Source of the DNA: Clostridia bacterium | GTDB taxonomy: Bacteria > Bacillota > Peptococcia > Peptococcales > SKKY01 | NCBI GenBank assembly: GCA_009930175.1 | Contig: RZYW01000005.1 | Coordinates: 1 to 50,933, forward strand | Direction of reading: 5' to 3' | Length of the DNA stretch: 50,933 nt | Shown: positions 1 to 50,933 of the stretch, one piece after another | Layout: each line of letters begins with the position of its first letter | How positions within the stretch are numbered: the first letter of the stretch is position 1 | Notes under the pieces: generated by a model | Databases searched by the model: none | What the model was told of the DNA's origin: nothing | What the model saw: the letters and a program-made list of their open reading frames with translations, nothing else | Translations under genes and position numbers: made by a program

Positions 1-1
1 C

Positions 2-163
2 TCCCTGGCATATATATACATAAGCTATGGAAACTTATTCGCCAAAATTTATGGACGCTTAAGTGCCAAAAATTATGGAAAAGTACTTGCCGTTTACAAT
101 AAAATGAAGAGTGGGAATAGGAGACGCTTCTTTTTGGTGCGCTTTATCCAAAGGAAGCTTTGA
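2..163 (+). CDS. C-terminal fragment of an unidentified protein truncated by the window edge (…YGNLFAKIYGRLSAKNYGKVLAVYNKMKSGNRRRFFLVRFIQRKL*)
   Basis: Frame open from base 2 to TGA at 161-163; basic C-terminus; family not recognised. Confidence 0.4.
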   Translation, partial: SLAYIYISYGNLFAKIYGRLSAKNYGKVLAVYNKMKSGNRRRFFLVRFIQRKL

Positions 164-303
164 TGGAAGAAATAAGCGTTGAAAAGAAAAAGGATAAAAA
201 GAAAAAAATATGGATATTTGGAACTCCCGGAAGCAGATGCTTCTGGGAGTTTTTTATTTTTAAAAGGATTTTTAATTCTTTTATGGAAGAATATACAAAA
301 TGA
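155..303 (+). repeat. Left copy (R1) of a diverged ~150-bp direct repeat containing a terminator-like hairpin (ACTCCCGGAAGCAGATGCTTCTGGGAGTTTTTT)
   Basis: Aligns by eye with 11497-11641: AAGCTTTGATG…AAGC[G/A]TTGAAAAGAAAAAG…CTCCC[G/A]GAAGCAGA[T/A]GCTTC[T/G]GGGAG[T/G]TTTTT…GGGAAGAATATA[C/A]AAAATGA. Confidence 0.75.
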
Positions 304-498
304 TATTTTATATATTCAATTCATTACAGATAGGGATATATCAGAATTATATCAGGTTAATACTAAAAGACTTAATGAACAAGTCAAGAGAAGTAAAATG
401 AGGTAGAAGAGGGGGGATTTAATTGAAAGTATCTCATTAAGAATAAAACACACCAGATGAAAACCTAGATAGTACATCCACAAAAAGGAGGAATTAAA

Positions 499-1243
499 AT
501 GTCTAAAATAAAAAAAGACACGATTGAGGCAAAGGGTTTTGCTATTCAAATTTATACTGAAGATTTCAAAAATGATTATATAAGTCTTACGGATATTGCA
601 AAATATAAAAATAATGAAGATCCAAGGTTTGTTATTCAAAACTGGATGAGGAATAGAAATACCTTAGAATATATAGGGTTATGGGAAACTTTAAACAATA
701 TAGACTTTAACCGTGTGCAATTCGACACGTTTAGAAATGAGGCAGGACTTAATAGATTTACAATGACTCCAACCAAGTGGGCGGAAACCACGAATGCTGT
801 TGGGATAATTTCAAAGTCAGGAAGACATGGAGGAACATATGCTCATACTGATATAGCGATGGAGTTTGAATAGAGAAATTTCTAAGATTAACTATAAGAT
901 CCATACTGATGCAATCAAAGAATATCTATTACAAAATCTTACAAATGAGCAACTATCTTATAAGTATGCAAGCGAAGTTGATATGCTAAATGTATCACTT
1001 TTCAATAAGAGAGCAAAACAGTGGCGTAAAGAAAATCCAGATTTGAATGGTAATATGAGAGATTGTGCGAGCATTAATGAATTATTGGTACTCGCAAATA
1101 TGGAAAGCTATAATGCAGTCTTAATTAGCAAAGGTATTAAGCAAAAAGAGAGAATGATAGAGCTTAGAAAACTTGCAAGAACACAGTTATTGTCAATCGA
1201 AAAATTAAACAACACAGGCCTTAAGAGTTTGGAAGATAAATAG
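499..1243 (+). pseudogene. KilA-N domain protein broken by an internal deletion/frameshift (N-part 499-873, C-part 866-1243)
   Basis: First ORF has the KilA-N domain (…YISLTDIAKYKNNEDPRFVIQNWMRNRNTLEYIGLWE…) and stops right after TDIAMEFE; second ORF (SKINYKIHTDAIKE…YASEVDMLNVSLFNKRAKQWR…) matches the usual C-terminal part of the same family. Confidence 0.8.
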
Positions 1244-1473
1244 GATATTTATCTAAAGCTCCATTAATTGAATCTAAGACAGTTCCTGGTTTTTTAGTAT
1301 CTCCAATAACTATTTTCCCTGATATTGTTAAAAATGATTTGGATAACCAGGCAGTTAAAACTAATTTGACTATTCCAGCCTGGTTAAAAGATTTGGCAGA
1401 GGAGCAAGGAGTAAATTATTCGAAAGTATTTCAAACAGCCTTAATGGATTATCTTGGGATTAATAAGACGTAA
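1243..1473 (+). pseudogene. HicB-family antitoxin C-terminal remnant
   Basis: Frame reads …DNQAVKTNLTIPAWLKDLAEEQGVNYSKVFQTALMDYLGINKT*, the typical HicB C-terminal RHH segment; in-frame TAA at 1237-1239 and no plausible start codon. Confidence 0.7.
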
Positions 1474-1604
1474 TGCCCACATTTATAATATTATAAATGA
1501 ATATGCTATTTCTATTAATCTAAATTTTGTTCGCACCCCTTGTATTTATTCCTATTATTAAGATATACTGTTCCTATAAAAGTATTTTTCATGAGGTGAG
1601 TAAG

Positions 1605-2519
1605 ATGGATTACATGAAAGTATCAGAAGCAGCAGAAAAGTGGGGTCTGTCTACCCGTCGAGTGCGTATTCTTTGCCAAGAAAATAGAATTGAGGGTGTC
1701 ATTCGCAAAGGCAACCTTTATATGATACCAACCGAATCAAAAAGGCCAGAAGACCTTCGCAGTAAGGGACGGAATCGCACTGTCCTAAAAAAATTACTTG
1801 ATAATATTGATAAAAACTTAGAAAAACTCTCTAATATGCGTCCACTGACTAAAGGCGAGACCGAACGTTTAAGGGATGAGTTTTTGATTGAATTTACCTA
1901 CAACTCCAATGCCATTGAGGGTAATACTCTCACCTTGCAAGAGACAGCAATGGTTTTAGAAGGTATCACCATTGATCAAAAACCATTAAAAGAGCACTTA
2001 GAGATTATTGGACATCGTGATGCATTTCAATATGTAGAGAACCTTGTAAGGGATAAGGTGGAGTTTTCAGAATATGTGATTAAAAATATACACTCACTTG
2101 TTTTAATGGATAGACCTGAAGACAAAGGTGTTTTTCGACGTATTCCTGTACGTATTATGGGTGCTTTCCACCAGCCTCCACAACCTTATATGGTTGAACC
2201 AATGATGAATGAATTATTAGTAAATCACAGACAAAGAAAGGATAAAATGCACCTTGTAGAAGCAGTTGCATTGTTCCACTTAGATTTTGAGGGTATCCAC
2301 CCTTTTATTGATGGTAATGGACGTACAGGAAGATTACTTATCAACTTAGAATTAATGCAGAATGGTTATCCTGCTATAGATGTGAAGTTCTCTGATAGAA
2401 GAAAATACTATCAGGCTTTTGATGAGTATTATCGCAATCAGAATGAGCTGCCTATGGTGGAAATGCTTGCAGGGTATGTGAATGAGAAATTGGAGAAGTA
2501 TGTGGAGATTTTAGCTTAG
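1605..2519 (+). CDS. Fic/DOC family protein with N-terminal helix-turn-helix domain
   Basis: Fic motif HPFIDGNGRTGR; putative inhibitory motif SNAIEGN; N-terminal MKVSEAAEKWGLSTRRVRILCQENRIEG HTH; RBS GAGGTGAG before ATG 1605 (ORF track extends to 1527). Confidence 0.9.
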   Translation: MDYMKVSEAAEKWGLSTRRVRILCQENRIEGVIRKGNLYMIPTESKRPEDLRSKGRNRTVLKKLLDNIDKNLEKLSNMRPLTKGETERLRDEFLIEFTYNSNAIEGNTLTLQETAMVLEGITIDQKPLKEHLEIIGHRDAFQYVENLVRDKVEFSEYVIKNIHSLVLMDRPEDKGVFRRIPVRIMGAFHQPPQPYMVEPMMNELLVNHRQRKDKMHLVEAVALFHLDFEGIHPFIDGNGRTGRLLINLELMQNGYPAIDVKFSDRRKYYQAFDEYYRNQNELPMVEMLAGYVNEKLEKYVEILA

Positions 2520-2593
2520 GTTTTAATGATCCATTGCTATAATAAAGATATCAAGTCATAATGCACACGCGATACACATTGAGGGGTGAAGAA

Positions 2594-2725
2594 ATGGGCC
2601 TTTTAAGTTTTATGCAGGAAAATTGTAAATATGTTACTGAAGAAGAGCAAAAAGAACTCGAGGAAATGAATGTTGATTTTTCTGATTCTTCGGGGAAGGA
2701 ACTTTCATTAGATGAGGTATTATAA
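2594..2725 (+). CDS. Small 43-aa ORF, unknown (MGLLSFMQENCKYVTEEEQKELEEMNVDFSDSSGKELSLDEVL)
   Basis: ATG with purine-rich GAGGGGTGAAGAA upstream; acidic peptide; not in supplied ORF track. Confidence 0.45.
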   Translation: MGLLSFMQENCKYVTEEEQKELEEMNVDFSDSSGKELSLDEVL

Positions 2726-2796
2726 GATGAAATATTAATTTTTGTTTTTGGTATAGATGACAGAGGAGATATTTATAAAAAATAAAGATTAGAAAA

Positions 2797-2837
2797 GCAA
2801 AAAAACCTCTCAGAGTGCCACTTCTGGGAGGTTTTTT
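2797..2837 (+). terminator. Rho-independent terminator ACCTCTCAGAGTGCCACTTCTGGGAGGTTTTTT
   Basis: Imperfect stem followed by T-tract, upstream of hsdM. Confidence 0.65.
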
Positions 2838-2946
2838 GTACACTGATTCCTCCACTTTTATTATTTTATCAGCTATAATATATGTGAACTTTATATTTTA
2901 TTAGGTATAATAAACAGGTGATATCAAAAACGGAGGAGACTGGAAT

Positions 2947-4515
2947 ATGAATAACAAAAAAGAGCAGGAACGAGCTGAGTTACACCGCACAATTTGGGGA
3001 ATTGCAAATGATCTCAGAGGCAGTGTTGACGGATGGGATTTCAAACAATACGTTCTGGGAATGCTTTTCTACCGCTATATTTCCGAGAACCTTACCCAAT
3101 ACATAAACCAAGCAGAATGGGATGCAGGAGACACTTCCTTCGACTATTCAAAAATAACTGATGAACAGGCAGAGCAGGCTCGTGAAGACCTTGTAGACAC
3201 AAAAGGTTTCTACATCCTTCCCAGTGAGCTGTTCTGTAATGTTAAAAATAAAGCAGCATCAGATGAAAACCTGAACGAAACTCTTGAAAGAATATTTAAA
3301 AATATAGAAGCGTCAGCCCAAGGAACCAATAACGAAGATAACTTCAAGGGCTTATTTGACGATTTAGATGTAAACAGCAACAAACTTGGTGGTACAGTAG
3401 CCAAACGTAATGAAAAACTAGTAAAGCTTATGAATGGCATCGGCAACTTGAAATTAGGAGATTACAGAGAAAACACCATAGATGCTTTTGGCGATGCTTA
3501 CGAGTATCTTATGGGTATGTATGCCTCCAATGCAGGAAAAAGCGGCGGAGAGTATTATACACCTCAGGAAGTATCTGAGCTTCTTACGCGCCTTACTCTT
3601 GTTGGAAAAACAGAGGTAAACAAAGTATATGACCCAGCTTGTGGTTCAGGTTCTCTTTTACTTAAATTTGCAAAAATTCTTGGCAAAGAAAATGTCCGTC
3701 AGGGCTTTTATGGACAGGAAATCAATATTACTACATATAACCTTTGCCGTATTAACATGTTCCTACATGACATCGATTATGACAGATTCAACATTGGCCA
3801 TGGGGATACTCTTTCTGATCCTCTCCATTGGGATGAGGAGCCTTTTGAGGCAATTGTTTCTAATCCCCCTTATTCAATTAAATGGGATGGAGATGCTAAC
3901 CCGATTCTAATTAATGACCCTCGTTTTTCACCAGCAGGGGTATTGGCACCAAAATCCAAAGCAGACCTTGCCTTTATTATGCATAGTCTTTCCTGGCTGG
4001 CTACTAACGGAACTGCAGCAATAGTTTGCTTCCCAGGAATTTTTTATCGTGGTGGTGCTGAACAGAAAATAAGGAAGTATCTTGTAGATAATAACTATGT
4101 AGATTGTATTATCCAGCTTCCTCCCAATCTGTTTTTTGGAACAAGCATAGCAACTTGTATTATGGTTCTAAAAAAATCCAAAAAAGATAATAAAACTATG
4201 TTTATTGATGCTTCCAGGGAATTTGTAAAGATAACTAACAGTAATAAGCTGACAGATGCAAATATAGAAAAAATAGTATCTGCTTTTGCTGATAAAAAAG
4301 AAGAAGACTATTTCTTAAAAGTTGTTTCTAATGATGAAATCGCAGCTCAGGATTACAACCTGTCTGTTTCCACTTACTTGGAGCAGGAGGACACTCGTGA
4401 GGTTATAGATATAACAAAGCTTAATAAAGAAATAGAAAAAATCATTCTAAGAGGAGACGAACTTAGAAAAGATATCGCCGCCATTATTGCTGAAATAGAA
4501 GGTGAGAGTAAATGA
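2947..4515 (+). CDS. hsdM: Type I restriction-modification system DNA methyltransferase subunit HsdM
   Basis: [19 protein letters not shown] motif, VSNPPYS (NPPY catalytic motif), HsdM N-terminal domain. Confidence 0.97.
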
Positions 4516-5642
4516 GTAAGCTGAATGATTTAATAGCAGAACTATGCCCGGATGGAGTGGAGTATGCATCAATTGGTTCATTGATAACACGCGGAAGAGA
4601 ACGTGGTAAATATAATAAGGAAATACAGCAAGTATATGTTGTTAGTAATAGTATGGGCATGGTAAAGGCAGAAGAATTTAGAGAGAACACAATTCATAGT
4701 GAGGATACATCTAACTATACAGTAATTAAACCTGGTATGTATGCCTATAATCCTTCGAGATTAAACATAGGCTCGATTGCTATGCTGAAAGATAATACTT
4801 GGGGATTGGTAAGTCCTATGTATGTTGTTTTTTCAATAGATGAAAGTAAAATAATAAAGGAATATTTTGAATATACTATTAAATCAACCTTTGTGAGAAA
4901 TAAGATAAAAACGTTAAAGGAAGAGGGGGCAAGGTTCCGCTTTGACTTTAATCGTTGGGATTGGATACAAATCCCTATCCCTCCTCTATCTATCCAAGAG
5001 GAAATCATACGTATTCTAGACAAATTCACTTCCTTAGAGGCGGAGCTGGAGGCGGAACTGGAGGCAAGAAGGCAGCAGTATGAGTATTATAGGGATAGTT
5101 TGTTGACCTTTGGAAATGAAGTAGAGCGGAAGACTTTAGGGGAAGTATGTAGTAGCATTGTTTCTGGAAAAAATAAAAAAAGAATACAAAATGGAAAATT
5201 CCCAGTATATGGTTCAACTGGCGTAATTGGCTATACGGATGAATATTCTTATAATGAAGAATTATTATTAGTAGCAAGAGTTGGAGCAAATTGTGGCTTT
5301 GTTAATAAAGTAGAAGGCAAAATTGATGTTTCGGATAATACATTAATTATTAAAGTAAATAAAAATTATAATTTAAATTTTGCTTATTATCAACTAACAA
5401 ATATGAACTTAAATAATCTTTCAATTGGTGGAGGCCAACCATTGATAACGGCAGGAAAATTAAAATCTCTATATATCCCTATCCCTCCTCTTGAGGAGCA
5501 GGAGCGCATCGTTGCTATCCTTGACCGCTTTGATGCCCTTGTCAATGACATCAGCCAGGGTATCCCTGCAGAAATAGAGGCAAGACGTAAACAGTATGAA
5601 TATTATCGTGATAAGTTACTGACTTTCAAGGAGGTAGTCTGA
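4512..5642 (+). CDS. hsdS: Type I restriction system specificity subunit HsdS (two target-recognition domains)
   Basis: ATGA overlap with hsdM; duplicated conserved segments [19 protein letters not shown]…[16 protein letters not shown] and [19 protein letters not shown]…[16 protein letters not shown]. Confidence 0.96.
5034..5069 (+). repeat. Three imperfect 12-nt tandem repeats in the central spacer of hsdS ([12 protein letters not shown])
   Basis: TTAGAGGCGGAG CTGGAGGCGGAA CTGGAGGCAAGA, in frame. Confidence 0.85.
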
Positions 5643-8600
5643 TGATAAAATACAATATTGTTGCATCTACTAATGAAGCTACCGTTGTAGCAGAATACAT
5701 GCCAGAGCCATATAGAGCAACGGATTACCAAAGTGAAGCTGCTTTAGAAAAGGACCTTATTAATCGTCTTTGTTCTCAGGGTTATGACTATATTACTATC
5801 AGAAAAGAAGAAGACTTAGTAAATAACCTTAGGGAACAGTTGGAGCTTGTAAATAATTACCAGTTTTCTGATGAGGAATGGAAAAGATTTTTTACTCAGA
5901 ATATTGCTGGAGCAAATGAAGGAATATCTGAGAAAACCAAAAAGATACAGGAAGACCATGTTCAGATTCTTAAAAGAGATGATGGCAGTACTAAGAACAT
6001 TATTTTAATAGACAAAAAGAATATCCATAATAACCGCCTTCAGGTTATCAATCAATACGAAGAATCTGAAGGCAACAGGGATACCAGATATGATGTAACA
6101 ATACTTGTTAATGGTTTTCCCATGGTACATATTGAACTAAAACGCAGAGGAGTTCCAATCAGGGAAGCCTTTAACCAAATAAGAAGATACCAAAGAGATA
6201 GTTTCTGGGCAGCCTCAGGCTTGTATGAGTATGTCCAGCTCTTTGTTATTTCTAATGGTACACATACTAAGTATTATTCCAATACCACAAGAACCCAGCA
6301 TATCAAAGAAGCAGGGGAAGGGAACAAAAGTAAAAGTAAAAAGACCAGCCACAGCTTTGAGTTTACCAGCTACTGGGCAGATGCTAATAACAAGGTTATT
6401 GCTGATCTTGTAGATTTTACTAAAACCTTTTTTGCTAAACATACTATTCTAAATATTATTACTAAATACTGCGTATTCACATCAGAAGAAACTCTTTTAG
6501 TAATGCGACCCTATCAAATTGCTGCTACAGAAAGAATCTTAAGCAGAATAGAAATATCAACTAACTACAAAAAAACAGGAACTCTGGAAGCAGGAGGATT
6601 TGTCTGGCATACAACAGGGTCAGGGAAAACTCTTACCAGTTTTAAAACTTCACAGCTTGCCACAGCCCTTCCTTATATAGATAAGGTTCTATTTGTCGTT
6701 GACAGAAAAGATTTAGATTATCAAACAATGAAGGAATATGACAGGTTTGCTAAGGGAGCGGCTAATGGGAATACATCTACCAGAATTTTGCAAAAACAGC
6801 TGGAAAATCCAGATGCCAAAATTATTATTACCACTATCCAGAAATTAGATGTATTTATCAGGAAGAACAAGGTCCATGATGTTTACAAAAAGCATGTTGT
6901 TCTTATCTTTGATGAATGCCATCGCTCCCAGTTTGGAGAAATGCATCAGAAAATAATTAAATCCTTTAGGAATTATCATATCTTTGGCTTTACAGGAACA
7001 CCAATTTTTGCCAAGAACTCAGGAAGTGGAGGTAATCCTCTCTTTAGAACAACTCCCCAGGCCTTTGGAGAGAAGCTTCATACCTATACCATTGTTGATG
7101 CTATTAATGATGCTAATGTTCTGCCTTTCCGTATAGACTTTATTAACACTATTAAGGAAAAGAAAAATATTCTTGATACAAAGGTAAAGGCAATAGATGT
7201 AGAAAAGGCTCTGATGGCTCCCGAGAGGATAAAAGAGGTTACTTCCTATATCCTTGATCACTTTGACCAGAAAACAAAGAGAAGCAGTTTTTATTCCCTG
7301 AAGGGACAACGGATGCAGGGATTTAACTCTATTTTTGCTGTTGCTTCTATTCCTATGGCTATGAGATATTACACAGAATTTCAAAGACAGCTGGAGGAAA
7401 GAAATAGAAATCTTGTTGTTGCAACTATCTTCAGTTTTAATCCAAATGAAGAAGAGCCAGATGACATTCTTCCAGATGAGAGTTTTGAACCGGAAAAGCT
7501 GGATAAACCTTCCAGAGATTTTCTTGATTCAGCCATAGCAGATTACAACAAGGCTTTCTGTACCAGCTATGATACATCATCAGATAACTTCCAGAACTAT
7601 TATAAGGACCTGTCCCAGAGGGTTAAGGACAGGGAAGTGGATATCCTTATTGTTGTTAATATGTTCTTAACAGGCTTTGATGCCACTACCTTAAATACAT
7701 TATGGGTGGATAAGAATCTGAAACAGCATGGACTGATTCAAGCGTTCTCCCGTACTAATCGTATTTTAAACTCAGTAAAAACCTTTGGTAATATTGTTTG
7801 TTTCCGAGATCTTAAACAGGCAACAGATGATGCAATAGCTTTATTTGGGGATAAGGAAGCTGGAGGAATTGTTCTTCTTAGAACCTTTGATGAATATTAC
7901 GAGGGATTTGAGGATAAAGGAAGGTACAATCCTGGCTATAGAGAGTTAATTGAAAAACTAGAGGAAAATTATCCAATAGGGCAGGCAATAATAGGAGAGC
8001 AGGAACAAAAAGATTTTATTAATCTCTTCGGTTCAATTTTACGGACAAAAAATATACTAACATCCTTTGATGACTTTGAAGGTAAAGAACTTTTAAATCA
8101 GAGGGATTTCCAGGATTATCAGAGTGTTTATATTGATCTTTATGAGAAGTATAGAAAAAATGAAAAAGTTGATAAAGAGGTTATTAATGATGACATAACC
8201 TTTGAAATGGAATTGATTAAGCAAGTAGAAGTAAACATAGACTATATTTTGATGATGGTCGCTAAATATCATCAAAGTAACTGTGAGGACAAGAGTATTC
8301 TTACTTCAATTCATAAAGCTGTAAGCTCCAGTATGGAACTAAGAAGCAAGAAAGAATTGATAGAAGGATTTATTGAAAGAGTAAACCTTTCAGAATCAGA
8401 AAATGTCGAAAACGACTGGCATAAATTTGTTAATGAACAAAAGGAAAAAGAAATTGAAGTATTAATAGAGGAAGAAAAACTAAAACCAGAAGAAACCAGA
8501 AAATATATAGAAGGATCCCTAAGAGATGGCAACCTGAAAACCACAGGAACAGACCTAGACAAAATATTACCACCAGTATCCCGCTTCTCCGGAGGAAACA

Positions 8601-8668
8601 GAACAGAAAAAAAACAAACAGTAATCGAAAAACTGATGAGATTCTTTGAAAAGTACCTCGGGGTGTAA
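5642..8668 (+). CDS. hsdR: Type I restriction endonuclease subunit HsdR
   Basis: Nuclease motif (RYDVTILVNGFPMVHIELKRRG), Walker A TTGSGKTLTS, DECHRSQ box, helicase motifs; overlaps hsdS stop. Confidence 0.97.
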   Translation: MIKYNIVASTNEATVVAEYMPEPYRATDYQSEAALEKDLINRLCSQGYDYITIRKEEDLVNNLREQLELVNNYQFSDEEWKRFFTQNIAGANEGISEKTKKIQEDHVQILKRDDGSTKNIILIDKKNIHNNRLQVINQYEESEGNRDTRYDVTILVNGFPMVHIELKRRGVPIREAFNQIRRYQRDSFWAASGLYEYVQLFVISNGTHTKYYSNTTRTQHIKEAGEGNKSKSKKTSHSFEFTSYWADANNKVIADLVDFTKTFFAKHTILNIITKYCVFTSEETLLVMRPYQIAATERILSRIEISTNYKKTGTLEAGGFVWHTTGSGKTLTSFKTSQLATALPYIDKVLFVVDRKDLDYQTMKEYDRFAKGAANGNTSTRILQKQLENPDAKIIITTIQKLDVFIRKNKVHDVYKKHVVLIFDECHRSQFGEMHQKIIKSFRNYHIFGFTGTPIFAKNSGSGGNPLFRTTPQAFGEKLHTYTIVDAINDANVLPFRIDFINTIKEKKNILDTKVKAIDVEKALMAPERIKEVTSYILDHFDQKTKRSSFYSLKGQRMQGFNSIFAVASIPMAMRYYTEFQRQLEERNRNLVVATIFSFNPNEEEPDDILPDESFEPEKLDKPSRDFLDSAIADYNKAFCTSYDTSSDNFQNYYKDLSQRVKDREVDILIVVNMFLTGFDATTLNTLWVDKNLKQHGLIQAFSRTNRILNSVKTFGNIVCFRDLKQATDDAIALFGDKEAGGIVLLRTFDEYYEGFEDKGRYNPGYRELIEKLEENYPIGQAIIGEQEQKDFINLFGSILRTKNILTSFDDFEGKELLNQRDFQDYQSVYIDLYEKYRKNEKVDKEVINDDITFEMELIKQVEVNIDYILMMVAKYHQSNCEDKSILTSIHKAVSSSMELRSKKELIEGFIERVNLSESENVENDWHKFVNEQKEKEIEVLIEEEKLKPEETRKYIEGSLRDGNLKTTGTDLDKILPPVSRFSGGNRTEKKQTVIEKLMRFFEKYLGV

Positions 8669-8680
8669 CCAGAGGTAAGT

Positions 8681-8705
8681 GGTTATTTCCATTTTGGAAA
8701 TAACC
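8681..8705. other. Perfect 10-bp inverted repeat GGTTATTTCC-ATTTT-GGAAATAACC directly after hsdR
   Basis: Direct reading; no T-tract follows. Confidence 0.8.
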
Positions 8706-9157
8706 ATAAGAAAGAGAACTAGCCTATTAAAGTATAAATGGATTCTAAATAAAAAAAATACAAGAAAACGGACTTTTTTGAATGATATTATTCAAATGGT
8801 TAGATTAAACAGAGATTGATTGCTATAGATGTTAGCAGGAGTTTATCTATAGATATGGAGGGAGAGAATTTAAAAACAGCAAAAGGTTTATAAATGGTTT
8901 CTTCATTCCGAAAAAATCAAAATATTAGATGAATAAAAAATAGAAAAAGTTTAGAGGCAAAAGGTAGAGTTGTATAAGTAAATAATATATATGAATTTAA
9001 GATGAACAAATTATCATATGAAAAAAGATTGTTTTATTGGATATAGGTTTACTTAAAAATTATTATTAAATGCCCTCAGAAAAAGAAGATGGGTATATTG
9101 GAATGATAAGAGAAGCAAGTGTAAAGTATTAATGGCTATGAAAGGTAGGTATTAGAT

Positions 9158-11476
9158 ATGATTAGGAAAATTAGTAAATTAGAAAATTTTGGCATTTTTA
9201 AAAATTTTACATCCAATGATATAAATGATTTTAAAAAGTACAATTTAATTTATGGATGGAATGGATCTGGAAAAAGTACATTGTCAAGATTATTTAGTTC
9301 TTTTTGTGGTCAGAATTTATCAGAAATACATAATAATTATAAAGTATGTATTAATTTGGATAATAATTTATATACAGAGAAACAATTGCCTATTCAGGAT
9401 AAAAATATAGCAATTTTTAATGAAGATTTTATAAAAGATAATATAGATTGGAATGGAACTTTAAAAAGTATATTGTTGATAGATGATAAAAACATAGATG
9501 AAATCAAAGAATATAACTTACTAAAAACAGATTTGTTTGGAGACCAAAAGACAGATGGTTTGCTGAAAGAATATGAGATTAAAGAAAAAGAACAATTAAA
9601 TATAGAAAAAGAATTTCAGAAAATATTCACAAACATTGGGAAAAATGTCAAGAATAATTTTCAACTATTAGATACAACTGATTCCTATTATATGAATTAT
9701 GATAAACGAAAAGTTATATCTTTAATTGATGATCAAGATAATCCTGTATCTGAAAAAGATCTTATAAAAGAAGTTGAATTAGATAATTTAATAAAGCAAG
9801 CAAGACCAATAAAAAAAGATATAATTTCTAAAAATATTGAAATTTTAAATATAAAAAATTTTAAAAATGAAATTAAGAAAACTAGTGAGCTAATTTCTCG
9901 AAGTGTCACTTCAACGGTAATAGATGAATTAAAAAATAACCTTCTATTATCAGATTGGGTGGAGAATGGATTGAATTTACATAAAAATGAAAATAGAAAA
10001 ATATGTGCATTTTGCGGTTCTCCAATAAATGAGGATAGACTTAAAAGATTAGATGGTCATTTTAGTAATGCATTAAGTACTTTAAACTCAGAAATATTGT
10101 CTTCCATAGATACGTGGGGCTCTTTTAAGGTTCCTACTGATATCGATTACATTGATGAGAGTATTTTTTTTGATGAATTGTCTGAAAAAGTCAAAGAAAA
10201 CAACATAAAGTATAAAAAAACTGCTATATTAATAAATTCTGAAGTAAATACATATATCGAAGTGTTGAAAGAAAAACAAAAAAACCCATTTGAAATAATA
10301 GAAATTCATTTCGAAGTTAGTAAAGTTATAGACTTGTTAAATCAAAATATTTTAGTTGTAAAAAGTATTAAAGAAATTATTGATATCCATAATGAGAAAG
10401 CAAAAAATTTTGAAAATAATATAAATAACGCAAAAAAACGTATCGAAAGACATTATATTCAAGAACAGATAAAACAATTTAAATATATTGATAAAAAGAA
10501 ATTAGCACAAGAATGTAAAAGTGATTTAGAAAAAATAAAGAAAAAAATTAAGCAAAAAGAGGAAAAATATGAAATTTTAGAAAATAAATTATCAAGCGAA
10601 ACTTTAGGAGCAGAAGATTTTAATGAAAAACTTGAAAAATTTTTAGGTTATGGAGAAATTAAGCTAAAGTTTGATAAAAATAAAAAAGGATATAATATAT
10701 ATAGGAATAAAGAGGAAGAAGCAAAAAATTTAAGTGAAGGAGAAAAAACAGCAATAGCATTTATTTACTTTATAATAAAACTTAAGGAAGAAGGAAGAAA
10801 AATAGAAGATACAATTCTTGTAATTGATGATCCGATATCTAGCTTTGATTCTAACAAACTGTTTTCTGCATATGCTTATATGAAATCAGAGTGTGATATT
10901 GCAAAACAATTATTTGTATTGACACATAATTATAATTTCTTTTCGTTAGTTTTGGGATGGTTTAATAAAAAACATATTAAAGATTTAAATAACAAAAAAA
11001 TATCAGACTATAATATATATAGGATAGAAAATAAGTTTGTGGATGGAGTAAGATATGCATTTTTAAATGATGGGGGAGAAGGTTTAAAACAAGCAACTGA
11101 ATATGATTACATTTTCAATATGGTTTATTCTCTAAAAGAGAAACCTTTATCAAAGCAAGAAATGATTTTTTGTGGTAATATTTCCAGAAAACTTGTTGAG
11201 TCTTTTTTGAGTTTTAAATTTCCTAAACAGAGGTCAGATTTAATGGCTTTATTAAATGCTGCATTGCCTGGAAAGAGTAATGATATAATTAGAGAAAGAA
11301 TATATAAGTTTGTAAATGTATACTCTCATGAAAAAAAGATTAATGTACGTGAAGAACTTGATACTGAAGTTCTTGATGCTAACAGTCAAATGGTGATAAA
11401 TGATATTTTAAAAATGATAGAAAAATTAGATAAAGTTCATTATGCTGCAATGGTAGAAAAAATAGAAAAGAATTAG
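9158..11476 (+). CDS. AAA_13-type ABC ATPase with zinc-hook CxxC and candidate C-terminal nuclease residues; PrrC/RloC-like anticodon nuclease candidate
   Basis: Walker A GWNGSGKSTLSRLF, NEDFIKDNIDWNG, zinc hook CAFCGSPI in a coiled coil, signature LSEGEKTAIAF, Walker B TILVIDDPISSFDS, C-terminal RKLVE…YSH. Confidence 0.8.
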   Translation: MIRKISKLENFGIFKNFTSNDINDFKKYNLIYGWNGSGKSTLSRLFSSFCGQNLSEIHNNYKVCINLDNNLYTEKQLPIQDKNIAIFNEDFIKDNIDWNGTLKSILLIDDKNIDEIKEYNLLKTDLFGDQKTDGLLKEYEIKEKEQLNIEKEFQKIFTNIGKNVKNNFQLLDTTDSYYMNYDKRKVISLIDDQDNPVSEKDLIKEVELDNLIKQARPIKKDIISKNIEILNIKNFKNEIKKTSELISRSVTSTVIDELKNNLLLSDWVENGLNLHKNENRKICAFCGSPINEDRLKRLDGHFSNALSTLNSEILSSIDTWGSFKVPTDIDYIDESIFFDELSEKVKENNIKYKKTAILINSEVNTYIEVLKEKQKNPFEIIEIHFEVSKVIDLLNQNILVVKSIKEIIDIHNEKAKNFENNINNAKKRIERHYIQEQIKQFKYIDKKKLAQECKSDLEKIKKKIKQKEEKYEILENKLSSETLGAEDFNEKLEKFLGYGEIKLKFDKNKKGYNIYRNKEEEAKNLSEGEKTAIAFIYFIIKLKEEGRKIEDTILVIDDPISSFDSNKLFSAYAYMKSECDIAKQLFVLTHNYNFFSLVLGWFNKKHIKDLNNKKISDYNIYRIENKFVDGVRYAFLNDGGEGLKQATEYDYIFNMVYSLKEKPLSKQEMIFCGNISRKLVESFLSFKFPKQRSDLMALLNAALPGKSNDIIRERIYKFVNVYSHEKKINVREELDTEVLDANSQMVINDILKMIEKLDKVHYAAMVEKIEKN

Positions 11477-11496
11477 CTATTAAAATTATTCATAAA

Positions 11497-11641
11497 AAGC
11501 TTTGATGAAAATATCAAGCATTGAAAAGAAAAAGATACAACAATACAGATATTTTGACCTCCCAGAAGCAGAAGCTTCGGGGAGGTTTTTGATATAAAAA
11601 AAGGAATTTTGCATTTTTTTAGGGAAGAATATAAAAAATGA
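11497..11641 (+). repeat. Right copy (R2) of the diverged direct repeat, containing terminator ACCTCCCAGAAGCAGAAGCTTCGGGGAGGTTTTT
   Basis: Aligns with 155-303. Confidence 0.75.
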
Positions 11642-11729
11642 GGAAACTAATTAAGAAAATAATTGCAAAGCCCTATTTAATAGGGTAAAATTATCAAAGT
11701 AAGGTGAATATATGGAATGAGAATTTATT

Positions 11730-11951
11730 ATGACCTCAGAATTTGACAAGAAATGGAAACAGTTAGGATTTTCTGACATGGATTTCAATATCAGTTATTG
11801 ATTAATATTAAATCAGGAGATGTAATTGTCGGCACAGGAGGCCTTAGAAAAGAACGTTTCTCTATAGAAAAACGAGGTAAAAGAAGTGGATTGAGGATAA
11901 TATATGTTGATTTGGAAAAATATGGTTGAATATCTTGAAAAGTTAGAAAGG
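11730..11951 (+). pseudogene. Decayed RelE/HigB-family toxin
   Basis: Frame 1 MTSEFDKKWKQLGFSDMDF… then frameshift to …QLLINIKSGDVIVGTGGLRKERFSIEKRGKRSGLRIIYVDLEKYG* and a further-frame remnant MVEYLEKLERGK; GTGGLRKxRF…GKRSGLRIIY is the RelE/HigB core. Confidence 0.8.
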
Positions 11952-11961
11952 GGGAAGTCAA

Positions 11962-12285
11962 TTGAGCACTGATCTATTTAACAGTATATTGACCGGACTT
12001 GAAGAAGCTATTGAACATGCTGAAGGGAAGAAAAAACTTCGTAATCAAAAAAGGAAGGTTATAGTAATACCCCTTCCCGATTATAAAGCTGAAGATATTA
12101 AAGAAATTAGAATGAAAGTTAATATGACGCAAAGAGTTTTTGCTGATTTTATGGGAGTCTCTGTAAAGACTGTAGAAGCATGGGAGGCAGGGAAAAATGA
12201 ACCAAGTGGTCCAGCCAAAAGAGTGTTGAGTTTAATTATAAGTAATCCTTGTCTTCCGGAAGAATATGAAATAGTAGTAAGGTAG
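11962..12285 (+). CDS. HigA-type antitoxin / XRE-family helix-turn-helix regulator
   Basis: HTH core IRMKVNMTQRVFADFMGVSVKTVEAWEAGKNEPSGPAKRVL; directly follows the toxin remnant; TTG start. Confidence 0.88.
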   Translation: MSTDLFNSILTGLEEAIEHAEGKKKLRNQKRKVIVIPLPDYKAEDIKEIRMKVNMTQRVFADFMGVSVKTVEAWEAGKNEPSGPAKRVLSLIISNPCLPEEYEIVVR

Positions 12286-12325
12286 TTCGGATATTATATT
12301 AGTCTTAAGGAGAGAGCACACTAAA

Positions 12326-13045
12326 ATGAAACCTTTGCCTATAAATATTGATAAACTGCATACAACAGATTTGGGAGCCATTAGAATCAAACGCAACCTA
12401 AATTTGCAAACCGATGATATTATTCCTTGGTGTAAAGCATTCGTAAGAACAGCAGATCTAATCATTGGGCAGGGTAAAAACTGGTATGCCTATAAAAATG
12501 GTATGGTAATTACTATAAACATGAAAAGCAATACAATTATTACCGCACACTTTTTAAAGCCAAAAATTCGCCCTATAGAACTTTCTGACTATGCATGTCT
12601 TCCTGAGTTTCTATATCAGTCAATTTTCATTCCTGAAGGAGTAGAGGTACCACCAAGGGATATAATTAATGATCCTCAAATATTTGTCTATATTAAAGAT
12701 TTTGGCACTCAAGCTGGAGATTTAGGAGTAGTGGCAGAACAAAACGGTCAAGTTATTGGCGCTGCCTGGACCAGGATAATCCCTGCTTATGGTCACATAA
12801 ATGAAAAAACCCCGGAACTGGCAATTTCAATATTACCGGAATTCCGAGGATATGGGATTGGTACAAAACTAATGAAAAATCTTTTTGAAATATTGAAAAA
12901 TAATGGTTATAAACAAACATCCCTATCCGTTCAAAAGGACAACCCGGCAACTAAGTTTTATTTAAAACTTGGATATAAAGTCACCAAAGAGAAACTTGAC
13001 CATGTGGGTAACCGGGATTTTATTATGGTTAAAGAGCTGCTTTAA
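12326..13045 (+). CDS. DUF3781-like domain fused to GNAT N-acetyltransferase
   Basis: N-term INIDKLHTTDLGAIRIKRNLNL…IIPWCK…GKNWYAYKNGMVITINMKSNTIITAH (DUF3781-like); C-term IRPIELSDY…ELAISILPEFRGYGIGTKLMKNLFEILKNNGYKQTSLSVQKDNPATKFYLKLGYKV (GNAT). Confidence 0.8.
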   Translation: MKPLPINIDKLHTTDLGAIRIKRNLNLQTDDIIPWCKAFVRTADLIIGQGKNWYAYKNGMVITINMKSNTIITAHFLKPKIRPIELSDYACLPEFLYQSIFIPEGVEVPPRDIINDPQIFVYIKDFGTQAGDLGVVAEQNGQVIGAAWTRIIPAYGHINEKTPELAISILPEFRGYGIGTKLMKNLFEILKNNGYKQTSLSVQKDNPATKFYLKLGYKVTKEKLDHVGNRDFIMVKELL

Positions 13046-13053
13046 AGAATTTT

Positions 13054-13092
13054 AAGTATGAACCACCGAGGATATCTCGGTAGTTCATACTT
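13054..13092. terminator. Bidirectional hairpin AAGTATGAACcACCGAG-gatat-CTCGGTaGTTCATACTT between GNAT and hicB
   Basis: Near-perfect long inverted repeat between convergent genes, overlapping the hicB stop. Confidence 0.8.
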
Positions 13093-13468
13093 TTAGTTTT
13101 TCCTTTAGGCGTTCTTGCAATTCTTGAGAAAAGTTAATTCCTGCATTTTCTCCAAGAACTTTTAAATATTTTGGAACAGATACATTGATTCTCATTGTTG
13201 TCATATCATTAGCTCTGCGGTACTTAGCAAAATCAATATCTACCCATGAAACCAATTCCTGAGATTCATGTTCCGATTCAATGATAGATGGTTCAGGTAT
13301 TTGCCTGCCGTCGTCTTCTTCACTAATTCCCCAAAGACCTATAGCATCTCTTGCCATATAAATAGCTTCAGCCAAATCTTTGCCTTGTGTATTTATATCA
13401 AGATCAGGAACTGTAACAACATAACCAGTATCAGTAGGAGTAAGAATAATTGGATATACTTTAGTCAT
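13085..13468 (-). CDS. hicB: HicB-family antitoxin
   Basis: MTKVYPIILTPTDTGYVVTVPDLDINTQGKDLAEAIYMARDAIGLWGISEEDDG… and C-terminal INVSVPKYLKVLGENAGINFSQELQERLKEKL. Confidence 0.9.
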   Translation of the reverse strand: MTKVYPIILTPTDTGYVVTVPDLDINTQGKDLAEAIYMARDAIGLWGISEEDDGRQIPEPSIIESEHESQELVSWVDIDFAKYRRANDMTTMRINVSVPKYLKVLGENAGINFSQELQERLKEKLKV

Positions 13469-13501
13469 TTCAGAAACTTCCTTTCATTAATTGTCGAATG
13501 G

Positions 13502-13675
13502 CTATTTTAGATTTCGACGTTTGATTATTTTTTTAGCAAGAATTTCATTAATTTCAGTTTGGCGAGAGATGGGTTCATTCGCTTTTCCATTGGTGTATAT
13601 TGAGTGATCATGACCTTGACGCTTTAACCACCAACCATTTTTCTTTAATAGTTTTATCAGATCTTTGCGCTTCAC
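13502..13675 (-). CDS. hicA: HicA-family mRNA interferase toxin (57 aa), GTG start; absent from supplied ORF track
   Basis: VKRKDLIKLLKKNGWWLKRQGHDHSIYTNGKANEPISRQTEINEILAKKIIKRRNLK*, typical HicA with GxxH; upstream of hicB on same strand. Confidence 0.9.
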   Translation of the reverse strand: MKRKDLIKLLKKNGWWLKRQGHDHSIYTNGKANEPISRQTEINEILAKKIIKRRNLK

Positions 13676-13693
13676 ATTTGCACCTCACAAACT

Positions 13694-13723
13694 CATTATA
13701 CACAATTGTTGTGTATAATGCAA
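13694..13723 (-). promoter_or_regulatory. hicAB promoter/operator: perfect 12-bp inverted repeat overlapping -35 TTGCAT / -10 TATAAT
   Basis: CATTATACACAA-TTG-TTGTGTATAATG (13694-13720); minus strand TTGCAT-N17-TATAAT. Confidence 0.8.
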
Positions 13724-13838
13724 AATAATTAAGCTAAAACAAAACTGATTACTTTGTTTATAATTGTATTTCGAAAAATTTATTAATATTCCTTAAAAAG
13801 GTTTATATATATTTCATTAGCTGTAAAGGATTGATTAC

Positions 13839-14642
13839 ATGGATAAAGAAAAGGAATACTGGGAAATTGATTTAGATAATGATTTAAAAAATGATTTGGA
13901 TTCTGAATTGTTGGAAGAACTAAACAATTTAGATGATGATTCGAAGGAAGAACTGGGAAAGGGCAAAAAAAGATCGGGTAAAAGAGTGATAGCTTTAATA
14001 ACTTTAACTATATTCTCCTTTTTTATCTTAGACAGCATTTTCAGATTCTCAAGTGCTCCTGACCTTGGATTCTTAGGGGAATCCTTTAAGCTTAAACAGG
14101 AAGAAGAAATTCAGAACCTTCAGGAAGCTGTGGTTTCTATTCAGAATCAGCAAAAATTAGGCACTGGATTTAATATTAGCCCAGATGGAATAATTGTGAC
14201 TAATGAACACGTAATTCGTGATGGAGAAAATATTTTTATCCAGTTTCCATCAGGAAAAAGTTTTAAAGGGAGTCCTGAATTAATAATTCCAGAACTTGAT
14301 TTTGCGATTCTTAGCGTAGAAGGTGAAGATCTTCCGTATCTTAAAACAGGTACTTCCAGTGACATTGTTTCAGGGCAGGAAGTTTTGATTATCGGAAATC
14401 CCCTGGGATACTCTGGGATAGTAAAAAAAGGCGAAGTTATCGGAACGGGAAAAGTAAATACTATTGAAGAAGAAGTTATTTTTATTAAGGGACCTATCTA
14501 CAAAGGAAGCAGCGGCAGCCCGGTTTTTAACAGCAAAGAAGAAGTAATTGCCATTATTTTCGCAACCCTGATTCAGGAAAGCAGTAACACCGATGAAATA
14601 ATTGGAGTCGCCATCCCCATCGATTTAGTAACAACCCGCTGA
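13839..14642 (+). CDS. Membrane-anchored trypsin-like (S1C/HtrA-type) serine protease, copy 1
   Basis: TM segment; triad context TNEHVIRDG, ELDFAILS, KGSSGSPVF; no PDZ evident. Confidence 0.88.
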   Translation: MDKEKEYWEIDLDNDLKNDLDSELLEELNNLDDDSKEELGKGKKRSGKRVIALITLTIFSFFILDSIFRFSSAPDLGFLGESFKLKQEEEIQNLQEAVVSIQNQQKLGTGFNISPDGIIVTNEHVIRDGENIFIQFPSGKSFKGSPELIIPELDFAILSVEGEDLPYLKTGTSSDIVSGQEVLIIGNPLGYSGIVKKGEVIGTGKVNTIEEEVIFIKGPIYKGSSGSPVFNSKEEVIAIIFATLIQESSNTDEIIGVAIPIDLVTTR

Positions 14643-14741
14643 TTAGGGGACGCTTTTAAAATCAGCGCGTTATCCACAGGGAACTTTTTTTTACCTTCCC
14701 CGTCTATATGACAGAAGGTTAAAAAAATAGGAGGAAAGAAA

Positions 14742-15668
14742 ATGAAAAAATTTAAAAAAGGTATTTCGCTTATGTTGGCATTGACCCTGCTAGTATCTTT
14801 GGTAGTTCCATCCTTTGCAGAAAACACGGTTCAAAAATATTTACAGGGTGAGGGTGTTGTAAAGGAAGAATTTGAAAATAACCAGCTTCTGGTTCATATT
14901 AATGATATGGATGTTGCTCTGAATGTTTCTGAAGAAACTATGATCCTTGACGCAAAAACTGGACTTCCAGGAACACTTAAAGATTTGAAAGAAGGAGATC
15001 TTGTTTACGCATACTATAGTCCTGCAATGACTAGAAGTCTTCCACCTCAGTCTTTCGCAACAGTTATTGTTACAGAAGTAGAAAAGGACAAAACACGTCC
15101 TGCATATTTTACGGTTAAAGAAATAATTTCTGAGTCAGATGAGGAAATCAGAGTATTAAACGAAGCGGGAGATTTAATCGCAAGAATTTCTAAAGACGCT
15201 CCAATTTCTCCATTTAAAACAAAGCAGATTGTAAGTATTGAAGATATTGAAGTTGGCTCAGAATTGTTTATCTGGTACGACATAGTTGCTATGAGTTACC
15301 CTGGACAGACAAATGTGCAAAAAACAGTATTTATCAGAACAACGTCAGAATCTGTTATTACCATTAATGACCAAGATATTGATTTAGGAGAATTAAAAAT
15401 CCATGAACAAAACAATCAAAAAATGGTTCCACTTCGCCTGGTAGCAGAAGCTTTAGGTTTTGAAGTAACCTGGGACAGCAGTATTAGAGGAGCAAAATTA
15501 GATGACGGCAGTGTTAAAACAACTGTAGTAATTGGAAAAGACAGCTATTACAAAGCAAGCAGCAAGGCAATCGGCCTGACTCAAAGTATTGAGCTGGGAG
15601 CAAAGCCAGAATTAATAGACAATACAATGTATGTACCTGCAGAGCTTTTCAACTTACTTTACAGCTAA
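14742..15668 (+). CDS. Secreted protein with copper amine oxidase N-terminal-like (stalk) domain
   Basis: Signal peptide; MVPLRLVAEALGFEVTWDSS…YVPAELFNLL. Confidence 0.82.
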   Translation: MKKFKKGISLMLALTLLVSLVVPSFAENTVQKYLQGEGVVKEEFENNQLLVHINDMDVALNVSEETMILDAKTGLPGTLKDLKEGDLVYAYYSPAMTRSLPPQSFATVIVTEVEKDKTRPAYFTVKEIISESDEEIRVLNEAGDLIARISKDAPISPFKTKQIVSIEDIEVGSELFIWYDIVAMSYPGQTNVQKTVFIRTTSESVITINDQDIDLGELKIHEQNNQKMVPLRLVAEALGFEVTWDSSIRGAKLDDGSVKTTVVIGKDSYYKASSKAIGLTQSIELGAKPELIDNTMYVPAELFNLLYS

Positions 15669-15672
15669 AACA

Positions 15673-15720
15673 AGCCCTGGAGTCAGAGTAGAATCTGATA
15701 TCCAGGGCCCTTTTTATTTT
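15673..15720. terminator. Rho-independent terminator GCCCTGGA…TCCAGGGCcctttttatttt
   Basis: Stem plus T-tract. Confidence 0.75.
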
Positions 15721-16577
15721 ATATACATATCTCCAACTAATAGATGAGAAATGATTTCAGTTGGTATTTCAAACTTTACTACTCCCATATATCCAGGAGC
15801 TACTTCATATTTATTAAAAGAAATAACTAGTTTTTGCTCAGGAGTTATATAGAAAGGTTGGTTAGCATCAATATTTTCAAAGGGTTCAATATCTTCTTCA
15901 TTCACCCAATAAACAAGGCCATCATCTTCTTCCATCTTTTCTTTCATTGTTTCTTTTATATACTGGGAAATTATCTCAACATATTGATCATCTTTAAATA
16001 ACCCTGGTAGAGTAATTAAAATATTATTTTTCTTATCAATGGTATCATATTTAAATTCTGTTGATGAAGATCCAACAATATTTACAGTATATCTACCTAA
16101 AGAAAGAATATCTTCAGTATCTGTAATTATCTCATAACCACTTTCAACACCAAGATGTCCGTCTTGAGCAATGATATCTCCCATTTCTTCAACAAATTCA
16201 TCATACAAAGCCTTGCTTTCTTCATAATACTTTGAATTTAAAGCATTTGCCAGTTCTTTGTTTTCCAGTCCTTCAATTACAGGGGCTTCAACTTTTGCAT
16301 ATACATTATCATTTTCAATTACATCAAATCTGAAGTTTAATACATGGACTATAGAACCAACTACCGGGACATTACTCATAGCGATAGCAATATTCTGATT
16401 TAAGTTTATACTTCCCGTAAAAATCAGCATTAAAGCTGCTGCAGACAGTACAAAGTTTTTTGTTATGGTTTTCATTTTATGTCTCCTTATTGTTTTTTTT
16501 ACGACGAATTCAAGTTCCCCGGGGATTTCTGTACTTTCATAAATATCTTTAATATTCTTCAGCTGATTCATGGTCAT
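15714..16577 (-). CDS. RsiV-like (DUF3298-type) anti-sigma factor
   Basis: Short N-terminal cytosolic part, one TM, large extracytoplasmic domain; overlaps the sigma gene downstream. Confidence 0.75.
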   Translation of the reverse strand: MTMNQLKNIKDIYESTEIPGELEFVVKKTIRRHKMKTITKNFVLSAAALMLIFTGSINLNQNIAIAMSNVPVVGSIVHVLNFRFDVIENDNVYAKVEAPVIEGLENKELANALNSKYYEESKALYDEFVEEMGDIIAQDGHLGVESGYEIITDTEDILSLGRYTVNIVGSSSTEFKYDTIDKKNNILITLPGLFKDDQYVEIISQYIKETMKEKMEEDDGLVYWVNEEDIEPFENIDANQPFYITPEQKLVISFNKYEVAPGYMGVVKFEIPTEIISHLLVGDMYIK

Positions 16578-17034
16578 TCTCCTTTAGCTCGAGTCTTAAA
16601 AAATCGATTCCACGATAAAGTCTGGTTTTAACAGTATTAATATTTTCACCCATAATATTTGCAATAGAAGAAATTGTCATACCTTCATAAAATTTAAGAA
16701 TAATAATTGTTCTGTATTGATGAGGCATTTTGTCCATTGCAACTTTTAGATCAAAATTTTCATATTTATCCTCATGCTTTAGCATATATTCAAAATCATC
16801 TGGATCCATGCAGGTATTACGCTGATTTTTCCTATTATTATCAATAGCAGTATTTATAAGTATTCTGTAAAACCAACTATTAATATTTTCTATAGGACCA
16901 TTTTTTTTTATGGATTTTAATGCTTTTTCAATGCTGTCTTGAATAACATCTAAAGCATCATCTTTATTTTTGGTATAACTGAAAGCCATTCGATAGTGGG
17001 CATCTTTTTTCTCGAGAAAGTATTTTTGCAACAT
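16549..17034 (-). CDS. ECF RNA polymerase sigma factor (sigma-70 family)
   Basis: Region 2 DALDVIQDSIEKALKSI…WFYRILINTAID; region 4 YRTIIILKFYEGMTISSIANIMGENINTVKTRLYRG. Confidence 0.93.
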   Translation of the reverse strand: MLQKYFLEKKDAHYRMAFSYTKNKDDALDVIQDSIEKALKSIKKNGPIENINSWFYRILINTAIDNNRKNQRNTCMDPDDFEYMLKHEDKYENFDLKVAMDKMPHQYRTIIILKFYEGMTISSIANIMGENINTVKTRLYRGIDFLRLELKENDHESAEEY

Positions 17035-17088
17035 GAGTTAACTCCTGTGATATTTATAATTTTGTAAGCTTACATATATTAGACGTAT

Positions 17089-17109
17089 AAAAACAATAAA
17101 AAGTTTTAA
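17089..17109 (-). promoter_or_regulatory. Candidate autoregulated ECF promoter (TTAAAAC-N17-CGTCTAA) upstream of the sigma gene
   Basis: Minus strand reads TTAAAACtttttattgtttttataCGTCTAA, resembling the TGAAAC-N16/17-CGTC class used by B. subtilis SigM/V/X. Confidence 0.55.
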
Positions 17110-17174
17110 AATATTATTAATTATGAAAAATAAATAAAATTTTCGCAAATTATGAATTTGGGTATAAAACTCTC

Positions 17175-17196
17175 AGATATTAAAATAATAATATCT
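17175..17196 (+). promoter_or_regulatory. Candidate operator AGATATTA-N6-TAATATCT just upstream of the catalase RBS
   Basis: Perfect 8-bp inverted repeat. Confidence 0.45.
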
Positions 17197-17213
17197 AAAG
17201 AGGAGGAATAATA

Positions 17214-18899
17214 ATGACTGAAAAGAAAAACCCGATGGAAAAGAACGGATTAGGTCCCTATACTCCCAGCAGAAATCAAAATATTGGGAAAAACCCCAAC
17301 ATTACAACGGCGGCGGGATCCCCGGTGACAGACAATCAAAATTCAATGACAGCAGGTAAAAGAGGACCGTTAGCATTACAGGATGTGTGGTTCTTAGAAA
17401 AAATGGCTCATTTTGACAGAGAGGTAATACCTGAAAGAAGAATGCATGCTAAAGGTTCCGGAGCTTTTGGAACTTTTACTGTAACTCACGACATTACTAA
17501 ATATACAAAAGCAAAAATATTTTCAGAAGTAGGTAAAAAAACAGAAATGTTAGCCCGCTTTTCAACAGTAGCAGGTGAAAGAGGAGCCGCAGATGCAGAA
17601 AGAGATATTCGTGGTTTTGCCTTAAAATTTTATACTGAAGAAGGCAACTAGGATATGGTTGGAAACAACACGCCGGTATTTTTCTTCAGAGACCCGTTAA
17701 AGTTTATCGACCTTAATCACGCAGTAAAAAGAGATCCCAGAACCAACATGAGAAGTGCAAATACAAACTGGGATTTTTGGAGTTCTTTACCCGAAGCACT
17801 TTTACAGGTAACAATTATTATGGGTGACAGAGGAATTCCATCATCCTACAGACATATGCACGGATTCAGCTCTCACGCCTACAGTTTCATCAACAGCGAT
17901 AACAAGAGGGTTTGGGTAAAATTCCATTTCAGATCTCAGCAGGGAATTCAGAACTTTACAGATCAGGAATCAGGAAAAGTTGTTGGAATGGACAGAGAGT
18001 CTCATCAAAGAGACCTTTATGAAGCAATAGAACAAAAGAAATTCCCAAAATGGAAGGTCTATGTTCAAATAATGACTGAAGAACAAGCAGATGCAATGGA
18101 AAACAACCCATTTGATTTAACTAAAATGTGGTTGAAAAAAGATTATCCATTAATTCCAGTAGGGGAGTTCGAGTTAAACAGAAATCCAGAAAACTATTTT
18201 GCAGAAATAGAACAGGCTGGTTTTAACCCGGCAAGCGTTGTTCCAGGAATTAGTTTTTCACCAGACAGAATGCTGCAAGGCAGACTATTCTCATATGGAG
18301 ATGCTCAAAGATACCGCCTTGGTGTAAATCACCATCAGATTCCGGTAAATATGCCAAAAGGTGTTCAGCATCCACACAGCTTCCACCGTGACGGACAAAT
18401 GCGGGTAGATGGAAACTTAGGCAGTGAGCTGCACTATGAACCAAACAGCTACGGCAACTGGAAAGACGATCAGGCAAACAATGAGCCGGTACAAAAGGGT
18501 GGAGACATTTTTAGATATGACTTCAGGGAAGATGATGCGGATTACTATACACAGCCAGGACTTCTTTTCCGGGCAATGACAGAGGATCAAAAGCAGGTTT
18601 TATTTGACAATACAGCAAGAAATATGGGAGATTCAACTCTTCAGATTAAACACAGACACATCTTTAACTGTTACCAGGCAGACCCTGAGTACGGTAAAGG
18701 CGTAGCAAAAGCAATGAATATTTCAATAGATGATGTGGATTTAAACTTACCAAAGAAAGATTCCCACGAAAACCTTTGGAAAGCCAATAATATGCATCCG
18801 GAATTAAATATTCCAACAGAACCTGTAGATTCAGGAAGAGAGATAGACACTAACACAAGTGACTATATCGATCCTGAAACAGATCCTTGGCTTCTATAA
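17214..18899 (+). pseudogene. katA: Catalase interrupted by a single in-frame TAG (17649-17651) at a conserved Trp position
   Basis: Both ORFs (17214-17651, 17655-18899) are in one frame; junction [24 protein letters not shown] where catalases have GNWD. Confidence 0.9.
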
Positions 18900-18919
18900 T
18901 CCTTTAAAGGAATGATTTT

Positions 18920-19723
18920 TTGAATAAGGAAAAAGAATATTGGGAAATAGATCTTGATGATGATTTGGAAAATGAAATAGATATAGAATTGTCAAATGAA
19001 GTGAATAATGCTGAGTATGAAGAGGAACAGGAAGAAAAAAAGAAAATAAATAAGAAAAAGATAAAAAAATATATAGCATTGTCAACTTTGGTTGTTTTTT
19101 TATTATTTTTTGTTGGTACTGTTTTTAAATATTCTAATACACCAGATATAGGTTTTTTAGGGGAGTCCTTTAGGCTTAAACAGGATAAAGAAATAGAAGG
19201 ACTTCAACAAGCTGTAGTTTCCATTAAAAACCACCAAAGTTCAGGAACAGGATTTAACATTAGTCCGGAAGGACATATCTTAACAAATGAACATGTTATT
19301 CGCGATGGCGGGGAAAGTATTTTGGTAAAGTTTCCCTCTGGGGAAAGCTTCAAAGGAAATGTAGATTCGGTTATCCCTGAAATAGATTTTGCAAGTCTTT
19401 CTATTCAGGGAAAGGATCTGCCTTATCTTAAAGTTGGTACTTCAAAGGATATTTTCACAGGACAAGAAGTATTGATTATCGGAAACCCATTAGGAATTTC
19501 AGGTGTTGTAAAAAAAGGTGAAATTATTGGAACTGGAAAAGTATCCGGGATCCAAGATGAAGTTATTTTAATTAAAGGACCTGTTCATAAGGGGAGCAGT
19601 GGAAGCCCTGTATTTAACGAGAATGAAGAAGTAATTGCTATTATTTTTGCAACTCTTGTTCAAGATCAAGAAAAATCAGATGAAATTATAGGTATAGCTA
19701 TACCTATTGATTTAATAAAGTAA
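18920..19723 (+). CDS. Membrane-anchored trypsin-like serine protease, copy 2 (paralogue of 13839-14642), TTG start
   Basis: Same 267-aa length; shared EKEYWEIDL, GFLGESF, TGFNISP, NEHVIRDG, GQEVLIIGNPLG, KGSSGSPVF, EEVIAIIFATL. Confidence 0.88.
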   Translation: MNKEKEYWEIDLDDDLENEIDIELSNEVNNAEYEEEQEEKKKINKKKIKKYIALSTLVVFLLFFVGTVFKYSNTPDIGFLGESFRLKQDKEIEGLQQAVVSIKNHQSSGTGFNISPEGHILTNEHVIRDGGESILVKFPSGESFKGNVDSVIPEIDFASLSIQGKDLPYLKVGTSKDIFTGQEVLIIGNPLGISGVVKKGEIIGTGKVSGIQDEVILIKGPVHKGSSGSPVFNENEEVIAIIFATLVQDQEKSDEIIGIAIPIDLIK

Positions 19724-19739
19724 AAAGGAAGGTTAAATT

Positions 19740-20141
19740 ATGGAATTAAGTAATAAAAAGATAGTTGAAAATTTTTTAGAAGCTCTTAGTAATGGAGTTA
19801 GTGGTGAAGGATTAAACCAATTTTATCATAATGATGTACTTCAAATTGAATATCCTAATTTATTAACAAAGAATTTAACTGAAAATGATTTGGAAAAAAT
19901 TAAAGAAGGAAGTGTAAAAGGAGCTCAAATTCTTAAAAGCCAATCATACGAACTTGTGAATCTTTATGAGATGGACAATGTAGTAATAATTGAAGCAATT
20001 TGGAGAGGAACCTTAAACATTCCTGTTGGTAAACTTAATCCTGGTGATGAAATGAAAGCTTATTTTGCACAATTTTATGAATTCAAAGATGGCTTAATAT
20101 ACAGGCAAAGAAATTATGACTGTTTTGAAACCTTTATTTAA
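19740..20141 (+). CDS. SnoaL/NTF2-like family protein
   Basis: NKKIVENFLEALSNG…YHNDVLQIEYPN…EAIWRGTLN…YFAQFYEFKDGLIYRQRNYDCFE. Confidence 0.75.
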   Translation: MELSNKKIVENFLEALSNGVSGEGLNQFYHNDVLQIEYPNLLTKNLTENDLEKIKEGSVKGAQILKSQSYELVNLYEMDNVVIIEAIWRGTLNIPVGKLNPGDEMKAYFAQFYEFKDGLIYRQRNYDCFETFI

Positions 20142-20157
20142 TTATGAATAAAGGTTT
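20128..20157. terminator. Bidirectional hairpin AAACCTTTATT-N8-AATAAAGGTTT spanning both convergent stop codons
   Basis: Perfect 11-bp arms; T-tract on plus strand. Confidence 0.75.
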
Positions 20158-21176
20158 TTAATACCTTGGTTAAGCTCTTTAATCCATCCAAACTCCATAA
20201 GGATTTTAGTTATTCTAATGTTATCAGGCCACTTTATATAAGTGACATTTTCTAAGTTAATATAAGATGGTTTAGAGTAAGGACTGTAAAGAAGCTTTGA
20301 ATTATTATATACAATAATTCTTGGGTATTCCCAGGGATGAGAGAAATCCCGGTAAGTCATCATTATTAAAGTATCCTCGAACCAGAATTTTGAGTTTTCA
20401 ACATTTTCCATTCGTGACTCAAGAATTTCCTTTGCATTCCGAAGAAGTTTAATTAAACCATCTTTCAGGGAAATATTTTCTTCTGTTTTAGGGTTCTCGG
20501 ATTCAGCATCATCCTTGTAATGTAAATAGCGAAGCCTTGCACAAGGCACAAAGTCTGAAGGTTTTTTTCCAAAAAGAATAACTGCCCCTTTTGTTAAATA
20601 ACCATCAATAATAAAATTATTTTCTTTCAAGAATTCCTCATATGAAAGTTCTGAGTTTAAAATAGATTTATATTCATTAAGTATTTCTAAATCTAAGTCC
20701 TCCAATGAAGCATTTTCTTCAGGAAGATCTTCAAAACGAATTTTATTTTTTTCAGTTTTCAAATATTCATATTTATTTTCAGGAAGTTTCATTGTGGAAT
20801 CATTAAGCCGGATAAAGATATCTCCCTCAATGTTGGATACGATTGTGCTATATGAGGGTTCAACTTTAAAGAGCAAAACAAAGTCCTCACTATTATTAAT
20901 GTGAGTGAAGGGTATTTTTTCAAATTTTAATTTAATGGTGCCTTTACAATAATCCTTAACAACATTCAAAAAAGATTCAAGAGAATTGGCTCCCTCAATT
21001 TGAAATCCTGTCAGGGTTCCTTCATCCTCAATACCAATAGCCAAAAAACCTCCCCCAGTATTTGCAAAACCAATTAAGTGGTGAGCAATTTCCTTTGGTT
21101 CTTTCCTGGCACTTTTTCTGTCAAAAAACTGACCTTCTGACATAGTTGTAAAATCCTTTAAAGTTAAAGAGTACAT
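20142..21176 (-). CDS. AlbA/Schlafen-like putative DNA-binding domain protein
   Basis: EGQFFDRKSARKEPKEIAHHLIGFANTGGGFLAIGIEDEGTLTGF. Confidence 0.8.
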   Translation of the reverse strand: MYSLTLKDFTTMSEGQFFDRKSARKEPKEIAHHLIGFANTGGGFLAIGIEDEGTLTGFQIEGANSLESFLNVVKDYCKGTIKLKFEKIPFTHINNSEDFVLLFKVEPSYSTIVSNIEGDIFIRLNDSTMKLPENKYEYLKTEKNKIRFEDLPEENASLEDLDLEILNEYKSILNSELSYEEFLKENNFIIDGYLTKGAVILFGKKPSDFVPCARLRYLHYKDDAESENPKTEENISLKDGLIKLLRNAKEILESRMENVENSKFWFEDTLIMMTYRDFSHPWEYPRIIVYNNSKLLYSPYSKPSYINLENVTYIKWPDNIRITKILMEFGWIKELNQGIKNLYS

Positions 21177-21278
21177 TTAATCACCTTGTATACAATATTT
21201 TTTTAATTAATCAATGATATATGTATTTTAAAGAATATATAATAGTATATGCAAGATTTAAGTTTGGGGGGATTCATT

Positions 21279-22265
21279 TTGACTATTAAAATTGGTATTT
21301 TAGGTTATGGAAATTTAGGCAGGGGAGTAGAAAGTTCTATCAGACAAAACCCTGACATGGAACTCGTTGGAGTTTTTACAAGAAGAAATCCAGAGGATGT
21401 TAAGTTAATCACTGCTGATGCAAAGGCTTATCATATTGATGAAGCCATAAAAATGAAAGATGAAATTGACGTTATGATTTTGTGTGGAGGAAGTGCTACA
21501 GATTTGCCAGTACAAACTCCTGAATATGCAAAATTTTTCAATGTTGTTGATAGCTTTGACACTCATGCAGGTATTCCAAAGCATTTTGACAAGGTTGATG
21601 CATCTTCACAAAATTCTGGGAAGATTAGTATAATAGCTGTAGGCTGGGATCCAGGGATGTTTTCATTGAACAGAGTATATGCAAATTCTATTCTTACAGA
21701 AGGTAAGGATTATACTTTTTGGGGCAAGGGAGTAAGCCAGGGACATTCAGATGCAATAAGAAGAGTCGCTGGTGTAAAAGATGGAAAACAATACACTATT
21801 CCAGTTGAAAGCGCTCTTGAATCAGTAAGGCAAGGTAACAACCCTGAATTTACAACAAGAGAAAAGCATTTAAGAGAATGTTTTGTTGTTGCAGATGAAG
21901 GAGCAGATAAAGGGAAAATTGAAAATGAAATAAAGAACATGCCAAATTATTTTGCAGATTATGATACTGTAGTTCACTTTATAACTGAGGAAGAGCTTAA
22001 AAGAGATCACAGCGGAATTCCTCATGGAGGATTTGTAATTAGAAGCGGAAGAACGGGAATAAATAAAGAAAATATGCAGATAATTGAGTACAGTCTTAAT
22101 CTTGACTCTAACCCGGAATTTACAGCATCAGTGCTGACTGCATATGCCAGAGCTGCTTACAGGCTAAACAAGGAAGGACAAAAGGGATGCAAGACTGTAT
22201 TTGATATCCCAGTTTCTTATTTAAGTCAGGAAAGTAATGAAGAACTAAGAAGAAAATATTTATAA
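21279..22265 (+). CDS. ddh: meso-diaminopimelate D-dehydrogenase
   Basis: TIKIGILGYGNLGRGVESSI…DVMILCGGSATDLPVQTPEYAKFFNVVDSFDTHAGIPKHFD…GWDPGMFSLNR; TTG start after GGGGGG RBS (ORF track starts at 21249). Confidence 0.95.
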   Translation: MTIKIGILGYGNLGRGVESSIRQNPDMELVGVFTRRNPEDVKLITADAKAYHIDEAIKMKDEIDVMILCGGSATDLPVQTPEYAKFFNVVDSFDTHAGIPKHFDKVDASSQNSGKISIIAVGWDPGMFSLNRVYANSILTEGKDYTFWGKGVSQGHSDAIRRVAGVKDGKQYTIPVESALESVRQGNNPEFTTREKHLRECFVVADEGADKGKIENEIKNMPNYFADYDTVVHFITEEELKRDHSGIPHGGFVIRSGRTGINKENMQIIEYSLNLDSNPEFTASVLTAYARAAYRLNKEGQKGCKTVFDIPVSYLSQESNEELRRKYL

Positions 22266-22268
22266 TTA

Positions 22269-22298
22269 GAGAAGGTCTTTGTGCCTTCTTTTTTTTAT
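22269..22298 (+). terminator. GAAGGtctttgtgCCTTCttttttt
   Basis: Stem plus T-tract after ddh. Confidence 0.75.
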
Positions 22299-22393
22299 TA
22301 ACTTAAAATTCACTTGTTGATTTTCCTCTCAGAGTTTATAATTAACATTAGATACAAATGTCCGGTCTTCTAAATTTTATGGAGGTGTAAGTT

Positions 22394-24058
22394 ATAAAAA
22401 AAGAAGAGAAACTTTTGCTAATTCCCCTGGGCGGTCTGGGTGAAGTAGGAAAAAACATGTTGGTCGTTGAGTATGGAAATGATATAGTACTTATCGATGC
22501 AGGGCTAATGTTCCCTGAAGATGAATTACTAGGTATTGATGTAGTAATTCCAGATATTACCTATCTTCAAGAAAATAAAGACAAGCTCAGAGCTATTATA
22601 ATCACTCATGGTCACGAAGATCACATTGGGGCGTTGCCTTATATTCTTAAAGACTTTGACGTTCCTGTATATGGAATGAAACTTGCTATTGCAATAATTA
22701 AATCAAAGTTTAATGAAATCCCAATGACCAGAGAACCTAATTTCCAATTAATAAAGCCTAAAGATGTATTGAAATTCGGCGAAATGGAATTTGAAATTAT
22801 TCAAAGCACTCACTCAATTCCAGATTCAGTTGCAATTTTCATTAAAACTCCTGTTGGAAATGTTTTTCATACTGGAGATTTTAAATTGGATCAAACTCCT
22901 GTTGATGGCAAACTTCTGGATATTAACAGAATTGCTCAAATCAGCGAAGAGGGAGTAATGGTAATGCTTTCAGACAGTACAAATGTTGAGAAAGCAGGCT
23001 TTACTCAATCTGAAAAGGTAGTTGGAGAAGCTTTTAATGAACAATTCAGAGTAGCAAAGGGCAGAATTATAATTGCCACTTTTGCCTCAAACGTTCACCG
23101 AATTAAGCAGGCAATAGATGCTGCTATAAAGTTTGAGAAAAAGGTTTGTATTGTTGGAAGAAGCATGGAAAATGTAACTGCAATTGCTCAAGAGATTGGT
23201 TATTTAACTATTCCCGAGGGAACTCTTATTACTCTAAATGAGATTAATAATTATCCAACAGAGGAAATGGTTATTATAACTACAGGAAGTCAGGGAGAGC
23301 CAATGGCGGCTTTATCAAGAATGGCCAAAGGTGATCACAGACAGATAAAAATTGACTCTGGAGATACTGTTATCATTTCAGCAACGCCAATTCCCGGGAA
23401 TGAAAAATCTGTATATAAAACTATTGATTTTTTATTCAGGCTTGGGGCAAAGGTAGTTTACGAAAAATCATCTGGAACTCATGTTTCTGGTCATGCCAGC
23501 CGCGACGAGCTAAAGCTGATTCTTAATCTGGTAAAACCAGAATATTTTATTCCTGTTCATGGTGAGTACAGAATGTTATTAAAACATGGTGAACTGGCAG
23601 AAGAACTTGGTGTGAAAAAAGAGAATATTTTCGTAGCTGAAAATGGAAATGTAATTGAGTTCACGAAAGAAAAAGGATGTATTTCCGGAAAAGTACCAGC
23701 AGGGAGAGTTCTGGTTGACGGACTTGGTGTTGGAGATATTGGGAATATTGTTTTAAGAGACCGCAGACAATTGTCACAAGATGGAATATTAATAGTTGTA
23801 GCAACTTTAAACAGACAAGCCACTAAATTACTGGCCGGACCAGATATTGTATCCAGAGGTTTTGTTTATGTAAGAGAGTCAGAAGATTTAATGCTGGAAG
23901 CAAAAAGATTTGTCCAGCAAAATCTTGAAGTATCTTTAGAAAATGGAGTTAAAGACTGGGCTACGCTTAAGAATAATATAAGGGACTCTCTTGGAAGATT
24001 TTTATATGAAAAAACTAAGAGAAGACCTATGATTTTACCAATTATTGTTGAGGTATAA
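22394..24058 (+). CDS. rnj: Ribonuclease J; start codon uncertain (apparent ATA at 22394, else TTG 22415)
   Basis: Beta-lactamase/beta-CASP motifs IITHGHEDHIGALPY, FHTGDFKLDQTPV, GTHVSGHA, FIPVHGEYR. Confidence 0.93.
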   Translation: MKKEEKLLLIPLGGLGEVGKNMLVVEYGNDIVLIDAGLMFPEDELLGIDVVIPDITYLQENKDKLRAIIITHGHEDHIGALPYILKDFDVPVYGMKLAIAIIKSKFNEIPMTREPNFQLIKPKDVLKFGEMEFEIIQSTHSIPDSVAIFIKTPVGNVFHTGDFKLDQTPVDGKLLDINRIAQISEEGVMVMLSDSTNVEKAGFTQSEKVVGEAFNEQFRVAKGRIIIATFASNVHRIKQAIDAAIKFEKKVCIVGRSMENVTAIAQEIGYLTIPEGTLITLNEINNYPTEEMVIITTGSQGEPMAALSRMAKGDHRQIKIDSGDTVIISATPIPGNEKSVYKTIDFLFRLGAKVVYEKSSGTHVSGHASRDELKLILNLVKPEYFIPVHGEYRMLLKHGELAEELGVKKENIFVAENGNVIEFTKEKGCISGKVPAGRVLVDGLGVGDIGNIVLRDRRQLSQDGILIVVATLNRQATKLLAGPDIVSRGFVYVRESEDLMLEAKRFVQQNLEVSLENGVKDWATLKNNIRDSLGRFLYEKTKRRPMILPIIVEV

Positions 24059-24065
24059 TCTGTAG

Positions 24066-24100
24066 TCTAAGCACAAACATTTTGTTTGTGCTTAGCTTTT
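24066..24100. terminator. CTAAGCACAAACA-ttt-TGTTTGTGCTTAGcttttt
   Basis: Perfect long hairpin followed by T-tract. Confidence 0.8.
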
Positions 24101-24125
24101 TAATGCATATAAAGGAAGGTAAAAA

Positions 24126-26435
24126 ATGGCAAGAATATCCAAAAAGGCAGAAAAAGAAAACAAAATAAGAAAAGGCAAGATTATTAGCGCTGTCCTGATT
24201 CTTTTTTCAATATATTATTTCTTTATTTCTTTAAGAAGTGATGAAATTGGGAATAATGCAAACCCATTAGATAGTTTTGGAATAATTGGAGGGTTCTTTT
24301 TAAGAACATTTCAACAGTTCTTCGGGGGATTTGATCTTCTGGTTATTGCCTTTATAATTCTCTATGCTGGTTATGTTTTAGTAACCCAGGAACCTGTAAA
24401 GGGATTCAAGCTGTCAGTATACATATTATTAGTGCCTGTGTTACTAGGACTCCTCCATATCAGTTCTCTTGGTCTGAACACTGATTTCAGAATTGGCTTT
24501 GAAGAGGCCCTTTCTGGCTCTGGTGCAGGAATGACAGGATTTCTTTTTGCTTTTTTATACATAAAGTTATTTGGAACTGTTGCCTCTTATCTGGTAGGAG
24601 TACTGACTATCCTTTTATTTGCTCTGTATCTTACTGATTTTCCTTTCTCATATATTGCTGGACAAATTAAGGATTTATTTACTGGTGTAAAAAGAAAGCA
24701 AAAGCCTGTAAAAGAAGTAAAAACGAAAGAAACTGCAATATTTGAAGAAAGTGAACCAAAACCAGAAAGAGAAAAAAATATTATTCCTATTATTAACAAT
24801 TTAAATTTCACACCTGTAAAAAAAGAAGGACAGGAAGAAGCTCCTGCTCAGGAAGAAGTGCCTGTTATTGATACTTCTGTTAAGGGAAAAGTAGTTTCTT
24901 TAGAGGAAGTAAAAAAAGAAAAAGTTAAAGAAAAAGAGTCTGAACCAGAGAAAGAACTTGAAATACCAAAACCTGTATTAGTAAGCAACAAGAAAAAATA
25001 TCAATATCCAGATTTAGATATATTAAAGAATATAGAAACAAACAATAAAATGGATCAGGATATTATTAACAGAAGAGTTAAAGTGCTTGAAGAAACTTTG
25101 GAAAACTTTGGGGTTAAAGGAAAAATCAGCGGAGTAAATTGTGGTCCTGCAATAACTCGCTATGAATTTCAGCCAGCTCCGGGTGTTAAGGTTAGTAAAA
25201 TAGTTAATCTGGCGGATGATATAGCTTTAAGTATGGCTACTGCAGGTGTAAGAATTGCCCCTATCCCTGGTAAAAATGCTATAGGTGTTGAGGTACCTAA
25301 TAAGTATAATATTACTGTTGGAATTAAAAGCGTTCTTGAAACCCTGGATTTTAAAAAGAGCAATTCAAAGTTATCCGTTGCTCTTGGAAAAGATATCGCA
25401 GGTAAGCCAATAATTGCCGATCTAAAAAAAATGCCTCACTTACTTGTTGCAGGTGCAACTGGCTCAGGTAAGAGTGTTTGCATGAACTCAATTATTGCAA
25501 GTATCTTATTTAATGCAAGTCCAGATGAGGTAAAACTCATTATGATTGATCCTAAAATGGTAGAACTGACAGTATATAATGGAATCCCTCACTTAATCAC
25601 TCCTGTTGTTACTGACCCTAAAAAAGCAGCATCTGCTTTAAGATGGGCAGTAAAAGAAATGGAGAACAGATATATGCTCTTTTCTTCAGCAGGTGTAAAA
25701 AGTATAGAAGTATACAATGAAAATGCAGAAAAAAGTGGAGAAGATGATAAAAAACTTCCATATATTGTTGTCTTAATTGATGAATTATCAGATTTAATGA
25801 TGGTTGCCCCAGCTGATGTTGAAGATGCAATTTGCAGAATAGCACAAATGGCAAGGGCCGCAGGCATTCATTTAGTAATTGCAACTCAAAGACCATCAGT
25901 AAATGTTATTACTGGAATAATTAAAGCCAATGTGCCTTCCAGAATTGCCTTCGCAGTATCATCACAGGTGGATTCCAGAACTATTCTTGATATGAATGGT
26001 GCGGAAAAACTTTTAGGCAAGGGAGATATGTTGTACTATCCTTCAGGGGTTCCAAAACCTTTTCGGGTTCAGGGAGTATTTATTTCAGATGATGAAATAG
26101 AAACTTTAGTAATGGAAATAAAAAGTAAAGGTGTTCCAAAGTATGATGAAGGAATAATAAATCAGGAACTGGAATCTGAAACTGAAGAAATAAAAGAGGA
26201 AGCAGAAGAAGATGAATTAATTCCTGATGCCGCAAAACTTTTTATTGAAAACGGGCAGGCATCAATTTCTTTGCTGCAAAGAAGATTTAGAGTAGGATAT
26301 AACAGAGCAGCAAGAATTATTGATCAAATGGAGCAAAAAGGAATTATTGGCGGTTATGAGGGAAGTAAACCTCGTCAAATATTAATAAATCTTGATGATT
26401 ATGACAGATTATTTGAAAATAAAGAAAAAAGTTAA
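24126..26435 (+). CDS. FtsK/SpoIIIE family DNA translocase
   Basis: N-terminal TMs, [16 protein letters not shown]-terminal gamma domain [24 protein letters not shown]. Confidence 0.96.
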
Positions 26436-26509
26436 AGAATCGTTTATTTTGTATTTAACAAAATAGTGTATTATGTTAGTATGAATATTATATGCAAGTG
26501 GGTGGTTAT

Positions 26510-27385
26510 TTGTTAGGAATCGGCGAAGAACTAAAAAGAATAAGAGAAGAAAAAGGTCTTTCAATTTATGATGTAGAAAATCAGACTAAAATTAAGGCTA
26601 CCTTTATTGATGCAATTGAAAAGGAGAATTTTGATAAAATTCCTGGACGAGTGTATGTAAAGGGTTTTATTAAGAATTATGCAAAATTTCTTGGTTTGGA
26701 TTATACAGTATATCTGCAGGAAATAAATAAGCATTTTAATGAGGATAACTCTGAAGATATTCTTGCAAATAGTAAACCACAACTTGTCAGACCAGTTAAA
26801 GAAAAAAGATTATCAGATAGAATAATTAAAGGAATTTCTCTTTTGCTGGTTTTAGCACTGCTTTTATTTGGAGGCTACAAAGGCTTTGAATATTTCATGT
26901 CAGAAAAAGCAAAAGAACCCCAAGTAAGTGAAGAAAAACCAGAGGTTCAACCAGATCCTCAACCAGAGAAGGAAGCTGAGCCAGCCGCACCAGCAACAGA
27001 GCCGGATCCAGCACCAGTCACTGAACCTGAGCCAAATCCTGAACCTGAACCAACTCCAGCTACTGAGCCGGAGGCACAACCACAACCAGAAGTTACTCCA
27101 CCTGCACAACCAGTAGCAGAAAAAATGGAGCTGGAAGTTATTATGTCAGAAGGTGGGCCTGGGTTAGATTCTTGCTGGATACAGGTAATTGTTGATGGTA
27201 AACTGGAATTTGAACAAACAATCTTTGCAGGCAGAGAATCAATGAAGTTTACAGGATATAAAACAATTGATTTTACTTATGGTAATGGTGCTGCAGTTAG
27301 AATTAAAGTTAATGGGGTTGACCAGGGAGTTCTTGGAGCCCAGGCGGAAGTTGGAACGAGAAGATATAAAATTGAAGATCTTTAA
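26510..27385 (+). CDS. RodZ-like helix-turn-helix membrane protein with Pro/Glu-rich linker and DUF4115-like C-terminus
   Basis: IGEELKRIREEKGLSIYDVENQTKIKATFIDAIEKENFDKIPGRVYVKGFIKNYAKFLGLD; TM; proline-rich stretch. Confidence 0.88.
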   Translation: MLGIGEELKRIREEKGLSIYDVENQTKIKATFIDAIEKENFDKIPGRVYVKGFIKNYAKFLGLDYTVYLQEINKHFNEDNSEDILANSKPQLVRPVKEKRLSDRIIKGISLLLVLALLLFGGYKGFEYFMSEKAKEPQVSEEKPEVQPDPQPEKEAEPAAPATEPDPAPVTEPEPNPEPEPTPATEPEAQPQPEVTPPAQPVAEKMELEVIMSEGGPGLDSCWIQVIVDGKLEFEQTIFAGRESMKFTGYKTIDFTYGNGAAVRIKVNGVDQGVLGAQAEVGTRRYKIEDL

Positions 27386-27467
27386 GGTTAAATTTTACAG
27401 ACCTGTTTAACAGGTCTGTTTATTTTGTTATAATAACTTAGATAATTTTCAAAAAGGAGAAATCTAT

Positions 27468-28805
27468 TTGCAAAAGGTATACTTGCTGTCTCTGGGGTGC
27501 CCTAAAAATTTAATTGATTCAGAGAATATGCTTAAAATAATAAAAGATAATAAATTACAGGTTACAGAAAATCCTGAAGAAGCAGAGGTTGCAGTTGTTA
27601 ATACTTGTGCTTTTATTGGGGATGCTAAAGAAGAATCTGTGGACTGCATTCTCGAACTTGCAGACTTGAAACAAGAAAATTTAAAGCATCTTATAGTGAC
27701 AGGATGCTTAAGCCAAAGGTATTCTGATGAATTAATGAAAGAAATACCAGAAATTGACGGGATAATTGGAACAGGAAGATATGAAGACATAAATAAAATG
27801 ATTTTAGAGTTAAGAGAAAAAGAACAAAAGCTTAATTATGTTGATGATATAAAAAAATACAAAGAATATAAAGAATTGAAAAGAGAAAAAATTACACCAG
27901 ACCATTATGCTTATCTAAGGATTGCAGAAGGCTGTGACAATTTTTGTACCTATTGTATAATTCCGGGTATCAGAGGAAGTTACAGAAGCCGGAAAATTGA
28001 AGATATAAAAAATGAAGCACAGGAACTAGCACAAAAAGGTGTTAAAGAGTTAATAGTTATAGGTGAAGATATAACCTTTTATGGAAAAGATCTTTACGGT
28101 ACAACAATGCTTACAGAATTACTAAAAGAGCTTGTAAAGATTGAAGGTCTTCAAAGGATAAGACTTTTATATGCCTACCCAAATAATATAACTGAGGAAC
28201 TTCTTCAGCTAATGGCAAAAGAAGAAAAGATATGTAAATATCTTGATATGCCAGTTCAGCATATTTCCGACAGAATTCTTAAATTAATGGGAAGAAATAT
28301 TACTGGAAAAGAAATAAAAGAAATAATAAAAAGAGCCAGAGAACTAATGCCTGATATTGTTTTCAGAACAAGTCTGATTAGTGGTTTCCCTAATGAAACA
28401 GAGGAAGATCATAATGAGTTGCTTGAATTTGTGAAAGAATATAAAATAGAGAGGCTTGGAGTGTTCCCCTATTCAAAAGAAGAGGGAACCCCTGCATATA
28501 AATTAAAAAATCAAATTCCGGAAGAAATAAAAATTTCCCGAAGAAATGAACTAATGGAAGCTCAATATCTTAATGTATTAGATTATAACGAAAAGAGAAT
28601 TGGCCGAATTGAGAAGGTAATAATTGATGGATTTGACGGAATTTTCTTTGAAGGCAGAACCTGTGGCGAAGCAGTAGAAATAGACCCTGTTATTTTGGTG
28701 AAGTATGATGATTCAATTAAAGCAGGAGATATAATAAATTGCAGAATAATTCATGTAAATGATTATGATCTGGTAGGAGAGATGGAAAGTGAATTTGCCG
28801 AATAA
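27468..28805 (+). CDS. rimO: Ribosomal protein S12 methylthiotransferase RimO
   Basis: LGCPKNLIDSENM; radical SAM motif CDNFCTYCIIP; C-terminal TRAM. Confidence 0.95.
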   Translation: MQKVYLLSLGCPKNLIDSENMLKIIKDNKLQVTENPEEAEVAVVNTCAFIGDAKEESVDCILELADLKQENLKHLIVTGCLSQRYSDELMKEIPEIDGIIGTGRYEDINKMILELREKEQKLNYVDDIKKYKEYKELKREKITPDHYAYLRIAEGCDNFCTYCIIPGIRGSYRSRKIEDIKNEAQELAQKGVKELIVIGEDITFYGKDLYGTTMLTELLKELVKIEGLQRIRLLYAYPNNITEELLQLMAKEEKICKYLDMPVQHISDRILKLMGRNITGKEIKEIIKRARELMPDIVFRTSLISGFPNETEEDHNELLEFVKEYKIERLGVFPYSKEEGTPAYKLKNQIPEEIKISRRNELMEAQYLNVLDYNEKRIGRIEKVIIDGFDGIFFEGRTCGEAVEIDPVILVKYDDSIKAGDIINCRIIHVNDYDLVGEMESEFAE

Positions 28806-29334
28806 ACTTACCCTGGGCAGAATTTTTTTGATTCCAGTTTTTATGTTTTTTTTACTGGTAAAAATCACTTATGGTAAATATTTAGCTGCCTTTATTTTTA
28901 TACTTGCAGCAAGCACAGACGGTCTTGATGGTTATATTGCCAGAAAGAGAAAGCAAATAACTAATTTTGGTAAAATTATGGACCCTCTTGCAGATAAATT
29001 ATTAGTGACAGCAGCATTGGTATCTTTGGTACAACTTGGGGAAATCAGTGCATGGCCTGCATTTATTATTTTAGGCAGAGAATTTGCAATAACAGGTCTC
29101 AGAAGCGTAGCAGCAGCAGAGGGAGTTGTAGTATCTGCCAGTTATCTTGGAAAAGTAAAAACTGTAACACAAATTATTGCTATCTCTTTAATTTTACTTG
29201 AGGATTTTTATATTAAATATATAAATTTCCCAATTGGTGAGGCCTTTTTGTATATCGCCCTGTTTTTCACCATATGGTCTGGTGTTGACTATGTAAGAAA
29301 ATTAAATACTAAGATTAAAATTGATGATATTTAA
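28789..29334 (+). CDS. pgsA: CDP-diacylglycerol--glycerol-3-phosphate 3-phosphatidyltransferase
   Basis: CDP-alcohol phosphotransferase motif STDGLDGYIARKRKQITNFGKIMDPLADKLL. Confidence 0.95.
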   Translation: MNLPNKLTLGRIFLIPVFMFFLLVKITYGKYLAAFIFILAASTDGLDGYIARKRKQITNFGKIMDPLADKLLVTAALVSLVQLGEISAWPAFIILGREFAITGLRSVAAAEGVVVSASYLGKVKTVTQIIAISLILLEDFYIKYINFPIGEAFLYIALFFTIWSGVDYVRKLNTKIKIDDI

Positions 29335-29353
29335 TTAAAGGAGAGATTTAAAA

Positions 29354-29452
29354 ATGGATCCAGTAAAAAAAGATTGGTTGTATCTTATAATCGGAATTTT
29401 TGTTGGGGTAATTTCAATAAGGTTCCTAATGAGTTTATTTAATATAGGATAA
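29354..29452 (+). CDS. 32-aa putative single-TM protein (MDPVKKDWLYLIIGIFVGVISIRFLMSLFNIG)
   Basis: AAAGGAGAG RBS, ATG, hydrophobic segment, own terminator; absent from ORF track. Confidence 0.6.
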   Translation: MDPVKKDWLYLIIGIFVGVISIRFLMSLFNIG

Positions 29453-29455
29453 TTG

Positions 29456-29493
29456 GTCCCCGGTGTAGTTTAAATTACCCCGGGGATTTTTTT
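29456..29493 (+). terminator. TCCCCGG…CCGGGGAtttttt
   Basis: Stem plus T-tract. Confidence 0.8.
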
Positions 29494-29495
29494 AA

Positions 29496-29526
29496 AATAA
29501 AAAAACGCACCCCACGGATGCGCTGC
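29496..29526 (-). terminator. Minus-strand terminator (CGCATCC-gtg-GGGTGCGttttttt) after the tRNA-like gene
   Basis: Reverse complement of aaaaaaacgcaccccacggatgcg. Confidence 0.7.
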
Positions 29527-29534
29527 CACAAGGA

Positions 29535-29604
29535 AATTTGGAAAGGACTCGAACCTCCAACCTAGGTGCCACGAACCTAGATGATACCATTTCACTACAA
29601 AATT
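29535..29604 (-). tRNA. tRNA-like gene, apparent anticodon GTG (His) with deviations
   Basis: Minus strand: AATTTTG-TA-GTGA-AATGGTA-TCAT-C-TAGGT-TCGTGGC-ACCTA-GGTT-GGAGG-TTCGAGT-CCTTT-CCAAATT; canonical T-loop and D-loop GG, but C at position 33, a 6-67 mismatch and no encoded CCA. Confidence 0.55.
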
Positions 29605-29620
29605 CCTTCAGCTATTTGAT

Positions 29621-29650
29621 TAAATTATACCAGAAAACTATCATAATTAG
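29621..29650 (-). promoter_or_regulatory. Promoter for the tRNA-like gene (TTGCTA-N18-TATAAT on minus strand)
   Basis: Direct reading of reverse complement: TTGCTAATTATGATAGTTTTCTGGTATAAT. Confidence 0.5.
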
Positions 29651-29699
29651 CAATAAAAATGGTATTATAATTAAGATAAAAAATTCAAGGGAGATATTA

Positions 29700-30821
29700 A
29701 TGTATAAAAAAATTGTTTTAATACTTTTAACTTTAATGGTATTTAGTTTTTGTTCTGGAATTGCGATAGGATACGAAGAGATAGATGAATTTAATCTTTC
29801 GGAAGCTTATGCTAAAGGTAAGGTTCTTGAAATATATGAAGAAAAACTAGAACAGGAAATATCCGAAGGAATACTGGAAAATTATCAGAGAATACTGGTT
29901 GAAATTACCTCGGGAGATTTTAAAGGCAGAAAAGTTCAAATAGAAAATAGTTTTATCAATTCACCTGGATATGAAATTTATGTTCAGGAAGGAGATAAGG
30001 TTCTGCTTTCAGTCTTATATGATGATTCAGGATATCAAAAAGCATATGTCGTTGATTTTGTCAGAGATATATATATTTATCTCTTAATTGGAATATTTGT
30101 TCTTCTAATGCTTTTAATTGGCAGAAGTAAAGGATTGAAGGGCCTTATTTCTTTAGGTGTAACTTTTCTTGTAATATATAAAATTATGATTCCCCAAATA
30201 TTTGCAGGAAGAAGCCCGGTTCTAGTCACTATTCTTTCCTCTGTAGTTATTGCATTTATAACTTTTGCAATAGTAAGTGGTTTTACTAAAAAGTCTGTTT
30301 CTGCATTTTTAGGTACAGGAGCAGGATTAATTTTAGCTGCAGTTCTGGCAATGATAATCAGCAATGTGGCTAATCTTACAGGTTTAAGTACAGAGGAATC
30401 AAGAATGTTGTTTTATGTCCCTGAGTTTGCCGATTATAATATGAAGGGTATTTTGTTATCTGGAATAATACTTGGAGCTCTGGGAGCCGTAATGGATGTT
30501 TGTATGTCAATTGCTTCTAGTACTGAAGAAATAGCAAATGCCGGAGAAAATATGTCTTTTGCTCATTTATTTAAAGCAGGAATGAATGTAGGTAATGACG
30601 TTATGGGTACCATGACTAATACTTTAGTATTAGCTTATACTGGAGCTTCTTTACCCTTGTTGTTGTTACTGATGGCTTATGAGTTGCCTTTCCTTCATTT
30701 AATTAATTTTGAGATGCTTGCGGATGAAATAATCAGAGCTCTGATTGGAACAATTGCGCTGGTAGCTGCAATACCAATTACGGCTTTTATTTCTGCATTG
30801 CTTCTTAAACATAAATCTTAA
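29700..30821 (+). CDS. YibE/F-like membrane protein
   Basis: Multiple TMs; SGIILGALGAVMDVCMSIASSTEEI; ATG 29700 is the plausible start (the ORF track start runs through the tRNA antisense). Confidence 0.82.
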   Translation: MYKKIVLILLTLMVFSFCSGIAIGYEEIDEFNLSEAYAKGKVLEIYEEKLEQEISEGILENYQRILVEITSGDFKGRKVQIENSFINSPGYEIYVQEGDKVLLSVLYDDSGYQKAYVVDFVRDIYIYLLIGIFVLLMLLIGRSKGLKGLISLGVTFLVIYKIMIPQIFAGRSPVLVTILSSVVIAFITFAIVSGFTKKSVSAFLGTGAGLILAAVLAMIISNVANLTGLSTEESRMLFYVPEFADYNMKGILLSGIILGALGAVMDVCMSIASSTEEIANAGENMSFAHLFKAGMNVGNDVMGTMTNTLVLAYTGASLPLLLLLMAYELPFLHLINFEMLADEIIRALIGTIALVAAIPITAFISALLLKHKS

Positions 30822-30835
30822 CTGGGGTGTAAAAA

Positions 30836-31291
30836 ATGGAAAAAACTCTTTCATCTTCAAGCCAGGATTACCTAGAGGCTATATTGGAACTCTCAACAGA
30901 AAATAAGGGAGTAAGAGTTACAGATATAGCTAATAAACTTAATATTAAAAAAGCAAGTGTAACTCAGGCAATTAATATTTTGTCTGAGGAAGGTTTGGTT
31001 CTAAGAGAAAGGTATGGGCCTGTTTTTTTAACCACTAAAGGATTTGAAGAAGCAGAAAGAGTAAAAATAAAACACTCTCTATTAAAATATTTCTTTGAAA
31101 AAATATTAGGTGTTGAAAAAGAAATTGCTGAAAATGATGCTTGCCTAATTGAGCATTCACTAAGCGAAGAAACATTCTTATATTTTGCGGAGTTTTTAAA
31201 TAAAGAAGGATATCTTAGTGAATTTCCAAAGAAAAATAAATTAAAAGATATCATATTCAAAGATTACGGGGAAAAGTTTGACATTTTTTAA
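30836..31291 (+). CDS. DtxR/MntR-family metal-dependent transcriptional regulator
   Basis: SSSQDYLEAILELSTENKGVRVTDIANKLNIKKASVTQAINILSEEGLV. Confidence 0.85.
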   Translation: MEKTLSSSSQDYLEAILELSTENKGVRVTDIANKLNIKKASVTQAINILSEEGLVLRERYGPVFLTTKGFEEAERVKIKHSLLKYFFEKILGVEKEIAENDACLIEHSLSEETFLYFAEFLNKEGYLSEFPKKNKLKDIIFKDYGEKFDIF

Positions 31292-31324
31292 AATAGAAAT
31301 ATAATTTTCTTATAGCTAAATAAT

Positions 31325-31560
31325 AATTAAGCGTTGAAGAGGATACGTGCATTAAATAAACCTCCCAGAGATAGAAAACCTTGGCTGGAAGTTTTCTTAG
31401 GAAATATTTAATTCATACCACCTTGGAGCTGTTGTTTAAATAACAACCGCAGGTCTGCGTTATAGGCTTTTTGAGTGGTGCTATATGCTTTTTTATATGG
31501 TGCAATTTGGGTGGAACCGCGATACTTCTCGTCCCATTGGGATTGAGGGGTATTTTTATT
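31325..31560 (+). promoter_or_regulatory. T-box leader of thrS with terminator/antiterminator
   Basis: T-box GGGTGGAACCGCG at 31509-31521; terminator ATACTTCTCGTCCCattgGGGATTGAGGGGTATttttatttt; ACC triplets upstream are possible Thr specifiers. Confidence 0.88.
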
Positions 31561-31582
31561 TTACAGGAAAGGTGAGAAAAAA

Positions 31583-33493
31583 ATGATAAAAATTACATTA
31601 CCGGATGGTTCAGTAAGAGAGTTTGATCAAAATGTTGTAACTCCCTTTGAAGTAGCAGGAGATATAAGCAAAGGACTGCAAAAAAAATCTCTGGCAGCAA
31701 AAGTTGAAGGGAAAGTAGTAGATATGGATTTCCCTATAGAAAAAGATTCTGAGTTAAGTCTTCTTACTTTTGAAGACGAAGATGGAGAAGATACTTTTCG
31801 TCATAGTTCATCACATATTATGGCCCAGGCAGTAAAAAACCTTTTTCCAGGGACAAAAATAGCAATTGGACCAGCAATTAAAGATGGCTTCTATTATGAT
31901 TTTGATTCTGAACATGTTTTTACTCCAGAGGATCTTGAAAAAATAGAAAAAGAAATGGAAAGAATTGTTAAGGAAGATAATAAATTTGAAAGAAAAGAAA
32001 TGCCAAGATCTGAAGCTATAAAATTATTCCAGGAACTTGGAGAAGACTACAAGGTAGAGCTTATTAATGATCTTCCGGAAGATGCAAAAATCAGTATTTA
32101 TACTGACGGGGGCTTTACCGATCTTTGTGCCGGACCACATTTGCCTTCAACAGGTCATGTAAAAGCATTTAAACTTTTAAATGTTGCTGGTGCTTACTGG
32201 AGAGGTAATTCTGACAATAAAATGCTTCAAAGAATTTACGGAACATCTTTCCCAAAGAAAAGTGATCTTGAAAACTATTTAAATCTTCTTGAAGAAGCGA
32301 AGAAAAGAGATCACAGAAAACTTGGTCAGGAATTAGGATTGTTTACACTCATGGACGAGGGCCCTGGATTCCCATTCTTCCTTCCAAAGGGTACAAAAGT
32401 AAAAAATCTTCTTCTTCAGTATTGGAGAGAGATTCATGAAAGAGAAAATTATGTGGAAATTGAAACACCAATAATTCTTAATAAAAAGCTATGGGAAACA
32501 TCTGGTCACTGGGATCACTACAGAGATAATATGTATACCCTTAAAATTGATGAAGATGATTATGCTATTAAACCAATGAATTGCCCTGGTGCATTTATGG
32601 TTTATAGAAATGATTTACACTCATACAGAGAGTTTCCAATAAGACTTGGAGAGATTGGCAGAGTTCACCGCCATGAGTTATCTGGAGCATTGCATGGCTT
32701 AATGAGAGTTAGAGCTTTTACTCAGGATGATGCTCATATATTCATGCTTCCAGAGCAGATCAAAGATGAAATTAAGAATGTAGTAAACAAAATAGATGAG
32801 ATTTATGAAAAGTTTGGCTTCAAATATAGAATTGAATTATCTACAAGACCTGAAGATTCCATGGGTTCTGATGAAGATTGGGAAAATGCTGAAGCTTCTT
32901 TGAAAAAAGCTCTTGAAGAATTAGGGAAGCCTTTTACAATCAATGAAGGTGACGGAGCTTTCTATGGTCCAAAAATTGACTTTAAACTTGAAGACTGTCT
33001 TGGCAGAACTTGGCAGTGTGGAACCATTCAGCTTGATTTCCAAATGCCTCAGCGTTTTGACCTGACATATGTTGGCAAGGATAATGAGAAGCACCGTCCT
33101 ATCACAATACACACCGTAGCCTTTGGAAGTATTGAGAGATTTATTGGAATATTAATTGAACATTTTGCAGGAGCTTTCCCTGTTTGGCTGGCACCTGTGC
33201 AGGCAAAAATTTTAACATTAACAGATAAGCATAATGATTACGCAAATAAAGTCTATAACGAATTAAGAAAAGCAGGCATCAGAGCAGAGGTTGACAGCAG
33301 GAATGAAAAAATTGGATTTAAAATAAGAGAAGCTCAGTTACAAAAAGTTCCTTATATGCTGATCATTGGCGACAAAGAAGTTGAGAATGATGCTGTAGGA
33401 CTTAGAAAAAGAGGAGAAGGGGATCTTGGTGCACTTCCTCTTGGAGAGTTTAAAGAAAGAGTATTAAAGGAAACACAGGAAAGATCTTTATAA
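31583..33493 (+). CDS. thrS: Threonyl-tRNA synthetase
   Basis: TGS domain, RHSSSHIMAQA, class II motifs, …MNCPGAFMVYR…. Confidence 0.98.
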   Translation: MIKITLPDGSVREFDQNVVTPFEVAGDISKGLQKKSLAAKVEGKVVDMDFPIEKDSELSLLTFEDEDGEDTFRHSSSHIMAQAVKNLFPGTKIAIGPAIKDGFYYDFDSEHVFTPEDLEKIEKEMERIVKEDNKFERKEMPRSEAIKLFQELGEDYKVELINDLPEDAKISIYTDGGFTDLCAGPHLPSTGHVKAFKLLNVAGAYWRGNSDNKMLQRIYGTSFPKKSDLENYLNLLEEAKKRDHRKLGQELGLFTLMDEGPGFPFFLPKGTKVKNLLLQYWREIHERENYVEIETPIILNKKLWETSGHWDHYRDNMYTLKIDEDDYAIKPMNCPGAFMVYRNDLHSYREFPIRLGEIGRVHRHELSGALHGLMRVRAFTQDDAHIFMLPEQIKDEIKNVVNKIDEIYEKFGFKYRIELSTRPEDSMGSDEDWENAEASLKKALEELGKPFTINEGDGAFYGPKIDFKLEDCLGRTWQCGTIQLDFQMPQRFDLTYVGKDNEKHRPITIHTVAFGSIERFIGILIEHFAGAFPVWLAPVQAKILTLTDKHNDYANKVYNELRKAGIRAEVDSRNEKIGFKIREAQLQKVPYMLIIGDKEVENDAVGLRKRGEGDLGALPLGEFKERVLKETQERSL

Positions 33494-33567
33494 AAAATAA
33501 CTTAATGATCAATTCTTTTTTGGTTGTTTTATAAGGATTATTGTTGTATAATCTTATCTGATAAATA

Positions 33568-33775
33568 TAACCTCACTTTAAGAACTTGGTGAGGTAGAGG
33601 CGCGGTTTTTAACAGCCTTTAGGGGAGCCTGAGAAGCTTTGAAACTAAAGGGAAGGAAGGGCCGCCGAAGCAAATAATACACTCAAAATTATTTGCTGGG
33701 TCTGCAGAAAATATCTGCAGAACTGTCCCAATAAACATCCCGGTTTATTGGGTTGGGCTATCTCATTTGGGAAGT
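33568..33775 (+). promoter_or_regulatory. Lysine riboswitch (L box) upstream of an amino-acid ABC transporter
   Basis: GGTGAGGTAGAGGCGCGG…AGGGGAGCCTGAGAAGC…GGGAAGGAAGGGCCGCCGAAGC…CTGGGTCTGCAGA…ACTGTCCCAATA…GGGCTATCTC; followed by a terminator. Confidence 0.88.
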
Positions 33776-33804
33776 AGGGGTTTTGGGAGATATTGGATTT
33801 TTAA

Positions 33805-33832
33805 GGCCTGAGATTACCTCAGGTCTTTTTTT
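33805..33832 (+). terminator. GGCCTGAGATTACCTCAGGTCttttttt, expression-platform terminator
   Basis: Stem plus T-tract just before the ABC operon. Confidence 0.85.
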
Positions 33833-33870
33833 GTAAAAAAGAAAAAAACAAAAAAGGGAGAGGTTTAATA

Positions 33871-34695
33871 ATGAAGAAAAATTTAATATTGGCAATGGTT
33901 TTATTACTTGCTGTAGCAGTGCTGTTTACAGGTTGTGGTGGTAAAAAAGCAGATGCAGAAGTTGAAACATTCAAAGTAGGAATGGAAGCAGGTTACCCTC
34001 CATTCAACTGGACTCAGACTGGTGATGCAAACGGCGCTGTAAAAATTGACGGAAGCCCAGAGTTCGCTGGTGGTTACGATGTTGAGATAGCAAAGAAAAT
34101 TGCTGAAGGGTTAGGCAAAGAACTTGTAATAGTAAAAACTGAATGGGATGGTCTTGTACCAGCTCTTGTATCAGGAAAAATTGATGCAATAATCGCAGGT
34201 ATGTCACCAACTGCAGAACGTAAAGAAACAATTGATTTCTCAGACAATTACTATAAATCAGATTTGATTATGGTTGTTCTTAAAGATGGAGATTATGCTA
34301 ATGCTACATCAATTGCTGATTTTGCAGGAGCAAAAATTACTGCTCAATTAAACACTTTCCATTATTCTGTAATTGATCAAATTGAAGGCGTTGATAAAGA
34401 AACAGCAATGGACAATTTCCCTGCAATGAGAGTTGCTCTTGAGTCAGGCATGATTGATGGTTATGTTTCTGAGCGTCCAGAAGGAATTAGTGCACAGGCA
34501 GCAAATGATAAATTTATGGTAGTTGAGTTTACTGATGGATTTGCAACTTCTGATGATGATACAGCAATCGCTGTAGGTCTTCGTAAGGACAGTGAATTAA
34601 CTACAAAAATTAACGAAGTATTAGCAGGTATTTCTTTAGATGAACAAATTACAATTATGGAAGATGCAATAAAAAATCAACCTGCAGCAAACTAG
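33871..34695 (+). CDS. Amino-acid ABC transporter substrate-binding lipoprotein (predicted lysine)
   Basis: Lipobox LFTGCGG; SBP family 3 pattern; riboswitch context. Confidence 0.9.
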   Translation: MKKNLILAMVLLLAVAVLFTGCGGKKADAEVETFKVGMEAGYPPFNWTQTGDANGAVKIDGSPEFAGGYDVEIAKKIAEGLGKELVIVKTEWDGLVPALVSGKIDAIIAGMSPTAERKETIDFSDNYYKSDLIMVVLKDGDYANATSIADFAGAKITAQLNTFHYSVIDQIEGVDKETAMDNFPAMRVALESGMIDGYVSERPEGISAQAANDKFMVVEFTDGFATSDDDTAIAVGLRKDSELTTKINEVLAGISLDEQITIMEDAIKNQPAAN

Positions 34696-34702
34696 TAAAT
34701 TC

Positions 34703-34738
34703 CAACCGGCTGTATTTTTTAATACAGTCGGTTTAATT
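34703..34738 (+). terminator. AACCGGCTGTATT-ttttt-AATACAGTCGGTTT between SBP and permease genes
   Basis: Long near-perfect hairpin. Confidence 0.65.
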
Positions 34739-34757
34739 ACGCATAAGGAGGAAAAAC

Positions 34758-35486
34758 ATGACCCTTGAATGGTTGTTAAAGATATTTGTAGACAACTGGC
34801 CTATGTATTTGCGTGGCGCAGGGATTACTCTTTATATTGCTTTAACAGGTACCTTAATTGGTTCCTTTATTGGTTTGTTAATTGGAGTTATTCGGACAAT
34901 ACCAAAACCTGAAAAAGGAATAAAAAAAATAATCCTGAAATTAGTAAATATGTTTTTAACCGCATATATAGAATTTTTCAGAGGAACACCAATGATAGTT
35001 CAGGCCATGGTTATTTATTATGGTTCAGCTCTTGCATTTAATATTAATGTAGACAGACTTGTTGCAGCACTGTTCATTGTATCTATTAACACAGGTGCAT
35101 ATATGTCAGAAATCGTACGTGGTGGAATTATTTCCATTGATAAAGGTCAGTTTGAAGCTGCCCAGGCTATCGGAATGAATCATCTTCAGACTATGAAAAA
35201 TATAGTTCTTCCCCAGGTAATTAGAAATATTTTACCAGCTACGGGTAATGAATTTATTATTAATATAAAAGATACTTCTGTACTTAATGTTATTGCAGTA
35301 TCAGAACTATTTTTCCAAACAAAATCTATTGCAGGAAATAACTTTAGATATTTTGAGTCTTTCTTTGTTGCCTGTGTGATTTATTTAATTATGACATTGA
35401 CAGTTACATGGATTCTCAGATCTATTGAAAGAAAACTAGATGGACCAGATTCTTTCACACTAGGCGGGAACCAGATGCAAGTTTAA
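34758..35486 (+). CDS. Amino-acid ABC transporter permease
   Basis: HisM-type permease: EFFRGTPMIVQ…EAAQAIGMNHLQTMKNIVLPQVIRNILPATGNEFI. Confidence 0.93.
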   Translation: MTLEWLLKIFVDNWPMYLRGAGITLYIALTGTLIGSFIGLLIGVIRTIPKPEKGIKKIILKLVNMFLTAYIEFFRGTPMIVQAMVIYYGSALAFNINVDRLVAALFIVSINTGAYMSEIVRGGIISIDKGQFEAAQAIGMNHLQTMKNIVLPQVIRNILPATGNEFIINIKDTSVLNVIAVSELFFQTKSIAGNNFRYFESFFVACVIYLIMTLTVTWILRSIERKLDGPDSFTLGGNQMQV

Positions 35487-35514
35487 AAATAGAAACCTGC
35501 CCGGGAGGTGAATT

Positions 35515-36255
35515 ATGGAAAAGATAATAGAAGTTCAGCATTTAAGTAAATCCTTTGGAACTAATGAGGTGCTGAAAGATATTGATTTTGCAGTAAATAA
35601 GGGAGAAGTAGTATGTATTATCGGATCATCAGGATCTGGTAAGTCCACATTACTTAGATGCATTAATTTACTGGAGAAGCCAAGCGGAGGGCAAATAATT
35701 TATAAAGGCGAAAACATTCTTGACGATCAGCATGATATTTTTGAATATCGTACAAAATTAGGGATGGTTTTTCAGCAGTTTAATCTTTTTAATAATTTAA
35801 ATGTATTAGGAAATTGTGTTGTTGGACAGGTTAAGGTTCTTAAAAGGTCCAAAGAAGAAGCTGAAAAAGTAGCATTAAAATATTTAAAGGTCGTTGGAAT
35901 GGATCAATACGTAACCGCTAAACCAAAACAATTATCTGGAGGACAAAAACAACGTGTCGCTATTGCCCGCGCATTGTCAATGGAACCTGATGTTATGCTT
36001 TTTGATGAGCCTACATCTGCCTTGGACCCAGAAATGGTTGGTGAAGTACTCAAAGTAATGAAAACTCTTGTTGAAAGTGGGCTTACCATGCTGGTAGTAA
36101 CCCATGAAATGGGCTTTGCTAAAGAGGTTGCAGACAGAGTTGTTTTCATGGATAAAGGTGTTATTGAAGAAGAAGGACCACCGGAACAAATATTCAACAA
36201 TCCGAAGACGGAACGTACCAGAGAATTCTTAAAAAGAACACTTGAAAAAGAATAA
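35515..36255 (+). CDS. Amino-acid ABC transporter ATP-binding protein
   Basis: [47 protein letters not shown]. Confidence 0.96.
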
Positions 36256-36263
36256 TTGTATCA

Positions 36264-36300
36264 AGATATACAGAGAGGTAAATCCTCTCTGTTTTTTTAT
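36264..36300 (+). terminator. CAGAGAGG-taaat-CCTCTCTGttttttt
   Basis: Perfect 8-bp stem plus T-tract. Confidence 0.85.
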
Positions 36301-36373
36301 TGACTTTTTTAACCGTATAATTATAATTAAACATATAGGAATACTATGTCAAAAAAGAAAGGGGCTAATAAAT

Positions 36374-37309
36374 ATGAGAAAAATAGCCGGCAGTATAATT
36401 GATTTGATTGGAAATACACCATTGCTTGAACTTGAGAATTTTAGCATAAATAAAAAAATAGATAATAAAATTATTGCAAAGGTTGAATCTGCAAACCCTG
36501 GATCAAGCGTTAAAGACAGATTAGGTTTAGCTTTAATAAAAAGTGCTGAGGAAAAAGGAATATTAAAACCAGGATCAGTGATAATAGAACCTACAAGCGG
36601 GAATACTGGAATAGCATTAGCTTATATTTCAGCTGCAAGAGGTTACCGTTTAATTCTTACAATGCCTGAAACAATGAGCGTAGAAAGAAGAAATTTACTA
36701 AAGGCTTTTGGGGCAGAACTAGTTTTAACTCCAGGAAGTGAAGGAATGGCAGGGGCAATTTCGAAGGCAGAGGAACTTATTAAGGACATCCCTGGCTCTT
36801 ACATGCCTCAGCAATTTAATAATCCATCAAACCCAGAAATGCACTATAAAACAACTGGTCCAGAAATTTGGGAAGATACTGAAGGAAAAATTGATTATTT
36901 TGTAGCGGGAGTAGGTACAGGAGGTACTGTTTCCGGAGTTGCAAAATATTTAAAAGAAAAAAATCCAAATGTGAAAATTGTTGCCGTAGAGCCTGAGGAG
37001 TCAGCTGTTTTATCTGGAAAAGAAAAAGGTCCCCATAAAATCCAGGGGATTGGTGCAGGATTTGTTCCCTTGAATTTCAATAAGGACTTAATTGATGAGA
37101 TTATTCCAGTTTCAGATGATGCAGCTGCAGAAACATCTAGAACCCTTGCTAAAACCGAAGGACTCCTTGCAGGAATATCTTCAGGAGCAGCCTTGTATGC
37201 AGCATTAAAGATTAGTGAAAGAGAAGAAAATAAGGATTTGAAAATTGTTGTCCTGCTTCCAGATAGTGGTGAAAGATATCTTTCAACTGGTTTATTTGAC
37301 CAGGAGTAA
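36374..37309 (+). CDS. cysK: Cysteine synthase (O-acetylserine sulfhydrylase)
   Basis: [13 protein letters not shown] site [20 protein letters not shown] 36374 preferred (track starts at 36242). Confidence 0.95.
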
Positions 37310-37319
37310 TTCTTAAGTT

Positions 37320-37766
37320 TTATATATAAAACATAGAGGCACTGCTTTTTAAATTTTTACGGCTGTTTTCAATAAGGTCTTTTAAAGTGGTTTCTTCTAA
37401 GGTTTTTAAAACAGCTTTGTCTAAGTTTTCCCATACTAACTGGTCAAGAGCTTTTCCTATATGAGAATAATCTTCGGATAAAAAAGCTTCTGTTTTTTCA
37501 AAAAGTCCAGTTTCTATTCCCTGAAGAATCATTAGTACTGTTATTTTATCTGCCTTATCTGCTAAAAAATATCCACCTTGAGATCCTTTAACAGAACTTA
37601 CAAGATTTTGTTTTTTTAAGAGGGAAAAAATTTGCTCCAGATATATTTTCGATATATTAAGTTCTCCGGAGATTGTTGCTACCGTAACAGGCTCTGGAGA
37701 ACTTTCTTTTTCGCCAAGGTAAACCATAGCAGCTAAACCATATTTTCCTTTTGTAGAAATACGCAT
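37320..37766 (-). CDS. Rrf2-family (CymR/IscR-like) transcriptional regulator
   Basis: MRISTKGKYGLAAMVYLG…VTVATISGELNISKIYLEQIFSLLKKQNLVSSVKGSQGGYFLA. Confidence 0.92.
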   Translation of the reverse strand: MRISTKGKYGLAAMVYLGEKESSPEPVTVATISGELNISKIYLEQIFSLLKKQNLVSSVKGSQGGYFLADKADKITVLMILQGIETGLFEKTEAFLSEDYSHIGKALDQLVWENLDKAVLKTLEETTLKDLIENSRKNLKSSASMFYI

Positions 37767-37823
37767 ATCCTTCTCCTTCACATAGTAAATTAATATGTTT
37801 TATTATATTATAAAATAAAATTG

Positions 37824-37852
37824 TTGACAAATATATCCTCATATTTTACTAT
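37824..37852 (+). promoter_or_regulatory. Promoter of the pan operon (TTGACA-N17-TACTAT)
   Basis: Direct reading. Confidence 0.65.
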
Positions 37853-37858
37853 TGCCTA

Positions 37859-38026
37859 GATGACATCCACAGGGAGTCATACTATTAGTTTATATAAATA
37901 ATTTAATATGGTGTTTTTTTACTTCTGCTCTGAGCCTTTACAGGACCGAGACGGGAAAGGAAAATTCTGTTTTTTTATAAGGATACTATGCCCTTTTTCT
38001 GTCTGTTTGCAGAAAAAGGGTTTTTT
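37859..38026 (+). ncRNA. Structured leader upstream of the pan operon; candidate pan RNA motif plus terminator
   Basis: CCTTTACAGGACCGAGACGGGAAAGG stem-loop (37935-37960); terminator CCCTTTTTCTG…CAGAAAAAGGGtttttt (37991-38026); position upstream of pantothenate genes. Confidence 0.6.
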
Positions 38027-38052
38027 ATTTTTTAAAAAAAGATGGTGATTCA

Positions 38053-38907
38053 ATGATAGGTTTTATTGGTTCCGGAAGAGCAGCCAAAGGGCTTGGGTTA
38101 TATTTCTCTTCTTCAGGAACGAAAGTTTCAGGATATTTTGATAAAGAAAATATAAAAATGGAAGAGTCTGCGAAGCTTACAGGAACTAAAAATTTTAAAA
38201 ACCTTAATGAACTCATTGAATCTTCAAAAATCATTTTTATAAGCACTGGAGATGACTTTATTCAAGAGGCGGCAAAGGAACTTAAAGAAAAACTGGGGAA
38301 CAAAAAAAGAATTATTGGTCACTTAAGCGGACTTCATGATTCCAAAATGTTAAAGGAAATACTTCCAGCAGAGTCTTGTTTTTCTTTCCATCCAGTACAC
38401 TCTTTTTCTGGTGAGAAAGATGATATTGATGCTTTAGCAAAGGCTGTATTTACTCTTGAGGGTGATAAAGAAGCAGTAGCCGCAATACTTGATGAAGTTA
38501 AGCCTTTAGGTAATAAAATTATTCGAATTAATTCAGAAGATAAAGTTTTATATCATGGAGCATGTGTAATTGCCTCAAACTATATAACAACTCTTTTATA
38601 TAAAAGCATGAAGATTTTTAAAGATATTGGGATATCTGAAAATGAAGCAAAAGAAATTCTTGAGCCTCTTGTTAAAGGGGCAGTTGAAAATACCTTTAAA
38701 AAAGGCCCTGATAAATCTTTAACAGGACCAATTGCCAGAGGAGATTCTGATACGGTTTTAAAACACTTGAAAGATTTTAATAAATATGATGATAAAACAG
38801 CAAAGATGTACAAAATTATTGCTAATGAAACTTTAGAACTTGCTTCAATAGAATTGCTTAAAGACAATATGAAAATTAATGAATTAAAACTTTTGTTAAA
38901 GGACTGA
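38053..38907 (+). CDS. panG: Rossmann-like/DUF2520 protein, probable PanG-type ketopantoate reductase
   Basis: MIGFIGSGRAAKGLGLYFSSSG…GHLSGLHDS…FSFHPVHSF; first gene before panB-panC-panD. Confidence 0.75.
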   Translation: MIGFIGSGRAAKGLGLYFSSSGTKVSGYFDKENIKMEESAKLTGTKNFKNLNELIESSKIIFISTGDDFIQEAAKELKEKLGNKKRIIGHLSGLHDSKMLKEILPAESCFSFHPVHSFSGEKDDIDALAKAVFTLEGDKEAVAAILDEVKPLGNKIIRINSEDKVLYHGACVIASNYITTLLYKSMKIFKDIGISENEAKEILEPLVKGAVENTFKKGPDKSLTGPIARGDSDTVLKHLKDFNKYDDKTAKMYKIIANETLELASIELLKDNMKINELKLLLKD

Positions 38908-38913
38908 TGAGTA

Positions 38914-39741
38914 ATGAAAAAAACTACAAGCTGGTTTGCCAAGGCAAAGTTAGATGGAGAAAAAATTACAATGTTAACCGCATATGATTATTCTACTGCA
39001 AAACTTATGGACCAGGCTGGAATTGATTCAATATTGGTTGGAGATTCTTTAGGGATGGTAATGCTTGGCTATGACAGTACGTTAAAAGTTACAATGGATG
39101 ATATGGTTCATCACACAAAGGCAGTAGTCAGAGGGGCAGCGGAGGCTATGGTTATTGCAGATCTGCCTTTTCTTAGTTATCACATTTCTGTTGAAGAGGC
39201 TGTGAGAAATGCAGGAAGACTTATACAAGAAGGTGGAGCTCAGGCTGTAAAGCTTGAAGGTGGAAGAGAAATGATTCCTGCGGTAGAAGGAATCATAAAA
39301 GCTCAGATTCCGGTAGTTGGTCATCTTGGTCTTACTCCTCAATCAGTAAATGTTTTTGGAGGATACAAAGTTCAGGGAAAAGAACTTGAAGATGCTCAAA
39401 AAATTATAGAAGATGCCCTGCTTTTACAAGAAGCTGGAGTTTTTGCCATAGTATTGGAATGTGTTCCAGAAAAGTTATCTGAAATAATTACCAAAAAATT
39501 GAAAGTACCGACTATTGGTATTGGTGCAGGAAGTGTTTGTGACGGTCAGGTTTTGGTTGCTCAGGATATGTTGGGAACCTTTACGGATTTTAAACCAAAA
39601 TTTGTAAAAACATTTGGAAATATAGGTGCAAATACTAAGGAAGCTGTAATGGAATATATTCGAGAAGTTAAGGATACTCAGTTTCCTGGGGATGAGCATA
39701 CTTTTTCAATAAAAGATGAAATTTTAGAAAAATTATATTAA
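38914..39741 (+). CDS. panB: 3-methyl-2-oxobutanoate hydroxymethyltransferase
   Basis: [37 protein letters not shown]…[11 protein letters not shown]. Confidence 0.97.
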
Positions 39742-39754
39742 CGGAGAGATAATA

Positions 39755-40600
39755 ATGATAATAAAAAAAATTAGTGAACTTCGGGAAATAATTAAATCTG
39801 AAAAAATTAAAGGTAAAAAAATTGGTTTTGTTCCTACAATGGGCTATCTTCATGAAGGGCACTTATCTTTAATAAAGAAAGCAAAAGAAGAAAATGATTT
39901 AGTTATTGTAAGTATTTTTGTAAATCCTATTCAGTTTGGACCAAATGAAGATTTAGAGAAATACCCAAGAGATTTAGAAAGAGATACAAAGCTTGCGGCT
40001 GAGGCTGGATGTGACTATATTTTCAATCCTGAAGTTTCAGAAATGTTTCCGAAACCATTAAAGACCAGTGTGCAGGTAGAAGGCTTGACTGATCCTTTAT
40101 GTGGAAGAAGCAGGCCGGGACATTTTAAAGGGGTCACAACTATTGTTACAAAATTGTTTAATATTGTTGCTCCTCATAAAGCATATTTTGGGCAAAAAGA
40201 TGCCCAGCAAGCTGCAGTATTAATAAAAATGGCTGAGGACTTAAACTTTGATTTAGAAATTGAAGTTTGTCCTATAGTTCGTGAGTCAGATGGGCTGGCA
40301 ATGAGTTCAAGAAATGTTTATCTGAATGCAGAAGAGAGAAAGCAGGCTCTTGCATTAAGCAAATCTTTGGAAGCAGCAGAAAAACTTGTTAATTCAGGGG
40401 AAAGAAATGTTAAGAAAATTATTCAGGAAATGGAATTATTCATAGGACAATATCCTCTTTGTGAGATTGATTATATAGAAATTCTTGATTTTAAAAACCT
40501 TGAAGAAATTGAAGAAATTAGTGGTACCATCCTGGTTGCACTGGCAGTAAAGCTTGGAAAGACCAGGTTAATTGATAATAAAATTATGGAGGTTAAATAA
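39755..40600 (+). CDS. panC: Pantothenate synthetase
   Basis: [17 protein letters not shown]…[21 protein letters not shown]…YFGQKDAQQ. Confidence 0.97.
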
Positions 40601-40983
40601 TGTTAATAAACTTAATGAAAAGTAAGATCCACAAATGTTATGTTACAGAGGCGAATTTACAGTACGTTGGTTCAGTTACAATCGATGAAGATTTACTGGA
40701 TGCTGCTGGAATGTATGAGAATGAAAAGGTAGCAATAGTTAATAATAACAATGGTGCCAGACTGGAAACATATATTATTAAAGGAGAAAGAGGCTCTGGA
40801 GTTATTTGCATAAATGGAGCTGCAGCTAGATTAACTCAGCCTGGAGATGAAGTAATTATAATTTCCTATACATGGGTTGAAGAAAAAGACTACAAAAAAC
40901 ATGAGCCGAAAGTAGTTTTTGTTTCAAAAGACAACAAAGTAGTAGATATTGCCGATGTTGAAAAACACGGAGAAATCAGGTAG
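40600..40983 (+). CDS. panD: Aspartate 1-decarboxylase
   Basis: [36 protein letters not shown] cleavage site. Confidence 0.96.
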
Positions 40984-41001
40984 AATTTTTCGAATTTTAG
41001 C

Positions 41002-41030
41002 TTGATTTTTGAATATGAATAGACTAATAT
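41002..41030 (+). promoter_or_regulatory. Candidate xpt promoter TTGATT-N17-TAATAT
   Basis: Direct reading. Confidence 0.5.
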
Positions 41031-41035
41031 TATCT

Positions 41036-41083
41036 TTGAAAGTGAACGTTTTTTGGGAAAATCCAAATTATATTCGGAAATTG
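41036..41083 (+). promoter_or_regulatory. Candidate PurR operator (inverted PurBox pair) upstream of xpt
   Basis: aaagTGAACGTTTT…ATTATATTCGGAAAT; TGAA to TTCG spans 34 bp (41043-41076). Confidence 0.6.
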
Positions 41084-41109
41084 ACAATCAAAGGGTATTA
41101 GCCAAGACT

Positions 41110-41148
41110 TATACCTAGGACAACACCTTGTTCTAGGTATTTTTATTT
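41110..41148 (+). terminator. ATACCTAGgACAA-cacc-TTGTtCTAGGTATttttattt upstream of xpt
   Basis: Long hairpin plus T-tract. Confidence 0.75.
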
Positions 41149-41169
41149 AATATAATGGGATGGTAGATA

Positions 41170-41745
41170 ATGGAATTATTAAAACAACGAATAATGAATG
41201 AAGGCAGAGTAGAAGAAAATTGTATTTTAAAGGTAGATAATTTTCTAAATCACCAAATTGATGTTCCCTTGTTTCTGGAAATGGGAAATGAATTTAAAAA
41301 AAGGTTTTCAAAAGTTAAAATTGATAAAATTCTAACTATTGAATCTTCGGGAATTGGAGTAGCTTTTGCTGCTGCTCTTGCCTTCGGCAGTATACCTGTA
41401 GTATTTGCCAAGAAAAAAGATGGTTGTTTTAATAATCCCAATGCATATACCAGTAAAGTTTTTTCTTATACTAAAGGAAAAGAATATGAAATTATGGTAG
41501 ATAAAAAATACATAATTCCTGGAGAAACAATACTAATTGTTGATGATTTTCTGGCTAATGGAAATGCAGCTATGGGTTTGGCTGACATAGTTTATGCAGG
41601 AGATGCTGTTTTGGCAGGTGTAGGAGCAGTAATTGAAAAAGGATTTCAAAATGGCAGAAAAATGCTTCAGGAGAATGGTATCCAGGTTGAATCTCTGGCT
41701 ATTGTTAAAGAGTTTTGTGACAACAAAGTTGTTTTTGATCAGTAA
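41170..41745 (+). CDS. xpt: Xanthine phosphoribosyltransferase
   Basis: MELLKQRIMNEGRVEENCILKVDNFLNHQIDV…PRPP motif ILIVDDFLANGNAAMG. Confidence 0.95.
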   Translation: MELLKQRIMNEGRVEENCILKVDNFLNHQIDVPLFLEMGNEFKKRFSKVKIDKILTIESSGIGVAFAAALAFGSIPVVFAKKKDGCFNNPNAYTSKVFSYTKGKEYEIMVDKKYIIPGETILIVDDFLANGNAAMGLADIVYAGDAVLAGVGAVIEKGFQNGRKMLQENGIQVESLAIVKEFCDNKVVFDQ

Positions 41746-41786
41746 AACTGATCTGAACATATATTAAAAAGGGGGTAAAATTTTAA

Positions 41787-42872
41787 ATGAAAAAGCAGTT
41801 AAGTTTCTTATTAGTAGCAGCACTTATACTTTCTCTAGTTCTTGCTGGCTGTGGTGGTAATAAACCAGCGGAAACACCAGCAGAAAAAGACATGGTTGTT
41901 GGTTTTATTTACGTAGGTCCTATTGGTGACGGGGGTTATACTTTCGCTCATAACGAAGGAAGACTACACTTAGAACAAGAACTTGGCGTTAAAACTTTAT
42001 ACAAAGAAAACGTTGCTGAAGAAGATCAGGAAGTTATGAATGCAGTTGCAGACATGATTGATCAGGGAGCTACAGTTGTTTTTGCAACAAGCTTCGGACA
42101 CATGGATGGACTTGAAAAAGCTTCTAAAGAATATCCAGAAGTTGCATTTATGCATTGCTCAGGATTCAAAATGACTGAAAACATGGGTAATTACTTTGGC
42201 AGAATGTACCAGGCTAGATACCTTTCAGGTATTGTTGCTGGTTTAAAAACTGAAACAAACAACATTGGTTATGTTGGAGCATTCGAAATTCCAGAGGTTG
42301 TTAGAGGACTTAACGCATTTACTTTAGGAGTTAAATCTGTTAACCCAGAGGCAGTTGTTAACTTTAAAACAACTCAAACTTGGTATGACCCTGCTACTGA
42401 AAAAGAAGCTGCAAAAGCTCTTCTTGATGCAGGTGCAGATGTAATTGCACAACACCAAGATACTGCTGGTCCACAACAGGCTGCTGAAGAAGCAGGCGCT
42501 TTTTCAATTGGATATAATACAGATATGAAAGCTGCAGCACCAGGAGCATACATGACAGCTCCAATTTGGAACTGGGGTCCATACTATGTAACTCAGGTTC
42601 AAGCTGTTATTGATGGAACATGGAAAGCAGAAAGCTACTGGGGTGGAATGGCAGATGAAATTGTTGCTCTTGCACCACTTACTGAATTAGCTCCTGCTGA
42701 AGCTGCAGAATTAATTGAAGCTGCAAAAGCTAAATTTATTTCAGGTGAAACAGATGTTTTTGTTGGCCCAATCAATGATAACGAAGGAAACTTAAAAATT
42801 GCAGAAGGCCAAAAACTTACAGATGAAGAAATGCTTTCAATGGATTGGTATGTTGAAGGTGTAAAAAAATAA
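41787..42872 (+). CDS. BMP-family (nucleoside/purine) ABC transporter substrate-binding lipoprotein
   Basis: Lipobox VLAGCGG; VGFIYVGPIGDGGYTFAHNEGR…FATSFGHMDG. Confidence 0.92.
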   Translation: MKKQLSFLLVAALILSLVLAGCGGNKPAETPAEKDMVVGFIYVGPIGDGGYTFAHNEGRLHLEQELGVKTLYKENVAEEDQEVMNAVADMIDQGATVVFATSFGHMDGLEKASKEYPEVAFMHCSGFKMTENMGNYFGRMYQARYLSGIVAGLKTETNNIGYVGAFEIPEVVRGLNAFTLGVKSVNPEAVVNFKTTQTWYDPATEKEAAKALLDAGADVIAQHQDTAGPQQAAEEAGAFSIGYNTDMKAAAPGAYMTAPIWNWGPYYVTQVQAVIDGTWKAESYWGGMADEIVALAPLTELAPAEAAELIEAAKAKFISGETDVFVGPINDNEGNLKIAEGQKLTDEEMLSMDWYVEGVKK

Positions 42873-42884
42873 AAGGTGGTATTT

Positions 42885-44393
42885 ATGAATCAGATTCCTG
42901 CATTAGTTGCAATGAGTAATATAAGCAAAAGATTTGGCACTATTTTAGCCAATGATAATGTTAATTTTAGCGTTGGTGCAGGAGAGATTCATGCCCTTCT
43001 TGGTGAAAACGGAGCGGGTAAAAGTACATTAATGAACATGCTGTCCGGAGTATATACTCCGGACGGCGGTTCAATATATATAAATGGAGAAGAAGTGTTT
43101 TTTTCTTCGCCAAGGGACAGCATGTATAAGGGAGTGGGAATGATCCATCAGCATTTTAAGCTTGTGGAAATTTTGTCTGCCCTTGAGAATGTTCTTTTGG
43201 GGAATGAAAAAACACTTTTTTTAAATAAGAAAAAGAAATATGATGAAATTAAAGAGCTTTCAGAAAAATTTTCACTGGATATTGACTTAAATAAAAAAGT
43301 TTATGAAATGTCCGTTGGGGAAAAACAGAATTTAGAGATTTTAAAGGTTTTATACAGAGGGGCAAAAATTTTAGTTCTTGATGAACCTACTGCTGTTTTG
43401 ACGCCTCAGGAGACTGAAAAATTATTCAGAATCATGTTGAAGCTTAAAGAAGAGGGTTGCGCAGTAATTTTTATCAGTCATAAAATGAATGAAGTTATGA
43501 ATATTTCCGATAAAACAACAGTGTTGTTAAAGGGAAGAAGCGTAAAAACCTTAAACACTAAAGAAACAAATCCTGCAGAGCTTACTGAAATTATGGTTGG
43601 GTACCCCGTAAAATTAGAAATAAAAAGAGAAACCTATGACCATAAAGAAGAAGTGTTCAGAATGGAAAATTTAAGTTCTTCTACAAATGAAGGAGTGCAA
43701 GTACTAAAAAATGTTTCTTTCTCTCTATATTCAGGTGAAATATTAAGTATTGCCGGTATTGCCGGAAGTGGACAGAAAGAACTTTGTGAGGCAATTGCAG
43801 GATTATATAAAGTGGATTCCGGATCTATTAAATTCAAAGGGGAGGAAATGGTTGGGAAAACCCCTAAAGAAATAATAAAAAAAGGAATCAGTATGAGTTT
43901 CATTCCTGAAGACCGTCTTGGCATGGGACTAGTTGCAAGTATGGATATTGTAGATAATATTTTACTTAAACAATATCAGAAAAAGACAGGTTCCTTTATT
44001 GACCGTAAACCTTCAAGAGTAAAAGCAAAGGAAATTGTTGAAAAACTTGAAATTAAAACACCAGGAATAAATCATCCTATTAAAAATCTTTCTGGAGGGA
44101 ACATTCAAAAAGTACTTCTTGGAAGGGAACTGGATTCAAATCCTGAGTTACTAATAACTGCTTACCCTGTTAGGGGACTTGATATAAATACTTGTTATAA
44201 AATTTATGATTTGCTTAACCAGGAGAAGAAAAAAGGAGTAGCTATTCTTTATATTGGTGAAGATCTTGACGCTCTTATAGAATTAAGTGACAGAATAATG
44301 GTAATAAATAGTGGAGAAATTATGGGAATAGTAAATGCTTCAGAGACTACTAAAGAAGAAATAGGTCTGATGATGCTTGGAGAGAAAAAATGA
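42885..44393 (+). CDS. Nucleoside-type ABC transporter ATP-binding protein (two NBDs)
   Basis: LLGENGAGKSTLMNMLSG, MSVGEKQNLEILK, second NBD LSGGNIQKVLLGRELDSNPELLIT. Confidence 0.94.
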   Translation: MNQIPALVAMSNISKRFGTILANDNVNFSVGAGEIHALLGENGAGKSTLMNMLSGVYTPDGGSIYINGEEVFFSSPRDSMYKGVGMIHQHFKLVEILSALENVLLGNEKTLFLNKKKKYDEIKELSEKFSLDIDLNKKVYEMSVGEKQNLEILKVLYRGAKILVLDEPTAVLTPQETEKLFRIMLKLKEEGCAVIFISHKMNEVMNISDKTTVLLKGRSVKTLNTKETNPAELTEIMVGYPVKLEIKRETYDHKEEVFRMENLSSSTNEGVQVLKNVSFSLYSGEILSIAGIAGSGQKELCEAIAGLYKVDSGSIKFKGEEMVGKTPKEIIKKGISMSFIPEDRLGMGLVASMDIVDNILLKQYQKKTGSFIDRKPSRVKAKEIVEKLEIKTPGINHPIKNLSGGNIQKVLLGRELDSNPELLITAYPVRGLDINTCYKIYDLLNQEKKKGVAILYIGEDLDALIELSDRIMVINSGEIMGIVNASETTKEEIGLMMLGEKK

Positions 44394-45439
44394 GAATAAC
44401 CAAAAAACCAGAAGTAAGCAGAAAAGAAGAAATTAAAATACGGACTTTGTCTATACTGTTCGCTCTTATAACTTCCGGATTATTCATTTTAATTTTAAGT
44501 CACAATCCTTTTGAAGTTTTTGCAGGAATGGCAGATGGAGCATTAGGAAATACTCATCGTTTAAAATCTACAATTATTAAAGCAATACCCTTGGTTATAA
44601 CTTCCTTAGGTATTTCCGTTGCTTTTAAAATGAAGTTTTGGAACATTGGCGGAGAAGGACAAATACTTATGGGAGCTTACCTTGCAACTGTTGTATACAG
44701 AACTTTCCCCGATTTAGGCAGACCTGTAATGCTTTTGTTGATGATAATTGCAGCAATGATAGGTGGAGGTTTGTGGGCTTTAATTCCTGCATTTTTCAGA
44801 GCCAAATGGAGAACAAATGAAACAATAATTACTTTGATGATGAACTATATTGCTCTTAAATGGATAACATATTTACAATACAGCGCATGGAAAGATCCAA
44901 ATGCAATGGGTTTTGCAAAAATAGCACCTTACGGAGATAATGCTTTATTGCCAAAATTATTTGGAATTCATATAGGTTGGGTTATTACGCTTATTTTGAT
45001 TATGATAATGCACTTCTTTATGAACTATAGCAAAATGGGTTATGAGATTGCTGTTTTAGGAGAAAGTGAAAATACAGCGAATTACGCAGGTATAAATGTA
45101 CCAAAAACAATTATTACAGCGGTTTTTATAAGCGGTGCTCTTTGTGGTATTACAGGTTTTGTTCAGGCCACGGGAGTAAGTGGTAATTTAAGCGTCCAGT
45201 TAACTGCTGGTGTTGGATTTACTGCTATCATTACTAGCTGGCTTTCTAACCTTAAAGTTCCCGTTATTTTAGTAGTATCATTTTTGTTTGCTGCTTTAGT
45301 TCAGGGGGCATCGTATATTCAAATTGCTTTCGGAATTCCCGATGCAGCCAGTACAATTCTTCAGTCACTGATTTTATTCTTTGTCCTTGGCAGTGAATTT
45401 TTTATCAGGTACAGAATTAGCTTTAAAAAAAATAAGTAA
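44390..45439 (+). CDS. Nucleoside-type ABC transporter permease 1
   Basis: FKMKFWNIGGEGQILMGAYLA; multi-TM; overlaps upstream stop. Confidence 0.93.
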   Translation: MRITKKPEVSRKEEIKIRTLSILFALITSGLFILILSHNPFEVFAGMADGALGNTHRLKSTIIKAIPLVITSLGISVAFKMKFWNIGGEGQILMGAYLATVVYRTFPDLGRPVMLLLMIIAAMIGGGLWALIPAFFRAKWRTNETIITLMMNYIALKWITYLQYSAWKDPNAMGFAKIAPYGDNALLPKLFGIHIGWVITLILIMIMHFFMNYSKMGYEIAVLGESENTANYAGINVPKTIITAVFISGALCGITGFVQATGVSGNLSVQLTAGVGFTAIITSWLSNLKVPVILVVSFLFAALVQGASYIQIAFGIPDAASTILQSLILFFVLGSEFFIRYRISFKKNK

Positions 45440-45453
45440 ATGAGGGTTATCTT

Positions 45454-46389
45454 ATGATATTAACAGCTGCTTTTTTTTCCGCAGCCATTGTAGCAGGAAC
45501 ACCATTACTTTTTGCTACATTAGGAGAAATAATAACTGAAAAGGCAGGAAACCTAAACCTTGGAGTTGAAGGAATGATGCTTATGGGTGCAGTTATGGGT
45601 TTTATGGTGGGATTAAAAACAAACAGTCCTTTCCTTGCAATCCTTGCAGCAGCAGTTGCAGGAGGAGCGGGAGCCTTTATTTATGCATTTTTAACTGTTA
45701 CTTTAAGAGCAAATCAGGTTGTTTCGGGTCTTACCCTAACAATTTTTGGAACAGGTTTCTCTGGTTTTATAGGAAAAGGCCTTGTTGGTGAAATAATGAC
45801 AGTTGATATAAGAAAGTTTTTTGCACCTGTGGAAGTACCCTTGCTAAGCAAAATACCTATAGTTGGGCAAGTGTTTTTTCATCAGGATATGTTTGTTTAT
45901 TTAGGGTATATACTGGCAGTCCTTTTAGGTATATATATGTACAAGACTAGTAAAGGGCTTAATCTTACCGCAGTTGGAGAAAATCCGGCTGCAGCAGATG
46001 TTGCCAGCATAAGTGTTTCTATGTATAAATACCTTCACATTTTATTAGGTGGAGCACTTTGCGGACTGGGAGGAGCTTATTTATCTCTTGTTTATGTTCC
46101 CGCCTGGCAGGAAAACATAACAGCAGGAAGAGGCTGGATAGCAGTTGCTCTTGTAATTTTTGCAACCTGGAATCCATATAAGGCATTATTTGGTTCTTAT
46201 TTATTTGGAGGACTTGATATAATTGGCTTTAGAATTCAGGGATCTGGCCTGGCAGTAAACCAGTATTTTATTAATATGCTTCCCTATCTTGTAACTATTA
46301 TTGTATTGGTAACTATTTCTTTTAGAAAATCCAAGAAAAATTCTCCACCCGCAGGACTTAGCGTTCCTTACTTCAGGGAGGAAAGATAA
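45454..46389 (+). CDS. Nucleoside-type ABC transporter permease 2
   Basis: TLGEIITEKAGNLNLGVEGMMLMGA; multi-TM. Confidence 0.93.
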   Translation: MILTAAFFSAAIVAGTPLLFATLGEIITEKAGNLNLGVEGMMLMGAVMGFMVGLKTNSPFLAILAAAVAGGAGAFIYAFLTVTLRANQVVSGLTLTIFGTGFSGFIGKGLVGEIMTVDIRKFFAPVEVPLLSKIPIVGQVFFHQDMFVYLGYILAVLLGIYMYKTSKGLNLTAVGENPAAADVASISVSMYKYLHILLGGALCGLGGAYLSLVYVPAWQENITAGRGWIAVALVIFATWNPYKALFGSYLFGGLDIIGFRIQGSGLAVNQYFINMLPYLVTIIVLVTISFRKSKKNSPPAGLSVPYFREER

Positions 46390-46410
46390 AGTTTATTTAA
46401 AGTTTACAAT

Positions 46411-46444
46411 GGGTATATCCGTTAAAGGATATGCTCTTTTTTTA
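46411..46444 (+). terminator. GGTATATCC-gttaaa-GGATATGctcttttttt
   Basis: Stem plus T-tract after the ABC operon. Confidence 0.65.
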
Positions 46445-46457
46445 TATTCACAAAAGT

Positions 46458-46505
46458 AAATATACGAACAAATACATTAGTGACAAGACTAATATTCGGT
46501 TATTG
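46458..46505 (+). promoter_or_regulatory. Candidate PurR operator (inverted PurBox pair) upstream of purE
   Basis: aaatataCGAACAAATA…TAATATTCGGTTAT; CGAA to TTCG spans 34 bp (46465-46498). Confidence 0.65.
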
Positions 46506-46558
46506 GCGGTATATGGAAAATTATTTTTTTATTTACCAAAATAAAGTTCGTTTTTTCG

Positions 46559-46588
46559 TTGACTAAGTAAATCTAGTTATGGTAAGAT
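46559..46588 (+). promoter_or_regulatory. Candidate purE promoter TTGACT-N18-TAAGAT
   Basis: Direct reading. Confidence 0.55.
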
Positions 46589-46622
46589 TTTTTTGTACAT
46601 TTTTTGACTGGGGGTAATTAAA

Positions 46623-47117
46623 TTGTCAGCAAAAGTTGCAATTGTTATGGGTAGCGATAATGATTTTGAAATTATGGAAAAAGCCTATGAAGTACTTAAA
46701 GAATTTGGTGTTGAAAGTGAAGTAATTGTGGCATCTGCTCACAGAACTCCCTACAGAGCTCTTAAGTATGCTGAAGAAGCAAAAGACAGAGGGATTAAAG
46801 TTATTATAGCAGGAGCTGGTGCAGCTGCTCATTTAGGGGGAGTATTAGCGGCAGTTACAACTCTTCCAGTAATTGGGGTGCCAATTGATGCAACACCTTT
46901 AAAGGGTGTAGATTCTCTTTATTCAATAGTACAAATGCCTTCTGGTGTTCCTGTTGCATCCGTTGCAATTAATGGAGCAAAAAATGCAGGTATTCTTGCC
47001 CTGCAGATTTTAGCATTAAGTGATAAGGACATTGAAGGAAAACTTATTGAATTTAAAGAAAAAATGGCACAGGAAGTAATGGAAAAGTCAGAAAAAGTAA
47101 ATAAAAAAATTAAGTAA
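46623..47117 (+). CDS. purE: 5-(carboxyamino)imidazole ribonucleotide mutase (class I PurE)
   Basis: [17 protein letters not shown]…ASAHRTP…[18 protein letters not shown] start. Confidence 0.97.
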
Positions 47118-47120
47118 AAT

Positions 47121-47164
47121 ACCCGGGCCCTTTTATAATCTTTTTTATAAAATCCCGGTTTTTC
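47121..47164 (+). terminator. Intra-operon hairpin between purE and purB (CCGGGcccTTTTATAA…TTATAAAAtCCCGGttttt)
   Basis: Inverted repeat plus T-tract. Confidence 0.6.
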
Positions 47165-47186
47165 TATTAAACAGGAGGAATAAATA

Positions 47187-48482
47187 ATGATAAACAGATA
47201 CACATTACCAGAAATTGGAAAAGTATGGTCGGAAGAAAATCGCTTAAGAGTAATGCTTGAAGTAGAAGTGTTAGCCTGTGAAGGAATGGCTGCTATTGGT
47301 CAAATTCCTGCGGAGGCTGCAAAAGTTATTCGTGAAAAAGCAGATTTTGATATAGACCGTATCAAGGAAATTGAAAGAGAAACAAAGCATGATGTTATAG
47401 CATTTTTAACTAATGTTTCTGAATATGTTGGTAAAGAATCTCAATACATTCATATGGGTATGACTTCTTCCGACATTCTTGATACAGCATTATCAGTACA
47501 AATGAAACAAGCTGGAGAAATTATTCTTGAAAAGTTATATAAATTAAAAGAAGTAATAAAAAGAAAAGCTCAAGAAAATAAATATACATTAATGATGGGA
47601 AGAACTCACGGTGTCCATGCTGAACCTGTAACTTTTGGATTAAAAATGGCAGTTTGGTATACAGAAACAGAAAGATCTATTGTAAGAATGAAACAGGCAA
47701 TTGAAACTATTAGCGTTGGAGCAATCTCCGGTGCTGTTGGAACCTTTGCCAATATAGATCCAAGAATTGAAGAATATGTATGCGAAAAGCTGGATCTTAA
47801 ACCAGCTCAGGTTTCAACTCAAATTATCCAAAGAGACAGACATGCAGAATATATGTTAACTTTAGCGGTTATTGCCAGCTCTCTTGATAAATTTGCTACA
47901 GAAATCAGAGGACTTCAAAAAAGCGAAACCTTCGAAGTTATGGAGGAATTCACTAAAGGGCAAAAGGGCTCATCTGCAATGCCCCATAAGAGAAATCCAA
48001 TGCAGTCTGAAAGAGTTGCAGGATTAGCCAGAGTAATTAGAGGGAATACTATTCCAGCTATGGAAAACGTCGCTTTATGGCATGAAAGAGATCTAACACA
48101 ATCATCTGTTGAAAGAATAATTCTTCCAGACAGTACAATACTTCTAGATTATATCTTAGATTTATTTATTAAAGTAACTGATGGTTTAGTAGTAAACAAA
48201 GAGAAAATGATGGAGAATCTTGAAGCTAATCTTGGTCTGGTTTTTTCACAAAGAGTTATGCTCAGCATAGTGGAAAAGGGTGTTCCTAGAGATACAGTTT
48301 ACAAATGGGTTCAGGAAGGTGCAATGAAAGCCTGGGATGAAAAAATTCAATTTAAAGAAATTGTTATGGGGAATCCAGAAATCAGGGAATATTTAAATGA
48401 AAATGAAATAGAAGAGATTTTTGATTTTAGTTACCATACAAAACATGTAGATACAATTTTTAAAAGATGTGGCTTGGAATAA
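47187..48482 (+). CDS. purB: Adenylosuccinate lyase
   Basis: GMTSSDILDTALSVQ, GRTHGVHAEPVTFG, GSSAMPHKRNPMQSE signature. Confidence 0.98.
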   Translation: MINRYTLPEIGKVWSEENRLRVMLEVEVLACEGMAAIGQIPAEAAKVIREKADFDIDRIKEIERETKHDVIAFLTNVSEYVGKESQYIHMGMTSSDILDTALSVQMKQAGEIILEKLYKLKEVIKRKAQENKYTLMMGRTHGVHAEPVTFGLKMAVWYTETERSIVRMKQAIETISVGAISGAVGTFANIDPRIEEYVCEKLDLKPAQVSTQIIQRDRHAEYMLTLAVIASSLDKFATEIRGLQKSETFEVMEEFTKGQKGSSAMPHKRNPMQSERVAGLARVIRGNTIPAMENVALWHERDLTQSSVERIILPDSTILLDYILDLFIKVTDGLVVNKEKMMENLEANLGLVFSQRVMLSIVEKGVPRDTVYKWVQEGAMKAWDEKIQFKEIVMGNPEIREYLNENEIEEIFDFSYHTKHVDTIFKRCGLE

Positions 48483-48500
48483 TAAAAGGGGGAAAATAAA

Positions 48501-49205
48501 ATGGAAAAATTAGAAATGTTATATGAAGGAAAAGCAAAGAAAATATATAAAACAGAAGATAAAAATCTTTATGTTGTTGAATACAAAGATGATGCTACAG
48601 CATTTAATGGTTTGAAAAAAGATGTTATTGATTCAAAGGGTATTTTAAATAATGCAATTGCTTCAATATTTTTTCAGCTTTTAGAAAAAAAAGGAATTCC
48701 AACTCATTTTGTTGAAAAAATGGATGAAAGAAATATGCTTGTAAAATCCCTGGAAATTGTTCCAATTGAAGTAGTAGTAAGAAATATAACTGCAGGATCA
48801 TTAGCAAAGAAATTAGGCATGGAAGAAGGTATCCCCTTAAGCAAGACTGTTGTTGAACTATATTACAAAGATGACGAACTTGGGGATCCAATGATTAACA
48901 ATTACCATATAGCAGCAATGGGTTTATGTACTCCTGAAGAATTAAAAGAAATGGAAGAACTTGGACTTAAAATAAATGAAATACTAGTACCATATCTGAA
49001 AGAAAAGAAAATTGAGCTTGTAGATTTCAAATTGGAATTTGGACGTCATAATGGACAAATAATTCTGGGAGACGAAATTTCACCAGACACATGCAGATTC
49101 TGGGATCTTGAAACCAGAGAAAAAATGGATAAAGACCGTTTTAGAAGAGATCTGGGTAAAGTTGTAGATTCATATATTGAAGTATTAAAACGTTTGGAGG
49201 CTTAA
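48501..49205 (+). CDS. purC: Phosphoribosylaminoimidazole-succinocarboxamide synthase
   Basis: [14 protein letters not shown]…[18 protein letters not shown]…[11 protein letters not shown]. Confidence 0.98.
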
Positions 49206-49209
49206 TAAG

Positions 49210-50622
49210 TTGATTTGGGAAAAAGAAGATAAAATGGAAGAAGAGTGTGGAGTAATTGGTATTTATAATCCTGGGGAAGAAGTTTCACAAGATTTGTTTT
49301 ATGGATTATTTGCTCTTCAACACAGAGGTCAGGAAAGTGCAGGAATGGCAGTTTCTGATGGGAAAAAAATAAGGCTTCACAAAGCTATGGGTCTTGTAAC
49401 TGAGGCTTTTTCACAGAATGAAATTGATAGTTTAAAAGGTTGTATTGGAATTGGTCATGTAAGATATTCAACTACAGGGTCAAGTATAGTACAAAACGCA
49501 CAGCCAATTTTAGCAACTTATCTTGCAGGTCAGATAGCTCTTGCTCATAACGGAAACATTACAAATGCAAATCAGTTAAGAGAGAATCTTGCCAACAGTG
49601 GTTCTGTATTTCAATCCTCAATAGATACTGAATTAATTGTAAATTTGATTGCTAAATACGGACAAACAGATATTGATGAATCTTTAATGAAAGTAATGAT
49701 TGATTTAAAAGGTTCATATTCAATGGTTGTTATGAATAAAAATAAGCTTGTTGGAGTAAGAGATCCTTTTGGAAACAGACCACTTTGTATTGGAAAGCTT
49801 GGTAAAAATGGTTATGTTCTTGCTTCAGAATCCTGTGCTTTAGATACAATTGGTGCAACTTTTTTCAGGGATGTTGAACCAGGGGAAATAATTGTAATTG
49901 ATGAAAAAGGAGTTACCTCAAAAAGAATTTTCCCAGCAGATAAAAAAGCTCTTTGTATATTTGAATATATATATTTTGCACGTCCTGACAGCACAATTGA
50001 CGGAATTAATGTTAATGTTGCCAGAAAAAAAATGGGAGAACAATTAGCAAAAGAACATCCTCTTGATGTTGATGTAATTATTCCTGTTCCTGATTCAGGA
50101 ACAGTTGCAGGTATTGGCTACGCAGAAACAGTGGGCAAGCCTTTTGCTTTTGGACTTTTAAAAAACAGATATGCAGGAAGAACATTCATTCAGCCAACTC
50201 AAAAGATAAGAGAAATAGGAGTAAGGCTTAAGCTGAACCCTATTAAAGAAATTATTAAAGGAAAAAGAGTTGCTCTTGTTGACGATTCAATTGTCAGAGG
50301 AACAACAAGTAAAAAAATTATTGAAATGGTAAGAGAAGCAGGAGCAAAGGAAGTACACATGCTTATAACCTCTCCTCCTGTAATTAAATCTTGTTACTAT
50401 GGTATTGATACAGCAGGGGAAGATCAGCTGGCAGCGGCTAAAAGAAGCATCAAAGAAGTTGAAAAAATAATTAAGGCTGATTCATTAAACTATTTATCTC
50501 TTGAAGGTTTGTATAACTCACTTGGTTTAAATCAAGGTTTCTGTACGGCATGCTTCACTGGAGATTATCCAATTGATATTAGTGAGATTGAAAAAATGCA
50601 AAAAGATAATTTAGAAAATTAG
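49210..50622 (+). CDS. purF: Amidophosphoribosyltransferase
   Basis: EECGVIGIYNP, ALQHRGQESAG, PRPP motif VALVDDSIVRGTTSKKII. Confidence 0.98.
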   Translation: MIWEKEDKMEEECGVIGIYNPGEEVSQDLFYGLFALQHRGQESAGMAVSDGKKIRLHKAMGLVTEAFSQNEIDSLKGCIGIGHVRYSTTGSSIVQNAQPILATYLAGQIALAHNGNITNANQLRENLANSGSVFQSSIDTELIVNLIAKYGQTDIDESLMKVMIDLKGSYSMVVMNKNKLVGVRDPFGNRPLCIGKLGKNGYVLASESCALDTIGATFFRDVEPGEIIVIDEKGVTSKRIFPADKKALCIFEYIYFARPDSTIDGINVNVARKKMGEQLAKEHPLDVDVIIPVPDSGTVAGIGYAETVGKPFAFGLLKNRYAGRTFIQPTQKIREIGVRLKLNPIKEIIKGKRVALVDDSIVRGTTSKKIIEMVREAGAKEVHMLITSPPVIKSCYYGIDTAGEDQLAAAKRSIKEVEKIIKADSLNYLSLEGLYNSLGLNQGFCTACFTGDYPIDISEIEKMQKDNLEN

Positions 50623-50637
50623 AAATCAGGTGAAAAT

Positions 50638-50933
50638 ATGGAAAAGAAAAAACTTACCTATGAAGAAGCTGGTGTAAGTATTGATAAAGGAAATGAAAGT
50701 GTAGAAAAAATGAAACCCTTCGTTAAAGAAACCTTCCGTAAAGAAGTACTTACTGATTTAGGTGGATTCGGAGGCCTTTTCGCCCTTGATAAAGATAAAT
50801 ACGAAGAACCGGTTCTTGTTTCTGGTACTGATGGTGTTGGCACAAAATTAAAAGTGGCCTTTGCTATGAACAAACACGATACAATTGGCATAGATGCAGT
50901 TGCTATGTGTGTAAACGATATTATTGTTACAGG
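50638..50933 (+). CDS. purM: Phosphoribosylformylglycinamidine cyclo-ligase, truncated by window end
   Basis: [23 protein letters not shown]…[36 protein letters not shown]. Confidence 0.96.

Follow-up and report, generated by a model that had tools for sequence, protein, structure and literature searches.

The gene at positions 9158..11476 on the forward strand of the window, which is the whole stretch of 50,933 nucleotides from a Clostridia bacterium that was analysed, very likely encodes an anticodon nuclease of the RloC type. The locus is best explained, with high confidence, as that of a self-regulated RloC-family anticodon nuclease that is independent of its hsd neighbour and that derives from a mobile restriction-linked module. 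The protein is a further member of a known family, and an ordinary one. Its surroundings include the remains of a type II restriction gene.

The rloC-like gene is intact, has an ATG start, and encodes 772 amino acids with an ABC ATPase, a coiled coil with a zinc hook, and a C-terminal domain of the anticodon nuclease type. As the initial annotation had claimed for this reading frame, the ATPase is of the AAA_13 type, with the Pfam profile (PF13166) scoring 427 bits across residues 10-752, nearly the whole length of the protein. The ABC motifs are all present: the Walker A sequence GWNGSGKS (9254..9277, residues 33-40), the signature LSEGE (10730..10744, residues 525-529), and the Walker B sequence ILVIDDP (10814..10834, residues 553-559). 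The zinc-hook motif CAFC (10004..10015, C283-A-F-C286) is in the middle of the protein. Towards the C-terminus are the parts of the catalytic triad, R677-x3-E681 (RKLVE, 11186..11200) and S723-H724 (11324..11329), with 42 residues between the Glu and the His. All of these are read on the forward strand.

RloC is a family of bacterial enzymes that respond to DNA damage by cutting tRNA, which halts protein synthesis. It has been defined by its ABC motifs, a CxxC hook within an inserted coiled coil, a length of 658-897 amino acids, and a C-terminal R-x3-E-x36-52-H, in which Ser often precedes the His (Davidov & Kaufmann 2008, PMC2610378). The length of the window protein, its C283/C286 hook, and its R677/E681/S723-H724 triad with a gap of 42 agree with this definition. 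In the order of its domains, the place of its hook, the spacing of its triad, and its overall length, it corresponds to RloC from Geobacillus kaustophilus and Acinetobacter baylyi (Davidov & Kaufmann 2008, Klaiman et al. 2013). Based on published residue numbers, R677 and E681 are equivalent to R692 and E696 of the 804 amino acid G. kaustophilus protein (GkaRloC), and H724 to its H737; its hook is C288/C291 (PMC2610378). Every mutation of the GkaRloC triad abolishes activity, while mutations of the hook enhance it (PMC2610378). PADLOC assigns the window protein, with 531 bits, to PDC-S06, a defence candidate that one paper lists without characterising it. RloC was among the systems left out of testing in a study of S. 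thermophilus.

The motif pattern by itself is not decisive: when the protein is shuffled, 5.2% of the copies contain CxxC, 2.4% contain R-x3-E-x36-52-SH, and 0.13% contain both. In an alignment of the window protein with 13 homologues, with identities down to 22%, C283, C286, R677, E681, S723, and H724 are invariant in all 14 sequences, and the Walker A sequence is also conserved. The motif assignment is settled because these residues are conserved across homologues, which outweighs the shuffle statistics. The zinc hook that had been put forward as an RloC hallmark and the proposed Arg/Glu/His triad are thus both confirmed. A survey of 23 full-length sequences, including the window protein, found the hook together with the triad in 22. 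The exception is a prophage protein annotated as 'RloC' (L022), in which the hook is kept and the triad pattern is unmatched.

The initial annotation had left the family open as RloC/PrrC-like. Profiles, size, and hook support the RloC part of this, but not the PrrC part. PrrC proteins are defined as having 341-416 amino acids and no hook insert, and are always linked to type IC loci (PMC2610378). Matches to the PrrC model within the same phylum are open frames of 371-442 amino acids beside hsd genes, with R-x3-E...SH present and no CxxC. Membership of PrrC was rejected for the window protein on its 772 amino acids, its hook, and a PADLOC PrrC score of 22.7 bits (residues 466-755) against 531 for PDC-S06. 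PrrC from the EcoprrI locus shares the ABC motifs, the R-x3-E...SH triad, and a neighbouring type IC hsd operon with the window protein, but it is about half the size, hookless, and located inside the hsd operon. A profile alignment of residues 524-727 with PrrC is co-linear from the ABC signature to the SH (probability 96.8%, E 3e-10). The C-terminal piece by itself gave no significant match to the PrrC profile (probability 0.6%), and therefore the homology to PrrC rests on the longer co-linear alignment.

In the full-length structural model (pLDDT 80.5, pTM 0.52) the ABC head is split, the helices of the coiled coil are long, and the C-terminus is helical. The hook CxxC is flanked on either side by long helices, in an insert splitting the ATPase. 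In the PDB, the folds that match best are those of Lamassu LmuB, cohesin SMC heads, Rad50, and retron-associated ATPases. A PDB search with the single sequence found no solved homologue, and a profile search gave weak Rad50/AriA-type matches only. The hook region is weakly matched by the Rad50 zinc-hook structure 1l8d. It is very improbable that these likenesses indicate a DNA-repair protein of the Rad50/SbcC type, without a nuclease of its own. LmuB and Rad50/SbcC share the ABC/SMC head and coiled coil with the window protein, but Rad50/SbcC do not have a fused C-terminal HEPN-type nuclease domain, nor the invariant R/E/H of the conserved domain found here. In addition, no SbcD/Mre11 nuclease was seen among the scanned neighbours (Fic, hsdMSR, NadS-like, and GNAT).

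The C-terminal 132 residues (641-772; 11078..11473, forward strand) were modelled by AlphaFold2 as six helices in an all-helical bundle (pLDDT 82.8). The top 20 PDB fold matches to this HEPN-like domain are mostly HEPN proteins (HepT/MntA pairs, AbiV, and HEPN toxins) at E ~1 and TM 0.4-0.5, with entries 7bxo, 1wwp, 9bj7, 8yuf, 6m6w, and 4nqf ranking high, if weakly. The assignment to HEPN leans mainly on published work (PMC3710099). The initial annotation had staked its proposal on a HEPN-like fold here; the helical bundle and the predominance of HEPN entries are compatible with one, but at E ~1 they leave the proposal standing rather than confirm it. The weakness of the fold match could also suit an AAA_13 ATPase defence protein with a C-terminal domain that cuts other RNA, such as mRNA or rRNA, or that is no longer catalytic. 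The window clade differs from known RloC in having Lys for the Arg of the HEPN R-x6-H: it is K717-x6-H724 in the window protein, and Lys also in its nearest relatives (L002, L003, L004, and L006), while most homologues have Arg. Both this substitution and the PADLOC listing as a candidate without function would fit such a protein. However, the triad that is essential in GkaRloC is strictly kept, and another RNA target or an inactive domain is considered unlikely.

Upstream of rloC and on the same strand is an hsdMSR operon (2947-8668). It consists of a type I methylase gene, hsdM (2947..4515, TIGR00497 756 bits), a specificity subunit gene, hsdS (4512..5642, PF01420 124 bits), and hsdR (5642..8668, PF04313 168 bits), which is the only PF04313 match in the genome. 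The C-terminus of HsdR matches EcoR124_C (PF12008, 238 bits), and the operon is therefore type IC, as had been described. Ahead of it on the same strand is a TTG-started frame for a SoFic/PDC-S04-like Fic-domain protein (1527..2519; PF02661 72.5 bits, PDC-S04 130 bits) with an intact HPFIDGNGR. The sequence SNAIEG, an SxxxEG-type motif at residue 127, lies ahead of the Fic core and could be the inhibitory helix. A KilA-N gene (PADLOC PDC-S22, 499-1243) is disrupted, its two overlapping frames leaving out about 33 profile positions where they should join, and the KilA-N gene near rloC in L004 (15229-16073) is likewise frame-broken. Downstream, at 11962-12285, is a NadS-like HTH antitoxin frame with no evident intact toxin; the stretch ahead of it (11700-11960) may contain a decayed toxin frame. 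An Rfam scan of 1-14000 found no RNA family, and promoter and terminator signals in 8500-12000 were not above those of shuffled sequences.

RloC-like ABC-HEPN genes have been known since 2013 to cluster with restriction-modification, DOC/Fic, and RhuM-like genes (Anantharaman et al., PMC3710099), and the arrangement in the window is therefore not new. The initial annotation had added that the Fic gene could be a further layer of defence; clusters that combine RloC, restriction-modification, and DOC/Fic genes are among those published. Its composition is the same in the restriction-modification operon and the Fic/Doc-like toxin gene, with the difference that the KilA-N gene is broken.

Between hsdR and rloC are 489 bp. 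The initial annotation had taken these as an upstream region of about 490 bp belonging to the nuclease gene; the size is right, but positions 9000..9129 (forward strand) hold what is left of an AlwI-type type II restriction endonuclease gene, a relic of its 3' end with in-frame stops and an internal deletion. When the 3' end of the restriction gene of a relative (L003) was compared with the whole window, the two best DNA matches were at the relic (E 4e-8 and 4e-5; 76% over 67 columns and 66% over 80), and the next unrelated place was at E 0.039. At the protein level the match contains stop codons and a 17-residue gap. Not one of 500 dinucleotide shuffles reached its local alignment score for L003, nor did any of 500 for L004. 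With L002, where the upstream gene is a different type II gene, 8 of 500 shuffles reached the score of the region, and there was no signal with the L005 control. There was no convincing match of the relic to two other AlwI-type genes (L050 and L051), and a protein search found no AlwI-type match in the genome. Between the end of the relic and rloC are 28 bp. The rloC gene of G. kaustophilus is also downstream of a restriction-gene relic, although there it is the 3' part of hsdR and here it is type II.

Among the relatives found, those closest to the window protein come from Eggerthia (71% identical), Megasphaera (70%), and an uncultured Eubacteriales bacterium (70%). In the last two, a methylase gene and an intact AlwI-type restriction gene are followed 25 bp on by rloC; these two loci resemble each other closely and are therefore not fully independent. 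The Eggerthia rloC is preceded by a type II methylase gene and a restriction gene, with an hsd operon further downstream. In more distant relatives (L005, L031, L038, L040, and L045) rloC is beside hsd genes, following hsdRMS in L005. The order in L045 (6022-14304) is hsdM-hsdS-rloC-hsdR, which places a hooked RloC where PrrC usually sits inside the hsd operon. RloC relatives in L038 and L043 are beside DUF6079 and N6/N4 methylase genes, in a BREX-like defence cluster. On three plasmids (L035, L036, and L037) there is no restriction-modification gene near rloC. In L036 it lies between imuA, polymerase Y, and error-prone polymerase genes and an SOS-response peptidase gene, which fits a role in DNA damage. 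The restriction partners of rloC thus vary among these relatives, which are a small sample that was not drawn to estimate frequencies.

Close relatives of the hsd operon occur without the nuclease gene. At three hsd loci whose HsdR is 70-78% identical, rloC is absent from the roughly 8 kb downstream, and in two of these three genomes no rloC match was found. The G+C content of rloC is 24%, against 35-38% for the hsd genes, though the rloC genes of the relatives are likewise AT-rich. The relic, the hsd relatives that lack rloC, and this contrast in G+C together indicate that hsd and rloC were joined secondarily. The present restriction-system neighbour is probably not the original partner of rloC, and neither hsdM nor the hsd operon as a whole is probably its dedicated partner.

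This bears on the proposal that the hsdMSR operon and the nuclease are a PrrC-type silencing pair, in which the type IC HsdMSR enzyme physically silences the nuclease until a phage anti-restriction protein frees it. The operon is directly upstream on the same strand, the linkage of PrrC to type IC systems is invariable, and linkage of RloC to type I genes recurs in the five distant relatives. However, there is a type II relic between the two, the nearest relatives are directly behind type II rather than type IC systems, the close hsd relatives lack rloC, and the base composition differs. Furthermore, a DNA-break inducer activates the endogenous RloC of A. baylyi in hsd mutants as well as in the wild type (PMC3874168). 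Control of the window RloC by the hsd operon has no positive support except adjacency and is unlikely, though the two loci, still adjacent, may interact in cis.

What was seen directly in the window is the motifs, their conservation, a Rad50/SMC-type head, a helical C-terminal domain, and the relic. To this self-regulated RloC, the functions of its relatives would add DNA-end sensing, tRNA cleavage, wobble excision, and phage defence. The Rad50-like ABC ATPase head would bear the coiled coil with its Zn-binding CxxC hook, and the hook, bridged by Zn, would act with the ATPase at rest to keep the C-terminal ribonuclease domain inactive. On contact of the head with DNA ends, produced by phage attack, by failed or excessive restriction, or by genotoxic stress, ATP hydrolysis would free the nuclease domain. 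The R677/E681/H724 site would then cut tRNA in the anticodon loop, stopping translation and blocking the growth of the phage. GkaRloC excises the wobble nucleotide, and tRNA-Glu and tRNA-Gln are natural substrates of A. baylyi RloC. Regulation would be internal and the neighbouring type IC enzyme would not be needed. The gene would have arrived with a mobile restriction-linked module, beside the AlwI-type restriction gene that is now reduced to a relic.

It is possible, though this is put forward only tentatively, that RloC of the window clade serves as a general alarm on restriction systems whatever their type, among them type II enzymes that introduce double-strand breaks. Ends that the adjacent restriction enzyme cuts in phage DNA, or in host DNA once the methylase is lost, would then trigger tRNA cleavage. 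If so, no specific silencing contact would be needed, and the module could swap restriction partners and leave relics behind.

The analysis of this locus is most useful for the trace that it gives of an exchange of partners. Here a sequence fossil corrects the attractive, probably wrong inference of an hsd-coupled PrrC-like cassette. The adjacency of genes is poor evidence that a nuclease is silenced by a restriction enzyme. If the partners of RloC are exchanged between type I and type II systems, what RloC senses becomes a testable question.
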